DNA of 64,000 bases from Deefgea tanakiae. GTDB taxonomy: Bacteria > Pseudomonadota > Gammaproteobacteria > Burkholderiales > Chitinibacteraceae. The position numbers and the translations under genes were made by a program. Location of the stretch: NCBI RefSeq assembly GCF_019665765.1, contig NZ_CP081150.1:744001-808000 (forward strand). Direction: 5' to 3'. The notes beneath the pieces were generated by a model. The model was not told the DNA's origin and did no database searches. It worked only from the letters and a program-made list of their open reading frames with translations. Positions 1 through 64,000 of the stretch are shown here, piece by piece (position 1 is the stretch's first letter; each line of letters begins with the position of its first letter).

Positions 1-237
1 AGCTTTTTTATCGGCAAGAAAATGGGCTTACCGTACGATCAAAATGCGTCGATTGCGTTTACATCGACCGGCAATAATTTTGAGCTGGCGATTGCGGTGT
101 CGATTGCTGTGTTTGGCTTGAGTTCTGATCAAGCCTTTGCTGGCGTAATTGGCCCCTTGGTTGAGGTGCCGGTGTTGATAGCCTTAGTGAATGTCGCACT
201 GAGAATGAAGCGTAAATATTACGGAAAATCTGTTTAG
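1..237 (+). CDS. acr3: Arsenite efflux permease, ACR3 family (C-terminal fragment)
   Basis: This is the 3' end of a membrane permease that exports arsenite, and the 5' part lies outside the window. The open frame runs from base 1 to a TAG at 235-237, giving 78 residues. It contains the stretch [20 protein letters not shown], a very characteristic ACR3 segment, followed by the last two hydrophobic helices ([13 protein letters not shown] and [20 protein letters not shown]) and a short basic tail. ACR3 proteins have about ten helices and usually sit in ars operons with arsR and arsC, which would be upstream of the window. The family assignment is by recognition of the conserved C-terminal segment. 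Metal specificity (arsenite versus antimonite) cannot be judged. Confidence 0.9.
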
Positions 238-356
238 CTAAGAGTCAATAAACTCTGTGCTACTTCAAAATAAATTTCTAAAGCACTGAAAGTATTAATT
301 AATTTTTTTATGTGGGCATCCTCATCGAAGCTTATAAGCTATAACTGCACAAAGTA

Positions 357-539
357 TTATTCATTCAATTTGTAAGTGGATAAGTCATCTGAACTTTCGG
401 AGGACTTATTCACTTGCTGCGTCATGGCAACGTGTTGCTTGAAGCGATCTCAGATTGCAACTTGTAACGATATCATTTGACGATCTAAGTCTCCTGACAT
501 CACTCGCTTACACTGCATTACTCCTTCTTCATTACGCAT
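357..539 (-). pseudogene. Decayed reading frame, possible transposase remnant
   Basis: The 682-base gap between acr3 and the next gene holds no intact gene. On the minus strand, 61 codons from 539 to 357 read in one frame with a single internal TGA at codon 30. The frame has a protein-like composition (for example GDLDRQMISLQVAI before the stop and DRFKQHVAMTQQVNKS after it) and ends in TAA at 357-359. A second coding-like stretch in another frame lies just upstream on the same strand (about 540-610). This pattern fits an old, frameshifted gene tail such as a transposase, but I cannot name the family. The rest of the gap shows no feature apart from the inverted repeat at 374-415. Confidence 0.3.
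374..415. repeat. Long inverted repeat downstream of acr3
   Basis: Bases 374-386 pair with 403-415 (13 pairs including one G-U). The 16-base loop can fold further by five pairs (388-392 with 397-401), leaving a four-base loop. No T-run follows on either strand, so it is not a standard intrinsic terminator. It lies about 137 bases after the acr3 stop and inside the decayed minus-strand frame. Confidence 0.5.
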
Positions 540-919
540 ATTTTCTCGAAATAATGATTGCTACACCACGCTTAAATGACAAAGTGGCAATGATTAGCAC
601 CCTGTCTTAAACCAGCTCCCCCTCAATATTTCTAATATTTTTAGCTTGAGTCTGCGATTGTCCTCACACTATTGATGCCATGAAAGTAATTCATTGTTTT
701 TGAAAATAGTCTCATTGGTGTTCATGTTTGGAGTCCGGTATAAATCACAATCATTGACGCAAGCTAGGCAATATGAATACCACTTTAATGGTGCTATTTA
801 TAAAAATTAGAAAAGACTGGAATTATGATGGACTGTGCGTATTCGAAAAATTGAGAACACCCACACAGCGCATGAAATAAATTCAAGTTTTATCGCAGAA
901 ATTAGGATACCAGATCAAA

Positions 920-1903
920 ATGAACAACGAGTTTACATTTACGATTAATAGCATTAGTTTCGATGAGAACTATTTGCCAGCAGAAAATACGCGTATCACC
1001 ACCAACTTTGCGAATCTGGCTCGAGGAGAGCGTCGCCAAGAGAATCTGCGCAATACTTTACAGATGATTAATAATCGTTTTAATGAGTTGGCGCATTGGG
1101 ACAATCCTAAGTCAGATCGCTATTCTGTAGAACTTGAAATTATTTCTGTTGAGTTAAATCTGGATGCTGAAAAAAGCACTAAGGGCTTGCCTTTAATTGA
1201 GATATTAAAAACGAATATTGTTGACCATAAAACTAATGAAAGAACTGAAGGTATTGTAGGAAATAATTTTTCCTCGTATGTACGTGACTATGATTTTAGC
1301 GTGCTACTGCTGGAACATAATAAGCAGAAAAACCATTTCAGTACGCCAGAAAATTACGGTGAGCTGCACGGAAAATTATTTAAGAGTTTCATTAACTCAA
1401 ATACATATCAAGAAAACTTTAAAAAACAGCCTGTGATTTGTTTGAGTGTTTCTAGTAGTCGAACTTATGAAAGGACTGAAAATCAGCATCCTGTATTAGG
1501 TGTCGAGTATATTCAAGATGAATATTCGTTGACTGACGAATACTTTAATAAAATGGGTCTACAGGTTCGCTATTTTATGCCAGCAAATAGCGTAGCGCCG
1601 TTGGCGTTTTACTTTGCGGGTAATTTGCTGGCGGATTATACAAATCTTGAGTTGATTAGCACAATTAGCACCATGAGTGCTTTTCAAAAGATATATCGCC
1701 CTGAAATTTATAATGCCAATTCGGTTGCAGGAAAAATATATCAGCCTAGTTTACAGCACCAAGATTATTCATTAACTCGAATTGTCTATGATCGAGAAGA
1801 GCGTAGCCGACTCGCAGTTGAGCAAGGGAAGTTTGTTGAAGAACATTTTATTAAACCATACCAAACCATTCTAAATCACTGGGCTGCTAATTGCGCGCTC
1901 TAA
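920..1903 (+). CDS. mesX: DUF1852 protein, MesX-like partner of methionine synthase MesD
   Basis: A soluble protein of 327 residues with no signal peptide or membrane helix. I recognise it as DUF1852, a family found next to core MetE-like methionine synthases in aerobic bacteria. Genetic work on that pair (Price, Deutschbauer and Arkin, on folate-independent methionine synthases) reported that MesD needs the DUF1852 protein and oxygen but not methyltetrahydrofolate or cobalamin. The biochemical role of DUF1852, and hence the methyl source, is unresolved as far as I know. The ATG at 920 has AGGA about 12 bases upstream. mesD follows after 26 bases, which points to co-transcription. The assignment rests on the conserved start (FTFTINSISFDENYLP) and on the neighbouring mesD. 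Confidence 0.85.
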   Translation: MNNEFTFTINSISFDENYLPAENTRITTNFANLARGERRQENLRNTLQMINNRFNELAHWDNPKSDRYSVELEIISVELNLDAEKSTKGLPLIEILKTNIVDHKTNERTEGIVGNNFSSYVRDYDFSVLLLEHNKQKNHFSTPENYGELHGKLFKSFINSNTYQENFKKQPVICLSVSSSRTYERTENQHPVLGVEYIQDEYSLTDEYFNKMGLQVRYFMPANSVAPLAFYFAGNLLADYTNLELISTISTMSAFQKIYRPEIYNANSVAGKIYQPSLQHQDYSLTRIVYDREERSRLAVEQGKFVEEHFIKPYQTILNHWAANCAL

Positions 1904-1929
1904 TCCAATAATAAAAACTGAGATTCACG

Positions 1930-2958
1930 ATGAAAATACTATTACCTACTTCAACCGCGGGCAGTTTACCTAAACCGTCTTGGCTTGCCGAGCCAGAAAA
2001 GATTTGGTCACCTTGGAAGTTAGAAGATCAGGAATTAAAAGACGGTAAATTAGATGCTTTACGTTTGTCATTGCAAGAGCAAGTACAAGCCGGAATTCAT
2101 ATTGTCAGTGATGGAGAGCAAACCCGGCAACATTTTGTCACTACATTTATTGAACATCTTAGCGGTGTTGATTTTGAAAAACGTGAAACGGTTAAAATTC
2201 GTAATCGCTATGAAGCAAGTGTACCCACCGTGGTGGGGCAGGTTTCTAGGCCAAAACCGGTTTTTGTTGAAGATGCTAAGTTTTTACGCCAACAAACCAA
2301 ACAACCTATTAAATGGGCTTTGCCAGGCCCGATGACGATGATTGATACGCTGTACGATCACCATTATAAAAGTCGTGAAAAATTAGCATGGGAATTCGCC
2401 AAAATTCTGAATCAGGAGGCGCGTGAACTAGAGGCGGCAGGGGTCGATATCATTCAATTTGATGAGCCTGCATTTAATGTGTTTTTTGATGAGGTGAATG
2501 ATTGGGGTGTGGCGACATTAGAAAGAGCCATTGAAGGGCTCAAATGTGAAACTGCCGTTCATATTTGCTATGGCTATGGCATTAAAGCCAATACCGATTG
2601 GAAAAAAACTTTGGGCTCAGAATGGCGCCAATATGAGGCTACATTCCCTAAATTGCAGCAATCGAATATTGATATCGTCTCACTGGAATGCCACAACTCG
2701 CAGGTACCAATGGATTTGATTGAACTGATCCGAGGAAAAAAAGTAATGGTAGGGGCGATCGATGTAGCAACCCATACCATTGAAACCCCTGAAGAGGTTG
2801 CAGATACCTTGCGAAAAGCGCTGCAATTTGTCGATGCAGATAAGCTTTACCCTTGCACCAACTGTGGTATGGCGCCTTTGCCTCGCGAAGTCGCACAAGG
2901 CAAGCTCAATGCTTTAACTGCGGGTGCGCAAATCGTTCGAGATGAACTATTGGCCTAA
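1930..2958 (+). CDS. mesD: Core (folate-independent) methionine synthase MesD
   Basis: Homologue of the C-terminal catalytic half of cobalamin-independent methionine synthase (MetE), which methylates homocysteine to methionine at a zinc site. At 342 residues it lacks the N-terminal folate-binding half of classical MetE (about 750 residues). The zinc ligands are visible as His211 and Cys213 (VHICYGYG), Glu253 (SLECHN) and Cys312 (CTNCGMAPLPREVAQGK), and the FDEPAF motif lies near residue 178. It sits directly after mesX, whose product is reported to be needed for MesD activity together with oxygen. The gene is followed by a 212-base gap with an inverted repeat and then a flavin reductase. The alternative name is MetE-like protein, and the DUF1852 neighbour makes MesD the better call. 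Confidence 0.88.
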   Translation: MKILLPTSTAGSLPKPSWLAEPEKIWSPWKLEDQELKDGKLDALRLSLQEQVQAGIHIVSDGEQTRQHFVTTFIEHLSGVDFEKRETVKIRNRYEASVPTVVGQVSRPKPVFVEDAKFLRQQTKQPIKWALPGPMTMIDTLYDHHYKSREKLAWEFAKILNQEARELEAAGVDIIQFDEPAFNVFFDEVNDWGVATLERAIEGLKCETAVHICYGYGIKANTDWKKTLGSEWRQYEATFPKLQQSNIDIVSLECHNSQVPMDLIELIRGKKVMVGAIDVATHTIETPEEVADTLRKALQFVDADKLYPCTNCGMAPLPREVAQGKLNALTAGAQIVRDELLA

Positions 2959-2989
2959 ATCTATTTAGCCATTCAATAGTCTTTCAGCA

Positions 2990-3087
2990 TAGAGACGCAG
3001 AGAAAAAGTGCTTGATCTGAATTTTCCTTATGGACTTCAAATGAAGATCAGTCAGTTTGATTCTTGGCGTCTCTGTGTCTGGGAACG
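2990..3087. repeat. Intergenic palindrome (agagacgcagag / gcgtctctgtgtct type)
   Basis: Between mesD and the flavin reductase gene, AGAGACGC near 2991 is repeated inverted as GCGTCTCT near 3067, extended by flanking bases with G-U tolerance. A second inner complement (GATC near 3015 and 3047) would lengthen the hairpin. Similar ACGCAGAG-type sequences occur between genes in many unrelated bacteria. No T-run makes it a clear terminator. Confidence 0.45.
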
Positions 3088-3194
3088 TTTGAGTCGGCTA
3101 CATTAAATTAAGCGCACTGCAGGTGATGTGGGCCCTGTGCGTTTAATAGTGTAACTTTCACATTTAAAAAATGGATAATTTAGGAATAATTTTG

Positions 3195-3686
3195 ATGATT
3201 GAAGCAACAGACTATAGAAGTGCAATGTCGTTGTTAACGGGCGCAGTCAATGTGGTTACAACGACCGGCGAATCGGGTCGTCATGGTTTTACTGCGTCTG
3301 CAGTTTGTAGCGTGACTGATAATCCGCCTACATTATTGGTTTGCATGAATAAATCAGCAAGATCGCACGCTCATTTTGTCGCTAATAAAATCTTAACTGT
3401 GAATGTTTTAGGCGTGCATCATCAGCCGATTTCTGGCGTATTTTCAGCTCCGATTAATTCAGAGGAACGCTTTCAATATGGTAATTGGACTGAATTAAAA
3501 ACAGGCGCGCCTGTTTTGGAAGATGCTTTGGTGAGTTTTGATTGTCAGATTGAGCAAATTCAAGAGGTTGGCACGCATACTATTTTTATTTGCCCAATTG
3601 TTGCCATTCAGCAAAGTCAATATGAGCAAGGTTTAGTTTATTTTAATCGTGCTTATCATCTTGTGGGGCAGGCGGCAGTAGCATAA
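3195..3686 (+). CDS. Flavin reductase domain protein (HpaC/RutF-like)
   Basis: NAD(P)H:flavin oxidoreductase-like protein of 163 residues. Such proteins supply reduced FMN or FAD to a partner oxygenase. The flavin-reductase fold is indicated by VNVVTT, then GFTASAVCSVTDNPPTLLVC, NVLG near residue 70, and a C-terminal GLVYFNRAYH. The ATG at 3195 is preferred over one 24 bases upstream because AGGA at 3182-3185 is well placed. It lies 212 bases after mesD and 36 bases before a TauE-type permease on the same strand. Since MesD/MesX needs oxygen, a flavin reductase here could feed reduced flavin to MesX. That link is inference from position. It could instead serve an unrelated monooxygenase. Confidence 0.85.
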   Translation: MIEATDYRSAMSLLTGAVNVVTTTGESGRHGFTASAVCSVTDNPPTLLVCMNKSARSHAHFVANKILTVNVLGVHHQPISGVFSAPINSEERFQYGNWTELKTGAPVLEDALVSFDCQIEQIQEVGTHTIFICPIVAIQQSQYEQGLVYFNRAYHLVGQAAVA

Positions 3687-3722
3687 ACCTAAACATTTTT
3701 AAACTGTAGCGCTTCATAAAGT

Positions 3723-4532
3723 ATGAATATCGTGGAAATAATTATTTTTTTAGCAATAGGCACTATCGCTGGATTTGCTGCTGGTTTATTTGGTGTGGGT
3801 GGTGGCGTTATTATCGTGCCCATATTGTATGTGGTTTTTACACAAATGAATTATAGCTCTGAAGTCGTCATGCATTTAGCTGTAGGTACATCGTTGGCAA
3901 CGATTATTGTAACTTCGATTAGTTCATTAATTGCACACAATAAAAATGCTGCAGTCATCTGGCCTGTTTTTAGAAATTTGGCGCCGGGATTAATTGTCGG
4001 GTCATTTTTTGGAGCGGGAATTGCCGGATTACTTGCTGCGGCACAGTTGCGAATCATCATTGGTGTTTTCGCGCTTTGGGTTGCGTACAGTATGTTTGTC
4101 GGGGCGAAAAAAATAGTCGATCAAAATAAAATATTACCCTCTACTGCTAAGCAAGTATTTGCAGGTGCTGGAATTGGTGTGGCTTCTGCCATTTTTGGGA
4201 TCGGAGGAGGGAGCTTAACCGTACCTTATCTCAATTCTTATGGGGTCATCATGCAAAAAGCGGTGGGTACATCTGCAGCATGTGGTTTACCGATTGCGAT
4301 TGCGGGTGCTGTGGGATTTATGCTGTTTGGGATCAAAGAGCAAGTCAATGTGATCAATAGTATTGGCTTTGTTCATATTTATGCTTTTTTGGGGATTAGC
4401 ATAATGAGTTTTTTTACCGCAAAGTTAGGTGCAAAAGCGGCACATGTCTTATCACCGGCCGTACTTAAAAAATGTTTTTCAGTCATGTTATTTATTGTTG
4501 GATGTTTTTTTATTTTTAAGGGATTGCTTTAA
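3723..4532 (+). CDS. Sulfite exporter TauE/SafE family permease
   Basis: Integral membrane protein of 269 residues with about eight hydrophobic helices. The family's internal duplication shows as two glycine-rich motifs, GLFGVGGGVIIVPIL near residue 22 and AIFGIGGGSLTVPYL near residue 160. TauE/SafE proteins move sulfur-containing anions such as sulfite or sulfoacetate across the inner membrane, but individual substrates vary widely. It starts 36 bases after the flavin reductase gene and is probably in the same transcript. Placement behind mesX-mesD suggests sulfur metabolism, for example export or import of a sulfur by-product, but nothing in the sequence fixes the substrate. Confidence 0.85.
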   Translation: MNIVEIIIFLAIGTIAGFAAGLFGVGGGVIIVPILYVVFTQMNYSSEVVMHLAVGTSLATIIVTSISSLIAHNKNAAVIWPVFRNLAPGLIVGSFFGAGIAGLLAAAQLRIIIGVFALWVAYSMFVGAKKIVDQNKILPSTAKQVFAGAGIGVASAIFGIGGGSLTVPYLNSYGVIMQKAVGTSAACGLPIAIAGAVGFMLFGIKEQVNVINSIGFVHIYAFLGISIMSFFTAKLGAKAAHVLSPAVLKKCFSVMLFIVGCFFIFKGLL

Positions 4533-4699
4533 TATTTTGGTTCTATGGTATTAATTTATCTCTATTTTCTTGATTTATTTCGAGTGGATGTTGCTGCGTT
4601 TTGAGCGGGCTGCTGGGTTTGAGTTAGTTTGCCGATTCATCTTCACAGATACGTTACTCTTGACGCACGGCTCCTTGCCGCTGAAACACCAGAATGTGG

Positions 4700-4735
4700 A
4701 AAAAGCGCTGAATCATCGATTGCAGCGCTTTTTTT
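4700..4735. terminator. Bidirectional intrinsic terminator between tauE-like gene and pit
   Basis: AAAAAGCGCTG at 4700-4710 pairs with CAGCGCTTTTT at 4723-4733 around a 12-base loop, with a T-run on the plus strand and a matching A-run that becomes U on the minus strand. It lies between convergent genes and can serve both. Confidence 0.85.
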
Positions 4736-4762
4736 GGGTGTTGATATTAACGTATCGTTAAA

Positions 4763-6346
4763 TTATGCATTCAAAAGCATACCTCTTAGCATAAAGAACA
4801 ACATTGCAGAAATACACGCCGAAATAGGCACTGTCACGATCCACGCTGCGGCGATTTTCATAATTTGTGAGCGTTTCACCAACTCTTGGCGATAAACCTT
4901 CTTCAAGCCTTTACGCTCCATTTTTGAGAAGTGCGCCGGATCGAGTTGTTGTTTCGCATTGGTTTTTAATTCTTCTAGCAATACGGCTTTTTGCGCAATA
5001 TTGGCTTTATTGAATTTCAACATAAAAGCATCGATCGCTGCTTGATCGCCTTCTGGATGATGTGTCTTGATCGCATCGATGTTGCGGGCATGATTGGCTT
5101 TTAGGTATTCACGCAAGAAACCGACTCCAAAAACCCCGCCAACCGCAATATGGGTTGAGCTCACTGGCAAGCCCATTTGACTGGCGACAATCACGGTAAT
5201 GGTTGCGGCTAAGGCAATACAAAATGCGCGCGTTTGATCCAGCTCGGTGATTTCCGAGCCCACTGTACGAATCACTTTCGGGCCATATAAAGCCAAGCCC
5301 AAAGAAATACCAATCGCACCAATCACCATAATCCACAATGGAATACTGGCTTTATCATGCAGGCTAGCATCACTACTCATCAAAGCATCATTAATAGCAG
5401 CTAATGGGCCAATCGCATTGGCAACGTCATTAGCGCCGTGCGCAAAGCTCAGTAGTGCGGCGGCAAAAATCAATGGAATCGTGAAGAAGTTATTCACGCT
5501 TTGCTTGGTATTTTCAACTTCACGTGCGCGCGACTTGATGATTGGCATAATTACCGCGCAAACGACGACGCCGACCGCAAAACCGATACCTAAAGCCGTC
5601 ACGAATTCGACTTTCCAAATCTTGTTAAGTCCTTTGAGCATCAAATAAGTGCTAAAAGTCCATGCCATTAAGCCCACGAGCAGCGGCACCATTTTAGCAG
5701 CGGCTGCAATCATGTCTTGTTGGTAAGTAATGGTACGTTTAATCAGGTACAAAAAGAGTGCGGCAAAGATACCGCCTAGCAGCGGTGAAATCACCCAGCT
5801 CGCAGCAATCGTGCCGACTTGCGCCCAGTCTGCAATACCCATTCCACCTGCTGCAACCCCTGCGCCGAGCACAGCGCCGACAATCGAATGTGTTGTCGAT
5901 ACGGGGGCACCAATCGCTGTCGCCACATTGAGCCATAAAGCACCCGCTAATAAGGCCGCGAGCATAATCCAGATAAAGGTTTGTTTATCAGGGATTAAGT
6001 TTGGATCAATAATGCCACTACGAATCGTCGAAACGACATCACCACCTGCAATGATGGCGCCTGCTGCTTCAAAAATAGCTGCAATAATGAGCGCTCCGCC
6101 CATCGTGAGTGCTTTGGAACCGACAGCTGGCCCCACATTATTGGCAACGTCGTTAGCCCCAATATTGATGGCCATATAAGCACCAACCACTGAGGCGACA
6201 ATGAGCATAATACTAGGGGTGGTGCCGCGTGCTGCGGTATAGAGCACGATACCGACAATAAACAGTAGCGCAATACTGAGCCGGATTAATTCAACGCGGC
6301 CAGAGTTGGCGGCCTTGTGGATTTTGTTGATTTGTTGGTGATTCAT
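4763..6346 (-). CDS. pit: Inorganic phosphate transporter, PiT family
   Basis: Inner-membrane phosphate permease of 527 residues driven by a cation gradient. The two PiT signatures are present as inverted-repeat halves: GANDVANNVGPAVGSKAL near residue 63 and GANDVANAIGPLAAIN near residue 305, each followed by a GAPVSTTHSIVG or GLPVSSTHIAVG motif. About ten to eleven hydrophobic helices are seen, with a hydrophilic loop around residues 415-485 and a final pair of helices. No PhoU-like gene is adjacent. The start ATG at 6346 gives an N-terminus of about 20 polar residues before the first helix. It converges with the upstream sulfur cluster through a shared terminator. Confidence 0.92.
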   Translation of the reverse strand: MNHQQINKIHKAANSGRVELIRLSIALLFIVGIVLYTAARGTTPSIMLIVASVVGAYMAINIGANDVANNVGPAVGSKALTMGGALIIAAIFEAAGAIIAGGDVVSTIRSGIIDPNLIPDKQTFIWIMLAALLAGALWLNVATAIGAPVSTTHSIVGAVLGAGVAAGGMGIADWAQVGTIAASWVISPLLGGIFAALFLYLIKRTITYQQDMIAAAAKMVPLLVGLMAWTFSTYLMLKGLNKIWKVEFVTALGIGFAVGVVVCAVIMPIIKSRAREVENTKQSVNNFFTIPLIFAAALLSFAHGANDVANAIGPLAAINDALMSSDASLHDKASIPLWIMVIGAIGISLGLALYGPKVIRTVGSEITELDQTRAFCIALAATITVIVASQMGLPVSSTHIAVGGVFGVGFLREYLKANHARNIDAIKTHHPEGDQAAIDAFMLKFNKANIAQKAVLLEELKTNAKQQLDPAHFSKMERKGLKKVYRQELVKRSQIMKIAAAWIVTVPISACISAMLFFMLRGMLLNA

Positions 6347-6560
6347 AGCGTCACTGTGGCGTGTTGAACGGATGAAAAATCAGATTGATTTCATTTTCAA
6401 GTTCATTACATTGTAACAATTTGATCGCTTTGATTCTGGCTTGTTCTGTTATTTCTTAACGGGAAAATTCACAAAATAACATGCCAAATCAATACATTAG
6501 CGTAGGGTCTCTTTGTTCTCGGTGTATGCCGAGCAGAAATGGGGCACTTGGATGCCAAAT

Positions 6561-6616
6561 CGGATTAACCGCAAGGGTAGACGAAGCGACTGCACGCCTT
6601 TGCGGCGCGCAATCCG
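6561..6616. repeat. Imperfect hairpin in the 327-base gap between pit and the antiporter
   Basis: CGGATT at 6561-6566 pairs with AATCCG at 6611-6616, and CCGCAAGG at 6569-6576 pairs with CCTTTGCGG at 6597-6605 with one bulge. There is a 20-base loop and no flanking T-run. The rest of the 6347-6673 gap shows no gene and no missing RCK domain. Confidence 0.45.
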
Positions 6617-6673
6617 GATTGAAAATAGGTCTAGTTTAAGCTAGCGGTAGGGTATTGCTTTCAAATTTAAGGT

Positions 6674-7882
6674 TTATGCTGATTCCTGCTTAATACCGTC
6701 TTGGGGTAATTGATGGAGCAAGAATGAAAACAACAAAGGGTTGAGCAAGATCGAAATCAATGCACCAGCAATAATCAAGGCATTGGCATCCCGATTGAGT
6801 AGCCCAAGCGACATCCCCAGTGTGGCGAGAATGAATGAGAATTCGCCAATCTGGGCCAAGCTCGCGGCAATCGTACTGGCTGTTGAGCTGCTGTAGCCAT
6901 AGGCGCGCACAATGCCCCATGCGGCAAGTGATTTACCAATCACAATAACGACTACGGTACCGACCAGTGCATACGGATGTTTGATGATGATGCTTGGATC
7001 AAACAGCATGCCGACCGAAACAAAAAACAGTACAGCAAAGGCGTCGCGCAGTGGTAAAGATTCTTCGGCGGCGCGATGGCTGAATTCAGATTCTGCTAAC
7101 ACCATGCCCGCAAAAAACGCGCCGAGCGCGAAAGACACGCCAAATAAATGCGATGCGCCATAGGCCACGCCCAGTGCAATTGCTAAGACGCCTAGACGGA
7201 ATAACTCACGGCTGCCAGTCCAAACGGTTTTTTCCAAAATCCAAGGAATCACACGGCGACCAATAATCAGCATGAAGGCAACAAATGCCACGACTTTAGC
7301 GAGTGTGACTACAACCAACTCACCAATACCTACGCTGCTATTGCTGCCAATACCACCCAATAATCCAGCTAGCGCAGGTAGCAAGACCAAAGCCAACACC
7401 ATCACGAGGTCTTCAACGATCAACCAGCCAATCGCGATGCGGCCTTGTTCGGTGCTTTCTACATCATGTTTTTGTAAAGCTTTAAGTAGTACCACGGTAC
7501 TGGCAACGGAGAGCGCCAAGCCAAAGACGAAGCCTTGACCCCATGGCCAGCCCATTAAATGCGCCAAGCCCATACCCATCAAAGTGGCAATCGCAATCTG
7601 TACGATGGCGCCAGGGATAGCAATTTTTTTGACGCTGAGTAAGTCTTTAATCGAGAAGTGCAGGCCAACACCAAACATCAGCAGAATGACGCCGATTTCG
7701 GCCAATTCAGTGGCGAGTTCTTGATTCGCCAACGGGCCCGGGGTGAATGGACCTACGCAAATCCCCGCTACTAAATAGCCAATCAGCGGGGGCATTTTGA
7801 AGCGCTGTGCCAGCATGCCAAATAAATATGCCAAGCCAAGACCCAACACCAGTGTGGTTAAGAGAGGGGTGTCGTGATGCAT
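6674..7882 (-). CDS. CPA2-family cation:proton antiporter (YbaL/KefB-like), membrane domain only
   Basis: Monovalent cation:proton antiporter-2 homologue. The sequence closely follows the membrane domain of the YbaL group: LAYLFGMLAQRFKMPPLIGY, AEIGVILLMFGVGLHFS near residue 62, and ALSVASTVVLLKAL near 124 with the following IGWLIVEDLVMVL. About twelve helices are present. YbaL and KefB proteins normally carry a cytoplasmic TrkA-N (RCK) domain after the membrane part, for 550 residues or more. This one stops at 402 with a short polar tail (QDGIKQESA) and no RCK sequence in the downstream gap. It is therefore either a natural short form or an old truncation. The transported ion (K+ or Na+) is not determined. 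Confidence 0.85.
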   Translation of the reverse strand: MHHDTPLLTTLVLGLGLAYLFGMLAQRFKMPPLIGYLVAGICVGPFTPGPLANQELATELAEIGVILLMFGVGLHFSIKDLLSVKKIAIPGAIVQIAIATLMGMGLAHLMGWPWGQGFVFGLALSVASTVVLLKALQKHDVESTEQGRIAIGWLIVEDLVMVLALVLLPALAGLLGGIGSNSSVGIGELVVVTLAKVVAFVAFMLIIGRRVIPWILEKTVWTGSRELFRLGVLAIALGVAYGASHLFGVSFALGAFFAGMVLAESEFSHRAAEESLPLRDAFAVLFFVSVGMLFDPSIIIKHPYALVGTVVVIVIGKSLAAWGIVRAYGYSSSTASTIAASLAQIGEFSFILATLGMSLGLLNRDANALIIAGALISILLNPLLFSFLLHQLPQDGIKQESA

Positions 7883-8031
7883 ATTTGTCCTTGGTCGCTG
7901 TAATCTGGGCTGTAGTATGACAGCCGCAAGAGTTAGCTTGAAGTGCTTAATTACATCTTACGAATATTTGGTAATTATTTACAGTTAGTGCTGCGAGCAC
8001 AGCATGGGGAGGTGGGATCGAGAGCAATCTC

Positions 8032-8065
8032 GCCGATTCGGTCTATCGGTATCGACCGAATCGGC
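8032..8065. terminator. Perfect 12-bp hairpin after the PCuAC gene
   Basis: GCCGATTCGGTC at 8032-8043 pairs perfectly with GACCGAATCGGC at 8054-8065 around a 10-base loop. It starts 9 bases after the PCuAC stop codon on the minus strand. No U-run follows on that strand, so it may act as a transcript stabiliser rather than a true intrinsic terminator. Confidence 0.55.
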
Positions 8066-8074
8066 TTTGCGGAT

Positions 8075-8548
8075 TTAGTTGTGACCGTGTTGTGTTGTTG
8101 TGGGGGCCATATCGGTCATGGCCTGTACTTTAATGGCAACGGTGACTTTACCGGCTTTGGCAAAGGTGAGTGTCACTGGAAATTGATCGCCTTCTTTCAA
8201 TGGCTGCTTAATGCCGAGGAACATAATGTGGTAGCCGCCCGGCGCTAATTTAACCACTTGATTGGGTGCAAGCACTAAGCCCGTCGCCAGTGGACGCATT
8301 TTCATTACGCCATCGGCCATTTTCATTTCATGGATTTCAGTTTTTTCCGCGATGTCGCTGCTGGCTGCAATCAGTTGATCGCCACTCTTGCTGTTCAGTA
8401 GCATAAAGCCGCCAGCATTGGCGGCTTTCGGGGGTGTGGCGCGCGCCCAAGGATGGTCAATCGTCATATCGCCGACCACGTAATCATGCGCAAATGACAG
8501 AGCGGTACTGAGGCACAGTAGTGCCCCTAAGGTAAATTTTTTAAGCAT
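8075..8548 (-). CDS. Periplasmic copper chaperone PCu(A)C
   Basis: Secreted copper-binding protein of 157 residues that hands Cu(I) to cytochrome oxidase maturation or to other copper sites. A signal peptide (MLKKFTLGALLCLSTALSFA) is followed by IDHPWARATPP, the usual first strand of the family. The copper ligands are seen as His73, Met84, His107 and Met109 (EIHEMKM, MKMRPLATG, GGYHIMFLG). The C-terminus ends in HGHN, a further possible metal site. AGGA precedes the ATG by eight bases. It is followed by a DUF2946-like gene further along on the same strand and lies beside a TonB-dependent uptake island, in line with metal handling in the envelope. Confidence 0.92.
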   Translation of the reverse strand: MLKKFTLGALLCLSTALSFAHDYVVGDMTIDHPWARATPPKAANAGGFMLLNSKSGDQLIAASSDIAEKTEIHEMKMADGVMKMRPLATGLVLAPNQVVKLAPGGYHIMFLGIKQPLKEGDQFPVTLTFAKAGKVTVAIKVQAMTDMAPTTTQHGHN

Positions 8549-8604
8549 AAGAAATCCTTTCTATAAATCTAGTTTGATATAGGGGTATATTGATAGAAGC
8601 AATA

Positions 8605-8991
8605 TCAAACAATGGGTGGAGCTTGACTCTGGGGTAGGGTATATGAAGGGACCGGTATAAAAAAACCTTCATTTCCTAAAAGCTGGAGCGGACTCGTGTG
8701 TTGTTGAACTGAAGGTAACACGACAGGCGCAGCAGGGAGCGCCCAGTCCTGCTGATTACTGTTGATGCAGAGCGCACATTGTTTAATGTGCTGCGGCGGT
8801 GACGGAGGCGTTTCAGATTTTGTAGCAGCGGGTTTGCTGATGCTACTACACAGTGTTGCTTGGACTGTATTTGTTGGTTGATAGGCTAATTGCGCGGCAT
8901 CAATCAAAGGTAATAGCCAAAATAAGCTCAGTGCTAACAGCGCGAACCAGATCAGCTTGGATTGTCGATAAAAACGAAACATTACGTGCAT
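8605..8991 (-). CDS. DUF2946-like secreted or membrane-anchored protein
   Basis: Small protein with one hydrophobic segment (LIWFALLALSLFWLLPLIDAAQLA) that could be a signal peptide or anchor, then a polar region with a CALC pair (HIKQCALCINSN), and a Pro-rich C-terminus ending SQAPPIV. This layout matches DUF2946 proteins, found near copper and TonB genes, whose paired cysteines suggest metal or haem binding. Function is unknown. The open frame extends upstream to 9102. I place the start at 8991 because the signal-like segment then lies at the N-terminus, but no clear ribosome site supports 8991 over 8982. It is transcribed away from a second DUF2946-like gene. Confidence 0.6.
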   Translation of the reverse strand: MHVMFRFYRQSKLIWFALLALSLFWLLPLIDAAQLAYQPTNTVQATLCSSISKPAATKSETPPSPPQHIKQCALCINSNQQDWALPAAPVVLPSVQQHTSPLQLLGNEGFFIPVPSYTLPQSQAPPIV

Positions 8992-9167
8992 ACAGTCATA
9001 ATTTTGTGCCGATTCTACGTTAAATATAAGCCCTCGACCAATTGAATCGACACCCAATTTGCTGGCGATTATGTTGCGTAACAGTAAGCAAATTACTGAC
9101 AAAATGTCATTGATGGTGTGAATATTTACGCTATACTCGGCGCGAAATTATTTTTGGACGCTCCGTA

Positions 9168-9548
9168 GTGCCTCTTCGATCCACTCACCGCTTTGCTGCG
9201 TATTGCGCGCTGTTGGCCATGATTTGCCAACTGATGCTGCCGTTCGCGCATGCAGTGGTGATGACGCAAGCGGTAGATGCAGCGTGGTGCGGAACAGGGC
9301 CACAGCCGAAGGTGCAGTGGTCAAATGTTGTCCAGCAAGACGCTCACGCTGAGCAAACAAACAAAATGATGTTTTGCTCGGTGTGTGCGATGGCTGGTGC
9401 ACATGCGCTCGTGCCGCCGACGGCCATTCTTGTTTTGCCGTTGACCAAAATCGATGCCGTTGTTCAGTTTGAGCCAGATTCGGCAGAATTTTCTTATCCT
9501 TCACTCGCCACACCACCGCCACCGCGCGGGCCACCCCTGATTTCCTGA
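9168..9548 (+). CDS. DUF2946-like secreted protein
   Basis: A 126-residue protein starting at GTG. A hydrophobic signal-like segment (YCALLAMICQLMLPFAHA) is followed by a region with a CSVC pair (MMFCSVCAMAGAHALVPP) and the typical DUF2946 end, PPPPRGPPLIS. DUF2946 members occur just upstream of TonB-dependent receptor genes, as here, where the receptor follows after 92 bases. The CxxC pair suggests metal binding, but no function is established. The divergent neighbour on the minus strand has the same layout, so the two may be diverged paralogues. The start codon is uncertain. Confidence 0.7.
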   Translation: MPLRSTHRFAAYCALLAMICQLMLPFAHAVVMTQAVDAAWCGTGPQPKVQWSNVVQQDAHAEQTNKMMFCSVCAMAGAHALVPPTAILVLPLTKIDAVVQFEPDSAEFSYPSLATPPPPRGPPLIS

Positions 9549-9640
9549 TCGTATTGCCACTGCTGTGGCTGATTGTGGCTGCGCCTTGTTGCCAGCTATT
9601 TTGATTTTCGCAAAGTATGCTTTGCGTTCAGGATTTCATC

Positions 9641-11773
9641 ATGTTTTCTGTTCTTTCTCGCCCACAATGCGCGGTGCGTCCATTGGCGCTCGCCTTATCT
9701 TTACTCACTATTGCTGCTCACGCCGAAGTCACTCAACTGGAAGATGTTGTCGTGACTGCAACGCGAGAGGTGACGCCGATTGCCAAAGCACCGATTTCTA
9801 TCGGCAAAATCAATCAACAAACTTTACAAGACATTAAGCCGACGTTTATCGGCCAAGTGGTCAATCGCGTGCCTGGCGTGGTGATGACGGATTTGGGCAA
9901 TGAACAGCACAATATGTCGATTCGCCAGCCCATGACATATGCAGCGGTATATCAATATTTGGAAGACGGTATTCCAATTCGCCCAGTGGGTATTTTTAAC
10001 CACAATGCCTTGTATGAAATCAACTTACCTGGGGCGGATGGGATTGAGGTCGTGCGCGGACCCGCTTCCAGTTTGTATGGCAGTAATGCCGTGGGTGGAG
10101 CGATTAATTTTACGACGGCTGCTCCGCCTGCTGGTCCACTTTTTACACTCGGTGCTCAGTTCAGTAATGAGGGGTATCGCCGTGCAGACATTGCTGCTGG
10201 TAATACATGGGGTGATACGGGTATTCGCCTTTCTGGCTACCAAGCAGCACGCCGCGATAGCTGGCAAGATCATAATGAAATGGACAAAACTGGCCTGACT
10301 CTGCGTGGCGATCATTGGCTCAACGAATCATTGCTGTGGAAATCCACACTCACGTATTCCAAGCTTGATACCGAAATGCCTGGCAGTTTGAATGCGACCG
10401 ATTTCAATACGCGTCCTGGTTTTTCTTATAACACCTTCACTTATCGCGAAGTCGATGCATTACGGGCAACGACGGGCATTGAGGGCGAATTGAATGCGGG
10501 CGGTAAAACCAGCGCTACCGTGTATTACCGCGATAACACGACCAATCAATTACCGAGCTATTTGATTTTTAATACCGGCCCGAAAACCGCCAGCGGTCGT
10601 ACTACGGATAATAGTTTTACTTCTTTAGGCGCGACGGCATTTCATCGTCAACAGTGGGATGCGTTGAAATTAACCGTCGGTGGCTTAATTGAAACCAGCC
10701 CGCAAGATGCGCGTGAACAGAATTTATCCATTGTTCGCGATCCGGTGAGTGGTAAATATTTGTCGTACACCAAAGGCTCTATTCGCCGTGATTACAGCGT
10801 GGATTTGAGCAATCAAGCTGTTTATGGCGATGCTAGTTATGCCTTGGGTGGTGGTTGGGGTATCAATGCGGGCCTTCGTTATGACCGTGTTGTGTATGAC
10901 TTTACCAATTATCTGAAGCCATCGCCTACAACGGGTGGTGCGTCCCAAGAGCAGTCGTTCTCCAATGCATCACCGAAAGCGGGCTTGACTTGGCAGGCAG
11001 CTCCGGATTTATTTTTCTACAGCGGCTATAGCGTTGGTTTTACGCCACCCGAAGTCGGCTCATTGTTTTCCAGTGCGATTACACCGAATCTGAAACCTGC
11101 AACGTTTGATCAGTTTGAATTGGGGCTGCGTAGTCAACCGATCCCTGGTTTGAAACTGGACGCGGTCGTTTATCGTCTTGATGGTGAAGACGAGTTGGTC
11201 AACTTCACCACGCAACCCGGTAAATCTGAGCCGCGTAATGCAGGTAAGACGCGTCACGAAGGGGTTGAGTTAGGTTTGAACTGGACCGCTAATTCGGCGT
11301 GGAGCATGAATTTGGCAGGTCAATATGCCAAGCATATCTACCGTGAATACAAACCATCGCCAACGCTAAATTTCTCAGGCAATGACATTCCTGCTGCGCC
11401 TACTTGGCAAGGTCAAGTGGAATTAGTTTATCGCCCAATTGAAGCGCTCCGTTTGGGATTTGAGACAAGCTATCTGGGCAAATACTGGATGGATGAAAGC
11501 AATAAAGTCGAATACGGCGGCCATACCTTAGTTAATTTGCGCGCACAGTATCGTTTGAAGCAATTCACACTGTGGGCCAGTGTGAACAATTTACTGGATA
11601 AGCATTATTCAGAAATGTCGGCATCAAGCTACAAAGGCCAAGGTCCGCGCAATCCTGATGCACAAGACACCTACAATCCGGGCGCGCCGCGTACTTTCTT
11701 GGTGGGCGCAAGTTGGGCGTTCGGTGATGGTGGTCGTGATGGCAGTCGTGATGGTAAAGGGGCGCAACAATGA
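9641..11773 (+). CDS. TonB-dependent outer-membrane receptor
   Basis: Outer-membrane gated channel that imports a metal complex using TonB energy. After a signal peptide (LALALSLLTIAAHA) comes the TonB box region (EDVVVTATRE), the plug domain (VEVVRGPASSLYGSNAVGGAIN type motif near residues 130-155), and a 22-strand barrel ending in a C-terminal aromatic strand (TFLVGASWAFG) with a short extra tail. I use the ATG at 9641, since AGGA lies just upstream, rather than the in-frame ATG at 9617. The gene overlaps the next (PepSY protein) by four bases. Neighbours (PCuAC, DUF2946, PepSY, TonB) suggest copper or iron-chelate uptake. The ligand cannot be read from the sequence. Confidence 0.92.
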   Translation: MFSVLSRPQCAVRPLALALSLLTIAAHAEVTQLEDVVVTATREVTPIAKAPISIGKINQQTLQDIKPTFIGQVVNRVPGVVMTDLGNEQHNMSIRQPMTYAAVYQYLEDGIPIRPVGIFNHNALYEINLPGADGIEVVRGPASSLYGSNAVGGAINFTTAAPPAGPLFTLGAQFSNEGYRRADIAAGNTWGDTGIRLSGYQAARRDSWQDHNEMDKTGLTLRGDHWLNESLLWKSTLTYSKLDTEMPGSLNATDFNTRPGFSYNTFTYREVDALRATTGIEGELNAGGKTSATVYYRDNTTNQLPSYLIFNTGPKTASGRTTDNSFTSLGATAFHRQQWDALKLTVGGLIETSPQDAREQNLSIVRDPVSGKYLSYTKGSIRRDYSVDLSNQAVYGDASYALGGGWGINAGLRYDRVVYDFTNYLKPSPTTGGASQEQSFSNASPKAGLTWQAAPDLFFYSGYSVGFTPPEVGSLFSSAITPNLKPATFDQFELGLRSQPIPGLKLDAVVYRLDGEDELVNFTTQPGKSEPRNAGKTRHEGVELGLNWTANSAWSMNLAGQYAKHIYREYKPSPTLNFSGNDIPAAPTWQGQVELVYRPIEALRLGFETSYLGKYWMDESNKVEYGGHTLVNLRAQYRLKQFTLWASVNNLLDKHYSEMSASSYKGQGPRNPDAQDTYNPGAPRTFLVGASWAFGDGGRDGSRDGKGAQQ

Positions 11774-13266
11774 AGCGCGAAGACGTTTTGATTCAGCCCG
11801 TTCGTACTCAGCGTTTAGCTGTTTTGGTTCGCTGGCATCGCGCTTTAGCTTGGGTAGCTGGGGTGTCGGTGTTGATCTGGGGTTTGAGCGGCGTGATGCA
11901 TCCGATCATGTCGGCTTTGTCGCCTAAAGTAAATCCAGTTCCGCCTGCAGCCGCTTTACCTGCCACTTTAACGCCTGTGCCATTAGCGAGCTTGGCACAA
12001 GGGCGCTGGGCGGATAACGCGCATTCGGTGCAATCGGTTCGGCTGTTGATGTTGGCCGATCAAGCCGCATGGCGTGTTCAAGAAGCCAGTGTTGCTGGCC
12101 AGTTACCCGCTGCGCGCTGGTTTGCTGCTAGCTCTGGCGCTGAACTTCTTGATGCTGAAACGCAGCAAGCACAAAAGCTAGCGCGCGCCTTGGTGGGGGA
12201 TGCGCAAAGTGAGATTCGCAGCATGACACGGGTGACTGAGTTTGGTCGTGACTATCCGTCGATCAATAAATTACTGCCTGTATGGCGCGTCGAATTTGCG
12301 CGCGATGATGGCATGATTGCGTTTGTTGATACCGAAGGCCAACGCCTTGCGGCGCTATCAGATCAAACCAAGCGCACCTTGATGGGCGTATTTGTGTTGC
12401 TGCATACCTGGGCTTGGGCGAGCGAACCGGTGAAGCAAGTAGGTATCAGCGTCATGCTGGGTTTGACGCTGGTGACGATGTTGGCGGGTTTGGTGATGTA
12501 TATCATTCGCTGGCGCGCTAAAACCTTGCGCCCCAATCAGCCGCGTATGCGTCGTTTGCATCGCCAACTGGGTTTGATTGCGGGTGTAGCTGGAATATGT
12601 ATTGCGCTGAGTGGATTGCTACACCTTTGGTTTAGCCGTACACCCCCAGTCGTCTCTCCACCAGCAGCCTTGGCTAATTTACCGCAATTGCACGCGATTC
12701 CTGCTGGATTGACGGGATTAACGGCAGTCAATGTCGCCGAGCAAACACTGTGGTTAGTTCAAGGCGCAGCCAAGCCGATGCATGGTGGTGGCGAACACGC
12801 GCATCACGCCGCGGCTGCGGTGAAACCGAATCCACTGCCGACTTATTTGAATCACCATGGTCAAGCGGTGGCTGGCGCGGCTGAGCTGCATGCTGCGACG
12901 CTGATGCAGGCGATGGGCGTTGGGATGGCGTTGAAGAAGGCACCGATTCAGTCGATTGAGTTGATTAGCAAGTTTGGCGGAGAATATGGGTTTTTCCAAA
13001 AACGCTTGCCAGTGTATCGGGTGAATTTGGCCAATTCTGCGCAATCGAGTTGGTATATAGAGCCGGCAACAGGGCAGTTTTCTAATCTCGTTGAGCTACG
13101 TGATCGTTTAGAAGGCTATAGCTTTGCCTACTTGCATAAATGGCATTGGCTCGATGGCTTAGGTAAAACGACGAGGGATATTATCTTGGCGAGTTTTGCT
13201 GCGGCCAATGTGGTGCTGGCGGTGATTGGCATGCTGCTTTGGCGTCGTCGGCGTAGCAAGCAGTAA
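11770..13266 (+). CDS. PepSY-associated membrane protein (PepSY_TM family)
   Basis: Inner-membrane protein of 498 residues in the PepSY_TM family, often found with TonB-dependent receptors and proposed to reduce or process imported metal chelates. Four helices are evident: about 27-47, 224-247, 269-290 and 470-493, with two large periplasmic parts. Features typical of the family are RWHRALAWVAG near the start, LHTWAWAS near residue 217 and YLHKWHWLDGLG near residue 455. A His-rich loop near 337-350 (MHGGGEHAHHAAAA) could bind metal. Translation is coupled to the receptor by an ATGA overlap, so the two probably act on the same substrate. Confidence 0.88.
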   Translation: MKREDVLIQPVRTQRLAVLVRWHRALAWVAGVSVLIWGLSGVMHPIMSALSPKVNPVPPAAALPATLTPVPLASLAQGRWADNAHSVQSVRLLMLADQAAWRVQEASVAGQLPAARWFAASSGAELLDAETQQAQKLARALVGDAQSEIRSMTRVTEFGRDYPSINKLLPVWRVEFARDDGMIAFVDTEGQRLAALSDQTKRTLMGVFVLLHTWAWASEPVKQVGISVMLGLTLVTMLAGLVMYIIRWRAKTLRPNQPRMRRLHRQLGLIAGVAGICIALSGLLHLWFSRTPPVVSPPAALANLPQLHAIPAGLTGLTAVNVAEQTLWLVQGAAKPMHGGGEHAHHAAAAVKPNPLPTYLNHHGQAVAGAAELHAATLMQAMGVGMALKKAPIQSIELISKFGGEYGFFQKRLPVYRVNLANSAQSSWYIEPATGQFSNLVELRDRLEGYSFAYLHKWHWLDGLGKTTRDIILASFAAANVVLAVIGMLLWRRRRSKQ

Positions 13267-13340
13267 TTGGTGTAAAAAGTCCGTATTATCGGCAGTCTTA
13301 ATTCGCGCATTGGAAGGTAAGCATTAGATGGAATGTATTT

Positions 13341-14084
13341 GTGTTGATTAGTGCTGACTTAATGCCACCGCGTAGGCGACTGCGCGGAGCATTGTGCTGC
13401 GCCTTGTTACTGCATGCGTTGTTGATCGGAGCTTGGCAGGGATTCTCGCTGCCGAGAGTTGAAGAAACACCAGTGCCAAGCTCGATGGCCGTTATGTTGC
13501 AAACAGCAGTGCTTGAACCTAAAGCTGTTGCCCGTCCAGCGCCAGCGCGAGAGCGTGCATTACCCAAAAATGTACCGCTGCAATCTGCAGTTCTTCCAGC
13601 CCAATCTCAACCCAAAGTGCTCAAGCAGATACCGATTGATACGGTGGCGACGCAAAGCCAACTACTTGTTCCTCCTGATAGTCCACAAGCGGCGGATGCT
13701 AAGCCTGTGGTCGTCGTGACGGCAAGCAATGAGGCTCCAAACTCACCACAAAATACCAAAGTCAGCAGAGAGAAGGAGGGCGAGGGCAAAGTCACTCCGG
13801 CGCAATATCTACCTGCCCATTTAAATAATCCAAGGCCAGTGATGCCTTATATTTCAATAAAAAATGGCGAATCGGGCACGGTACGTTTGTGGGTGAAAGT
13901 CAGTGCTAAAGGCGAGCCGTTGGCGGTGAGAGTAGAAAAGTCGAGTGGCTTTCCACGTTTAGATGAGGTTGCTTTTAAAGCGGTGAAAGAGAAATGGCGC
14001 TTTGTGCCCGCCAAGCGCGGCGATACGCCAATTGAAAGCGAAGTGGCGTTTAATATTCCCTTTGTATTGACCGACGCTGAATAA
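13341..14084 (+). CDS. tonB: TonB-like energy transducer
   Basis: Links the proton motive force to the outer-membrane receptor. It has a single N-terminal helix (ALCCALLLHALLIGAW), a long Pro/Ala/Gln-rich periplasmic spacer (about residues 40-150), and a TonB C-terminal domain (about 160-245) with GTVRLWVKVSAKGEPL, SSGFPRLDEVAFKAV and KWRFVPAKRG. I take the GTG at 13341. The ATG at 13362 is an alternative with a weaker upstream site. It lies 74 bases after the PepSY gene, so it may belong to the same unit. No exbB or exbD is present here, so the motor must be encoded elsewhere. Confidence 0.85.
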   Translation: MLISADLMPPRRRLRGALCCALLLHALLIGAWQGFSLPRVEETPVPSSMAVMLQTAVLEPKAVARPAPARERALPKNVPLQSAVLPAQSQPKVLKQIPIDTVATQSQLLVPPDSPQAADAKPVVVVTASNEAPNSPQNTKVSREKEGEGKVTPAQYLPAHLNNPRPVMPYISIKNGESGTVRLWVKVSAKGEPLAVRVEKSSGFPRLDEVAFKAVKEKWRFVPAKRGDTPIESEVAFNIPFVLTDAE

Positions 14085-14108
14085 GGCAAATTCAGCGATA
14101 ATAACCTA

Positions 14109-14510
14109 ATGAAAATCGACCATATTCCTGAAACCGAAATCGAATTCACCGCCATTCGCGCCCAAGGCGCGGGCGGACAAAACGTCAATAAAGTATCGAG
14201 CGCGGTGCATTTGCGTTTTTCGATCGCCAACTCCTCATTACCGGATGAACTCAAGGCGCGTTTGTTGGTGCTCAATGATCATCGCATCACCAAGGATGGC
14301 GTTATTGTGATCAAGGCGCAAACTTCGCGCAGTCAAGAAGCCAATCGACTTGATGCGATTGCACGTTTGCTGGATCTCATCAATGCAGCAGCGGTAGTCG
14401 TGAAGGCGCGTCGTGCCACCAAGCCGACTTATGGCTCAAAGCAACGTCGACTGGAAGGAAAGCAACTGCGTGGCTCAGTGAAAGCTTTGCGTGGCAAGGT
14501 GTCATATTGA
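14109..14510 (+). CDS. arfB: Alternative ribosome-rescue factor ArfB (peptidyl-tRNA hydrolase)
   Basis: Small release-factor-like protein of 133 residues that frees ribosomes stalled on mRNAs lacking a stop codon. The catalytic GGQ lies at residues 22-24 ([20 protein letters not shown]). The family's essential basic tail that enters the empty mRNA channel is present at the C-terminus ([19 protein letters not shown] and [12 protein letters not shown]). Length and architecture match E. coli YaeJ (140 residues). It starts 24 bases after the tonB-like gene. That may reflect co-transcription but probably not a shared role. Confidence 0.95.
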
Positions 14511-14643
14511 GGGAGTGAGCTTGATTTTGACTCAGTTTAAGCTCGTATTTGTTACATAAGAAACATGCAGATAGCCACCCAAGACGGCTATCGATAAGCT
14601 CTCAGCATAAAAATCTACGAGACAGTAGACTGGGAGAGAGACT

Positions 14644-16860
14644 GTGTTGAAACCAAGCCTGTCCACATTGATTGGATTTATGCTGGTGCTGCTGAGTTCG
14701 TGGGCAAGCGCGAATCCACGCATTATTGCCTACTACCCGTTTTGGGTTAATCCACCACTGATGTCATTGCCGGTAGAGCGTGCGACGCAGATTACTTATG
14801 CGTTTGCCAACCTGACTGCGGACGCGCAGATCACGCCTGCTGAGCCGGCTTTTGATTTGAATAAAGCCACATTATTGACCGATGGCAGCCGAGTCCAAGG
14901 CCATTATGCCGTGCTTCGCGCATTAAAACGCGCCCATCCCGATTTGAAAACAGTAATTTCCATTGGCGGTTGGCATTATTCAACACATTTTTCTGATGTT
15001 ACCGCGAGTCCTCAATTGCGCCGTGTCATGGCGCAGTCGGTGCTGGATTTTACGGAAAAATATGGTTTTGACGGTGTTGAGCTTGCTTGGCATTTTCCGG
15101 GCTCAGGCGGAAAAATTGGCAACAGTCAGCGTGCAGAAGATGGGGAAAATCTAGTCTTGCTGCTGCAAGAAATTCGCGCGCTGAGTCAACATCGCCCTTT
15201 GATTGTTGGCTTGAGTTTAGGTCCGCTCAATACGCAAATTGCTGCGCTGCCCGTTGCCCAATTAATGCCATTAATTGATTATGGCGTGCTACAGGTGGGG
15301 GATTATACTGGCGCGTGGAGCCCACGAACAGGCCATAAATCACCACTGTATAGCGCTAAATGGCAAGTTGGAATTGACTTGGCGGTCAATACATTGCTAA
15401 ATCAAGGTGCAGTGGCCGATAAGTTGGTTTTGGTGATTCCAACGCAAGGAATGAGTTTTGTCGGCGTTCCGCCCGCAGAGCAGGGCTTGAATCAATCGCA
15501 TCAAGGTCCTTCGTTTGGTTCTTGGGATGATCCAAAAACCGGTGCAACGGGCATGATTGGTCAAGATGAAGCGGCAGCCATCATCGCTAATGGCCAATTG
15601 ACGGCGCATTGGGACGCCACTGCGAAAGCGATGTCATATTACAGTCCGGCATTACAGCAATTCATCAGTATCGAATCACCGCAGGCGGTCGCAGCAAAAC
15701 TGCAATATGCCCAAGAGAAAAATCTGGGCGGCTTTGCGCTTTGGGATTTGAGTAGCGATTCGAGCACGCAGAGCTTATTAAGCCAAATTGAACATAGTTA
15801 TTATCCGTGGCGCTCTTTTGAGCATGACGTGCAGCAGTGGTGGAAAAATCATCCTGCTTGGATTGATACGGCATTTGGTGTGATTTTAGCGAGTTTGATT
15901 TTTATTGCGCTGGGCTTTTGGCTAAGACGCTATCGCGAGCGTCAGTTACTGGAGATTGAAATTGCTCAGCTACGGCATGTGAAGGATGTGATGCACACGC
16001 TACCACATGCTTTGCTAAGTTTGCGCCAAGCCAGTTTAGCGATATTAAATCAAAGTCAGTTGGCGCCATTACACGCTAGAACACAGCCTTTATTGGCATA
16101 CAGTGATCGATTAGCATGGCAACTGGAGCCTTTGTTGATTACTGAGGCAGCTGCCAGTGCACCCCCGACCGAGATCAGTTTATCTGCCCAGCGTTTGCAA
16201 ACGCTGACTGAGTTTAGTCAGCAATTATCAGAGCAACGTAGTTTAGAAAAAATGCTCGAAGTCACAATGGCTTTTTTGGCTGAAGAATCGCAAGTGCAGG
16301 GGGTAGCACTCTATCAAGATGGCGATTTATTGGCGCAGCAAGGCCAAGCTGTAGGATTAAATTCAAGCACAGCAATTCAATCTGTGTGGGCAGGCGAGAC
16401 GTGGGATGATTACACCTTGGCGATTGAATTTGGCCAGACTTTATCGTCCGATGATGCTGCCTTTTACCGCAGCCTAAGTCAGCAGTTCGCTACGGTGCGG
16501 GCGCAATTGTATGAGCTAGGGCGGCAGCCGCAGTTACTGTCTGAGTTGTATGAAATTGCTTCGCGGCGTGCCAAAATTTTGTATATCCGAGCCGACAAAG
16601 GCTATAGCGGCATTTACGCCAGTGATTTGCGCGCGCCGCACTACATCACGCTACGCTTGCGCGCGATACGGATGTATTTTGATGAAAAGCTGCTGCTGCA
16701 AGTCCATCGCTCGTATTTGATAAACCCTAAAAAAGTGACGAGTGCCAGCAAGCGTGGCCGTGATGTTTGGGTGCTGAATGTCGCCAATGAAGAAATTCCA
16801 ATTGCGCGGCAATATCTGAGCCGTTTGCGTTTGGATTTTCCTCACTGGTTTACTGAGTAA
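14644..16860 (+). CDS. Transmembrane one-component regulator: degenerate GH18 sensor with LytTR output
   Basis: A 738-residue protein joining a secreted chitinase-like fold to a DNA-binding domain. A signal or anchor segment (LIGFMLVLLSSWASA) leads into a GH18-type barrel (residues about 25-390) with the SIGGWHYS strand and the sugar-cleft end GGFALWDL. The catalytic motif DGxDxDWE reads D143-G-V-E146-L-A148-W-H150, so the acid/base Glu is His and the middle Asp is Ala; hydrolysis is not expected. A helix follows (about 411-428), then a helical/GAF-like cytoplasmic region (about 440-635) and a LytTR domain (about 640-735; YIRADKGYSGIY, VHRSYLINP). I infer it binds chitin oligosaccharides outside and controls transcription directly. 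The GTG start has GGAGAG upstream. Two deacetylase genes lie nearby. Confidence 0.82.
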   Translation: MLKPSLSTLIGFMLVLLSSWASANPRIIAYYPFWVNPPLMSLPVERATQITYAFANLTADAQITPAEPAFDLNKATLLTDGSRVQGHYAVLRALKRAHPDLKTVISIGGWHYSTHFSDVTASPQLRRVMAQSVLDFTEKYGFDGVELAWHFPGSGGKIGNSQRAEDGENLVLLLQEIRALSQHRPLIVGLSLGPLNTQIAALPVAQLMPLIDYGVLQVGDYTGAWSPRTGHKSPLYSAKWQVGIDLAVNTLLNQGAVADKLVLVIPTQGMSFVGVPPAEQGLNQSHQGPSFGSWDDPKTGATGMIGQDEAAAIIANGQLTAHWDATAKAMSYYSPALQQFISIESPQAVAAKLQYAQEKNLGGFALWDLSSDSSTQSLLSQIEHSYYPWRSFEHDVQQWWKNHPAWIDTAFGVILASLIFIALGFWLRRYRERQLLEIEIAQLRHVKDVMHTLPHALLSLRQASLAILNQSQLAPLHARTQPLLAYSDRLAWQLEPLLITEAAASAPPTEISLSAQRLQTLTEFSQQLSEQRSLEKMLEVTMAFLAEESQVQGVALYQDGDLLAQQGQAVGLNSSTAIQSVWAGETWDDYTLAIEFGQTLSSDDAAFYRSLSQQFATVRAQLYELGRQPQLLSELYEIASRRAKILYIRADKGYSGIYASDLRAPHYITLRLRAIRMYFDEKLLLQVHRSYLINPKKVTSASKRGRDVWVLNVANEEIPIARQYLSRLRLDFPHWFTE

Positions 16861-16980
16861 TGATTGGGGCTTGCTACTTAGATCGAGAATCGTTCTTTCA
16901 TTTTGCATCATGAACAACTATACCCAAAGCGAAGCGTAAATTTTGCGCCTATTGAATGCTTTTTGATGCGGAGGTGGCCA

Positions 16981-17721
16981 ATGAAACGATTGGGTTGGCT
17001 GTTTGTGTTTTTGTTGTGCTGCGCGTCAATCGTTTCGGCAAAAACAATCGTAGCTGTTTCAGACCCCTTTCCGCCGTTTGTCGATCCGAGCAACCCTAGC
17101 GGTGGTCTCGCCATTGAAGTGATTCGGGCGGCGTATAAAACACAAGGCCATGAGGTGAAAGTGGAATACGTGCCATGGGCAAGAGCCGAAGCGGGTGTCG
17201 CTAGTGGCATTTACGATATTTTGCCGAATATGTGGTTTAGTGAAGCGCGTTCAAAAAACTTCCTGTTTAGTACTGCATACGTCAACAACACCATTCGATT
17301 TGTGAAACGCAAGGGCGATCCCTTTGTTTTTCAGGGGATAGAAAGTTTAAAAGGTAAAACTGTGGGCGTGACGCGTGGCTACACCTATAGCGATGCATTT
17401 AAAAATTCCACATTGTTTCGTCGAGAAGACGCCAATGGCTTGTTGATTAATTTAAAGAAATTGCAGGCAAAACGGATTGATTTGACCTTGGATGACGAGG
17501 CGGTCGTTAACGATACTATTTCAAGAAATAATCCGAAGTTACTTTCTGAGATTGAAATGGCAGAAGGGCATTTATCTGTTAATCCGCTCTATGTAGTCAG
17601 TGGGATTAAAAACCCCAATCACAAGGAGTGGATTGAGTCATTTAATGCTGGCTTAAAGGTGATAAAAGAGAATGGGGTGTTGGCTGATATTTTCAAGAAG
17701 TATGGCCTTCCATATAAATAA
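16981..17721 (+). CDS. Periplasmic solute-binding protein, family 3 (amino-acid type)
   Basis: Secreted binding protein of 246 residues with a signal peptide (MKRLGWLFVFLLCCASIVSA) and an SBP_bac_3 fold: KTIVAVSDPFPPFVDPS at the start, GGLAIEVIRAAY, and EYVPWARAEAGVASGIYDIL in the first lobe. The ATG at 16981 is preferred because AGGTGG lies just upstream; the open frame continues 26 codons further. No permease or ATPase gene is adjacent. Orphan proteins of this type often act as sensors or serve distant transporters. It follows the GH18-LytTR regulator by 120 bases and could be its target or partner, which is inference only. The ligand is unknown. Confidence 0.85.
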   Translation: MKRLGWLFVFLLCCASIVSAKTIVAVSDPFPPFVDPSNPSGGLAIEVIRAAYKTQGHEVKVEYVPWARAEAGVASGIYDILPNMWFSEARSKNFLFSTAYVNNTIRFVKRKGDPFVFQGIESLKGKTVGVTRGYTYSDAFKNSTLFRREDANGLLINLKKLQAKRIDLTLDDEAVVNDTISRNNPKLLSEIEMAEGHLSVNPLYVVSGIKNPNHKEWIESFNAGLKVIKENGVLADIFKKYGLPYK

Positions 17722-17760
17722 TGCCATCGAGGTGAAATCACACGATGGCATTATTTTATT
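17720..17760. terminator. Intrinsic terminator between convergent genes
   Basis: AATGCCATCG at 17720-17729 pairs perfectly with CGATGGCATT at 17743-17752 around a 13-base loop, followed by ATTTTATT on the plus strand. It overlaps the stop codon of the solute-binding protein gene and faces a minus-strand gene ending at 17773. Confidence 0.8.
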
Positions 17761-17772
17761 TAAGGCGTCTAT

Positions 17773-18267
17773 TTATTTTTTAAATAAATTTTCAAACGTC
17801 GATTCGGCCTGGATGTTTAATGTGTTGCAGAGCTTCAAGAAATTAGCTAAGTAGTGGGTGCGAATCAAAACCAATTGGCGGTTGGCGCTCACGCTGAAAT
17901 CGACCAAGGTGTAATTCGGGCTCAGTTCGTCTTGAATGGCTTTAATTGCAGAAATATCGGTTAAACCTGTTAATGCTTCGGCCGCTAAATCGAGTTCACC
18001 TTCACCAAATGCTTCACTAATTTGCGCATACAGCGCTGCAACACTATCGGCTTTAAATAGTAAGCCGTCTTCTAATTGCTCTAGCAATACGGTTTCCCAC
18101 AATGGGATTGCGCTGTCAGTTGGGTAAAAACCGGCTTCGTGACGCGCGCGGTATTCATCCGGATCTTGCTGGGCGGCCATCACTTCGGCGCTCATTGCCA
18201 AAATATCTTCGTGATCCAAGCCGCCATCGGCGATAAGTTCTAAGACTTCAATAATTTGCTTTTGCAT
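17773..18267 (-). CDS. Conserved-looking hypothetical protein, 164 residues
   Basis: Soluble, acidic protein with no signal peptide or membrane helix. The start at 18267 (MQKQIIEVLELIADGG) is chosen over an upstream in-frame start because AGGA lies ten bases ahead. It is mostly helical by composition, with a run rich in Glu and Leu (LWETVLLEQLEDGLLFK) and a final segment LVLIRTHYLANFLKLCN. I do not recognise the family and give no function. The next gene on the same strand upstream encodes a YkgJ-type protein about 120 bases away, and the two may be co-transcribed. Confidence 0.7.
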   Translation of the reverse strand: MQKQIIEVLELIADGGLDHEDILAMSAEVMAAQQDPDEYRARHEAGFYPTDSAIPLWETVLLEQLEDGLLFKADSVAALYAQISEAFGEGELDLAAEALTGLTDISAIKAIQDELSPNYTLVDFSVSANRQLVLIRTHYLANFLKLCNTLNIQAESTFENLFKK

Positions 18268-18387
18268 GCTGTATTCCTGATTGGCGTTGTGCCAGTGCGC
18301 TGAGACTTGATGGTCTGAATTGGTTTTTGTATGGGTATTTCTTCCTAGCTCTTTTAATATAATGGCTAGAAAGCAATACACTGTATC

Positions 18388-18783
18388 TCAAAAGAAGCGA
18401 ATATAAGCGCAGAAACCTGGCTTTGGCCCAATCGTTGGGTGATTGCGACAGGTGTTCGGGCGTTTATCGTAAATGGTGCAGAGCCGAGTTTTTTCATCCA
18501 AAAAAGTGCAATCACGCGTGCCACGACGATACAGCGTGTAGATTTCGTGTTTGAAATTGAAATGCTCAATAATCTTCGCTTTCATTAGCCGTTTAGCGAT
18601 GTTTTTAGCTGGCTCGTTTCGCTCGAATTCATCGACCACACCCATGCGGATCAAGTCGCCGATTTTCACTTCCACTGGCATCGTACAGCAGCCTGAATAG
18701 CAATCTTCGCATTTATCTTTGGTGAATTTCACCCACGTATCAGGGTCGTGGAGTTCGGTGCGGTTAAGGATTTGGCGGCTCAT
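18388..18783 (-). CDS. YkgJ-type cysteine-cluster protein
   Basis: Small cytoplasmic protein of 131 residues with a metal-cluster cysteine pattern. CEDCYSGCC lies near residue 25 and further cysteines occur in RDCTFLDEKTRLCTIYDKRP, NTCRNHP and GFCAYIRF. This is the arrangement of the YkgJ/UPF0153 family, thought to bind zinc or an iron-sulfur cluster; the role is unknown. The open frame runs to 18822, and MSRQILNRTEL at 18783 is the likely start, although no good ribosome site is seen. Nothing around it suggests a pathway. Confidence 0.8.
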   Translation of the reverse strand: MSRQILNRTELHDPDTWVKFTKDKCEDCYSGCCTMPVEVKIGDLIRMGVVDEFERNEPAKNIAKRLMKAKIIEHFNFKHEIYTLYRRGTRDCTFLDEKTRLCTIYDKRPNTCRNHPTIGPKPGFCAYIRFF

Positions 18784-18854
18784 GATGCATTCAGAAATCG
18801 AGAAAGGTGCGCAGCATACCACACTCTGCGCGATGCTAAGTAGTTGTTCTGGTA

Positions 18855-18890
18855 CAAAAAATCCCCCAGCCAGAAATCTGGGTGGGGGAT
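18855..18890 (-). terminator. Intrinsic terminator of the CBM-deacetylase gene
   Basis: On the minus strand ATCCCCCA (18883-18890) pairs with TGGGGGAT (18861-18868), with additional inner GC pairs, and is followed by TTTTTG. It lies 19 bases after the stop of the deacetylase gene. Confidence 0.85.
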
Positions 18891-18908
18891 GGTGTGAGGG
18901 ATTAGCGC

Positions 18909-20924
18909 TTATTGAGCACTAAACGTCACTGGGCCTGCGAGTGGATCAACTGTGATTAAGAAGCTTGGTGCTTGTGGCACAGGTAAACCATTGCTGTAGA
19001 TGACTTTGCTTGGCAAACGAGGTATTGCTTTGCCGGCTTGCATTGCCACTTGGGTTAGACCACCAATCATCAAGGTCAGTGGCGTAGCAAATTTCACGCA
19101 TTCCGCATCGGTGCTGGCAAATGTAATCACTGAGCCGTAATTATAGTTGCTTAAACCTAAAGTGGGTTTGCATGCTTCACGTGCTTTGCTGTATTTCAAG
19201 ACGGTACTTGGCCCCGCCACCCAGAGTAAACGCGCGTCGACTTTGGCTTTGATGTAATCCAAATGTGCAGTGTATTGTGCTAATGGCACGCTATTCCAAG
19301 AGGCGTCATTCACACCGTGCATCGTACGATTAGCCCAGCCGCCGTTGGCAATGGCAGCATCAACGTGCAAGTTGAGTAAATCGCCACCCGCTTTGACTTG
19401 GGCCTCATACAGTGACCACTGTGCAGTGAGGGTGAACATATCATCTTTGATTTGGAATGGATCTGCAGTAGTCGTTGCATTGACGCCTGATATATGACCA
19501 TCGTAAATTATCATGCCATTAGGATCGACGCGATTCGGCGCACGACCGCCGATAAAACCGGCTGCGCTGCGTAAAAATGCTAATGGCTCATCGGCTGCGA
19601 CGCCAGATGGCCATGCAAAGAAGGTTGGGCGATAACCATTGAGGCGAGCAGCGATGTCGTCACTTGAACCGCTAATTTGTGCCGCAGCATCCCATGTGAG
19701 GCTCATTGCATCGGTGTGGCTACGCGTATGGCTGAAAATTTCATGGCCATCGGCGATGAATTGTTTGGCTGCATTCCAGTGCTTATCGCCGCAATTGCCG
19801 GTAATCATGCCGAATGATGAAATCAGACCACGTTGTTTCAACGCAGGAGCCGCAAAATCGATTTGACCATCAGTGACCCATGCACATAAATCGTCATGCA
19901 TCATTGAGTAAGCTGCAGTGGCATCGTCTTTCCACGTGGTGACCCGCATATCTGTTATGACCGCTGGTGTGCTTGGTGTTGGGCTGGCCGTGATTGTCGG
20001 CGTTGGGCTTGGTGATACCGATGGGGTCGTGCTTGCCGTTGGTGTTGCGCTTGGTTTAGCTGTCGCAGTCGCAGTTGGCGTTGGCGTACTGCTGCTGATC
20101 AGTCCAAGATCTTTCCAAACGCCCCATGTACCAGATGTACTTGGATTTTCACCGACCGTGTACCACTTGGCTTCATAGAGGCGACTATTGTACGTAGCGC
20201 GCTTTCCAGCGGTGTAAACGGTGGTGCTATTCCATTCATTGCCTGTCGGAGCAACGGTTGTTACGGGGGTTGGTGTTGCAGTTGGCGTTGCGCTAATGGT
20301 CGGAGTTGCAGTAGCAGTTGCAGTCGGAGTTGGCACTGCGCTTGGGATCGGTGTTGGCGGTGGGCATGGTGCAGGCAAGATTTTCAGTGCTTGCCACAAG
20401 GAGGGATCATAAGTAACGGTGTTGTTTGTTGAGTTGTAACGAGGTTGATTGGTGTTGGTGCTCAAATGCGCTGCTAACGCTTTCATTACCACTTGACCCC
20501 CAATTGAAACGGCAGTTCCCAAGGCATATTGTTGATTCAATTGCCACGATGGTGGGCCATATGGTGGCGTGCATGTGCCTGGGTAGGTGTCGGTAATTGA
20601 ATTTACCGAACGGCTTGGCGGTGTGGCAGTTGGTGTTGTTGTGGCCGTTGGTACTGGCGTTGGTGTAGCAACAACAGTCACTTTTTTCCATGCGCCCCAT
20701 TCTCCTGCCGTCGCAGGGCTATCGCCCTTCGTCCACCATTGTGCTTCATAGGTAGTCCCATTTTGCGTAACGCGTTGGCCTGCGGTGTAAGTGCTGGCGC
20801 TATCCCAGGCAGGGGCGCTTGGTATTGTCGTTGGATTTGGCGTTGGTGATAAGGCGAACGCACCGCCCGATAAAAGACCTGCACTGATGAGTAAGCTCAC
20901 CATCATTGTTTTATTCAATTGCAT
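18909..20924 (-). CDS. Secreted multimodular polysaccharide deacetylase with chitin-binding modules
   Basis: Exported enzyme of 671 residues, probably removing acetyl groups from chitin or its oligomers. After a signal peptide (MVSLLISAGLLSGGAFA) come a CBM5/12-type chitin-binding module (about 39-81; AWDSASTYTAGQRV, GEWGAWKKV), a Cys-bounded module of less clear type (about 105-190), a second CBM5/12 module (about 228-270) and a NodB domain (about 320-560). These are joined by Thr/Pro/Ala-rich linkers. NodB motifs are MHDDLC (metal Asp), HTRSH and FAWPSG. The start at 20924 is chosen because GGAG lies seven bases upstream. The next gene encodes a second deacetylase with a similar catalytic domain. 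Chitin as substrate is inferred from the binding modules. Confidence 0.88.
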   Translation of the reverse strand: MQLNKTMMVSLLISAGLLSGGAFALSPTPNPTTIPSAPAWDSASTYTAGQRVTQNGTTYEAQWWTKGDSPATAGEWGAWKKVTVVATPTPVPTATTTPTATPPSRSVNSITDTYPGTCTPPYGPPSWQLNQQYALGTAVSIGGQVVMKALAAHLSTNTNQPRYNSTNNTVTYDPSLWQALKILPAPCPPPTPIPSAVPTPTATATATPTISATPTATPTPVTTVAPTGNEWNSTTVYTAGKRATYNSRLYEAKWYTVGENPSTSGTWGVWKDLGLISSSTPTPTATATAKPSATPTASTTPSVSPSPTPTITASPTPSTPAVITDMRVTTWKDDATAAYSMMHDDLCAWVTDGQIDFAAPALKQRGLISSFGMITGNCGDKHWNAAKQFIADGHEIFSHTRSHTDAMSLTWDAAAQISGSSDDIAARLNGYRPTFFAWPSGVAADEPLAFLRSAAGFIGGRAPNRVDPNGMIIYDGHISGVNATTTADPFQIKDDMFTLTAQWSLYEAQVKAGGDLLNLHVDAAIANGGWANRTMHGVNDASWNSVPLAQYTAHLDYIKAKVDARLLWVAGPSTVLKYSKAREACKPTLGLSNYNYGSVITFASTDAECVKFATPLTLMIGGLTQVAMQAGKAIPRLPSKVIYSNGLPVPQAPSFLITVDPLAGPVTFSAQ

Positions 20925-20977
20925 CTGCTCCATCCTTTTGAAAGGTTTTGTTTTGAGTTTATGGAAATAGATTTCCA

Positions 20978-20985
20978 ATACTCTA
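20978..20985 (-). promoter_or_regulatory. AGAGTATT box upstream of the CBM-deacetylase gene
   Basis: On the coding (minus) strand the sequence CACATAGAGTATT ends about 54 bases before the start codon. A near-identical CACAAGAGTATT lies about 60 bases before the second deacetylase gene (22152-22159). Similar position and sequence suggest a shared promoter element or operator. There is no experimental basis. Confidence 0.35.
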
Positions 20986-21039
20986 TGTGGGTACTACGGT
21001 GAAAACTTTGTTGAATAATGCATTCAAGCCAATACCTAT

Positions 21040-22092
21040 TTAGTTGATGCTGAGATCTCCTAAAGCAGGATTAAATTGAATTCGGTATTTGCCATTGGCT
21101 AACTTTTTGCTGGTCAAGGGCTTTTTGTTTTGTGTAAATTGCCCTTGTAATTCATCAGCGATTTGCACATCAACGGTGATCGCGCTGGCATAGCGTTGGC
21201 AAAGTTCATTATTTTGTTTGAGTTTGAGGGCGTTGCCAGTGAGGACGAGTGGGCAGTTTTCGCGGGTGGCTTGGTAGCGAATAATCTCGCTTGGGCCTGC
21301 TAACCACAGCTCGCCGCTAGCGACTTTTTTCAGCAAATAATCGGCGTAAGCGATGTACTCGTCTTTGGGTACGGCTTCCCATGAGCCATCGGCAACACCA
21401 TGCATCGTGCGGTAACTCCAACCGCCATTTTCCAGCGCAGCATCAACGTGCTGAATGAGCATATTGCCGCCAGTGGGTTTATACAGCGACCATTTTCCAT
21501 CGTGCCAATACACATCGTTTTTGATGAAAAATGGATCGGTGTTATTGCTGCTATTGATACCGGCATTACTACCGTCATAAATATGTTTGGCGGCGCGAGC
21601 ACCTAAATAATCGGGCAGAGTGAGCAAATAGGCTTTGGCTTCGGGCGTGGCCAGATCACTGGGATAAGCCATAAATTGCATCGTGTAGCCGAGTTTCTCT
21701 TTGACCAATTGATGGGCTGAGGCGATTTCTTTTTCATTATTCCAGCCTGCAATCGGTTTGAGTGAGCCCGCTTCGAGCATACCAACATGGGAGAGTGAAT
21801 GGTTGAACAGCTCATGGCCTTCAGCGATATGTTTTTTGAGTTTGGTCCAATCATTGTCTTTGCACGAGCCCGCAATTAAGCCGAGGCTGGCTTTTAAACC
21901 GCGCTCGTTCAAAATCGGCAAAGCGGTATTTTCAACACCGGGAACACTGCTACCACAGTAATCATCATGCGCGATTGTGTGGGCGGCTTTGGCACCATCT
22001 CGCCAAGTTTGTATTTCAAAGCTGGAATTGGCACTGCAGGCAAGGGCAGAGTACAGGCTGAAAATAATGCCTAAGTGCAGATTCAATTTCAT
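21040..22092 (-). CDS. Secreted polysaccharide deacetylase (NodB fold)
   Basis: A 350-residue exported protein: signal peptide (LGIIFSLYSALACSA) then a single NodB-type domain. The metal and catalytic motifs are IAHDDYC, HSLSH (in HELFNHSLSHVGM) and MAYPSD, and the C-terminal half shares HVDAALENGGW and RTMHGVADGSW with the neighbouring CBM-bearing deacetylase. It has no binding module of its own, so it may act on soluble oligomers. The start at 22092 has GGGAGGG seven bases upstream, and the extra five codons of the longer frame are rejected. The tandem arrangement with the larger enzyme suggests duplication. Substrate (chitin or chitooligosaccharide) is inferred. Confidence 0.85.
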   Translation of the reverse strand: MKLNLHLGIIFSLYSALACSANSSFEIQTWRDGAKAAHTIAHDDYCGSSVPGVENTALPILNERGLKASLGLIAGSCKDNDWTKLKKHIAEGHELFNHSLSHVGMLEAGSLKPIAGWNNEKEIASAHQLVKEKLGYTMQFMAYPSDLATPEAKAYLLTLPDYLGARAAKHIYDGSNAGINSSNNTDPFFIKNDVYWHDGKWSLYKPTGGNMLIQHVDAALENGGWSYRTMHGVADGSWEAVPKDEYIAYADYLLKKVASGELWLAGPSEIIRYQATRENCPLVLTGNALKLKQNNELCQRYASAITVDVQIADELQGQFTQNKKPLTSKKLANGKYRIQFNPALGDLSIN

Positions 22093-22151
22093 AACATACC
22101 CTCCCAAAATTTGAATTTGGCTCGACTATGCCTAGGTAGTAAGGCCTAGGG

Positions 22152-22159
22152 AATACTCT
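22152..22159 (-). promoter_or_regulatory. AGAGTATT box upstream of the second deacetylase gene
   Basis: Copy of the box seen at 20978-20985, again about 60 bases ahead of the start codon on the minus strand. Next to it lies a CCTAGG repeat (CCTAGG-TAGTAAGG-CCTAGG, about 22130-22150). The remaining gap to 22538 holds no recognisable gene. Confidence 0.35.
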
Positions 22160-22538
22160 TGTGCTTCAGATACATGAATAGCGCTTTTATTTGCATTTAT
22201 TTCAATATTTTCAATACGTTGGGCGCTGTTTAATCTGCTGTTTTTTTCACGGCTGGTGTGTGGCTAAACTGCAAATGAGGAGATGGCCAAGGTCTTGGTT
22301 TGAAAATAATACGGATTTGTCATTGAAACGATTCATGTTGGCGAACTGTTTTCTGAAGCAATTTCACTTTTAGTGTGCAAACTGTTTCTTGGGCAGGTTT
22401 GATGTTTTGAGTGCTTTATTGAGACACGATTACTGAACGCTACGAATGGCTTCGGCATGGTCGAGCAGATTGCCCTTACATGAACTACGCTGTAGATAAT
22501 TATTTGCCGCAGCACACGGCCGAAATTATGGAGTTAGG

Positions 22539-25500
22539 ATGCATAGTGAGTTGATCGAGGCCATTTTGAGGGCTCAGACCGGATTTGATGCGGGTGCAGA
22601 CCCTAAGGGGGTTTTTGAAACCGTATTGAGTGATTTGTTACAGCTTACGGCCAGCGAATATGGCTTTATCGGTGAGGTGATGATGAAAGAGGGCGTGCCG
22701 AGTCTACGCACTCACGCCATCACCAATATTGCTTGGAACGAAGAAACGCGCGCATTTTATGCCCAGCATGCCCCAGAAGGTTTGGTCTTTACCAATCTGA
22801 ATACTTTGTTTGGTGCGGTGCTAACCACGAGTCAGCCAGTGATTGCCAATGATCCCGCAAATGATCCACGGCGTGGTGGCTTGCCACCGGGGCATCCGCC
22901 GATGACGGCTTTTCTTGGCTTACCGATTCATTGTCAGGGTGAATTGCTCGCGATGGTAGGCGTGGCCAATCGGTCCGGTGGTTATGAAGCGAGCTGGATC
23001 GAGTTTTTGCAGCCTTTATTGATGACGATTGGGCAGTTATTGCTGTTTCGTCGCGCCAATTTAAATCGGATTATCGCCGAGTCTCATCAGCAACGTCAGC
23101 AAGAGGCTTTGCGAGTGCTCAGCCATATTGCGGCACTGACCGATCGTGATGATCAAGCCTTGCTGCGCCAGTCGCTTTGTTTAGCGTGCGAGTATTTTGA
23201 CCTGCCCATGGGGATCATCAGTCGGATTGAAGGCGATGCTTATCGAATCGCGGTACAGACGAGTCCATCTGATACTTTACAGGATGGGATGGAATTTCTG
23301 CTGGCGGGGACGTATTGCTCGATAACCTTTTCTGCAAATGATGTTGTGGCCATTACCCATATGGCTGATTCTGAGTATGCAGGTCATCCCTGCTATCAAG
23401 ATTTCGGTTTGGAGTGTTATATCGGCGTGCCTATCTTGTTGGCGGGGCAACGGATTGGCACCTTGAATTTTTCATCGAACCAGCCGCACCCGACGACCTT
23501 TGACGAGGTTGATTTTGAGTTCATGCGCTTACTGGCTAGCTGGGTTGGTGCCGTGCTCGAACGTCAGCGGCAGACGCAATCGAGAGAAGAACTACTCGGG
23601 CGCTTGCAGAAAATTGGTACTCAGGTGCCGGGGATGGTTTACCAGTATCGCCTATTTGCCGATGGCCGCAGTTGCTTTCCGTATGCCAGCAGCGGTATAC
23701 GCGATATTTATGGCGTGAGTCCCGCTGATGTTTCCGAAGATGCGAGCTCAGTGTTTGCCACGCTATATCCAGATGATGTCGCACAGGTGATCGATAGCAT
23801 CACGGTGTCCTTCGAAACGCTAGAGCATTGGCAGGCGATTTATCGGGTGAACCATCCGCAAAAAGGTTTGATTTGGGTCGAGGGGATCGCCAGTCCTGAG
23901 CGCACACCGGAGGGTGATACGCTTTGGCATGGTTTTATCACTGACATTACGGCACGCAAGGCAGCAGAGGTCAGATTGCAGGCCAGCGAGGCTCAAAAAA
24001 AGATGCTGTCGCTGGTTGCGAGTCGAACGTCCAATGCGGTGGTGATTACCGATGCGCAGGGGCAGGTTGAATGGGTCAATGATGGTTTTGTCCGTATGAC
24101 CGGCTATGACTTATCATTTATGCAGGGCAAACGGCCTGGTGCAGTTTTGCAAGGTGCACTCACTGATATGAAAACGGTGGCCGAAATGTCACGTCAATTG
24201 CGCCTTGGTGAGCGTTGCACTGCAGAAATCTTGAACTACGCCAAAGATGGCAGCCTGTACTGGATTTTGCTGGATATCGAGCCGATTAGAGATGAGCAAG
24301 GGCAGATCAAGCATTATATTGCAATCGAAACGGACATCAGTGCCCGCAAGCAGTCAGAACTATTGCTGGCGCAGGAGCGTGAACGATTGGCCAATATTAT
24401 TGAGGCGACCAATATTGGAACCTGGGAATGGAACCTACAAACTGGCCAAACACATTTTAATGCACGCTGGGCTGAGATCGTTGGCTATACCTTGGATGAA
24501 CTCGCGCCGATTTCGATTGAAACGTGGCTTAAGCTCGCGTGTCCAGATGACTTGCAAGAGTCTGAATCGCGTTTAAAGCGGCATTTTAGTGGCGAAGATC
24601 CTTACTACGATTTTGATTGCCGCATGAAACACAAGGACGGGCACTGGGTATGGGTGCACGATCGAGGTCGGGTTATTGAGTGCTTGCCGGATGGTCAGCC
24701 GCTGCGTATGTCGGGTACGCATGAGGATATTAGCGAGCGCAAGGCAGCTGAAGCTGAGCTAAGCGCGGCAAAATTGGCCGCTGAAGCCGCCAGTCGAGCA
24801 AAAAGTGCCTTTTTGGCCAATATGAGTCACGAAATTCGCACCCCGATGAATGGCGTACTCGGTATGGCAGGCTTGCTGCTCGATACCGATTTGTCGATCC
24901 AGCAGCGCGAGTTTGCCGAAACCATTCGACAAAGCGGCGATATATTGCTCAGCGTGATCAACGATATTCTTGATTTTTCTAAGGTTGAAGCCGGGCGGAT
25001 GGAGTTAGAGCAAGTTGACTTTGATCTGGTGGCGCTGCTGGATGGCGTAGCGGCCGTGATGGCCTTGCGACCTCGAGAAAAAGGCATTGCATTGAGTTGT
25101 AGCCGTGCGCCTGATGTGCCCACTTGGGTGAGAGGGGATCCGGGTCGACTACGGCAAGTGCTGATCAATTTAATGGGTAATGCGATCAAGTTCACCGAGC
25201 AAGGTGGCGTTACCGTTATGACTCAATTGCTTGGTATCAGTGAAAAGGGTATTTCTCTACGATTCAGTGTTCGTGACACTGGGCTAGGTATACCTCCAGA
25301 TAAAGTTGGTCGATTATTTGAAAGTTTTTCGCAGGTTGATGCGTCGACAACCCGCCGCTTTGGTGGCACGGGACTGGGTTTGGCCATTAGCAAACAATTG
25401 GTCGAGTTGATGGGGGGGCAAATCAGTGTGCAAAGTATTGAGGGATTGGGCTCTGAATTTGCATTTAGCGTTACGCTGGGCGCTGCCGAACAAATTACTG

Positions 25501-26348
25501 CGCTTGCTTCTACTACGAGCCAAACTGATAACTTTAGAGTGCTGGCTGTTGATGATAGCGCTTCGCAGCGCGAACATTTATGTAATCAGCTCAAAAACTG
25601 GGGCTGCAATGCAGTGATGGCTGAAGGTGGCGTCGAAGCTTTGCACTTGCTTTCCCATGCCGCGCAAACGGGGCGGCCATTTCAGCTGGTGCTGATAGAT
25701 CTTTACATGCCGCATATGGATGGGATTGAGTTGGGGCAACAGATCGTAGCGAAGGCGGAGTTGGGCAATCCATTGCTGATTTTGTTAACTGCCGTAGGAA
25801 CACGTGGCGATGCCTTGCGGGCTCGTGAATCGGGGTTTGCTGGTTACTTAAGTAAACCGCTACAACAAAAAGCATGGCAAACGGCAATGGGTATGGTGCG
25901 GCGTCATCCGCCTGAACCTTCATTCTTGACGCGTTATTCAGTTCCGGAATCAGACCAAGTGGTGCGTGTTTTGCTAGCTGAAGACAACCGCGTTAATCGC
26001 ATTGTTGCAGTCAAGTTATTGGAAAAGCTCGGCTGTATCGTGCATGCCGTTGAAAATGGTATTGAGGCGATTCAGGCTCTGGTGGATCAGGATTTTGATC
26101 TGGTCTTTATGGATATGCAGATGCCAGAAATGGATGGTATTGAGGCCATACGCAAAATCCGCGATCCCGATACAGGCGTACGCTGGCCTAAGATTCCTGT
26201 GCTGGCATTAACTGCCAATGCCACATCAGAGGATAGACAGCTATGCTTAGCGGCAGGGATGGATGACTTTCTCTCTAAGCCAATTAACGACAGTCAATTA
26301 CAAGAAAAAGTACGGGTTTGGAGCGGTACAAGAAAAACAGCCGATTGA
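22539..26348 (+). CDS. Hybrid sensor histidine kinase (GAF-GAF-PAS repeats-HisKA-HATPase-REC-REC)
   Basis: Large cytoplasmic signalling protein of 1269 residues with no membrane helix. Order: GAF (about 1-170; PANDPRRGGLPPGHPP), GAF (about 190-350), three PAS/PAC units (about 350-740), HisKA with phospho-acceptor His764 (SHEIRTPMNG), HATPase (NAIKF; DTGLGIP; GGTGLGL), then two receivers with phospho-Asp1054 (LIDLYMPHMDG) and Asp1192 (FMDMQMPEMDG). Both receivers keep their Asp, so a His-Asp-Asp relay is possible, but no Hpt domain is present, and it must lie elsewhere. The ATG is preceded by GGAGTTAGG. The first GAF is of the type seen in kinases sensing small molecules; the signal is unknown. 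It is transcribed alone and ends at a clear terminator. Confidence 0.93.
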   Translation: MHSELIEAILRAQTGFDAGADPKGVFETVLSDLLQLTASEYGFIGEVMMKEGVPSLRTHAITNIAWNEETRAFYAQHAPEGLVFTNLNTLFGAVLTTSQPVIANDPANDPRRGGLPPGHPPMTAFLGLPIHCQGELLAMVGVANRSGGYEASWIEFLQPLLMTIGQLLLFRRANLNRIIAESHQQRQQEALRVLSHIAALTDRDDQALLRQSLCLACEYFDLPMGIISRIEGDAYRIAVQTSPSDTLQDGMEFLLAGTYCSITFSANDVVAITHMADSEYAGHPCYQDFGLECYIGVPILLAGQRIGTLNFSSNQPHPTTFDEVDFEFMRLLASWVGAVLERQRQTQSREELLGRLQKIGTQVPGMVYQYRLFADGRSCFPYASSGIRDIYGVSPADVSEDASSVFATLYPDDVAQVIDSITVSFETLEHWQAIYRVNHPQKGLIWVEGIASPERTPEGDTLWHGFITDITARKAAEVRLQASEAQKKMLSLVASRTSNAVVITDAQGQVEWVNDGFVRMTGYDLSFMQGKRPGAVLQGALTDMKTVAEMSRQLRLGERCTAEILNYAKDGSLYWILLDIEPIRDEQGQIKHYIAIETDISARKQSELLLAQERERLANIIEATNIGTWEWNLQTGQTHFNARWAEIVGYTLDELAPISIETWLKLACPDDLQESESRLKRHFSGEDPYYDFDCRMKHKDGHWVWVHDRGRVIECLPDGQPLRMSGTHEDISERKAAEAELSAAKLAAEAASRAKSAFLANMSHEIRTPMNGVLGMAGLLLDTDLSIQQREFAETIRQSGDILLSVINDILDFSKVEAGRMELEQVDFDLVALLDGVAAVMALRPREKGIALSCSRAPDVPTWVRGDPGRLRQVLINLMGNAIKFTEQGGVTVMTQLLGISEKGISLRFSVRDTGLGIPPDKVGRLFESFSQVDASTTRRFGGTGLGLAISKQLVELMGGQISVQSIEGLGSEFAFSVTLGAAEQITALASTTSQTDNFRVLAVDDSASQREHLCNQLKNWGCNAVMAEGGVEALHLLSHAAQTGRPFQLVLIDLYMPHMDGIELGQQIVAKAELGNPLLILLTAVGTRGDALRARESGFAGYLSKPLQQKAWQTAMGMVRRHPPEPSFLTRYSVPESDQVVRVLLAEDNRVNRIVAVKLLEKLGCIVHAVENGIEAIQALVDQDFDLVFMDMQMPEMDGIEAIRKIRDPDTGVRWPKIPVLALTANATSEDRQLCLAAGMDDFLSKPINDSQLQEKVRVWSGTRKTAD

Positions 26349-26483
26349 TTGAGTATGTGAATGGAGTAATTTGATTAAATGGGTTTCAAAGTAATACCCA
26401 TGTTGGATGTTCAAGTGTTGGTATTGTTTCAAACGATTGAGGTGCGATGGATTGAAATTGATTTTAGCTGCCTAAATTCAAAA

Positions 26484-26508
26484 GAGCGCTTTACAGCGCT
26501 CCTTTTTT
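26484..26508. terminator. Bidirectional intrinsic terminator
   Basis: GAGCGCT (26484-26490) pairs with AGCGCTC (26495-26501) around a TTAC loop, followed by CTTTTTT on the plus strand and by a U-run on the minus strand. It ends both the hybrid kinase gene and the convergent CheZ-like gene. Confidence 0.88.
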
Positions 26509-26524
26509 CTTGGCCTAAACGCCA

Positions 26525-27097
26525 TTAAAACAACTCAATGCCACCATCACTCCCGGCTTTGTCTTTCTGATCTGGGTTGATATTGACATTGCCCGCTAGC
26601 GCCAAAGCTTCGTGAAAGGGCGCACCGCTGAGGATCGCGTCAAACAGGATTTTTTCTTGCTCCATCGTATATTGCGAGCGAATATTTTTCTGTAATGCGA
26701 GCCACGCATCCGGTTGATAAATTGAAGAGCGATCAGAAACCAAACCAGCGAGTTCGCTAATGGTTTTACAGACGTGATCAAGGCGCTGAGAGAGTCGGTC
26801 AAAAAATTGAAAGGCGATAATCGACTGGATGTTTTTATCGCTAATCTCAGCAATTTTTTGTTCAAGTTGCAACTCGGCTGGGAGCGCGGTTTGGCTGAGC
26901 GCACCTTTTAGCGCTTCGATATGGTTTGAGGTCTCGGCAAAGGAATTGGCCAGCGTATTAAAAGACGCACTGCCTTCGTCCATCGCGTGTTGCACCTGAG
27001 CCACCGTAATGCCGAGCATCAAAATGGTTTCACGCACTTGGCTCCAGTCAAGGTCTGGATTTTGGGCGGCCGAGCCGCCAGTAGGGAGTTGAACCAT
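26525..27097 (-). CDS. Helical CheZ-like hypothetical protein
   Basis: An acidic, strongly helical protein of 190 residues. The segment IIAFQFFDRLSQRLDHVCKT near residues 95-115 resembles the active helix of CheZ-type CheY phosphatases, and the C-terminus ends in GGIELF, an acidic-hydrophobic tail like the one CheZ uses to hold CheY. The family identity is not certain; I would not call it CheZ without a structure or profile match. No other che gene is adjacent, although a chemoreceptor lies 7 kb away. It may equally be a structural partner of a signalling complex. Confidence 0.55.
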   Translation of the reverse strand: MVQLPTGGSAAQNPDLDWSQVRETILMLGITVAQVQHAMDEGSASFNTLANSFAETSNHIEALKGALSQTALPAELQLEQKIAEISDKNIQSIIAFQFFDRLSQRLDHVCKTISELAGLVSDRSSIYQPDAWLALQKNIRSQYTMEQEKILFDAILSGAPFHEALALAGNVNINPDQKDKAGSDGGIELF

Positions 27098-27184
27098 TCC
27101 AGTCTTACGCCATAAAAATCAACAATGGTTCTTTATAGCTTGAAAGCTCTAATTCAGCTTGAAATTATTTAATGGTCTAAGCGG

Positions 27185-28420
27185 TTAATTAGCGGTACGA
27201 ATGACTTTCAGTTGAATGGTCAGTACCAGCATCACCAGCGCCATCGTTAAACCAAAAATCGGCATAATCCATGTGATGCTGATGTGCGCTGCAAGTAGAG
27301 CCGTGACCATCGCATACGATACCGGTGATAAGCCCATTGACACCATATTGTTCAAACTCATCACGCGGCCAAGCTTATCGCGGTCTGCTGATTGTTGAAT
27401 CAGCGACATCATCGGCACGTTATTGCCCGCTACGCCCATACCAATAAAAAACTGCAAGGCGACTGCAGCCCAAATCCACGGGGTGAGCGGTAAGAGCGAC
27501 AGCAAGACCCCTTCAATCGCAATAATGACGGTAATCATCAACAAGCGTTTTTTACTCGGTGGATAAATCGTCAACAAAATCCCGCCAATGACCATGCCCG
27601 CCGCAAATGCGCTTTGCAAATACGACAAGGTACTGGCTTCGCCTTTTAGATAATCAGCGACAATAATCGGAATACCCAACGCGAGTGGCCCCATAAAGAG
27701 TAAATTCGCAGTGATGTAAATCAGCATCAAGGCGCGCAAAATCGGCGTTTGTAATGCGTAAACAACGCCTTCTTTCAGCTCTGTGATCATTGAAGTGGCT
27801 TCGCGCACGACCTTGATAACGGGCTCATGAATAAACGCAATGCAGATGGTCGCAATCAACAGCATGCCGCCGGTTAAACTAAAAATCGCCTCGTAGCCCA
27901 TTAGTGCCAACATTGCCCCGCCCATGACAGGGCCAAACACCATGCCGACTTGATTGGTAGTCAGCATGATGGAGTTTGCGCGGGTGAGGTCGCTATCGGC
28001 CACAATCGCCGGAGTGAGCGTATCGCGCGCGGGCCAAAAAAACGCATCTAGCGAGCCGTACAGAAACGCAAAGATCGTCAGTGCCCAAATATCTAAGCGA
28101 TTAATGTGCAGCAAACCGACTAGAGAAAACAACAGTAATACACGTAAACCCAGCGAAATAAGGATAATTCGGCTGCGCGACATTCGATCGGCCAACACGC
28201 CGCCAACCGCCATTAAAGCAATCCGTGGCACCGAGCCAGCAATCATCACCCAGCCAAGCTGTTCTTTGGCGCCTAGCGTTTTTACGACGTACCAAGTCTC
28301 GGCCATCATCGCGATGGCAAGTGCAAAGTTGCCGATAATTGAAGCCAGCCAAAGCAGACCAAAATTGCGGTTGCGAAACAGGGTTGGGGCTGACGTCATA
28401 AGAGGGTGGCTTTCATTCAT
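27185..28420 (-). CDS. MFS transporter (EntS-like)
   Basis: Major facilitator of 411 residues with twelve predicted helices. Family signs are FRNRNFGLLWLASIIGNFA at the start, GGVLADRMSRSRIILIS as the loop 2-3 motif near residue 74, and FWPARDTLTPAIV near 129. This subgroup includes the enterobactin exporter EntS and other siderophore or drug exporters. The open frame reaches 28504 from a TTG codon. I place the start at the ATG at 28420, and ATG 28399 is equally possible since neither has a good ribosome site. Substrate is unknown. No biosynthetic genes are adjacent. Confidence 0.83.
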   Translation of the reverse strand: MNESHPLMTSAPTLFRNRNFGLLWLASIIGNFALAIAMMAETWYVVKTLGAKEQLGWVMIAGSVPRIALMAVGGVLADRMSRSRIILISLGLRVLLLFSLVGLLHINRLDIWALTIFAFLYGSLDAFFWPARDTLTPAIVADSDLTRANSIMLTTNQVGMVFGPVMGGAMLALMGYEAIFSLTGGMLLIATICIAFIHEPVIKVVREATSMITELKEGVVYALQTPILRALMLIYITANLLFMGPLALGIPIIVADYLKGEASTLSYLQSAFAAGMVIGGILLTIYPPSKKRLLMITVIIAIEGVLLSLLPLTPWIWAAVALQFFIGMGVAGNNVPMMSLIQQSADRDKLGRVMSLNNMVSMGLSPVSYAMVTALLAAHISITWIMPIFGLTMALVMLVLTIQLKVIRTAN

Positions 28421-28964
28421 TTTGTATGGATTCGCGCTGTCGTGTGGGTCAGTTGCCGTATCGGGTTCAAGGCTTTTAATATGAATGGGGTATTTTAGAT
28501 GCAAAATGGGTGTGTATGATCATACTGTAGCTGTTGGGTTAAAAATCCTGCTTTGGTATGCTTTTATCCTTATCGGGAGATTTTGTATTGCAACTATTTA
28601 CTTCAAATCAATATATAAGTTTTGTAATCAAATTGCTGTGGAAAATTAATTCGGGATACATTAAGGACTGAATGAGGCGATAGAAACACGATCAATTGTG
28701 AAATCGACGACACATTTCACCGTCGGTGGTATTAATCATTTGATGCGATTTGAGCTGATGATTTTCAATTGAGTCATTGATATAGTCGTTGAGCCCTGTG
28801 TTTAAAGCCTTTTCTGTATTTGCACATCAAAAAAAATGTTGCAGTGCGGTGCTTTGGCAAGTGGCGATTGGTTTTAGTGCTTTCCCGAATGATGAATTTC
28901 CTGATTAGTCAGTGCGTTTGTGAACACCTACATTACGCTGGTGCAACGCAACAAGGAGACTGAT

Positions 28965-30002
28965 ATGCCACTCGTTTCATTGAATCAAATTCTCGATCAC
29001 GCAGCAGAACATGGTTACGGCGTGCCCGCATTTAATGTGAATAATCTGGAGCAAGTGCAAGCGATTTTGCAGGCGGCCGATGCGACTAAAAGCCCCGTCA
29101 TTTTGCAAGCCAGTGCGGGAGCACGAAAATACGCGGGTGAATTGTTTCTGCGACAAATGATTCAAGGCGCAGTGGCCAGTTATCCACATTTACCGATTGT
29201 GATGCACCAAGATCACGGCACCAGCCCCGCGATTTGCTTAAGCGCGATTACGCATGGATTTTCTAGCGTGATGATGGACGGCTCGTTGATGATGGATGGC
29301 AAAACACCAGCCAGTTACGACTACAACGTTGAAGTCACCCGCGAAGTCGTCAAGATGGCGCACAGCTTTGGCGTGTCGGTTGAAGGCGAACTCGGTTGCC
29401 TTGGGCGGCTTGATACCGGTATGGGCGAAGAGGAAGACGGCGTCGGCGCCAGCCGCGTGCTCACGCACGCTGAAATGCTCACTGATCCTTGGCAAGCCAA
29501 AGCCTTTGTTGCTGCAACGGGGGTCGACGCCTTGGCGATTGCGATTGGTACCAGTCATGGCGCGTATAAGTTCTCATCCCCGCCCACTGGCGCGGTACTC
29601 GATATAGAGCGCATCAAAGAAATCCACGATGCGGTGCCCAATACGCATTTGGTGATGCATGGATCTTCCAGCGTGCCGCAAGATTTACTGCAGCAAGTCC
29701 GTGATTTTGGCGGTGAATTAAAGCCAACGTGGGGGGTGCCGATTGAAGAAATTCAGCGCGCGATTCGTTGGGGCGTGCGCAAAATTAATATTGATACCGA
29801 TCTGCGACTTGCGATGACGGGCGCGATTCGCCGTCACTTGATGGAAAATCCAGCCGATTTCGATCCACGGCAATATCTAAAACCAGCAATAGCTGCGATG
29901 GCCGCCGTTTGCCGCGCGCGTTATATTGATTTTGGCGCGGCAGGGCAGGCCGATAAAATTAAACCGGTTGCCTTAGCTAAAATGTTAGAGAAATGTAGTT
30001 GA
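28965..30002 (+). CDS. fba: Fructose-bisphosphate aldolase, class II
   Basis: Zinc-dependent aldolase that interconverts fructose-1,6-bisphosphate with dihydroxyacetone phosphate and glyceraldehyde-3-phosphate in glycolysis and gluconeogenesis. It is 345 residues long and belongs to the CbbA/FbaA subgroup: GVPAFNVNN near residue 20, the zinc-site HQDHG near 84, EGELGCLGR near 139, and [10 protein letters not shown] near 268. The ATG at 28965 follows AAGGAG by seven bases, so the upstream frame from 28920 is rejected. The 544-base gap upstream (from the MFS start) shows no gene and no clear promoter. A strong hairpin (30004-30048) lies directly after the stop codon. Confidence 0.95.
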
Positions 30003-30003
30003 T

Positions 30004-30048
30004 GTATTGGGCTGTAGTCATTGATTGGTAATGGCTACAGCCTAATAC
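30004..30048. repeat. Hairpin of the CATTGATTGRTAATG family, after fba
   Basis: GTATTGGGCTGTAG at 30004-30017 pairs with CTACAGCCTAATAC at 30035-30048 (one G-U), and the stem continues inward through TCATT/AATGG, giving about 19 pairs with a 7-base loop. The centre CATTGATTGGTAATG is nearly identical to that of the hairpin at 37730-37776, while the stems differ in a base-pair-preserving way. It may end fba transcription but lacks a T-run. Confidence 0.75.
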
Positions 30049-30066
30049 TTATTGTTGTCCGGCTTG

Positions 30067-30327
30067 GTTTAGATTAGATATTGATGGTTTTAGTGCCTGC
30101 GGCACATTGTTTTACAGTCGCAATCCGCGACAGGGACTCACTTTTCTTTTCGCTGCGAAAAGTAAGCAAAAGAAGGCGACCCGAGCGCGCATCGGTCCCC
30201 GATGCCCTCGATCAGTAGTGAGCCAAACGGTAAAACTGTTTGTCTCTCTCCCTCACTCGGTGCGCTTGGACGGGTTTTTAAGCCCCAGCTCAACGAGCGC
30301 GGCTCTGCATCAACACTTAATCTGAAC
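30067..30327. mobile_element. Non-autonomous repeat element, copy A (MITE-like)
   Basis: A 261-base element bounded by imperfect 19-base inverted ends (30067-30085 and 30309-30327, 15 of 19 matching). The interior shares long segments with copy B at 41840-42050: TTTTACAGTCGCAATCCGCG, a short hairpin around an ACTTTTCTT/AAAAGT stem, AAGTAAGCAAAAGAAGGCGA, and near the right end CCCCAGCTC and ACGAGCGCG. No open frame common to both copies is convincing. It lies between fba and gabD and ends six bases from the gabD stop codon. Interior sequences like this recur in many proteobacterial genomes, but I cannot give an established name. Confidence 0.7.
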
Positions 30328-30332
30328 ATTGC

Positions 30333-31772
30333 CTATCCTGCAATACACAAATACTTCACTTCTAAGTATTCCTCAACCCCATATTTTGATCCTTCACGGC
30401 CCAAGCCCGATTGCTTGATGCCGCCAAATGGGCCGACTTCGTTCGAAATCATGCCGGTGTTTAGGCCGACCATGCCGCATTCGAGTGCTTCGGCGACGCG
30501 GAAGCTGCGGGCGATATTTTGCGTGTAGAAATAGCTTGCCAAGCCAAATACAGTGTCGTTCGCCATTTGGATTGCTTCATCTTCCTTTGTAAATTTGAAC
30601 AGAGGAGCGACTGGGCCGAAGGTTTCTTCGCGTGCAATTTTCATTGCGGGTGTGACATTGCCAAGTAAAGTTGGTGTGAAAAACGTACCGCCGAGTGAAT
30701 GCCGCTTACCACCCGCAAGCAAAACAGCACCTTTGGCGAGCGCATCGTTGATATGTTCTTCAACTTTGGCAACGGCGTTTTCGTCGATTAAAGGCCCAGT
30801 CGTAACGCTTTCGCTCGTACCATCACCGACCTTCAAATTGGCAATTGCCACCGCGAGTTTGGCGGCAAACGCATCATAAACGCCAGCTTGCACCAAAATC
30901 CGATTGGCGCAGACGCAGGTTTGCCCCGCATTGCGAAATTTGCTGATCATCGCGCCTTGTACTGCCGCGTCGAGATCGGCGTCGTCAAACACGATAAAAG
31001 GCGCGTTGCCACCCAGTTCAAGCGAGAGCTTTTTGATCGTTGGCGCGCAAGCCGCCATCAGTTCGCGACCGATTTCGGTTGAGCCGGTAAATGATAATTT
31101 GCGCACAATTGGGCTGGCGGTCAGCGCAGCGCCAATTTCGCGCGCGCTGCCAGTGACGATATTAATCACGCCAGCGGGAACGCCAGCGCGCTCAGCGAGT
31201 GCGACCAAGGCCAGTGCAGTCAGCGGCGTTTGCGATGCAGGCTTAACAATCATCGTGCAACCGGCAGCCAGCGCGGGGCCCGCTTTGCGGGTAATCATCG
31301 CAGCAGGGAAATTCCACGGGGTAATGGCAGCGCACACGCCAACGGGCTGTTTGAGCGTGATGATGCGCGGACCCGCTTGCGGATGCGGCATGACGTCGCC
31401 GTAAACGCGCTTGGCCTCTTCCGCAAACCACTCAATAAAACTCGCCGCATAAGCGATTTCACCGCGCGCCTCAGTCAGCGGTTTACCTTGCTCGGCGGTC
31501 ATGATTTGCGCGAGCTCTTCCTGATTTTGCATCATCAGCTCAAACCAGCGTCGCAAAATCTGACTCCGTTCTTTGCCCGATTTGGCGCGCCACGCAGGTA
31601 GCGCGGCATTGGCCGCTTCAATCGCAGCCTTAGTTTCAACACTGCCAAAGCGCGGTACTTGGGCGATTTCTTGGCCAGTGGAGGGATTGTTCACTACCAA
31701 ATTTGGCTCGCCGCACCATACGCCGTTAATCAAACATTGGGTTTTCAGCAGGCTGAGGTCTTTGAGTTGCAT
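30333..31772 (-). CDS. gabD: Succinate-semialdehyde dehydrogenase (NADP+)
   Basis: Aldehyde dehydrogenase of 479 residues that oxidises succinate semialdehyde to succinate, the second step of GABA breakdown. The catalytic Glu sits in LSLELGGNAPFIVFDDADLD near residue 252, and the catalytic Cys in FRNAGQTCVCANR near 286, both typical of GabD. The start ATG at 31772 (MQLKDLSLLKTQCLING) is used instead of an upstream start at 31841. gabT lies upstream on the same strand, 187 bases away, and together they form a GABA-utilisation unit. The C-terminal sequence EVGPFGGIKQSGLGREGSKYG is also standard. Confidence 0.94.
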   Translation of the reverse strand: MQLKDLSLLKTQCLINGVWCGEPNLVVNNPSTGQEIAQVPRFGSVETKAAIEAANAALPAWRAKSGKERSQILRRWFELMMQNQEELAQIMTAEQGKPLTEARGEIAYAASFIEWFAEEAKRVYGDVMPHPQAGPRIITLKQPVGVCAAITPWNFPAAMITRKAGPALAAGCTMIVKPASQTPLTALALVALAERAGVPAGVINIVTGSAREIGAALTASPIVRKLSFTGSTEIGRELMAACAPTIKKLSLELGGNAPFIVFDDADLDAAVQGAMISKFRNAGQTCVCANRILVQAGVYDAFAAKLAVAIANLKVGDGTSESVTTGPLIDENAVAKVEEHINDALAKGAVLLAGGKRHSLGGTFFTPTLLGNVTPAMKIAREETFGPVAPLFKFTKEDEAIQMANDTVFGLASYFYTQNIARSFRVAEALECGMVGLNTGMISNEVGPFGGIKQSGLGREGSKYGVEEYLEVKYLCIAG

Positions 31773-31815
31773 TACGGTTCTCGATTTGAATATTTGATTG
31801 ATATTGTAAAACTTG

Positions 31816-31934
31816 GAGTCCACGAAAAACACGAAAGTCACGAAAAATGCTCAATAGCTTGGTTCATTTCTTGTGGTATTGGGCAGGTAGTTAACAAGAT
31901 TTTGTTCGTGGTTTTTCGTGCCTTTCGTGGACTC
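31816..31934. repeat. CACGAAA-type palindrome between gabT and gabD
   Basis: GAGTCCACGAAAAACACGAA (from 31816) is repeated inverted as TTCGTGCCTTTCGTGGACTC (ending 31934). The full arms are about 30 bases with a few mismatches around a 60-base loop. Such CACGAAA/TTCGTG palindromes are found between genes in many unrelated bacteria and are of unknown function. Confidence 0.65.
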
Positions 31935-31959
31935 AGGTTTGGATTTTGTATTTCGGAAT

Positions 31960-33234
31960 TCATTCCATCGCCGCAAACAGTGCCGATTCTAAAATTGCCA
32001 AGCCTTCATCAAATACCACATCGCTAATGGTCAGCGGGAATAAAAAGCGCAGCACATTGGCGTACACGCCGCAGCTGAGCAAAATCAGCCCGCGCTTTAA
32101 AGCTTCCGCTTGGACGCGCTTGGTGAAATCTACATCGGGCGTGTTGGCATCCACCATAAATTCAACCGCAATCATCGCGCCAAGACCTCGTACTTCGGCG
32201 ATCTTGGGTATTACCGTCTGTAAATTATTTAACATTGCTTGCAGTCGTATACCCAATGTATTGGCACGTTCGTTGAGTTGTTCATTTTCAATCACATCCA
32301 GCACCGCATGCGCTGCGGCAATCGCGACAGGGCTACCTGCATACGTGCCGCCCAGCCCACCGGGTGCTGGCGCGTCCATAATTTCGCTGCGACCAACGAC
32401 GGCGGAAAGTGGAAAACCACCGGCCAGCGATTTAGCCAGCGTCATGATGTCGGGTAATACGTCATAGTGCTCCATCGCAAACCAACGTCCGGTGCGGGCA
32501 AAGCCAGTTTGGATTTCATCGGCAATCAGCAATATGCCGTGCTCATCACACCGTTGGCGCAGCGCACGCATCAACTCAGGCGGCGCGACATAAAAGCCAC
32601 CTTCGCCTTGAATTGGCTCCAAGATGATCGCCGCCACGCGTTGCGGGTCGATGCTGGCTTTGAACAGCATCGTAATAGCGGCTAAGGAATCGGCCACAGA
32701 AACGTGATGCAGCGCATTCGGAAACTGCACATGAAAAACATCGGCAGGGAAGGGGCCAAAGCCGACTTTGTACGGCACCACTTTACCTGTGAGCGCCATG
32801 CCCATATGGGTACGGCCATGAAATCCGCCGCTAAATGCAATCACGCCGCTGCGCCCGGTGGCGGCGCGGGCGATTTTGATCGCGTTTTCAACTGCCTCTG
32901 CGCCGGTGGAAAAAAATGCCGTTTTCTTTGTGTGCGAGCCGGGCGTTAAGGCATTGAGCCGTTCGGCTAGCCGAATATACGATTCATACGGCACGACTTG
33001 ATAGCAACTGTGCGTAAAGGCGTCGAGCTGGCTTTTCACTGCGGCAATCACATCGGGATGACGGTGGCCGGTATTCAGTACCGCAATGCCGCCCGCAAAG
33101 TCAATAAACCGCCGCCCCGTTACATCCCACAGTTCGGCGTTTTCTGCATGATCGAGAAAAAACGGCGCCATCACACCCACGCCACGTGGCGTGGCGGCTT
33201 GTTTGCGGGCAAGGAGTTCTTCATTAAGGTTCAT
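31960..33234 (-). CDS. gabT: 4-aminobutyrate aminotransferase
   Basis: PLP-dependent class III aminotransferase of 424 residues converting 4-aminobutyrate and 2-oxoglutarate to succinate semialdehyde and glutamate. The order of motifs follows E. coli Gab[66 protein letters not shown], and the PLP lysine in [13 protein letters not shown] near residue 270, then [12 protein letters not shown]. The ATG at 33234 ([13 protein letters not shown]) is more usual than the frame start three codons upstream. It pairs with gabD downstream. A regulator gene for the pair is not seen nearby. Confidence 0.94.
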
Positions 33235-33431
33235 AGGGCACACGTTGGTAACGAAGGTTTTTTAAGAATAGATGCAAGATGAAAAAAATGATGAATAAAA
33301 CTGGCGATTTTCATGTCGCAATCGTCTTCATTTGAGCGGTCAGAAAACACCAAGTAGATTGCTTTTTCAAGCACTGCTAACTATGAACAAGCAATATATC
33401 AATCGTAGGCATCATTCAACCGGAGTGTTCG

Positions 33432-34210
33432 ATGTTGATAGCTCATGCTCTGCTTGTCTGCCCAATTTTAGTGAGTGCAATGGCATTTTCTGCTGAAGAG
33501 GTGATTGTCTATGGGGATGAATCCTATCCACCTTATTCGTATGTTGAAGCGGGTGAATTTAAGGGGATTTATGTTGATTATATCCGGCAATTAACAGCAA
33601 ATATGAGCGATTATCGAGTGAGGATTTCCCCCGTTCCTTGGAAGCGTGGATTGTCAATGCTAAAAAATGGTTCAGCATTTGCATTATTTCCGCCTTATAG
33701 GTTTAAGGAGCGAGATTATATTCAGTTTTATTCTTTGCCTTTATATCAGGAAAGTGTTGTTGTTTGTAACCGTACCATCATGACTAAGTCTAGAGTTAAA
33801 TTCCCTGAAGATTTTACTGATGTTGTTATTGGTATTAATCGTGGTTATTTACTGTCGTCAGAATTGCAGAGTGCAATAACGAATAATTTTGTTAAGGTTG
33901 AAGAGGCCAATGGTAATGAAACAAATTTAAAGAAATTGGCGGCTTTACATACGGCGTGTTACATAAATGATAAAGTATCTATTTTTCTACTTTAAAGAAA
34001 ATGAAGCAGGTTAGCCCTGTTGACTCCCAAATAGGTCGGCTTGTTGCTGTTGAAGTCGTTGAGCTCGAGTTTAAAGATGCATTTGTTGGTTTTAGTGCTG
34101 CTAGTCCGGCCAAGTATAAATATGATTTTATCGATCAACTGAATGTATCAATTGTGGAGGCTGAGAAAAATGGTGTGCTTAGAAAAATTATTGATAGTTA
34201 TTTGAAGTAA
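33432..34210 (+). pseudogene. Frameshifted periplasmic solute-binding protein (family 3)
   Basis: Two adjacent frames together make one SBP_bac_3 protein. The first (33432-33995) has a signal peptide (LIAHALLVCPILVSAMAFSA) and the lobe-1 motifs EVIVYGDESYPPYSYVE and FKGIYVDYIRQL. It stops in TAA just after ATTTTTCTACTTTAA. The second (34001-34210) continues in a different frame with an SBP C-terminus (FIDQLNVSIVEAEKNGVLRK). Adding one T to the T5 run at 33982-33986 would join them into about 259 residues. This is a one-base deletion, either a real inactivation or a sequencing error. The gene precedes a chemoreceptor, so a sensory role is possible. Confidence 0.75.
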
Positions 34211-34278
34211 TGGTGGTCGGAATTTTTAATCTATTGATACATAGTTTATGGTTGCTTTTTAAATAAAAGAGGTTTTTT

Positions 34279-36162
34279 ATGAAAATAAAATACAAAATCA
34301 ATTTGGCAGCCGCTGCTGTGTTATTGCTAACTACTGCACTGCTATCTTTGCTGCAAATTAGGCTAATGTCTGATTCAATGCGAAGTCAGCAAACGGCGGC
34401 AATTAATGAATCAACAGCGGCAGTGGTCGCTCAAATTGAAAATTGGTTGAATGCAAAATTACTGCTGATTGATCTGGCAGCGCAAGCTATTGACTCTGCG
34501 TATAGTCCTGAAAATATGCAGCGCATGATAGAACGAAAAGTACTTAAAGATAACTTTATTTTAGTTTTTGGTGGGCTTGAAACGGATGGTAAAGCGATTA
34601 AAAATTCAAATGATTGGAATCCTCCTGAGACTTGGGATGCGAGGAAAAGACCGTGGTATCCGTTAGCAGTTAAATCACAAAGTGTTGCCTTAACTGAGCC
34701 TTATCCTGATGCAGTTAGCGGTGATATTTTAATTTCGGCAGTCGCTAAAATATCAAATCAAGGACAATTCTTAGGTGCTTTTGGTGGGGATATTAGTTTA
34801 AAGACTGTATCCGATGCGGTGAATACTTTGGATTTTAATAAAGCCGGCTATGCGTTTTTATTGTCAAAAAATGGGAGTATTATTTCTCATCCAGATCAGA
34901 AAATGAATGGTAAAAGCATTAATGAATTGTTTGATGGGCAAGATGTTAAGTTAGAAAAAGCATTATTTCCTGTGCAGGTGTCTGGTAAAAAAATGATGGT
35001 TTCATTTGTGCCATTGTCTAATTTGAAAGGGATGGATTGGTATATTGGTGTTGTTTTGGATGAGGCGATTTTGACGAAAGAGGTCGATTTATTGATTTGG
35101 AGTTCTATTGTAGGAACGGTTGTTGGTGTTGGGCTAAGTGTTTTATTACTTAGTTTGTTGATGGTGAAATTACTCCGTCCACTTGAGGTTCTATCTAAAG
35201 AGTTGCATGAATTAAATTCAGGTGAAGGTGATTTAACGCATCGCCTGCCAATTAGTGGTAATGATGAAATTACGCATCTTTCCACGGAATTTAATAATTT
35301 ATTGCAGACATTACAAAGTTTGATTTCTCGGGTAAAACACAGTTCACAGCAAGTATTAGATAGCTCAGTCATTACATCCAAAACGGCAAGTGTTACTGCT
35401 GAGCGGATTTTTTCACAACTGAATGAATTGGATCAATTGGCCGAATCAATGCATGAAATGTCACAACAGGCAGAGCATGTTGCATCATCGGCGCAATCTG
35501 CCGCCCATGCTGCAGATCAGGCCAATCGTGAAGCGAAAAATGGTGCGGAGGTGGTATCTCGTTCCACTTTAGCAATTAAGCACTTGGCCGATGATATGAA
35601 TGAGGCAAAAGGAACTATTGTTGAGTTAGCACGAGTGAGTCAGCAAATCGAATCCATATTATTAGTGATCACCAGTATTGCTGATCAAACTAATTTATTG
35701 GCACTCAATGCTGCGATTGAGGCAGCTAGGGCGGGCGAGGCAGGGCGGGGCTTTGCCGTTGTGGCCGATGAAGTGCGCAAGTTGGCCTCTATGACCCAGC
35801 ATTCAACCAGCGAAATTCGTGAAATGATTGATCAATTACATGCCGGCGTACGTCAAGCAGAGGCGAGAATGTCGCAAAGTAGCAGTGCCGCGATAACAAC
35901 GGCCAGTGATGCAATTGAGGCCAATCAAGTGCTTGAGCGGATTAGTGTCGCAATTAATAAAATTAATGATATGAATTTGCAGATTGCCGCGGCAGCAGAG
36001 GAGCAAAGTGCAACGACAGCAGGGATAGATAAAAATACGGACAATATTCGAATGATTAGCCATCAGGTTTCTGATGGGGCTCACGCACAAGTCGCTCAAT
36101 GTGAGCTGATGGGGCAGCAGGTGAATACGCAGGAGCAATTGCTGAAAAATTTCAAGGTGTAA
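34279..36162 (+). CDS. Methyl-accepting chemotaxis protein with dCache-type sensor
   Basis: Chemoreceptor of 627 residues. A first membrane helix (about 8-28) is followed by a periplasmic Cache sensor (about 30-268; [15 protein letters not shown] and [15 protein letters not shown] are typical of ligand-binding Cache domains), a second helix (about 271-293), a HAMP domain, and a cytoplasmic signalling hairpin with the conserved tip [20 protein letters not shown] (from about residue 463). There is no C-terminal CheR-docking pentapeptide. Ligand is unknown; Cache MCPs often detect amino or organic acids. It follows the frameshifted solute-binding protein by 68 bases. The gene ends at a clear terminator. 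Confidence 0.93.
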
Positions 36163-36186
36163 GTAATGCTTGAATAGATTCAAAAT

Positions 36187-36221
36187 AAGGGCTGAATTCG
36201 GTTTGGAATGCAGCCCTTTTT
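36187..36221 (+). terminator. Intrinsic terminator of the chemoreceptor gene
   Basis: AAGGGCTG (36187-36194) pairs with CAGCCCTT (36211-36218) followed by TTT, with a 16-base loop. It lies 25 bases after the chemoreceptor stop and before the convergent photolyase gene. Confidence 0.85.
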
Positions 36222-36254
36222 GTCATTGAAATTTATAGCGAAAAATGCAATGAA

Positions 36255-37712
36255 TTATTCGTCGTGTTCATCATTCGCATCAACAGCGTAACCTTTGTGC
36301 CGTTTATACATGGTCAATGTCGCCGCGCGTTGTTCGGCGTGGTTCACAATCGGTGGGAAATAATCGGTTTGCTCCAAAAAGCTAACAAACAACGAACCAC
36401 GTCGATCGTTGGCCGAGAACTCCGATGGTGCGTGAATCGCTGCATCGGGTAATTCGGCCAGCTCTGGCACGTAGCGGCGGATGAATTTGCCTTGGGCGTC
36501 GAATTTTTCTGATTGTAAAGTTGGATTGAAAATTCGGTTATACGGTTGTGGATCACAACCTGTTGACGCAGCCCATTGCCAGCCGCCGTTATTGCTCGCC
36601 AAATCGTAATCGAGCAAATGTTCAGCAAAGAATTTCTCACCCCAGCGCCAATCAATCAATAAATCTTTGACCAAGAAACTCGCGGCAATCATCCGCAAAC
36701 GGTTGTGCATAAAGCCGGTTTGCGTCAGTTGGCGCATTGCCGCATCGACAATCGGGTAGCCGGTTTCGCCAGCACACCATGCGGCAAATAGTTCAGGGTG
36801 ATTTGGGAATGGCAGCGTATCAAATTCAGGTTTGAAAGCGTGTTCAACCACATCGGGGCGATGCCACAGGATTTGTGCATAAAACTCACGCCAGATAAGT
36901 TCGGACAACCACGTTTCGGCACCAATGCCGCCGTGTTCATAGGCAAAGCGCGCTAATTCGCGGATCGATACCGTGCCAAAACGAATGTGCGCCGAAAGGT
37001 AAGACGTGCCTTTGACCGCAGGAAAGTCGCGTGCGTCTTTGTAATCGGTGATGCGGCGTTTAAAGTCTTCAAATAGCTTTTCGCCACCACTCATTCCCAG
37101 CGGCACTTTGAGTTGCGTCAGATTGGTTTTGGCAAAACCCAGCTCTTTCAAGCTCGGAAAATATTGTGATTTGAGCGGTTTGAGATTTTTGATGACGTGA
37201 TTGACGGGATAAGACGCCAGCACTTTATCGTTTAATTTACTCAACCAAGTGCGCTTGTACGGCGAAAACACACTGTACATGCCGCCGGTTTGCGTGAGCA
37301 CTTCATCCTGCTCAAAGATCACTTGATCTTTATAGGTATTAAAGTACACGCCTTTTTCTTTTAGGCCCGCCGCAATCGTTTTATCACGGGCAATCGCTTG
37401 TGGCTCGTAATCGCGATTGCAATACACGGTGCTAATGCCAAATTGCTCAACCAAGGCAGGAATTTCAGTCAGCGGGTCGCCATGACGGACGACCAAATCG
37501 GTATTGTATTGACGCAATTCAGTTTTGATTTCTTTGAGCGCTTCCCAAATAAATTCCACACGGCGGTCGTGTTTCGGTAAATCTTTCAAAATCGTCGTAT
37601 CAAAAACGAAGGCCAACACCACTTGATCAGCACATTTGAGCGCTTGATACAGTGCATGGTGGTCAAACAAGCGTAAATCGCGGCGCAGCCAAACGAGGGC
37701 GGTGGTGGTCAT
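36255..37712 (-). CDS. phrB: Deoxyribodipyrimidine photolyase (CPD photolyase)
   Basis: Light-driven flavoprotein that splits cyclobutane pyrimidine dimers in DNA. At 485 residues it has the N-terminal antenna-binding Rossmann domain (TTTALVWLRRDLRLFDHHAL) and the C-terminal FAD domain (TWLSELIWREFYAQILWHRP near 265, GETGYPIVDAAMRQLTQTG near 318, MHNRLRMIAASFLVKDLL, WQWAASTGCDPQPYNRIFNP near 385). These are the standard class I motifs. The N-terminal part suits a folate or similar antenna, and I cannot tell which. The first ATG is used. The upstream region carries a perfect 15-base inverted repeat (37730-37776) in what would be its leader. Confidence 0.94.
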   Translation of the reverse strand: MTTTALVWLRRDLRLFDHHALYQALKCADQVVLAFVFDTTILKDLPKHDRRVEFIWEALKEIKTELRQYNTDLVVRHGDPLTEIPALVEQFGISTVYCNRDYEPQAIARDKTIAAGLKEKGVYFNTYKDQVIFEQDEVLTQTGGMYSVFSPYKRTWLSKLNDKVLASYPVNHVIKNLKPLKSQYFPSLKELGFAKTNLTQLKVPLGMSGGEKLFEDFKRRITDYKDARDFPAVKGTSYLSAHIRFGTVSIRELARFAYEHGGIGAETWLSELIWREFYAQILWHRPDVVEHAFKPEFDTLPFPNHPELFAAWCAGETGYPIVDAAMRQLTQTGFMHNRLRMIAASFLVKDLLIDWRWGEKFFAEHLLDYDLASNNGGWQWAASTGCDPQPYNRIFNPTLQSEKFDAQGKFIRRYVPELAELPDAAIHAPSEFSANDRRGSLFVSFLEQTDYFPPIVNHAEQRAATLTMYKRHKGYAVDANDEHDE

Positions 37713-37729
37713 ATGAAATCCTTATTGTG

Positions 37730-37776
37730 GGTATATCGACGTAGACATTGATTGATAATGCCTACGTCGATATACC
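37730..37776. repeat. Hairpin of the CATTGATTGRTAATG family, upstream of phrB
   Basis: GGTATATCGACGTAG (37730-37744) is perfectly complementary to CTACGTCGATATACC (37762-37776). The loop holds CATTGATTGATAATG, which forms further pairs. The centre matches the hairpin after fba, with a different but intact outer stem. It lies 17 bases upstream of phrB and about 145 upstream of the GntR gene. Confidence 0.78.
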
Positions 37777-37874
37777 TAATGAATGCTGTGCTTGGCGATT
37801 ATTTGCGTCACAACATCATGGGGTATTTTTGAATGACCGTATCTTAACACTGCAAGCGCCGCTTGACTGTCCTT

Positions 37875-37896
37875 GTGTATTGATTCAATAATACAC
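37875..37896. promoter_or_regulatory. Candidate operator of the YtrA-type regulator
   Basis: A 22-base palindrome, GTGTATT-N8-AATACAC, ends 25 bases before the GntR start codon. GntR/YtrA repressors usually bind such palindromes in the promoter of their own ABC operon. Assignment is by position and symmetry only. Confidence 0.55.
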
Positions 37897-37921
37897 ATAT
37901 ACACCTACCGGCTGATTGCTG

Positions 37922-38299
37922 ATGTTCATCTTAAACCCCGCGCTACCTACGCCGATTTATCGGCAAATCCAAGATCAAGTGCGCCGCTTGATTGCGGGCG
38001 GGCAATTGCTGCCGGGCGCGGCGCTGCCGTCGGTGCGCGAGTTGGCCGAAATTCACGCCGTTAATCCAATGACGATTTCCAAAGCCTACAGCCTGCTCGA
38101 AGCCGAAGGCTTGCTGGCGCGGCAACGCGGCAAACCGATGACTGTCGCCGAGCACCCGCCGCCACATATTTTAGCGAGTCTGCAATTACAAACGATTTTG
38201 CGCGACACCATCGCCGCCGCGCGCCAACTGGGATTGAGCGACGCCGAGCTGATCGCCGCCCTCCATGCTGAACTGAATCAGGATAAAGACCATGAATGA
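37922..38299 (+). CDS. GntR-family transcriptional regulator, YtrA subfamily
   Basis: A 125-residue repressor-type protein: a winged helix-turn-helix (PIYRQIQDQVRRLIAGGQLL, LPSVRELAEIHAVNPMTISK) followed by a short helical dimerisation part, the arrangement of YtrA-like GntR proteins that sit first in ABC-transporter operons. The start at 37922 (MFILNPALPTPIYRQ) is preferred over a TTG two codons upstream. It overlaps the ATPase gene by eight bases, so translation is coupled. By analogy it represses its own operon and is released by an envelope or antibiotic signal that cannot be named here. Confidence 0.88.
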   Translation: MFILNPALPTPIYRQIQDQVRRLIAGGQLLPGAALPSVRELAEIHAVNPMTISKAYSLLEAEGLLARQRGKPMTVAEHPPPHILASLQLQTILRDTIAAARQLGLSDAELIAALHAELNQDKDHE

Positions 38300-39188
38300 T
38301 CGCAATCATGCAGTAGTGCAAACGCTAGTGAGCGCCAAAGACGTCGCCCTTGGTGTCGTCAATTGCGCAGGCCAAACGCTGACCATCATGCCGGGGCAAG
38401 TGATTGGCTTGCTCGGTAAAAATGGCGCAGGCAAAACAACGTTGCTCGATGGTTTGCTGGGCTATACCTTTTTGAACGCGGGGGAGGTGACCGTGTTTGG
38501 TCACAATCCAACTGAGTTACCTGCAGAAGTATGCAGCCAGATCGGCTTTGTTGCACAGCAAGATGATTTGATGCCGTGGTTGACGGGCAGCGAAATGCTG
38601 GCTGCGACGCGACTGTTTTACAAACACTGGAATTATGATTTAGCCGATCGCCTTGTTGATCGTTGGTCGGTGCCAACGTGGCAGAAAATCAGTGAGATGT
38701 CGGTCGGCGAGCGGCAAAAACTGGCCTTGGTCGCCGCCATGGCGCACGAGCCACAATTGCTGGTGCTGGACGAGCCCGCTGCCAGCCTCGACCCACTGGC
38801 GCGCCGCGCTTTGATTAGCGAGTTGATAGACATTGTCGCCGATGGTGAGCGATCTATTTTGCTATCGAGCCATATTTTCAGCGACATCGAACGCGTTGCC
38901 AGCCATATTTGGCTGCTGGAAAAAGGCAGTATCACGTATCAAGGCGGTTTGGATGAGCTGAAAGAATCGGTTGTGCGCTTGCACTTAACGAGACCCTTGC
39001 AAGTGACTGCCAGCTTGGCGCTCACCACGCGGCACGTCATTCGTACCGACATCAGTACAGGGCGAGAAACATGGATTATTCGTGGTTGGAATGAAGCACT
39101 GGCTGCCGAATGCGCCGCCCAAATTACCTCGCCGTATCAGGTTGAAGCATTGGGGCTTGAGGATGCTTTTGTGGAGATTTCGCAATGA
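38292..39188 (+). CDS. ABC transporter ATP-binding protein
   Basis: Cytoplasmic ATPase subunit of 298 residues. Walker A is GLLGKNGAGKTTLLDGLLG (about residues 37-55), the signature is EMSVGERQKLALV (about 135), and Walker B is LLVLDEPAASLDPLARR (about 156), followed by the H-loop LLSSHIFSD. The signature sequence is a slight variant (SVGER for SGGQ). It starts inside the end of the GntR gene and overlaps the membrane-protein gene by four bases (ATGA). With the next gene it forms a two-component exporter-type ABC system. Its substrate is unknown. Confidence 0.9.
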   Translation: MNDRNHAVVQTLVSAKDVALGVVNCAGQTLTIMPGQVIGLLGKNGAGKTTLLDGLLGYTFLNAGEVTVFGHNPTELPAEVCSQIGFVAQQDDLMPWLTGSEMLAATRLFYKHWNYDLADRLVDRWSVPTWQKISEMSVGERQKLALVAAMAHEPQLLVLDEPAASLDPLARRALISELIDIVADGERSILLSSHIFSDIERVASHIWLLEKGSITYQGGLDELKESVVRLHLTRPLQVTASLALTTRHVIRTDISTGRETWIIRGWNEALAAECAAQITSPYQVEALGLEDAFVEISQ

Positions 39189-40543
39189 GCTTGGCCTATC
39201 AAATCTATTCGAGCTGGCGCGATCCAGCGGTGAAAGCACAGCGGAATTGGGTGTTTTTGCAGTTTTGGGGCCGGACATCCAATCAGCGTATTTGGTGGTT
39301 TTTGGGTTTTATGATGCTGCTGTGTATCTTGTGGCTTTTGCCAAAGGAACACTTAAAGATTTTTTATATGCCCTTATGTTTTCTATCCTATTTTCATGCA
39401 ACGAATGCCGTTGAAGTCATCGCTGCGCTCAAGAAATGGCGCTTACGTTCTGTTCAATTGCAAAATGTGATGGTTCAAGCTTTATTACTATACTGGATGG
39501 TTTGGAGCTTATTGGGATTATTGATTTGGCATCGCATGGCAAATCCAACTCTGCTGGTTTTGCTTAGCCTTGTGCAGTTGAATGTTTTATTGATGAGCTA
39601 TTTCGTACCACAAGCACTGGATACAAAAGCGCTTAACCTGCTGAATGCACCAGTGCTGCAGGGGCAGGGAATTTGGGCTGTATTGATACCGACATTTGCG
39701 CTGATTTTTTTACCCCAGTACGAAGCCTTGATTAGCAATATGCTTCTTGCTGCCACCTTGGGCTTGTTGTTAGCGGTTGCTTGGCAGTTGAGGAGATTCG
39801 GGCTAGCAAGACTGCTCGCAAATATCAAACATGCAGAACGTCACACCGATGAATTACGTCAGCAGACCAAGCATCCGCTGCTGTTGCTGCTGGAAATGAA
39901 TATGGGCGGCGCGTTGGATCAAAAAGGCGTACGTAAAATTTTGGTTTCACTGTTTCTTGTTCCGTACGGATTCATTTTGGGGCTTCAACACTTAGTGCCT
40001 GCATCATTAGCGACAAGCCAATGGGGAGCAGGTGCGTGTTTTGCGATGCTCATTCCTGGATTTATGGGGTTGATTAACGGTCGAAAGCAGTGGTCTGGTT
40101 CGTGGCTGGTTCGTAGTCATAGTCGGGCGCAGTTATGGTGGCAAGATGAGCAATTATTTTTAGGAGCTTTATTGTTAACCGCAGTGCTCAATAGTGCTTT
40201 GTCACTATTACTGCAAATTGATAATGTAAATAATATTTTGAATGCAGCGCTGTTGTTTGTGTTTGGTTTGGCCAGTTTACGGTATCTTATTTTTAGTGTG
40301 CCGTGGATGTCGATGTGGAGCTTGAGTGCAGATGGTCGTACAACTCAGTTTGGATTTATGACTTTATTCTGTTTAATGCCGGTGTGGATTGGTGCCACTA
40401 CAATTTGGAATTCTGGCGTGCAAAGTCATATCACCATGATGACTATGGCGTTTGCGCTGGCCGCACCGATTTTGGCCTATGTTTCTTATCGAAAAGCGAT
40501 GAAAATCGATCTAGGTGCAATTCGGCGAGCTAAACGAAGTTGA
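39185..40543 (+). CDS. Membrane component of the GntR-regulated ABC transporter
   Basis: A 452-residue polytopic protein with roughly ten to twelve hydrophobic segments, basic loops and no signal peptide. I do not recognise a named family. Its place, overlapping the ATPase gene by four bases, makes it the likely permease of the ABC system. Charged loops such as ALKKWRLRSVQLQ near residue 82 and KHAERHTDELRQQTKHPLL near residue 215 could contact the ATPase. YtrA-type operons often carry ABC-2-like permeases of this kind. The operon ends at a terminator at 40578. Confidence 0.72.
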   Translation: MSLAYQIYSSWRDPAVKAQRNWVFLQFWGRTSNQRIWWFLGFMMLLCILWLLPKEHLKIFYMPLCFLSYFHATNAVEVIAALKKWRLRSVQLQNVMVQALLLYWMVWSLLGLLIWHRMANPTLLVLLSLVQLNVLLMSYFVPQALDTKALNLLNAPVLQGQGIWAVLIPTFALIFLPQYEALISNMLLAATLGLLLAVAWQLRRFGLARLLANIKHAERHTDELRQQTKHPLLLLLEMNMGGALDQKGVRKILVSLFLVPYGFILGLQHLVPASLATSQWGAGACFAMLIPGFMGLINGRKQWSGSWLVRSHSRAQLWWQDEQLFLGALLLTAVLNSALSLLLQIDNVNNILNAALLFVFGLASLRYLIFSVPWMSMWSLSADGRTTQFGFMTLFCLMPVWIGATTIWNSGVQSHITMMTMAFALAAPILAYVSYRKAMKIDLGAIRRAKRS

Positions 40544-40577
40544 TTGGTGTATGTATTGGTTTGTAGTCATTTATAAT

Positions 40578-40617
40578 AAAGGCCTAGGGGTAAATACCTT
40601 CTGGCCTTTTTCTTTTT
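40578..40617 (+). terminator. Intrinsic terminator of the GntR-ABC operon
   Basis: AAAGGCC (40578-40584) pairs with GGCCTTT (40603-40609), with an inner AGG/CCT stem, and is followed by a T-rich run to 40616. The upstream part (GTATTGGTTTGTAGTCATT, from 40551) resembles half of the hairpin family seen after fba. Confidence 0.82.
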
Positions 40618-40685
40618 ACGCCAAGCAGTAGCTGAGTCATCGCTTAGCCGCAGCGACTTTGCAAAAGCTATGCGATAATTACGCT

Positions 40686-41258
40686 ATGGAAAACGCCAAT
40701 ACATTAAATCTCACTCAGCACTTCCTGATCGCGATGCCGAATCTGGTTGACCCGATTTTCGCTAAATCACTCACCTATGTGTGTGAACACAACGAAAAGG
40801 GCGCGATGGGGGTGATTATGAATCGTCCACTTGGCATGACGCTGTCGACGCTGTTTGAACAGATTGATATAGAAATGCACCGCCCCGATGTGGCTGAACT
40901 CGCCGTGCATTTTGGTGGCCCGGTGCAGACCGACCGTGGCTTTGTACTGCATTCGCCGCTGGGCGATTGGCAATCGACGCTGATTGTGTCGCCGGAAATC
41001 GGCTTGACCACCTCCAAAGATATTTTGCTCGCAGTGGGCGAGGGCGCAGGCCCTGCAAAATTGTTTGTGTCGCTCGGTTTTGCAGGCTGGGAAGCGGGGC
41101 AACTCGAAAAAGAAATTTGCGAAAACTCTTGGCTGACCGTCCCTGTGGCCGATATGGCTGTGTTATTTGATTTGCCTGCTGAAGAGCGTTACGCCGCGGC
41201 ATTGGCACTACTCGGTGTGGACGTCGGAATGCTTTCTAAAGATGTTGGCCACGCATGA
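40686..41258 (+). CDS. algH: YqgE/AlgH family protein (UPF0301)
   Basis: Soluble protein of 190 residues with the family hallmarks [50 protein letters not shown], and the C-terminal [18 protein letters not shown]. Its biochemical role is not settled; in Pseudomonas it was linked to alginate regulation. The ATG at 40686 gives the normal N-terminus. It precedes ruvX, with which it is almost always linked in proteobacteria. The two are separated here by a 154-base stretch holding a large palindrome, so co-transcription is less tight than usual. Confidence 0.9.
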
Positions 41259-41265
41259 AAATAAC

Positions 41266-41391
41266 CTTGTTTCGCTACTGCGCCAGCGCTGAACTTTGTC
41301 GTGCGCTGCTCGCCATCCTCATGGACAAATGTCCACTCCGGTTGCTGCGCTGCTACTTCGCGTTCAGCACAGGCTCGCTACGCGAACCAAG
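41266..41391. repeat. Large imperfect palindrome between algH and ruvX
   Basis: About 62 bases on each side of the centre TGGACAAATGTCCA are partly complementary: CTTGTTTCGC at the left end against GCGAACCAAG at the right, GCTGAAC against GTTCAGC, and a perfect TGGACA/TGTCCA at the centre. The stretch is GC-rich with short repeats (GCGCTGCTCG, TGCGCTGCTAC). No gene is supported in it. Confidence 0.5.
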
Positions 41392-41412
41392 ATTATTTTT
41401 GAGAGTGAACCA

Positions 41413-41826
41413 ATGAGCACTGTGTTAGCCTTTGATTTTGGTGAAGTGCGCATCGGCGTAGCGACGGGATCGACTGAGCTTGGCATTGCAACGCCTTTGG
41501 AAACGATTGCTTTTGAAGAAAACGATAAAAAATTTGCCCGTATCGAGGCGCTGATTAAAGAATGGCAACCCGCGCAATTGGTGGTCGGATTGCCGTGTTA
41601 TCTCGACGGCACCGAACACGATATGTCGCGGCTTGCGAGAAAATTTGCCAATCGCCTAAATGGGCGATTTTCTTTGCCCGTACATTTGGTCGACGAGCGC
41701 CTCAGCAGTGCCGCCGCGAGTTCAGCATTGAACGAAACAGGTTTGCGTGGCCGCAAACAAAAAACCGCGCTCGACCAAGTCGCCGCGATGCAGATTTTGC
41801 AGACGTATTTTGATGGAATTGAATAA
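41413..41826 (+). CDS. ruvX: Holliday-junction resolvase-like protein RuvX/YqgF
   Basis: RNase H-fold protein of 137 residues, involved in 16S rRNA 5'-end processing and linked to recombination. Active-site acids are Asp8 (LAFDFGEVRIGVA), the Glu/Asp in VHLVDERLSSAAA, and the Asp in KTALDQVAAMQIL; LVVGLPCYLDGTEHDMS is the usual middle segment. The ATG at 41413 is chosen since the longer frame from 41296 lies in the palindromic repeat and is not conserved in kind. It follows algH and precedes pyrB, the usual order in proteobacteria. The pyrR gene often found here is absent. Confidence 0.92.
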   Translation: MSTVLAFDFGEVRIGVATGSTELGIATPLETIAFEENDKKFARIEALIKEWQPAQLVVGLPCYLDGTEHDMSRLARKFANRLNGRFSLPVHLVDERLSSAAASSALNETGLRGRKQKTALDQVAAMQILQTYFDGIE

Positions 41827-41839
41827 TAAATTTGGGAAT

Positions 41840-42050
41840 GTTCAGATTTGGTGTTGATGGTTTTAAGTGCCTAGGGCACGGTGTTTTACAGTCGCAATCC
41901 GCGACGGGGACTTACTTTTCTTGCTTCGCCAAGAAAAGTAAGCAAAAGAAGGCGACCCATATATCTGCACCGACTTCGTCGGCTTGATATGAGGGGTTTT
42001 AAAATCCCCAGCTCGACGAGCGCGAAACAATATCAACACCTGATCTGAAC
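41840..42050. mobile_element. Non-autonomous repeat element, copy B (MITE-like)
   Basis: A 211-base element with 19-base inverted ends (41840-41858 and 42032-42050, 17 of 19 matching; GTTCAGAT...GTGTTGAT). It shares interior blocks with copy A at 30067-30327, including TTTTACAGTCGCAATCCGCG and AAGTAAGCAAAAGAAGGCGA. It has its own perfect hairpin ACTTTTCTTG-CTTCGC-CAAGAAAAGT. The middle portions differ in length and sequence. It separates ruvX from pyrB. There is no transposase and no clear target duplication. The 122 bases after it hold only the pyrB leader. Confidence 0.75.
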
Positions 42051-42172
42051 ATCACCATTAATTTAGATGTATTGGCTTGTAGTCTTTTTTTAATATAGCT
42101 TGCATGTAAATACGTATTACATGATCAGTGCGAAGGCACAAAGAATAATTTTGTTTGTTAGCGAGGAATGAT

Positions 42173-43135
42173 ATGTACAACCCGCAACTGAATGCCCAAG
42201 GTGAGCTGATTCATTTGCTCACTACTGAAGGGCTGCCGCGTCGGATTTTGACTCAAATTTTGGATAAAGCCGCCGAGTTTGTGTCGGGCGGTGAACTGGT
42301 GAATCAGAAATTCGCCGATTTGGCCGGAACTTCGGTGTTTAACCTATTTTTTGAGAACTCAACGCGCACGCGCACGACGTTTGAAATCGCTGCCAAACGC
42401 CTGTCAGCCGACGTGTCGAGCCTGAATATTCAAGCGTCGAGTACCGCCAAAGGCGAAACGCTGCTCGATACCATCCACAATATCGAAGCGATGGGCGCGA
42501 ATTTATTCGTTGTGCGCCATTCAGATTCAGGCGCGTCGCATTTGATCGCTAAGCATGTGAAGCCGGGCGTTGCTGTAGTCAATGCGGGCGATGGACGCCA
42601 CGCGCATCCGACGCAAGCGATGCTTGATATGTTCACGATTCGCCATTTCAAAGGCGATTTCACCAATCTGCGAATTGCAATTGTGGGCGATGTGTTGCAT
42701 AGCCGCGTGGCTCGCTCGCAAATTCATGCGTTGTCGACCTTGGGTTGCCCCGATATTCGCGTGATTGCGCCGAAAACGCTGTTGCCAACCGGTATCGAGC
42801 AGCTCGGCGTGCATGTGTATCACGATATGGAAAGTGGCCTCAAAGACGTTGATGTGGTCGCGATGCTGCGCTTGCAAAACGAACGGATGGCCGGGGCGTA
42901 TCTGCCTTCAACGCAGGAATTCTATAAGGTTTACGGCCTTACCCCTGAAAAATTGGCTTTTGCTAAACCGGATGCGATTGTGCTGCATCCAGGACCGATG
43001 AATCGTGGCGTTGAGATTGATTCGGCGGTCGCCGATGGGGATCAAGCGGTGATCTTGCCGCAAGTGACGTTTGGTATCGCGGTGCGGATGGCGGTGCTCA
43101 GTATTGTGGCGGCCAATCAGCGGAGTTTGCTCTAA
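42173..43135 (+). CDS. pyrB: Aspartate carbamoyltransferase catalytic subunit
   Basis: Joins carbamoyl phosphate and aspartate in the second step of pyrimidine synthesis. The 320-residue protein has the carbamoyl-phosphate loop [13 protein letters not shown] near residue 52, [14 protein letters not shown] near 138, [14 protein letters not shown] and LRLQNERM near 232. The ATG at 42173 has GAGGA eight bases ahead. Its stop overlaps the start of pyrC' by one base, so the two are translationally coupled. PyrB enzymes linked to PyrC' form a dodecamer with that inactive dihydroorotase rather than with PyrI, and no pyrI is seen. The upstream 122 bases show no obvious attenuator. Confidence 0.95.
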
Positions 43136-44406
43136 TGAAAAATATCTTAATTAAAAATGGCTGCTTGGTGGACCCGATTGCTGGCACTGAGCAAGTTGCT
43201 GATCTGTATTTAGCGGGTGGCAAAATTGCTGCGGTGGGTGCTGCGCCTGTAGGTTTTACGGTTGATGAAACGATTGATGCGACTGGGCTCATCGTTGCAC
43301 CTGGTTTGGTCGATTTAGCGGCGCGCTTGCGCGAACCAGGCTTTGAGTACAAAGCGACGCTGAAATCGGAAATGGCGGCAGCGGCCGCTGGTGGTGTCAC
43401 CAGCGTAGTGTGCCCGCCTGATACTGATCCGGTGCTGGATGAATCGGGTTTGGTGACCAATCTGCGCCAACGCGCTAAAAATCTGGATTTAGCTCGTTTG
43501 TATCCGGTTGGCGCCTTGACCGTTGGACTCAAAGGCAAAGAAATCACCGAAATGGCGATGCTCAAAGAAGCAGGCTGCGTCGCGTTTTCGCAAGGCGATG
43601 TGCCAATTGCCGACTTGCAAGTGCTATACCGCGCGATGCTTTATGCGGCTAACTTTGGCTTTGAGCTACGCCTGCGCCCTGAAGAAGCTTCGCTGGTGAA
43701 TGACGGCGTGGCGCACGATGGCCCCTATGCATCGCGCCTTGGCCTGACCGGCATTCCAGTGATTGCTGAAACCATCGCCGTTGCGCAAATTGTGCAATTG
43801 ATGCGTGCTACCGGTTGTCGAGTGCATTTAGCGCGCATGTCGAGCGCAGCAGGTCTGGATTTGGTTCGTGCCGCAAAAGCCGAAGGCTTGCCGCTGACGT
43901 GTGATGTGAGCATCAATCACATCCATTTAGCCGATATTGATATTGGCTTCTTTGACAGCCAATATCGTTTCGATCCGCCACTGCGTGCGGTTGCCGATCG
44001 CGATGCGATTGTGAAAGCGCTGAACGACGGCACGATTGATGCAATTTGCTCGGATCATTCGCCAGTCGATGACGATGGTAAATTGCTACCGTTTGCACAA
44101 GCCGAACGCGGTGCGACGGGCTTGGAATTGCTGCTGCCGCTGACGCTAAAATGGGCAAGCAGCCAGCATATTAGCTTGCCGCAAGCATTGGCAAAAATCA
44201 GCTCAGTGCCTGCGAAAATGCTTGGGTTTGATGCGGGTTTAGCGGTTGGCAATCGTGCCGATTTGGTGTTGTTTGACGCTAAAGCGCACTGGCAAGTGAT
44301 CCCAGAACGCCTAAAAAGCCAAGGCAAAAACACGCCATTTATCGGGCATGAAATGCTGGGTAAAGTGAAATACACGGTGGTGAAGGGTAAAGTGATCTTT
44401 GGTTAA
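43135..44406 (+). CDS. pyrX: Inactive dihydroorotase homologue PyrC' (non-catalytic ATCase subunit)
   Basis: Dihydroorotase-fold protein of 423 residues. The zinc-binding HxH of active enzymes, normally in PGLVDxHVHxREPG, is replaced by Ala62-Ala63-Arg64 (PGLVDLAARLREPGFEYK). Other conserved parts remain, such as GGVTSVVCPPDTDPVLD and AICSDHSPVDDDGK. The loss of zinc ligands matches PyrC' of Pseudomonas, which lacks activity but is needed to assemble aspartate carbamoyltransferase. Here it overlaps pyrB by one base, in line with that role. A separate active dihydroorotase should be encoded elsewhere. It is followed by the terminator at 44462. Confidence 0.88.
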   Translation: MKNILIKNGCLVDPIAGTEQVADLYLAGGKIAAVGAAPVGFTVDETIDATGLIVAPGLVDLAARLREPGFEYKATLKSEMAAAAAGGVTSVVCPPDTDPVLDESGLVTNLRQRAKNLDLARLYPVGALTVGLKGKEITEMAMLKEAGCVAFSQGDVPIADLQVLYRAMLYAANFGFELRLRPEEASLVNDGVAHDGPYASRLGLTGIPVIAETIAVAQIVQLMRATGCRVHLARMSSAAGLDLVRAAKAEGLPLTCDVSINHIHLADIDIGFFDSQYRFDPPLRAVADRDAIVKALNDGTIDAICSDHSPVDDDGKLLPFAQAERGATGLELLLPLTLKWASSQHISLPQALAKISSVPAKMLGFDAGLAVGNRADLVLFDAKAHWQVIPERLKSQGKNTPFIGHEMLGKVKYTVVKGKVIFG

Positions 44407-44461
44407 TATGTAGGGTATTTTTATCTAGGCCATATTCATTATGGTCTATATCTATATACAT

Positions 44462-44493
44462 AAAACAGGGTGCGATAAAACGCACCCTGTTTT
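44462..44493. terminator. Bidirectional terminator between pyrC' and mltA
   Basis: AAAACAGGGTGCG (44462-44474) pairs perfectly with CGCACCCTGTTTT (44481-44493) around ATAAAA. The stem ends in A/T runs that serve as U-tracts for both convergent genes. A weaker hairpin (TAGGCCATA/TATGGTCTA, about 44427-44449) lies just before it. Confidence 0.85.
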
Positions 44494-44513
44494 CATTTGA
44501 CGAAATCAATAAA

Positions 44514-45707
44514 TTACTTCGGCAGCGGCTGATCTTTTGGCCACAGTAACCACAAACTACCTGTTTGCTTCATTTTTCCTGCTAATTCCCCAGCCGCATC
44601 GCCCGTTCCCCAAAAGAAATCAGCCCGTACACTGCCACGTATCGCGCCGCCGGTGTCTTGTGCTGCAACTAAGCGGTGGATACCCCCGTCGTTATCAGGG
44701 CGCGTGGTCGCGATAAAGACCATGCTGCCCAGCGGTACAGTATTTGGGTCAATTGCAATGCTATACGCGGCAGTGAGTGGCACGCCGAGCGAACCAATCG
44801 GGCCGTCTTTACTAGGCGGTAGCTTTTGGAAAAACACATAGCTTGGATTGCTATTGAGTAATTCGTCGACGCGTTTCGGATTGGCTTGCGCCCAAGCGCG
44901 AATGCTTTGCATCGAGACGTCGCTAGCGGGCATTAAGCCTTGCTCAACGAGCCAACGCCCAACGGGCTTGTACGGGCGACCATTTTGGTCGGCATAGCCG
45001 AGGCGGATTTCTTGGCCATTGGCGAGTTTCACGCGGCCCGATCCTTGGATTTGCAAAAATTGCACGTCCATCGGGTCGTTTAGCCATGCCAGCACGGGCG
45101 CATTGACGCCGTTTTTGACGATTTCAGCGCGATCAGGGAAGGGCACAAGTTTATTGCCAACGACTTTACCGCGCAGGCGCTTGCCTTTGAGTTCGGGGTA
45201 GACGCTATCGAGAGCGACAGTAATCATGTCCGTGGGTGGGCCGTATACGGGCTGTGTGGAGGTATTGCTCTTTATGGTATTGCCTGCATAGATCGGCTCG
45301 TAATACCCTGTTATCAAACCTGTCGTTGTATTGTCTGGATTTTGTAATTGATACGGCGTCAAACGCGTTTGCAAGAAACTGCGAATTGCAGCGGTATTGG
45401 CAGGAACGTTGGCTGCATCTTTACAGATGGGGGCCCAGATTTGATTTTTTTGTAACTTAGCGCAGCCAACACGCCAAGTTTGAAAGCCTTTAACCAGTTC
45501 GTCTTGATTCCACATCGGCAACTGCTGCCAAGTTGTCGCTACATATTTGGGCGCAGTAGGCGATGGGCTGGTTTCGGCGGGCTTGCTTGGCGTAACAGCG
45601 GGTTTCGCTGGTGTGCTCGGTGTGGTTCCGCAGGCAGTAAAAAAACCGGCCAGCAAGCTGGCCAGTGTGATTTGCTTCAATGTAGAAGCGATATTTCGTT
45701 GAGTCAT
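44514..45707 (-). CDS. mltA: Membrane-bound lytic murein transglycosylase A
   Basis: Outer-membrane lipoprotein that cleaves peptidoglycan glycan strands to 1,6-anhydro products. The 397-residue protein has a lipobox (LAGFFTAC, Cys26), a Pro/Thr-rich spacer, the MltA domain (GLITGYYEPIYAG near 131; VQFLQIQGSGRVKLANG near 215) and a C-terminal 3D domain with the catalytic Asp in LVAAQDTGGAIRGSVRADFF. It lies nine bases after the PhaM-like gene, which in turn overlaps maeB, so the three probably share a transcript. Confidence 0.94.
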   Translation of the reverse strand: MTQRNIASTLKQITLASLLAGFFTACGTTPSTPAKPAVTPSKPAETSPSPTAPKYVATTWQQLPMWNQDELVKGFQTWRVGCAKLQKNQIWAPICKDAANVPANTAAIRSFLQTRLTPYQLQNPDNTTTGLITGYYEPIYAGNTIKSNTSTQPVYGPPTDMITVALDSVYPELKGKRLRGKVVGNKLVPFPDRAEIVKNGVNAPVLAWLNDPMDVQFLQIQGSGRVKLANGQEIRLGYADQNGRPYKPVGRWLVEQGLMPASDVSMQSIRAWAQANPKRVDELLNSNPSYVFFQKLPPSKDGPIGSLGVPLTAAYSIAIDPNTVPLGSMVFIATTRPDNDGGIHRLVAAQDTGGAIRGSVRADFFWGTGDAAGELAGKMKQTGSLWLLWPKDQPLPK

Positions 45708-45716
45708 TGTAGTCCG

Positions 45717-45968
45717 TTAACTGTGTTCTGGTTTGGGGTCGATACTTTGTTTAAACGCGGCCAAACCGGCTTTTTGCATTTCTAAAGTTTTTACTGTCAT
45801 TTGCAACATACCGACTTGCATAGCCAGCCATTGCTCGACTGTTTTGCATTCAATGATTTTACGGTCGATTTCTTCTTCAGTCAGAGGCGGCATAAAGGGA
45901 TTGGTTCCGCCCGGTTTCATCATGTTGGAAAAAAAACCAAATGGATCATTTACGTTAAATTCACTCAT
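45717..45968 (-). CDS. PhaM-like small protein
   Basis: An 83-residue protein: Asn/Pro-rich start with an FGFF patch, then a helical region (LTEEEIDRKIIECKTVEQWL, MQVGMLQMTVKTLEMQKAGL). The helical part matches the pattern of PhaM, the PHB-synthase activator and granule-associated protein of betaproteobacteria, which is longer and has a basic C-terminus lacking here. A PHB role is therefore tentative. AGGAG lies eight bases before the ATG, inside the end of maeB (overlap of eight bases), so expression is coupled to malic enzyme, which supplies NADPH. mltA follows after nine bases. Confidence 0.65.
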   Translation of the reverse strand: MSEFNVNDPFGFFSNMMKPGGTNPFMPPLTEEEIDRKIIECKTVEQWLAMQVGMLQMTVKTLEMQKAGLAAFKQSIDPKPEHS

Positions 45969-48246
45969 CGTGGGTCTCCTGTGCGATAGCCGCTTCAACT
46001 GCAGCCAGTGCGGCCATATTGATGATACGGCGAACCGAGGCGGTTGGTGTCAAAATATGCACCGGCTTGGCAATGCCCATCAAAATCGGCCCAATGGTCA
46101 CGCCATCGACAGCGGTGGCTTTGAGCAGGTTAAATGAAATATTGGCGGTGTCGAGATTCGGCATCACCAAGATATTCGCTTCCCCTTTCAGGCGTGAATT
46201 GGGGAAAATCTGTGCCCGAATCGTGCTAGAGAGTGCCGCATCGCCGTGCATTTCACCGTCGATTTCAAGATCGGGCGCTTGCTGGGTGACGATGTGCAAG
46301 GCATCTTGCATTTTAATCGCAGATGGGCTTTCGCTGGTACCAAAGCTGGAATGACTTAGTAATGCAACTTTCGGCGCAATACCAAATTTGCGCACGGCTT
46401 CGGCCGCCATCAAGGTGATTTCGGCGAGCTGCTCGGCGGTTGGATCGGCATTCACATAGGTATCAGTAATGAAAATATTGCCAGTATGCAGCAGCAAGAT
46501 ATTCATCGCCGCGGTGGTTGAAACGCCAGCTTTGAGGCCAAGCACATTTTTTACGTGCGCAAGGTGATTGTGGTACAGCCCATAAGTACCGCAAATCATC
46601 GCATCGGCTTCACCGCGTTGCACCATCAGCGCGCCAATCAACGTTGTTTTGCGGCGTACTTCGGCTTTGGCAAGATCTTCGGAAACGCCTTTGCGTTGCA
46701 TGATGCTGTAATACAACTGCCAGTATTCGCGGTAGCGCGGGTCGTTTTCTGGGTTACAGACGGCAAAATCAATCCCAACACGAATGCGTAGGCCAAGTTT
46801 TTCAATTCGAGCCTGAATCACATTCGGGCGACCAATCAAGATCGGTTCGCATAAACGCATATCGAGTATTTCTTGGATGGCATGCAAGACACGCTCGTCT
46901 TCGCCTTCACAAAATACGACGCGTTTCTGCGCTTTTTTCGCCGCCATAAAGACGGGGCGCATAAAGAGGCTGGATTTATAAACGAATTGCGTCAGTTCTT
47001 CGATATAGGTCGCCCAATCTTCAATCGGCCGCGTCGCAACGCCACTGTCCATCGCGGCCTTGGCCACGGCAGGAGCGATTTTGACGATGAGACGTGGATC
47101 GAACGGTGTTGGAATTAAATATTCAGCACCAAATGCGAGATTTTTACCGCTATACGCATTCGCCACCACATCGGATAGCTCGGCGTGTGCGAGCTCGGCA
47201 ATCGCATCAACGGCTGCGTGTTTCATCGCTTCATTAATTGTCGTTGCGCCGACATCGAGCGCGCCACGGAAAATAAAGGGGAAACAAAGCACGTTATTGA
47301 CTTGATTTGGGTAATCCGAGCGGCCAGTACAAATAATTGCATCCGGCCGAGCGGCGCGCGCTTCGGGCGGTGTGACTTCGGGATTGGGGTTAGCGAGGGC
47401 CAAAATCAACGGCGATGCTGCCATCGTCTTGAGCATTTCAGCATCAATCGCTCCGGGGCCAGAAAGCCCTAAGAAAATATCTGCACCGACGAGTGCTTCA
47501 GCAGGCGTGCGAATATTGGTTTCGCGCGCATAGCGCTGCTTGGTTTCATCAAGCGGCCCGCGCTCGGTATGAATCACGCCTTTGGAGTCGCAGACGAAAA
47601 TATTGTGTTTTTGTACGCCGAGTGAAACGAGCAAGTCCAAACATGCAATCGCGGCTGCGCCGGCACCGGAGGCGACGAGTTTGACTTCCGCAATGTTTTT
47701 ACCCAGTAAAGCCAATGCATTTTTAACCGCTGCACCAACGATAATCGCCGTGCCGTGTTGATCGTCATGAAAAACGGGTATTTTCATCCGCTCACGCAGT
47801 TTTTTCTCTACGTAAAAACATTCTGGCGCTTTGATGTCTTCGAGGTTGATGCCGCCAAAAGTGGGCTCAAGCGACGCGATAATCTCGATGAGCTTGTCAG
47901 GGTCGTTTTCATCGATTTCGATATCAAATACATCGATACCGGCGAATTTTTTGAATAAAACGCCTTTACCTTCCATCACCGGCTTGCCTGCAAGTGGCCC
48001 GATATTCCCGAGGCCGAGTACGGCTGTGCCATTGGTGACGACGGCGACGAGATTGCCTCTGGACGTTAAATTGCGCGCCTCAGATGGGTCGGCCACGATG
48101 GCATCGCAAGCGGCGGCGACGCCGGGCGAGTAAGCCAGTGCCAAATCGCGTTGACTTGCGAGACCTTTGGTGGGAACAACCTGAATTTTGCCCGGCTTTG
48201 GGAAACGATGGTATTCAAGTGCTTTTTTGCGTAGTTCTTCGTCCAT
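45961..48246 (-). CDS. maeB: NADP-dependent malic enzyme (malic-phosphotransacetylase fusion)
   Basis: Converts malate to pyruvate and CO2 with NADP+. The 761-residue length matches E. coli MaeB (759). The N-terminal malic-enzyme half (about 1-430) has [58 protein letters not shown] and [16 protein letters not shown]. The C-terminal half (about 440-760) is phosphotransacetylase-like ([20 protein letters not shown]), generally thought regulatory rather than catalytic. I use the ATG at 48246 ([16 protein letters not shown]); 36 further codons upstream are not typical of the family. Its end overlaps the PhaM-like gene. Confidence 0.94.
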
Positions 48247-48447
48247 GACCTGCCCCTGAGTGCGTGTGATGTTGCGACTTAATCCTGCTCTATTCTGCGC
48301 TGCAGCAATATCAGGGATATTCCTGAGATGAGAGTGAGACGCAGACTTTTTCATTGCGTGTTGCTTATTGTAGGTATGGCTTGCAACAATAATTAAGTCA
48401 ATGCTTGTGGATTAATACCCAATTACGTATTGATAGAATGCTTCTCA

Positions 48448-49629
48448 TTAAAACAACATAATGTCATCGCAGCTTTCATGGTGGCTACTTGATTTTTCAG
48501 CTGCGTTTGGCGATTGCTGGGTGAGATAAAGTAGGGTGGCAATCACATGCGAAAATTCATCATCAAGCGAGAGGCCTTGATCGTAAATCTGCGTGGCCTC
48601 ATTCAGACTATGCGAAATCATGTCAAACAGAGCGTTTTCTTGCGAATCAGTCAGCCCCAGATAGACCATTTTTTGTTCGAACTTATCCTGTAATTCAATA
48701 AATAATCGCATCGATGAGCCCGCTTGTTGGCGGTATTCTTCTTCTAGCTTTTGGATTGATGATTGAATTAAGCCAATTGCATTAAGGGTTAGCGCCTGTT
48801 GGCCACGAATTTGCTCTTCATTCAAAATACCATCAAAGCGATTTTCGGCTGCCTCGACCAAGATCGCGATGTGATCGCGTAATCGACCACATAACTCGGG
48901 CTGCTCGGTCGGCATGGCTTTCACTTGTAAAATGATGCGGGGAAAATTAATGATCAGTCGCTTGCCCATTTCATATATTCGCTGCGAATCTTGCGCCAAG
49001 GTTTGCAGCATATGCTCTTCAAGCGGACTGCTACGGCCGTTGCTATTGAGCGTGCTCAGTTCCCCTTTATGGTGGATTTGCGCGGCAACTTGCAGATTAA
49101 ATTGGCTGGCGGTTTGCACGAGTGCTGCGAGTAAATCGGTTTTATTGCTGGCCAGTGATGATTTTTTGAAAAAGTTGATCAAAGTGCCCAGCTCTGCGGT
49201 ATTGGATATAGCTTGAAGTGCTGTGTCTGTGGCTGTTTTTACAGAAGATTGCAGGTCTTTAATCGCTTCGTGCTGGCGTTTGAAGATGAGTAGTTTTTGT
49301 TGCAAATCACCTGTTTCGAAAGGATGTTTAATGAAATCATCGGCGCCAGCTTCATAGGCTGCAATATGCGCTGCTCGGTTATCTTGTTTGGAAATACAGA
49401 GCACATAGCTCTGTGGGAGATGTTGCTTATAGGCCTGGCAAATTTCATGGCCGTTGATGTCGGGCATTTCAACATTAATCACCACAATATCGGGCTTGAG
49501 GTGCTCTAAATAGGCCAGTGCAGCCATGCCGGTGTTGGCTTGGTGAATTTCATAGCCGTCTGCACAAGCCAAGCGAAGGTGTTCGCAGGATGTATTCTCA
49601 TGTTCAACAATCAATAGCTGTAAAGGCAT
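48448..49629 (-). CDS. Response-regulator-like protein with degenerate receiver
   Basis: A 393-residue protein with an N-terminal receiver-fold domain (about 1-120; LQLLIVEHE start, AGADDFIKHPFE with the conserved Lys). The phospho-acceptor position, normally Asp before xMP, is Asn52 (IVVINVEMPDINGHE), and the first acidic pair is EHE, so ordinary phosphorylation is unlikely. The remaining 270 residues are helical with no domain I can name, ending in CDDIMLF, a tail comparable to GGIELF in the CheZ-like protein at 26525. The start at 49629 has GGAAG upstream. It lies 114 bases after trpS. It may be a pseudo-receiver scaffold in a motility or chemotaxis pathway; this is inference. Confidence 0.75.
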   Translation of the reverse strand: MPLQLLIVEHENTSCEHLRLACADGYEIHQANTGMAALAYLEHLKPDIVVINVEMPDINGHEICQAYKQHLPQSYVLCISKQDNRAAHIAAYEAGADDFIKHPFETGDLQQKLLIFKRQHEAIKDLQSSVKTATDTALQAISNTAELGTLINFFKKSSLASNKTDLLAALVQTASQFNLQVAAQIHHKGELSTLNSNGRSSPLEEHMLQTLAQDSQRIYEMGKRLIINFPRIILQVKAMPTEQPELCGRLRDHIAILVEAAENRFDGILNEEQIRGQQALTLNAIGLIQSSIQKLEEEYRQQAGSSMRLFIELQDKFEQKMVYLGLTDSQENALFDMISHSLNEATQIYDQGLSLDDEFSHVIATLLYLTQQSPNAAEKSSSHHESCDDIMLF

Positions 49630-49743
49630 CGTTTTTCTTCCACAGAAGGTCGCCAAGCCAAGTACAAAGGTTCGCACATTGGCATCGGCTTTCTTTATAG
49701 GATATTTATAGATAAACGACAGCCTGGTGAAAACAACAGAGGG

Positions 49744-50766
49744 CTAAAAGTAGTACATCCCCATCGCTGTTTTGACTTTGTGCAATGTGAGTGCCGCTGT
49801 TTGTCGCGCTTTGGCTGAGCCGCACAGCAACATCGAGAGTACCGCATCAGGGTCTTGGGCAAATTGGGCGCGGCGGCTACGGATGGGGCCGATGAGCGCT
49901 TGCAGAACGTCATTTAGGCGCGCTTTAATCACGCTATCGGCTAAACCACCGTGCGCGTAGTGCGCCTTCAGTTGGGCCACTTGCTCGGTATCGGGATCGA
50001 ACGCATCTAAAAATGCAAACACGACATTGCCTTTAATCTGGCCCGGACTGTTGATCGTGAGGTGCTGCGCATCGGTGTACATTTTATTCACTGCCGCTGT
50101 AATTTCATCGGCACTGGCGGATAAGGCAATATGATTACCCGCAACACGGCTCATTTTTCCTTTGCCGTCGATGCCAGGTAGGCGGGTGGTGTTCGAAAGT
50201 AGCGCTTCGCACTCATTGAGGATGTTTTCGCCAACCATACGGTTAAAGCGGCGCACGATTTCATTCGTTTGTTCAATCATCGGCAATTGATCTTCACCAA
50301 CCGGAATCAATGTGCCGCGCAGTGCGATAATGTCGGCAGCTTGGCTGACGGGGTAGCTTAAAAATCCGGCAGCAATATTGCGATCTTCGCCTTCATAGCC
50401 CTTTGCGCGTAATTCTGATTTCACTGTGGGATTGCGCTCTAAGCGCGCCACCGACACTAAATTCATCAAGTAAAACGATAGCTCGGCGAGTTCTGGCACC
50501 ATCGATTGAATCAAGACGGTTGATTTTTGCGGATTAATACCAACTGCGAGGTAATCGAGCGCCACATCAATGACGGCTTGGCGAACCGCGCGGTAGTCGC
50601 CTTGGTGATCGGCTAACGCCTGCGTGTCGGCTAATAGAATCAATGGCGTGTGGCTTTCTTGCAGTGTGAGCCGTGTTTGCAATGAGCCAGCAAAATGGCC
50701 GAGATGCAAGGGGCCCGTGGTGCGATCGCCAGTGACGATGATGGTGGGGCTGGTCGATGATGACAT
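49744..50766 (-). CDS. trpS: Tryptophanyl-tRNA synthetase
   Basis: Charges tRNA-Trp with tryptophan. The class I motifs are PLHLGHFAGSLQTR near residue 19 (HIGH) and GKMSRVAGNHIALS near 203 (KMSKS variant), with DRNIAAGFLSYPVSQAADI near 132. The length of 340 residues is normal. AGGAG lies eight bases before the ATG. Upstream, on the same strand, is a short open frame with two adjacent Trp codons followed by a terminator (50811-50932), so the gene is probably controlled by tryptophan-tRNA supply through attenuation. Confidence 0.95.
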   Translation of the reverse strand: MSSSTSPTIIVTGDRTTGPLHLGHFAGSLQTRLTLQESHTPLILLADTQALADHQGDYRAVRQAVIDVALDYLAVGINPQKSTVLIQSMVPELAELSFYLMNLVSVARLERNPTVKSELRAKGYEGEDRNIAAGFLSYPVSQAADIIALRGTLIPVGEDQLPMIEQTNEIVRRFNRMVGENILNECEALLSNTTRLPGIDGKGKMSRVAGNHIALSASADEITAAVNKMYTDAQHLTINSPGQIKGNVVFAFLDAFDPDTEQVAQLKAHYAHGGLADSVIKARLNDVLQALIGPIRSRRAQFAQDPDAVLSMLLCGSAKARQTAALTLHKVKTAMGMYYF

Positions 50767-50810
50767 GTGTTGCTCCTAAGATGGGGAGCTGCCGGATGGG
50801 GGAGGGCTAA

Positions 50811-50849
50811 AAACAAAAAAACCTGTCACCGAATCCGGCAGCAGGTTTT
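50811..50849 (-). terminator. Attenuator terminator upstream of trpS
   Basis: On the minus strand AAAACCTG (from 50849) pairs with CAGGTTTT (ending about 50818) with an inner CCG/CGG stem, followed by a U-rich run. It lies between the leader peptide stop and trpS. The loop segment complementary to 50833-50842 is repeated inverted at 50788-50797 (GCTGCCGGAT/ATCCGGCAGC), giving an alternative 10-base pairing just ahead of the trpS ribosome site. Confidence 0.8.
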
Positions 50850-50875
50850 GTATAGATACGCAAACCCAGTGCCGC

Positions 50876-50932
50876 CTAAAGGCGCCACCAGTAATAAGAA
50901 GCTACTGCGAGGGTTTGTTTGATCGAGTTCAT
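50876..50932 (-). CDS. trpS leader peptide (MNSIKQTLAVASYYWWRL)
   Basis: An 18-codon frame, ATG at 50932 to TAG at 50876-50878, reading MNSIKQTLAVASYYWWRL. Two Tyr codons and two adjacent Trp codons sit just before the stop, as in classical trp leaders. It is followed 27 bases later by a terminator hairpin, then by trpS. By the known mechanism of ribosome-mediated attenuation, stalling at the Trp codons when charged tRNA-Trp is low would prevent the terminator from forming. The SD sequence is weak (GAAGATG). Confidence 0.85.
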   Translation of the reverse strand: MNSIKQTLAVASYYWWRL

Positions 50933-51067
50933 GATTTCATCTTCGCAGTGTTGCCTAGCCTACGTCAAGCTAACTAGGGTCAGGATTAACCCTAGTCATA
51001 AATAATATTGATATGTATGTAGCTATAAGTATCATTTAATATGGCCTACTGAGCAATACCTTGCTGA

Positions 51068-51949
51068 TTAATTAGCCATGCCTTGGTTTCTTTGATATTC
51101 CGCTACTGCTAGCGCGAGTCGTTGTGACAATTTGGGTGGGTCGCCTAAGCCAAATTCATTTTGCAGTGCAGTTTGATTGCTTTGAATATAATCAATCGCA
51201 CGATCTAAATTGCCAAATTGTTTTTGGAAGAAATTGCCGTTGGCAGTGAGCAAGTTTGCCGCTTCGGTGAAATTTTTACTGAAATCTTGGATGGCTGCTG
51301 TTGCATCAGCAGGCTGTTTGTTCCAAATGTTTTCAAAAGCCGCAACATCAAGTTTGGCCATTTTGCTTACTGGATCTATTTCTAAACCCAGCGCTGATAA
51401 GCCTTGAAGGCCGTTCAGTGCACCATGAAATGGGCTACTGATACTGGATTGCAGCGCATGGCGGGCCGCTTGAGCTGCTTGGGTATTGCCGAGTAATTCG
51501 GGATCTTGGCTATCGGTATCAAACTCGCGCCGCCAACTATTGTATTGGTCAGCAAAGCTTTGTAATTGAGATCTTACTGCCGAAAAGCTGCTTTCTGGGC
51601 TGATGCTATCAAGTTTAGCTGCGGCTTGCCCCAGTTGTGTAACACCCGATTGCATATCCGCCAGTGTAGCGTGCTGTGCTTGGTATTGCACTGAGCGATA
51701 GTTAATCTCGGTCATCATTTTGTAGGCCGATTCGGGATCGGGCAATGCCATATTACGGCCTACTGCTGAAACTCCCGCTAGCGCCTGGATACCGCTGCTC
51801 TGCTGAATGCCTTGTTGGCTGGTGATGTAACCATTGGCGAGCTGAGCAATGTCAAAGCTATCATTTGAATTCGGATTGAGCAGAGGACTGAGTGCATCGG
51901 TTTTCATGCGGGCGATTTGCCCCGCAATTGATTTGGCTGAAATGTCCAT
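51068..51949 (-). CDS. FliD-like hypothetical protein
   Basis: A 293-residue protein with no signal peptide. The C-terminal half resembles the FliD (flagellar cap) C-terminal domain: LQGLSALGLEIDPVSKMAKLDVAAFENIW near residues 185-212, with coiled segments on both sides. The start is AGGAG-supported (51949). FliD proteins are usually longer and carry more internal domains; this one may be a filament-associated or adhesin-like relative. It is not in a flagellar gene cluster. I regard the FliD link as moderate. Confidence 0.5.
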   Translation of the reverse strand: MDISAKSIAGQIARMKTDALSPLLNPNSNDSFDIAQLANGYITSQQGIQQSSGIQALAGVSAVGRNMALPDPESAYKMMTEINYRSVQYQAQHATLADMQSGVTQLGQAAAKLDSISPESSFSAVRSQLQSFADQYNSWRREFDTDSQDPELLGNTQAAQAARHALQSSISSPFHGALNGLQGLSALGLEIDPVSKMAKLDVAAFENIWNKQPADATAAIQDFSKNFTEAANLLTANGNFFQKQFGNLDRAIDYIQSNQTALQNEFGLGDPPKLSQRLALAVAEYQRNQGMAN

Positions 51950-52059
51950 GATGCACTCCTTGTCATTAATACTTAAATGAAGACCTCATTTAAATTAGCA
52001 AGCAAAATCAATACCAACTAGGTAAATATGTACGGCAGTCATTTGAATTGAATCAAATA

Positions 52060-52323
52060 TTAGACGGTGAGTGGCTTGCGCAGCAGTCGATAATAGCCAA
52101 CTGGGATTTTTTTAGGATCAGCAGTTCGCATCACGCTGCAAAAAATTTGCCACTCGCTCCCCGCTAATTTTTGATTCATCGCTTCAATCAAACCGTGCGG
52201 ATTTTGAATGCCGCAGTGTTTAATGAGTTCGACGCTGGTGGATTGTCGATGTTGAGTGAGACGCTGAAAAACAGTAGCTTCATCGGGCGTCCATTCGATG
52301 ATTGGAAAAGATTTATTTTGCAT
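52060..52323 (-). CDS. Hypothetical protein, 87 residues
   Basis: A small soluble protein starting at 52323 (MQNKSFPIIEWTPDEATVFQ) with AGGTC upstream. It begins inside the last codons of the MscS-type channel gene, overlapping by 11 bases, so translation is probably coupled. Helical composition with a possible short DNA-binding-like part (HRQSTSVELIKHCGIQNPHG) is seen, but I name no family and no function. Confidence 0.65.
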   Translation of the reverse strand: MQNKSFPIIEWTPDEATVFQRLTQHRQSTSVELIKHCGIQNPHGLIEAMNQKLAGSEWQIFCSVMRTADPKKIPVGYYRLLRKPLTV

Positions 52324-54607
52324 CGGTGTGACCTGTAGGTTTAGAAGGCGTGTGGTTATTATGCTGCGGTGTTTCAAGTTGCACGCGCAGTGGGCCTGCT
52401 ATATCCAAATGAACATCCCGCTGTGGGAAGGCAATACATATATCGTTTTTGCGGAAACTCGCTTCAATCATAAAGCGTAAATCGCTGGCTACTTGGCGAC
52501 CCATGATGCCCGCGCCGATATCGATCCAGTAATACACGCCGAAGGCGAGTGCATCAGCGGCAAAGTCTTCCAATAATATCTCTGGGTCTTTATCGGCCAC
52601 AATTTGGCCATGACGCCTCACTTCCTCTTCTAATAATTTGGCAACCAGACGTAGATCGCTACCGTAAGCAACACCGACTCGAAAGCCTTGGCGAATGATG
52701 CTGGTGGTATAGCTCCAATTGGTGACATTTTGCTCTAGAAAAGTGCTGTTGGGTACCAAGGTATCGATGCCATTGACATCACGGACGACTGCGGCGCGGA
52801 CGTTCATATCGACAATCGTGCCACGAATCCCAGCCACTTCAATGGTGTCGCCTGGGCGAAATGGGCGCTCAAGCAGCATCATCAAACCACTAATCAAGTT
52901 TTTGAGCAGCGTTTGCATGCCAAAACCCAAACCAATCGCAATCGCACCGCCTAAAAATGCAAAAGCAGCTAGAGGAATTTGCACGATCAATAAAGAATTG
53001 ATCAATAAGATAATAAAGGCGACCGATAGCAGCCAGCGCTTGGCGATGCGAACGGAAATTTCAGCCCATTGGGTATATCGGAGTATCAGTCGCTCAATGA
53101 GATTGCTACCCAAAATACAGAGGGCGAAGCCAACGGTAATGAGTAAGAGCGCAATACTCATTTTGCCAACGGTAACGCCCCGCGACAGGGAGATATTTTG
53201 TCCATCGACTTGGACTGAATCATTCACACTGAATAATTCGTAGTTCCAAATTGCTACTAACTTGCTGTGCATTTTTTCCTGCCAAAAATCAGTCCGCATG
53301 GCGAGCGTTTTATCTTTTAGCGAGGAGCTATTGATCCAGCGATCAAATTTCTCATAGGAATGGCGCAAGTCAGTGCTGGCATTCCGATAGATTAGCTCAC
53401 GTTCTTGCCACGCTTGGATTAATTCTGGCGATGCATTGGGTGTGTTTCTGAGTTGGTCGAGCTGATCTTGGGCAATGCTGGCGGACTTTTGTGCTGCATT
53501 GAGCATGTCGCGCAAGGTGACTAGCCATGATTGCACCGTTTCATTGAGCGCTTGAATGTCACTTTGTGAGCCATTTTTAACGAGTGCCTGACGGCGTTGC
53601 CAGAAGTTTCCTTCCAAGGTATTGGCCATCATTAAATCGGTTAACAAACCCGTATGTATCGCAAGGGTTTCTAGTTGTTGCAATAGCACGGATTCTTGAA
53701 TTTCAATTGCTTTCGCTTGTGCTTGCAACTGCTCTTTGTGCTTTGTTTTTGGGTCGTCCAATTTAGCTTGTAGCGCTTCGCCTTGCTGTTTTAGCTCGGC
53801 TAAATTCCGACGCAACTCTTGTTCACTAGCCAATTGCTCATGTTGTAACTGCCGATAAGATGCTTGTTGTTTTTGAATGGTTTGTAGATTGGCATCCAGC
53901 ACTTCAGCTTGCAGTTGATTGCTGTCATTGCCGATGCGCGCATTGATCGCTAGTACGAGTTCGCGCCGATCTTGTAAACGTGCACGGCTAAATTGCTGGC
54001 GGGCGTTGATACTGGCTAAAGTGGCTAGCCATGTATCTACTTTACGTTGTGAGAGCGCTATTTTGTTTGCCATTTGACTGCGTTGACTACTTAATGGCGC
54101 GGTTTTTTCAAATTGACCCTGGTTTAAACGCAGCTCTGCTTGTGCTTGCTCTAGCTCATCGTGGATTGTATTCAAATAGGTTTCTTGCACCTTGAGGCTG
54201 CTAGTCAGGACATTAATTTCTTGCTCGATTAATTGCCGTTCTTGTTGGAGTTGGACACGGCTGGACATATTGCTTTCAATGTCGCTTGAAAATTGGCGCT
54301 GCTCTTGGTTTTGTAGTGCGTCTAATCCGGTCAGAGCGGCGATGTGTTGTTGAAACGCATAAATTTCGAGTGTGAGCCAAAATCGCTTACTTTCTCGATC
54401 CGCTGCGTTGAGATTGCTATCTAGGCTGTTTAATTGCGCTTGAGCCAGCTCAAGCCGTTGATTTAACCGTGCTAATTCCGTGTTGGTGGCAATCGGTGCT
54501 GCGGCACTAGCTGGAGCGCTGGCTGTTTTGCCCAACAGCAAATCCATTGGTGCGGCAAATGGATTGCTACACAATAAAAGTAACCAACACATTAAGATGC
54601 GGCGCAT
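52313..54607 (-). CDS. Mechanosensitive channel, MscS family, with long periplasmic coiled coil
   Basis: A 764-residue MscK/YbdG-class channel relative that vents solutes on osmotic downshock. It has a signal peptide (LMCWLLLLCSNPFAA), about 400 residues of Gln- and Leu-rich coiled coil in the periplasm, then helices around 476-498 and 520-560, and the MscS domain from about 545. The pore and vestibule parts are FLGGAIAIGLGFGMQTLLKN and GDTIEVAGIRGTIVDMNVRA, ending in VPNSTFLEQNVTNWSY. It is longer than E. coli MscS (286 residues) but shorter than MscK (1120). The 205 bases upstream hold only the hairpin at 54763-54811. A small hypothetical gene overlaps its end. Confidence 0.88.
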   Translation of the reverse strand: MRRILMCWLLLLCSNPFAAPMDLLLGKTASAPASAAAPIATNTELARLNQRLELAQAQLNSLDSNLNAADRESKRFWLTLEIYAFQQHIAALTGLDALQNQEQRQFSSDIESNMSSRVQLQQERQLIEQEINVLTSSLKVQETYLNTIHDELEQAQAELRLNQGQFEKTAPLSSQRSQMANKIALSQRKVDTWLATLASINARQQFSRARLQDRRELVLAINARIGNDSNQLQAEVLDANLQTIQKQQASYRQLQHEQLASEQELRRNLAELKQQGEALQAKLDDPKTKHKEQLQAQAKAIEIQESVLLQQLETLAIHTGLLTDLMMANTLEGNFWQRRQALVKNGSQSDIQALNETVQSWLVTLRDMLNAAQKSASIAQDQLDQLRNTPNASPELIQAWQERELIYRNASTDLRHSYEKFDRWINSSSLKDKTLAMRTDFWQEKMHSKLVAIWNYELFSVNDSVQVDGQNISLSRGVTVGKMSIALLLITVGFALCILGSNLIERLILRYTQWAEISVRIAKRWLLSVAFIILLINSLLIVQIPLAAFAFLGGAIAIGLGFGMQTLLKNLISGLMMLLERPFRPGDTIEVAGIRGTIVDMNVRAAVVRDVNGIDTLVPNSTFLEQNVTNWSYTTSIIRQGFRVGVAYGSDLRLVAKLLEEEVRRHGQIVADKDPEILLEDFAADALAFGVYYWIDIGAGIMGRQVASDLRFMIEASFRKNDICIAFPQRDVHLDIAGPLRVQLETPQHNNHTPSKPTGHTDAK

Positions 54608-54762
54608 AAAGGGATCAATGATGAAAGTGGATAAAGTTTATTTTACCTGCTCGCTCGGCCAGCGCAGCAGAAAATGGCGAACGCGCCATGATTGTTGGAA
54701 CAGACTGGATTGAAACTTGGAGAATACAGCGATTTCTTGAAGAGGAAATTCTTGTGGCTAAC

Positions 54763-54811
54763 AGGTATATAGATACAGCGCATCTTTAGCGCTGTATCTA
54801 TGTATATACCT
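54763..54811. repeat. Strong hairpin downstream of prfC
   Basis: AGGTATATAGATACAGCGC (from about 54763) pairs with GCGCTGTATCTATGTATATACCT (ending 54811), identical except for a four-base insertion in the right arm. It immediately follows the RF3 stop codon on the minus strand. Like the other family members it has GTATAT ends and no T-run. Confidence 0.65.
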
Positions 54812-54812
54812 C

Positions 54813-56402
54813 TTAGAGAGTTACAGCGTGTTCACGCGTGGCGTGGAAACGTAATTCGGGCCAACGTTCCATCGTCAAATCGAGATTCACACGGCTGGTC
54901 GCCAAGTAGGCCAAGCTATTGGCTGCATCACGGCCCAGATTATTGGTCAGGGTTCGCTCAAAATCGGCGAGTTTTTTCGCGTCATCACAAGAGACCCAGC
55001 GAGCAGTGTAAATCGTGGTCGATTCAAACATCGCTTCCACACCGTATTCGTTTAGAAGCCTTGATGCCACTACTTCAAACTGCAATACCCCTACGGCACC
55101 CAAAATCAAATCGCCACCGTTGAGTGGTTTGAAGACCTGCACCGCGCCTTCTTCACCGAGCTGTTGCAACCCTTTTTGCAATTGCTTGATTTTCAGCGGA
55201 TTTTTGATGCGGACGATGCGGAACATTTCTGGCGCAAAGTAGGGAATGCCGGTGAACGAAAGCAATTCACCTTCACTGAAACTATCGCCAATTTGGATAT
55301 TGCCGTGATTCGGCAAGCCGATAATGTCGCCGGCGTAGGCTTCTTCGACTTGTTCACGACCCTGTGCCATAAACGTCACCACCGAATTTGCGGCAATTTC
55401 ACGGTTGAGGCGCAAATGCTTGAATTTCATACCACGGGTAAATTCACCCGAGCAAACGCGCAAGAACGCAATGCGGTCGCGGTGCTTTGGGTCCATATTG
55501 GCTTGAATCTTGAACACGAAAGCTGAGAATTTTTCTTCAGTCGGTGACACGGCGCGTTGTACTGCTGCGCTGTCTGATGGTTGTGGTGCCCAATCAACGA
55601 GCGCATTCAAGATTTCACGAATACCGAAGTTATTAATCGCTGATCCAAAGAAGACCGGAGTTAAGGTGCCATCTAGGAATTCTTCGAGTACGAAAGGATG
55701 CGAAGCACCGCGAACCAATTCCAGTTCCATGCGTGTTTGGTCGATTTCGAGTGGGAACAATTCATCCAGACGTGGATTATCGATGCCTTTAATGATTTCA
55801 ACTTCATCGAGTGGACCTTTGCCCGGCGTGAAGATAATCACTTCATCCTTGAGGATGTGATACACACCACGGAAGGTTTTACCCATGCCGACTGGCCACG
55901 TAATCGGTGCGCAGCGGATTTCGAGCACGCTTTCGACTTCGTCGAGCAATTCCAATGAATCACGCACTTCACGGTCGTACTTATTCATGAACGTAATGAT
56001 TGGTGTGTGGCGCATGCGGCAGACGTTCAATAGTTTGATCGTTTGCGCTTCCACACCCTTGGCGGCATCAATCACCATCAAGGCTGAATCCACTGCCGTC
56101 AAAACGCGGTAGGTGTCTTCCGAGAAGTCTTGGTGACCTGGTGTGTCGAGCAAGTTTACGACGTGATCGCGGTAATCGAACTGCATGACCGATGACGCAA
56201 CCGAGATACCCCGTTGCTTTTCAATGTCCATCCAGTCGGACGTAGCAAATTTACCGCCTTTCTTTCCTTTGACCGTACCAGCGTTTTGAATCGTGCCTGA
56301 AAAATAGAGCAATTTTTCAGTCAGCGTCGTTTTACCCGCGTCAGGGTGGGAGACGATGGCGAAAGTACGGCGGCGCGCCACTTCACTGATGATATCCGGC
56401 AT
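54813..56402 (-). CDS. prfC: Peptide chain release factor 3 (RF3)
   Basis: GTPase of 529 residues, exactly the length of E. coli RF3, that recycles release factors RF1 and RF2 from the ribosome. The G1 motif is [17 protein letters not shown] (near residue 15), followed by [36 protein letters not shown] and FMNKYDRE. I take the ATG at 56402 ([12 protein letters not shown]) because it fits the family start; the frame continues 21 codons upstream. The stop codon abuts the hairpin at 54763-54811. Confidence 0.95.
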
Positions 56403-56524
56403 GGTATTGATGTCAAAGGGGAAAAACGCGCAATTGTACGCGATTGTGCCCCGAAGCAAAACCATAAACGCCTTACCGATATTTCTAACTACTTAACGGG
56501 TATAGCGACTAGGCTTAGGCGCGT

Positions 56525-59428
56525 TCAAGATTCTTCGTTTTGACTACCTGCAGTGGGGAGTAAAACAGTAAAGATTGCGCCGCCATCAGGATGATTTGCC
56601 GCGACAATTTGCCCTTGATGATCGTTAATAATTTGACGGCTAATCGCAAGCCCGAGCCCTGTACCACCGCCATTACGGATGCGGGTGCTTTGAATAAACT
56701 TATCAAAAATGTATTCGAGTTCTTCATCAGGGATGCCAGGGCCATAATCACGAACGCTAACACCAATCGCAGTTTGACCATCGGTAAGGATCGCATTGTC
56801 GATGAAGTGAATATCAATCAGGCTACCAACTGGGCTAAATTTGATCGCATTGGAGAGTAAATTAACCAAAACTTGCGTCAAACGTGCTTTGTCAAAACTG
56901 GCGGTCGCTTCGAATTCGGGCTCTTGAATATTTAATTGCAATTGCTTGCTGTTAATTAATGAACTGATTTCATTAGAAGCTAAGCGAGCCACCAGTTGCA
57001 AGCTATAGTTGGCTTTATCATAAGTCATTTTATTGGCTTCAAGGCGCGACATATCTAGCAAATCATTCAGTAATACTAATAAGCGTTTTCCTGAGGCATT
57101 AATACGCTCGTAATAGCGATACAAATTTACATTTTCTGGCGCATCTTGATTTTGAGTTTTTCCTAAGCCCATCTCAGAGAATGACAATATGGCATGCATT
57201 GGCGTGCGTAATTCATGTGACATATTGGCCAAGAATGAAGACTTCGCATAATTGGCACTTTCGGCAGCTTCTTTGGCTTCAACTAAATGAGTTTCAATTT
57301 TTTTGAGCACTGTAATATCGGTAAAGAAGGCGTAGGCATACTCAATTGAATTTTGATCATCCAAAACGATGCCACTATTGACCAAGAATGGGTGAGTTTT
57401 GCCTTCTGCATTACTAAGTTCTAAATCAATCGGCGCTTGTGGCTTATTTATCAATTCAGATAAATTGCTTGGGAAAATACAGCTTGAATTATCTGGCCAC
57501 AATTCTTCTGGTCGTCGACCAATCAGATTTTCGCGGGTAAAACCAAGTAGTCGGGTAAACGATCGATTCACATCACAGATGCGTAGCCCCGCATCAACCA
57601 GCAAAAAGCCATCGGCGGTTTGGTCAATAATGGTGCGGTTCAGTCGTTCAGATTGGCGAAGGGCTTGCGCTGCAATTCGTTGTGAGGTGATGTCTTCAAT
57701 GACGGCAATGAGACCTTTTGACATATCACCAGGAACTAAAGCTTTCGCATAGATCATCGCCCAAAATGGCGAATGATCACGGCGATAGAGCTCGGCTTCA
57801 CCACGATAAACACCGCCGCTGGCAATTTTGCTCCAAATCACTTGGCTTGTTTCGCTAAAGCGCTCTGTCGAAGAAAAAATATGATGGGTCGGTAGGCCAA
57901 TAATATCGCTGGCGGCGTAAGTAAATAGTAGCTCAAACGCAGGGTTAACCAGTCGAATAACTCCGCGCATTGAGAGCATAATCGCTAGCGGGCTGGCATC
58001 CAGCACCGTGCGAATTTCGGCGGTGCGCTCCATGACCATCTCTTGCAAATGGTCGCGATGACGGCGTAATTCTTGCTCAGCTTCTCGACGTGCTGAAATA
58101 TCGCGCGCAGTACAGCAGATATAAAATTGATTTTGAAATTGAATACGCGACAATGAAACTTCGATTGGTGTTATTTTGCCTAAGGCGTTTTTAAGCAGCC
58201 CTTCAAAGCTAATCGGTTTGTTTTCTTGCAACTGTAATAAGAGTTTTTGCCATTCTTCTTGCGAAGTTTCAGTAAACAAATCCGTAAAATTCAGCTGGTC
58301 GATTTCATCTGCTTCATAAGCAGATTGTTTTACCATGCTTTTATTGACGTAAATTATTTTTCCTAATTCATTGCACCATAAAGTGAGATCAGGTGATTCA
58401 TCAACTGTAAATTGAGTCAAATGTAAGCGAGCTTCCGTCTCTTCTGCGCGGCGGATTTGGCGCATTAGAATGTACGTCAAAATTGAAATTACCAACATGA
58501 GCGCGGTGGCCAGCGCGATTCGTATATGTGTTTGTGATTTGAACGAGGCCAGAATCGAATCGACATCGTACGATAGGCGAATAATTAGTGGGTTGTCACT
58601 TTGGTTGACAATAAACGTGACCAGCTTTTCACCATTCTCGTTCTGAATAAAAGTGCTGCTTCGCTTTAGGCGCAGTTGTTCAAAAAATAGAGAGTCATTG
58701 TTTCTTATGTTGAGGCCAAGCTTACTTTCATTAAATGGATAGTTGACCAGTATAATGCCATCACTGCGCAACAATTCAATTTGCATCCCTTTAGGGAGTT
58801 GTAGCGAGTCATAAAACTTTAGGAAGTAAGCGGGTTCCATGCCTGAAAGCACCACGCCACCAAATTCACCATTGGGTAAATTGATACGACGTGTGATGGG
58901 GAGTAGCCATTTTCCATCTGTGCGCGACAGGATGGGTTCATTGATGTATTGCCTATTTGAATCAAAATCGCGGTGATAGCTAAAGTAGCTCCGATCAGAT
59001 AGTGTAACCTTTCGAACTGGGTACTCAAGTCCGTGGCTGTGAAGTACGCCATCAGGAGCAATTGTAATAATGCCGCGAATTTGGGGGGTCAAGCGCACCT
59101 TATCTTTCAGTAATAAGTGCATGACATATTCATCAGACTTTTCTACGCCACCTTGACGCTCGATGTCCTCGATGATGTTCTGCATCGCTTGCTCGGTTGA
59201 AACATAAGCGCGAGTGGCATTTTCATCTAAAGAACGAGCGAGAGACAGATTGTATTTTTCTGCCTCTTGCATAGTTTGATGGTAGTCGCGAATCGTAATC
59301 CACGTTAAGGTCAATAAAACCAGTAGCACGGTTACGCCATAGAAAGCTAGCAAGCCAATACGCAATACTCGAAGTGTATTGTGATTGGCTTTCTTTTCTA
59401 ATTTTTGTGGGCGTAACAACTTCAGCAT
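56525..59428 (-). CDS. Membrane sensor histidine kinase with Cache and three PAS domains
   Basis: A 967-residue kinase: helix near 20-42, a periplasmic dCache-type sensor (about 50-305; DRSYFSYHRDFDSNRQYINE), a second helix (about 315-335), three PAS domains (about 340-460, 475-590 and 600-730), HisKA with the phospho-acceptor in ANMSHELRTPMHAIL, and HATPase (NLLSNAIKFSPVG; GPGIPDEE; GGGTGLGLAIS). No receiver follows, and no response regulator gene is adjacent. It starts five bases after uup ends, so the two are probably co-transcribed. The sensed ligand is unknown. Confidence 0.92.
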   Translation of the reverse strand: MLKLLRPQKLEKKANHNTLRVLRIGLLAFYGVTVLLVLLTLTWITIRDYHQTMQEAEKYNLSLARSLDENATRAYVSTEQAMQNIIEDIERQGGVEKSDEYVMHLLLKDKVRLTPQIRGIITIAPDGVLHSHGLEYPVRKVTLSDRSYFSYHRDFDSNRQYINEPILSRTDGKWLLPITRRINLPNGEFGGVVLSGMEPAYFLKFYDSLQLPKGMQIELLRSDGIILVNYPFNESKLGLNIRNNDSLFFEQLRLKRSSTFIQNENGEKLVTFIVNQSDNPLIIRLSYDVDSILASFKSQTHIRIALATALMLVISILTYILMRQIRRAEETEARLHLTQFTVDESPDLTLWCNELGKIIYVNKSMVKQSAYEADEIDQLNFTDLFTETSQEEWQKLLLQLQENKPISFEGLLKNALGKITPIEVSLSRIQFQNQFYICCTARDISARREAEQELRRHRDHLQEMVMERTAEIRTVLDASPLAIMLSMRGVIRLVNPAFELLFTYAASDIIGLPTHHIFSSTERFSETSQVIWSKIASGGVYRGEAELYRRDHSPFWAMIYAKALVPGDMSKGLIAVIEDITSQRIAAQALRQSERLNRTIIDQTADGFLLVDAGLRICDVNRSFTRLLGFTRENLIGRRPEELWPDNSSCIFPSNLSELINKPQAPIDLELSNAEGKTHPFLVNSGIVLDDQNSIEYAYAFFTDITVLKKIETHLVEAKEAAESANYAKSSFLANMSHELRTPMHAILSFSEMGLGKTQNQDAPENVNLYRYYERINASGKRLLVLLNDLLDMSRLEANKMTYDKANYSLQLVARLASNEISSLINSKQLQLNIQEPEFEATASFDKARLTQVLVNLLSNAIKFSPVGSLIDIHFIDNAILTDGQTAIGVSVRDYGPGIPDEELEYIFDKFIQSTRIRNGGGTGLGLAISRQIINDHQGQIVAANHPDGGAIFTVLLPTAGSQNEES

Positions 59429-59433
59429 GCTGT

Positions 59434-61323
59434 TTATTTGGCCTCTAATTCTTCCCAGCGTTCCATTTTTACGATGGTCAACGCATCAATTTCATCGATT
59501 CTAGCCTGCATTGCTTTGGCTTTATCAGCAGAATCACGATAAATCGATGGATCAAGCAAAGATTGTTGTAATTCTGCTTGTTCGTTCTCCAGTTGCGCGA
59601 TTTCCTTGGGCAAGTTTTCTAACTCACGTGATTCATTAAAACTGAGTTTGGCCTTTTGCGTTTTTACGCGTTCAGCGGGTTTGCTGTCTTTCGAACTGAT
59701 GACTTTGTTTGGTTCTGTTCGCGTAGCCAGCATACGTGCTTTGGCATCGATCCAATCTTGATAACCGCCAACATTTTCGATGATTTCGCCGTTGGGTTCA
59801 AACACGATGGTTTGTGTCACCACATTATCCAAGAACGCTCGGTCATGGCTCACCAAGAAAACGGTGCCTGGATATTCGTCGAGCAATTGCTCAAGCAATT
59901 CTAGGGTATCAATGTCCAAGTCATTGGTCGGCTCGTCGAGCACCAAAACATTCGCTGGGCGTGTGAACAAACGCGCAAGTAATAAACGATTGCGTTCACC
60001 ACCGGATAATGACTTAACGGGGCTGCGAGCACGTTCGGCAGGGAACAGGAATTGTTCCAAATAACCCATGATGTGTTTACGCTGACCGCCGATCTCGACG
60101 AAGTCATCACCTTGGCTGACTGAATCGGCGACAGATTTTTCGTCATCTAGTTGTTCGCGGAATTGGTCAAAATAGGCGACTTGAATCTTTGTACCGGCTT
60201 TAACTGAGCCAGAATCAGGCTCGAGTTCTCCTAGAATCATTTTGAGAAGCGTGGTTTTACCTGCTCCGTTCGGGCCAATCAAACCAATCTTGTCGCCACG
60301 TAAAATGCGGGTGCTAAAGTCTTTGATCAGCACTTTATCACCGTAGGCTTTGCTGACGTTTTCCAGTTCGGCAACAATTTTACCGCTGCGATCACCGGCT
60401 TCAACTTGGAACTCTACTTTGCCGAGGCGTTCACGACGCTCTGAACGTTCGCGGCGTAGTTGTTCCAGGCGGCGAACACGGCCTTCATTACGGGTACGGC
60501 GCGCTTTCACGCCTTGTCGAATCCAGACTTCTTCTGCGGCGAGGTCTTTGTCGAATTTCTTGTTGTTGACTTCTTCTTGGGCGATCAACTCTTCTTTTTT
60601 CGCCTCATAAGCGGCAAAGTTGCCAGGGAAACTGGTGATATTGCCACGATCAAGCTCAATAATTCGATTGCTCACGTTATCGAGGAAACGACGGTCATGG
60701 GTAATGAATAAGACACTACCGCCAAAACCTTTGAGCATCGTTTCTAACCATTCAATCGCGCTCACGTCCAAGTGATTGGTTGGCTCATCGAGTAATAGTA
60801 CTTGTGGTTCTGTGACTAAAGCACGCGCAATTGCGACCCTTTTTTTCCAGCCGCCCGATAAAGCTGAGACCAAAGTCTCTGGTGGCAAATTGAGTTGTGA
60901 CATCGTCGTTGAAATCAAAGAGTCGAGTCGCCAGCCGTCTTGGCTTTCTAGTTCATGCTGGATGTCGGTCAGTCGATCAAGGCTTTCTTGCGTGTCGTCG
61001 AGGTGATCTAGCGCATTGTGGTAATCAATCAAAATTTGGCGAATATTACCAAGACCTTCTGCCACAGCTTCAAATACAGTGTGCTCAGGATTGAGCATCG
61101 GCTCTTGCGGAACAAAGGCCATTTTGGCGTTGTCTACAAAGCGAATCGTGCCTTCATCAAGTTTTTGCACGCCTGCAATCGCTTTGAGTAAAGACGACTT
61201 TCCTGCGCCATTGCGACCAATCAAACCCACGCGTTCGCCAGGCTCTAAAACGAGGGCTGCGCCATCGAGTAGCGGCCAGTGACCAAAGGCGAGGTGGGCA
61301 TTTTCAACCAGTAACAAAGGCAT
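59434..61323 (-). CDS. uup: ABC-F ATPase Uup
   Basis: A 629-residue ABC-F protein with two ATPase domains and no membrane part. First domain: Walker A GRNGAGKSSLLKAIAG (about 36-51), signature LSGGWKKRVAIARAL, Walker B VLLLDEPTNHLDVSAIEWLE. Second: GPNGAGKTTLLKMILG, LSGGERNRLLLARL, VLVLDEPTNDLDIDTLELL. The C-terminal coiled coil (ENLPKEIAQLENEQAELQQS and after) is the Uup feature that binds DNA or ribosomes. The ATG at 61323 gives MPLLLVENAHLAFG; an ATG seven codons upstream is less likely. It is followed by the sensor kinase. Confidence 0.93.
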   Translation of the reverse strand: MPLLLVENAHLAFGHWPLLDGAALVLEPGERVGLIGRNGAGKSSLLKAIAGVQKLDEGTIRFVDNAKMAFVPQEPMLNPEHTVFEAVAEGLGNIRQILIDYHNALDHLDDTQESLDRLTDIQHELESQDGWRLDSLISTTMSQLNLPPETLVSALSGGWKKRVAIARALVTEPQVLLLDEPTNHLDVSAIEWLETMLKGFGGSVLFITHDRRFLDNVSNRIIELDRGNITSFPGNFAAYEAKKEELIAQEEVNNKKFDKDLAAEEVWIRQGVKARRTRNEGRVRRLEQLRRERSERRERLGKVEFQVEAGDRSGKIVAELENVSKAYGDKVLIKDFSTRILRGDKIGLIGPNGAGKTTLLKMILGELEPDSGSVKAGTKIQVAYFDQFREQLDDEKSVADSVSQGDDFVEIGGQRKHIMGYLEQFLFPAERARSPVKSLSGGERNRLLLARLFTRPANVLVLDEPTNDLDIDTLELLEQLLDEYPGTVFLVSHDRAFLDNVVTQTIVFEPNGEIIENVGGYQDWIDAKARMLATRTEPNKVISSKDSKPAERVKTQKAKLSFNESRELENLPKEIAQLENEQAELQQSLLDPSIYRDSADKAKAMQARIDEIDALTIVKMERWEELEAK

Positions 61324-61426
61324 AGCAGACTCTTTAATTTGCAATTTAAGCCGCGATTATACGGGTGTGTTGGGGATTCAGCACGTTAGCGATTAGAATC
61401 ATGACAATCTCATTTGGAGCCGCAGG

Positions 61427-62857
61427 ATGAAACAGATCGCCCTGTGCCTTATTTTTGCGTGTATTTCAGCGTTTTCTTGGGCAAAAAAACCGACACCTAA
61501 ACCAGTCAAAGTCGATGCCGCACAAGCAAAAAGCACTCATCCTGTGCTAAAAGCCAGCAGCGCTTTGGCCGAATCGGGTGAGTTTGATGTGGACAATCCA
61601 CCCAATCGCATTCGCGTATTGGTGGGTTTAGGTGCGTCGACTTATTTCTTAAAAGATGGTCGTCCGCATGGTTTGGAATACGCTTTACTGAGCGGGTTTG
61701 AGGCGGAACTCAATCGAAACCGGGCGAAGGGCTTGCCACCAGTTCGTCTGCAATTTATCCCGATTGAGTCGGGGGAGTTGATTCCAGCCTTGCTCGCGGG
61801 CAAAGGCGATATTGCTGCTGGCCTGATTCCTTTGACCGAAGGTGCTCGGTCTATCGTGTCATTTTCCGAGCCTTATGCAATGGATCAATGGTGTTTAGTG
61901 GGCCCAAAAGACAGCGCGATTCGCCGCTTAGAAGATTTGGCTGAACAGCCTTTATTGCTCAACTCTGCGAGTATGGGCCGACGTTTACTGGATGCACATC
62001 CTGATTTGAAAGTGACTCTGGATGATCCTGCTCTAGGTAGTGCGGTTGAAACACAGTTAGCTGAAATCAATGCTGGTCAAGCTAATTACACCTTGGCGAG
62101 TAAAACCATTCTGAATTTATGGGCTCCTCGCTTTAAATCACTACAGATAGGTGCGTGTTTGAATGAGAAAGTCCCTCTTACTTGGGCGGTACGTCCTGCG
62201 GATGGGGCATTACTCGAATTAATGAATCGCTACATCGTCAGTAAGAAAATGCCGATAGAAAAAGCGACCAGTTTGACGCAGCGTTACTTACCACAAGATG
62301 CCAAGGCGGCGCGCTCGGAGGCGATAGCACCATTGGATAAATTGGGCTTTTTTATGCCCATGTTTCAATCGATCGCAGCGGCAAATAATTTAGATTGGAT
62401 GCTGCTGGCAGCGATTGGGCAAAAAGAATCTAAATTGAACCCGGTGATTCGCAAAAATGGCCCAACCGGTGTGATGCAAGTCAATCCATCGACCGCCCGT
62501 GCAATGGGGGTGAGCGATCCACACGGCAATGAAGGAAATATCACTGCTGCAGCCAAATATTTAGCGCACCTCAGAAAGATGTATAGCCAGCAAGGCATTA
62601 CTGAGGACAATCAACTTTATTTTATGATCGCAGCGTATAACGCGGGTGAAGGGCGTTTGCAGCAGATTCGTAGCCGCACCAAGTCACAAGGCTTAGATCC
62701 CAATGTATGGGTTGGCAATGTAGAAAAAGTCGCATTAAATCATGTCAGTAAAGGCATGGTGGACTATGTTTCAACGGTGAATCGTTTTTACCTGGCCTAT
62801 CAGTCGGCTGAGAAAACTACCGCCAAACGAGCAAGTAGCGCGGGTGCAAAAAAATAG
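61427..62857 (+). CDS. MltF-like lytic transglycosylase (SBP plus SLT domains)
   Basis: A 476-residue envelope enzyme. After a signal peptide (MKQIALCLIFACISAFSWA) comes a family 3 solute-binding domain (about 55-285; HGLEYALLSGFEAELN) and then a GH23 SLT domain (about 310-445) with catalytic Glu334 in AAIGQKESKLNP, followed by GPTGVMQVNPSTARAMGV and AYNAGEGRLQQI. This is the plan of MltF, where the binding domain senses muropeptides and controls the lytic domain. A membrane-tethered lipobox is not seen, so it is probably periplasmic. It is divergent from uup and stands alone. Confidence 0.9.
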   Translation: MKQIALCLIFACISAFSWAKKPTPKPVKVDAAQAKSTHPVLKASSALAESGEFDVDNPPNRIRVLVGLGASTYFLKDGRPHGLEYALLSGFEAELNRNRAKGLPPVRLQFIPIESGELIPALLAGKGDIAAGLIPLTEGARSIVSFSEPYAMDQWCLVGPKDSAIRRLEDLAEQPLLLNSASMGRRLLDAHPDLKVTLDDPALGSAVETQLAEINAGQANYTLASKTILNLWAPRFKSLQIGACLNEKVPLTWAVRPADGALLELMNRYIVSKKMPIEKATSLTQRYLPQDAKAARSEAIAPLDKLGFFMPMFQSIAAANNLDWMLLAAIGQKESKLNPVIRKNGPTGVMQVNPSTARAMGVSDPHGNEGNITAAAKYLAHLRKMYSQQGITEDNQLYFMIAAYNAGEGRLQQIRSRTKSQGLDPNVWVGNVEKVALNHVSKGMVDYVSTVNRFYLAYQSAEKTTAKRASSAGAKK

Positions 62858-63098
62858 CCGCTAGTAGTTTGAAAACCATTAGGGGTATATCATTGCGGCC
62901 ATATAACTGTAATGCGCATATGTTAATACGTGGGTAGTGTATTTTTAGCCTTAGCTAGGCTTTGCCCGATAGTGCAACGAACCGTTGCAAAATAAATAAT
63001 TTCTTTTCAGGATTTACTGTTTTTTATCATGTTAAAGCGGACTTGATCCGCGTATTGTTGGCACAAGTTTTTTTTGCCTTTCATTGGAGATTTAAAGT

Positions 63099-64000
63099 AT
63101 GCAATGCGGTACAAAAATTGTAGCAACCCTCGGCCCAGCGTCGAATGATCCAGCGGTGCTGGAAAGTCTAATTGTTGCCGGAGTGAATACTGTGCGTTTG
63201 AACTTCTCGCATGGTACGGCGCAAGATCATACTGATCGCGCGGCTTTAGTTCGCTCTATCGCGGCAAAATTAGGTAAATCGGTTGCGGTTTTGGCTGACT
63301 TGCAAGGTCCTAAAATCCGTGTTGGCAAGTTTGAAAAAAACAAAATCGAATTGAAAAAAGGCGCCAAATTTATTTTGGATGCTGAATGCGAATTGGGCAA
63401 CCAAGACACAGTGGGTCTGGATTACAAAGAATTGCCAAACGACGTTGAGCCAGGTGTTGAGTTGTTGCTCGATGACGGCAAAATCCAATTGATCGTTGAT
63501 TCTGTGGTCGGTGCGAAAGTGTTCACGACTGTGACGATGGGCGGCGTACTGTCGAACAACAAAGGTATCAATCGTAAGGGCGGTGGTTTGACTGCACCAG
63601 CGTTGACTGCCAAAGACATGGAAGACATTAAAACAGCTGCGGCTTTGCAAGCGGATTACATCGCTGTGTCGTTCCCAAAATCGGCTGCTGATATGTATAT
63701 GGCACGCACTTTATTGCGCGCTGCAGGCGGCCATGGTGGTTTGATTGCCAAAATCGAACGCACTGAAGCGATCACTAATCTGGAAGAAATCCTTGCTGCT
63801 TCAGAAGGCATCATGGTTGCTCGTGGTGATTTGGCCGTTGAAGTGGGTGATGCCACAGTCCCTGCATTGCAAAAACGCATGATCAAAATGGCACGTAAAA
63901 TGCACAAATTGACCATCACTGCGACGCAAATGATGGAATCAATGATCGAAAGCCCTGTGCCAACTCGCGCTGAAGTGTCTGATTGCGCCAATGCGGTATT
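63099..64000 (+). CDS. pyk: Pyruvate kinase (N-terminal part, cut by window end)
   Basis: Converts phosphoenolpyruvate to pyruvate with ATP formation. The first 300 codons are present and the rest lies beyond the window. Motifs: GTKIVATLGPASNDP at the start, VNTVRLNFSHG, LADLQGPKIRVGKF, then ADYIAVSFPKS, IAKIERTEA, IMVARGDLAVEVG, and MESMIESPVPTRAEVSD at the window edge. The active-site Lys sits in IAKIER. The start ATG at 63099 has GGAGA 11 bases upstream. The 241-base gap before it shows no gene. Confidence 0.95.
   Translation, partial: MQCGTKIVATLGPASNDPAVLESLIVAGVNTVRLNFSHGTAQDHTDRAALVRSIAAKLGKSVAVLADLQGPKIRVGKFEKNKIELKKGAKFILDAECELGNQDTVGLDYKELPNDVEPGVELLLDDGKIQLIVDSVVGAKVFTTVTMGGVLSNNKGINRKGGGLTAPALTAKDMEDIKTAAALQADYIAVSFPKSAADMYMARTLLRAAGGHGGLIAKIERTEAITNLEEILAASEGIMVARGDLAVEVGDATVPALQKRMIKMARKMHKLTITATQMMESMIESPVPTRAEVSDCANAV

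Follow-up and report, generated by a model that had tools for sequence, protein, structure and literature searches.

To our knowledge, chitin sensing in chitin degraders other than vibrios is poorly understood, and we know of no GH18 sensor in TfoS, which together with ChiS, also of Vibrio cholerae, is among the systems closest to the protein described here. ChiS, like that protein, is membrane-embedded; according to those parts of PMC11856585 that were available, it is responsive to chitin, binds DNA itself and is thought to be activated through a chitin-binding protein, CBP, and the available part of PMC8092284 gives it a type of DNA-binding domain of its own. TfoS is presented in the same parts of PMC11856585 as a transmembrane regulator that needs chitin oligosaccharides and activates the small RNA tfoR, with direct chitin sensing by TfoS stated to be unclear. 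LytTR proteins with transmembrane helices are mentioned in the part of PMC10269533 that was at hand.

We analysed a stretch of 64,000 nucleotides (the window) from the genome of Deefgea tanakiae, which is 3.56 Mb in one contig. A single reading frame of the window joins a GH18 chitinase-like barrel to a LytTR DNA-binding domain, and its parts are as follows.

14644-16860, forward strand: pseudo-chitinase/LytTR membrane regulator of 738 residues, with a GTG start and no internal stop; member of a conserved family
14644-14712, forward strand: N-terminal signal sequence or anchor helix, residues 1-23 (hydropathy; helix 6-21 in the AlphaFold model)
14719-15759, forward strand: GH18 TIM barrel, residues 26-372, catalytically dead (H150 for Glu, A148 for Asp)
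15856-15924, forward strand: transmembrane helix, about residues 405-427 (hydropathy; helix 405-470 in the AlphaFold model)
15925-16179, forward strand: helical linker of two long helices (AlphaFold model; identities below those of the three domains)
16180-16563, forward strand: GAF-like domain, residues 513-640 (hhalign probability 95.7, E 9.8e-9; secondary structure of the model)
16573-16830, forward strand: LytTR DNA-binding domain, residues 644-729 (Pfam; alignments)

We consider it probable that this protein works from the membrane as a one-component activator: its pseudo-chitinase would sense chitin oligosaccharides in the periplasm, and the protein would thereby drive the transcription of deacetylase genes. 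Its layout is that of a one-component regulator, with sensor, transmembrane helix and DNA-binding domain in a single chain. The TIM barrel fits the GH18 family profile over residues 26-372 (Pfam, 201.5 bits against a cut-off of 29.6), residues 644-729 of the same chain match LytTR (41.8 bits against a curated cut-off of 22.6), and a hydropathy peak at about residues 404-429 marks a single transmembrane segment in the helix that follows the barrel. The LytTR sequence QVHRSYL is invariant in both a 23-row and a 26-row alignment. Up to E 0.001, the window protein had no Pfam match to HisKA, HATPase or a receiver domain, and a match to DUF4381 was dropped since it scores below that family's own cut-off. 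No PDB sequence matched the C-terminal profile at 0.01, and the LytTR part alone had one weak match (3d6w, E 0.012); the fold-search matches listed are GH18 entries, by which the GAF-like and LytTR parts are barely probed.

The initial annotation had described a GH18 domain, a helix and a LytTR domain in one chain, with the acid/base Glu and an Asp of the catalytic motif lost and the SxGG strand kept. Open reading frame, Pfam and hydropathy agree on this arrangement; the motif reads D143-G-V-E146-L-A148-W149-H150, with His for the acid/base Glu, Ala for the Asp two before it and Glu for the second Asp of DGxDxDWE, which is not the motif of an active chitinase; and the strand reads SIGGW. It had also placed the sensing outside; with one transmembrane helix in a Gram-negative bacterium, the compartment meant by this is the periplasm. 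The GAF-like domain between the transmembrane helix and LytTR was absent from that annotation. A signal from the barrel would travel by way of the transmembrane helix, then the helical linker and the GAF-like domain, and so reach LytTR in the cytoplasm.

The acid/base Glu is replaced in all 36 distinct fusions and kept in the nine separate GH18 proteins aligned alongside them. Across an alignment of 28 Chitinibacteraceae fusions (27 from loci and the window's own; a 29th, L067, was treated separately), its position holds Arg in 22, Gln in four and His in two; it is Arg in L067, and Arg, Gln or Thr in all seven copies outside the Chitinibacteraceae. D143 is kept in 28/28 and the third Asp of DGxDxDWE in 26/28, with Ala in both Deefgea copies. 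The Asp next to the Tyr of the YD motif is kept in 27 of the 28, the Tyr itself in six. Visualizing the relatedness of 54 GH18 domains as a tree, we observed that a single branch with support of 100/99 splits the 35 fusions from 19 separate domains, which were chosen from fetched loci; some outside rows of the tree are long-branched. Between the two Deefgea copies (window and D. chitinilytica), dN/dS is about 0.06 for the barrel and about 0.02 for LytTR; with dS above 1.5, near saturation, these values are only rough, and they suggest that the dead domain is under purifying selection.

Five tryptophans (W34, W110, W149, W294 and W367) are invariant in the 28 fusions, D220 is kept in 27 of them, and the barrel lies at an rmsd of 1.4 Å, over 348 residues with 30% identity, from the chitobiose-bound chitinase CsChiL of Chitiniphilus shinanonensis (6kst, 6kxl); the alignment sets W34 opposite the Trp that is mutated in 6kxn (W50, the numbering being inferred). 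We propose that the barrel, having lost hydrolysis and kept a chitinase-like aromatic cleft, would bind chitin oligosaccharides uncut. We stress that catalytic death does not prove binding, because the mosquito protein AgBR1, a dead GH18 protein in which a comparable pair of residues is lost (E to Q, D to A), binds neither chitobiose (GlcNAc2) nor chitinhexaose (GlcNAc6) in the available part of PMC12090808. That the domain responds to a different glycan or to a protein, for instance a loaded binding protein in the manner of CBP and ChiS, or is a scaffold, is also consistent with the further alteration of the catalytic centre in the window copy, where the Tyr and one more catalytic-centre Asp are also gone, and with a binding protein, a response regulator and a histidine kinase near a Chitinibacter copy, with relatives near Andreprevotia and Jeongeupia copies. 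We nevertheless hold this alternative to be rather unlikely, given the invariant aromatic residues of the cleft, the closeness of the barrel to a chitobiose-bound enzyme and the action of the predicted targets' family on chitin-type glycans. The ligand of the seven copies outside the Chitinibacteraceae may differ, since W367 is kept in none of them.

The initial annotation had suggested a search for the same fusion in related genomes, and 29 full fusions were found in 21 of 43 Chitinibacteraceae genomes, eight genomes having two each. As the same chain recurs across the family, it is due neither to chance nor to an assembly fault. The D. chitinilytica copy (G006) is 82% identical to the window protein over residues 7-738, and eight copies form a paralogue group (group B) in the GH18 tree. 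Scanning one genome per species, 84,980 species in all, with two peptide patterns of the C-terminal part, we obtained 36 loci: 18 from Chitinibacteraceae, seven further gammaproteobacterial fusions (Marinifaba, Colwellia, two Thalassotalea, a Saccharospirillaceae MAG, Vibrio sp. Of7-15 and Motilimonas), seven hybrid kinases that share the same C-terminal part, and four other LytTR proteins. A search of 369 sampled genomes of the class, made with the C-terminal profile (E 1e-18), matched the window genome alone. Since both searches gave few others, the fusion family appears to be rare outside the Chitinibacteraceae.

The neighbouring genes and the candidate operator discussed below are the following.

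16903-17721: SBP_bac_3 protein (Pfam)
18909-20978, reverse strand: second CE4-type deacetylase, with two CBM5/12 modules (Pfam), assumed to share the transcription unit of 21040-22107
21040-22107, reverse strand: CE4-type polysaccharide deacetylase, predicted target (PF01522; the ATG at 22092 is probably the true start; the same family lies downstream of the sites elsewhere)
22125-22130, reverse strand: -10-like element CATAGT, 49 bp after the start of box 2
22171-22179, reverse strand: candidate operator box 2 core ATTCATGTA, 75 bp from box 1
22246-22254, reverse strand: candidate operator box 1 core AGCCGTGAA, part of the triad

Pfam agrees with the initial annotation that two chitin-type deacetylase genes (PF01522 in both) and a solute-binding protein (SBP_bac_3) lie nearby. 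The latter is probably not functionally tied to the regulator, because its gene still adjoins the release-factor gene in G004, a Deefgea genome without the regulator. PF01522 genes adjoin the group A copies of Deefgea, Chitinibacter, Andreprevotia, Chitiniphilus, Chitinolyticbacter, Jeongeupia and one Chitinilyticum (L082), as well as the Marinifaba copy; some of these neighbours had been hidden by longest-ORF calling and were revealed by tblastn. CBM5/12 modules are present in three of the four deacetylases scanned (window, L083, L174). The Thalassotalea, Vibrio and Motilimonas copies have GH18 genes nearby, that of Thalassotalea after a TonB-dependent receptor gene and a tryptophan-halogenase-like gene. 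Several neighbours are without a chitin link, among them RsgA, a CorC-like protein and Mqo.

Upstream of the deacetylase genes we observed a recurrent signature, which consists of a direct pair of ATTCGTGAA-like boxes at a spacing of 72-77 bp and the -10-like element CATAGT 48-50 bp past the start of box 2. The strict triad match of the window lies at 22125-22251 (G000:C1:766125-766251), within a candidate site that spans 22125-22254. Two promoters had been named as possible targets in the initial annotation; that at 22093-22190 overlaps the candidate site, while that at 20925-21040 has no box pair, and no site of its own was found before the deacetylase gene at 18909-20978. The direct box pairs stand both beside the regulator gene and before predicted targets, at a spacing of about 74 bp.

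The window stretch and 25 relatives, 26 loci in all, contain 19 box pairs with at most three mismatches and 64-77 bp apart, whereas 40 permuted cores averaged 2.5 pairs and gave no more than eight. Among 27 aligned promoters, CATAGT or a one-base variant follows the start of box 2 by 49-50 bp in 23. After 49 deacetylase rows had been reduced to 39 transcription units, the other ten being same-strand followers assumed to share a promoter, the triad with at most five mismatches in 24 positions was found before 34 of the 39, a count that is partly non-independent, as the promoters where the motif was first noticed are among them. The triad was found in 0/3000 control windows of 700 bp, in 0.13% of 3000 windows of 1500 bp (these being drawn from the window and L084-L100, mostly other bacteria, with a base composition unlike that of the tested promoters) and in 0/1000 promoter shuffles. 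Five CE4 units are without the full triad, L133 and L145 having a box pair and no -10 element and L126, L127 and L181 neither; these, and the spacing of 74 bp as against about 21 bp in textbook LytTR sites, count against the main reading.

Searches of whole genomes are the fairer test. The strict triad occurs at 20 places in 15 of the 43 genomes (13 with the regulator or its half, two without): 16 places are before CE4 genes, two before CBM5/12-GH18 genes, one before an NRPS-like gene and one inside a coding gene; read backwards, the pattern occurs at two places in the 43 genomes. The window's genome has exactly two strict triads, both before CE4 genes, at 22125-22251 and before a third deacetylase gene near 3.43 Mb. 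The exact pattern TTCGTGAA-N57..69-TTCGTGAA is found at 16 places in 14 of the 43 genomes (reversed control, one), of which seven are beside the regulator, two before distant CE4 genes and seven inside long ORFs; four of these last are in Chitinibacter, antisense to an ORF of 518-534 residues (a histidine-kinase gene in L067/G061). Control of chitinases by the regulator is not supported in the window's genome, where the 12 loci with GH18 matches, one of them the regulator's own, contained no box pair in the stretches fetched and no strict pattern. In Andreprevotia, two GH18-CBM genes and one NRPS-like gene do carry the triad.

Textbook LytTR sites are 9-bp direct repeats about 21 bp apart, and sites of this kind gave no consistent match before the Chitinibacteraceae deacetylases. 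At the seven outside loci their counts are near the shuffled means in L083, L088, L089 and L096 and raised in L085-L087 (4-6 against about 2), nearly all within genes. One perfect intergenic textbook pair stands before the Marinifaba deacetylase gene (0.09 expected in the locus), and is an anecdote only. With 10.5 bp per turn of the DNA helix, boxes about 74 bp apart are separated by seven turns, and lie roughly on one face of the DNA.

We propose that LytTR would read the two boxes, the nearer one about 49 bp upstream of CATAGT, and in this way activate CE4-type deacetylase genes; in the window's genome the predicted targets are the operon at 18909-22107 and the third deacetylase gene near 3.43 Mb. 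As far as sequence comparison goes, the evidence for a chitin-related DNA target of the regulator is strong. The original idea of a dead GH18 domain with a DNA output keeps its layout and gains this comparative evidence, with the compartment, one promoter and, as set out below, the novelty of the layout corrected.

CE4 genes (E 1e-20) are present in 22/22 Chitinibacteraceae genomes with the regulator or its LytTR half (E 1e-55) and in 1/21 genomes without (Fisher p 2e-11, with no correction for kinship). Of the seven Deefgea species, two have regulator and deacetylase, four have neither, and G004 has deacetylases only. In genus g8, G030 alone of nine genomes has a LytTR half or a deacetylase gene; the half is a GAF-LytTR protein of 271 residues without GH18 or a transmembrane helix, and the adjoining CE4 gene nonetheless carries the site, an observation that counts against the main reading. 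G004 has the same gene order as the window, with the regulator absent between the release-factor and SBP genes and with sites before both CE4 genes. These sites have four mismatches each, as many as the window's own, and are thus no weaker; decay after loss of the regulator is therefore not visible, and a recent loss of the regulator or another reader of the sites is possible. G004 is the main evidence against the activator reading. G004 had been taken as a negative control when a weight-matrix scan missed its sites, and was discarded as such when a pattern search and a mismatch scan showed them.

That another regulator, such as an ordinary LytTR response regulator, reads the signature and the fusion merely travels with the deacetylase genes is favoured by G004 and by the three other LytTR proteins in the window's genome; we also count here the resemblance of the box to the AlgR site, which we take to be CCGTTCGTC. 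We think this unlikely. Other LytTR proteins, of ordinary size, are present in all 43 genomes, with or without CE4 genes, and so do not follow the distribution of the sites; among LytTR proteins the fusion alone was seen to do this, and it tracks CE4 and adjoins the box pair. Group B copies, too, have adjoining box pairs: in six loci, in opposite orientation, the boxes are 65-66 bp apart in four (L072, L073, L074 and, with more mismatches, L070), 75 bp apart in one and absent in L076, and the five loci with pairs gave no -10 element at the usual place.

Control in the opposite sense, with the regulator repressing the deacetylases when ligand is absent, we judge improbable. The direction of control is not readable from sequence, and paired boxes could loop DNA; however, neither box overlaps the -10-like element, which follows the two downstream with little variation in spacing, and this is a layout like that of an activator. 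Residual hydrolysis by the GH18 domain through another acid residue, for which the fully conserved D143 and, within the motif, E146 might be invoked, is highly improbable, as no acid residue stands at the acid/base position in any of the 28 aligned or seven outside copies. Also against the activator reading, in the available part of a proteomic study of Andreprevotia ripae (PMC8802321), one CE4 protein is abundant and not chitin-induced, and the sole detected GH18 protein without the Glu is low and not upregulated; these proteins may differ from the CE4 proteins and the fusion considered here.

Returning to the activator reading, we further propose, tentatively and with its chances close to even, a regulator family with a dead chitinase as periplasmic sensor, a module taken from the same class of enzymes that produces its ligand. 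From the membrane the family would read a paired operator with fixed spacing to the -10 element and so turn on chitin deacetylation; its GAF-LytTR part would come from a hybrid kinase minus its kinase and receiver, perhaps with a relic of the kinase in Colwellia and Thalassotalea. In hybrid histidine kinases of SAR324 and Desulfobacterium, the stretch that precedes LytTR is homologous to the GAF-like segment (hhalign probability 95.7). The relic ATPase is a suggestion: hhalign gave P 0.012 but a probability of 3.7%, the model is mostly below pLDDT 50 there, and up to E 1 Pfam matched neither such a relic in the fusions of Colwellia and Thalassotalea nor a kinase or receiver domain in any of the seven outside fusions.

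If the activator reading is true, a pseudo-enzyme can be the input of a bacterial transcription factor, and the deacetylation of chitin oligosaccharides may, besides hydrolysis, be a separately controlled step. The sensor type (a glycosidase pseudo-enzyme), the DNA site and the small target set are directly testable together, and the box/-10 signature is a handle for finding more targets.

The initial annotation knew of no described regulator with this layout. This stands in that the literature covered calls none of the proteins a regulator, but the layout itself was very probably drawn in 2021, among the A. ripae GH18 proteins of PMC8802321, where it was not interpreted. In the available part of that paper, LytTR is one of the domains that the Figure 1 legend names for GH18, GH19, GH20 and LPMO proteins, and four of 25 secreted GH18 proteins lack Glu144; because of this legend, and because two fusion copies (L069, L070) are present in strain IGB-42, from which the paper takes its locus tags, its set very probably includes the fusion family. 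The proteins are listed there as putatively chitin-active enzymes, and those parts mention no membrane regulator or DNA target. The open-licence papers searched gave no description of the fusion as a regulator and none of its DNA site.

With CsChiL and other GH18 chitinases the window protein shares the barrel, and differs from them in the absence of the acid/base Glu and the fusion to a transmembrane helix and LytTR. The chitinase-like proteins CHI3L1/YKL-40, Ym1 and AgBR1 are dead GH18 barrels too, of which CHI3L1 and Ym1 match the window protein by sequence and YKL-40 has a similar D-to-A change and loss of Glu; we know of no DNA-binding domain in these animal proteins. The REC-GAF-LytTR hybrid kinases of SAR324 and Desulfobacterium have a homologous GAF-LytTR half, whereas the fusions are without a kinase or receiver domain detected by Pfam. 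Compared with ChiS, finally, the window protein has a GH18 pseudo-enzyme as its sensor, LytTR as its output and deacetylase genes as its predicted targets.

In the Deefgea genome G004, the deacetylase genes and their sites are kept and the predicted regulator, a fusion of a dead GH18 domain to a LytTR domain, is absent. At the corresponding place the SBP gene directly adjoins the release-factor gene, as seen by comparison with the window:

L174:13516-14755 (G004:C5), release-factor gene and SBP gene, compared with window 14109-17721

In genome G030, a deacetylase gene with a site adjoins the gene of a 271-aa stand-alone GAF-LytTR protein (L065:2276-4780). This protein contains neither GH18 nor transmembrane segment and may be a soluble form of the predicted regulator or a degraded remnant.

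Upstream of the regulator gene of group B, a paralogue group of fusions, we observed reverse-orientation box pairs with a spacing of 65-66 bp (loci L070, L072, L073 and L074); no -10 element was found at the usual place for these pairs, which possibly reflect autoregulation or another target. In Andreprevotia, the strict triad (two direct boxes and a -10-like element) precedes a formyltransferase/AMP-binding NRPS-like gene (L176:3736-6239, G021:C10), an arrangement that could bring a secondary metabolite under the same control as the deacetylases.

Within the window, a large hybrid histidine kinase is divergent from the deacetylase operon:

window 22539-26345, hybrid histidine kinase with GAF, PAS, HisKA and HATPase domains and two receivers

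Window 9617-14081 encodes, in a row, a putative TonB-dependent receptor (718-aa ORF), a 498-aa multi-TM protein and a TonB-like protein.

Among relatives, the fusion of locus L067 has as neighbours, at L067:551-4122, an SBP_bac_1 binding protein, a response regulator of the OmpR type and a histidine kinase, with relatives of some or all of the three near fusion copies of other genera (L069, L075, L079); this set may be a second sensing system operating beside the fusion. In Thalassotalea/Colwellia (L086:8778-14937, L087, L085; families scanned in L086 only), the fusion gene is followed by genes for a TonB-dependent receptor and a tryptophan-halogenase-like protein, and in Thalassotalea also by a GH18 gene, together a chitin-uptake-like island.
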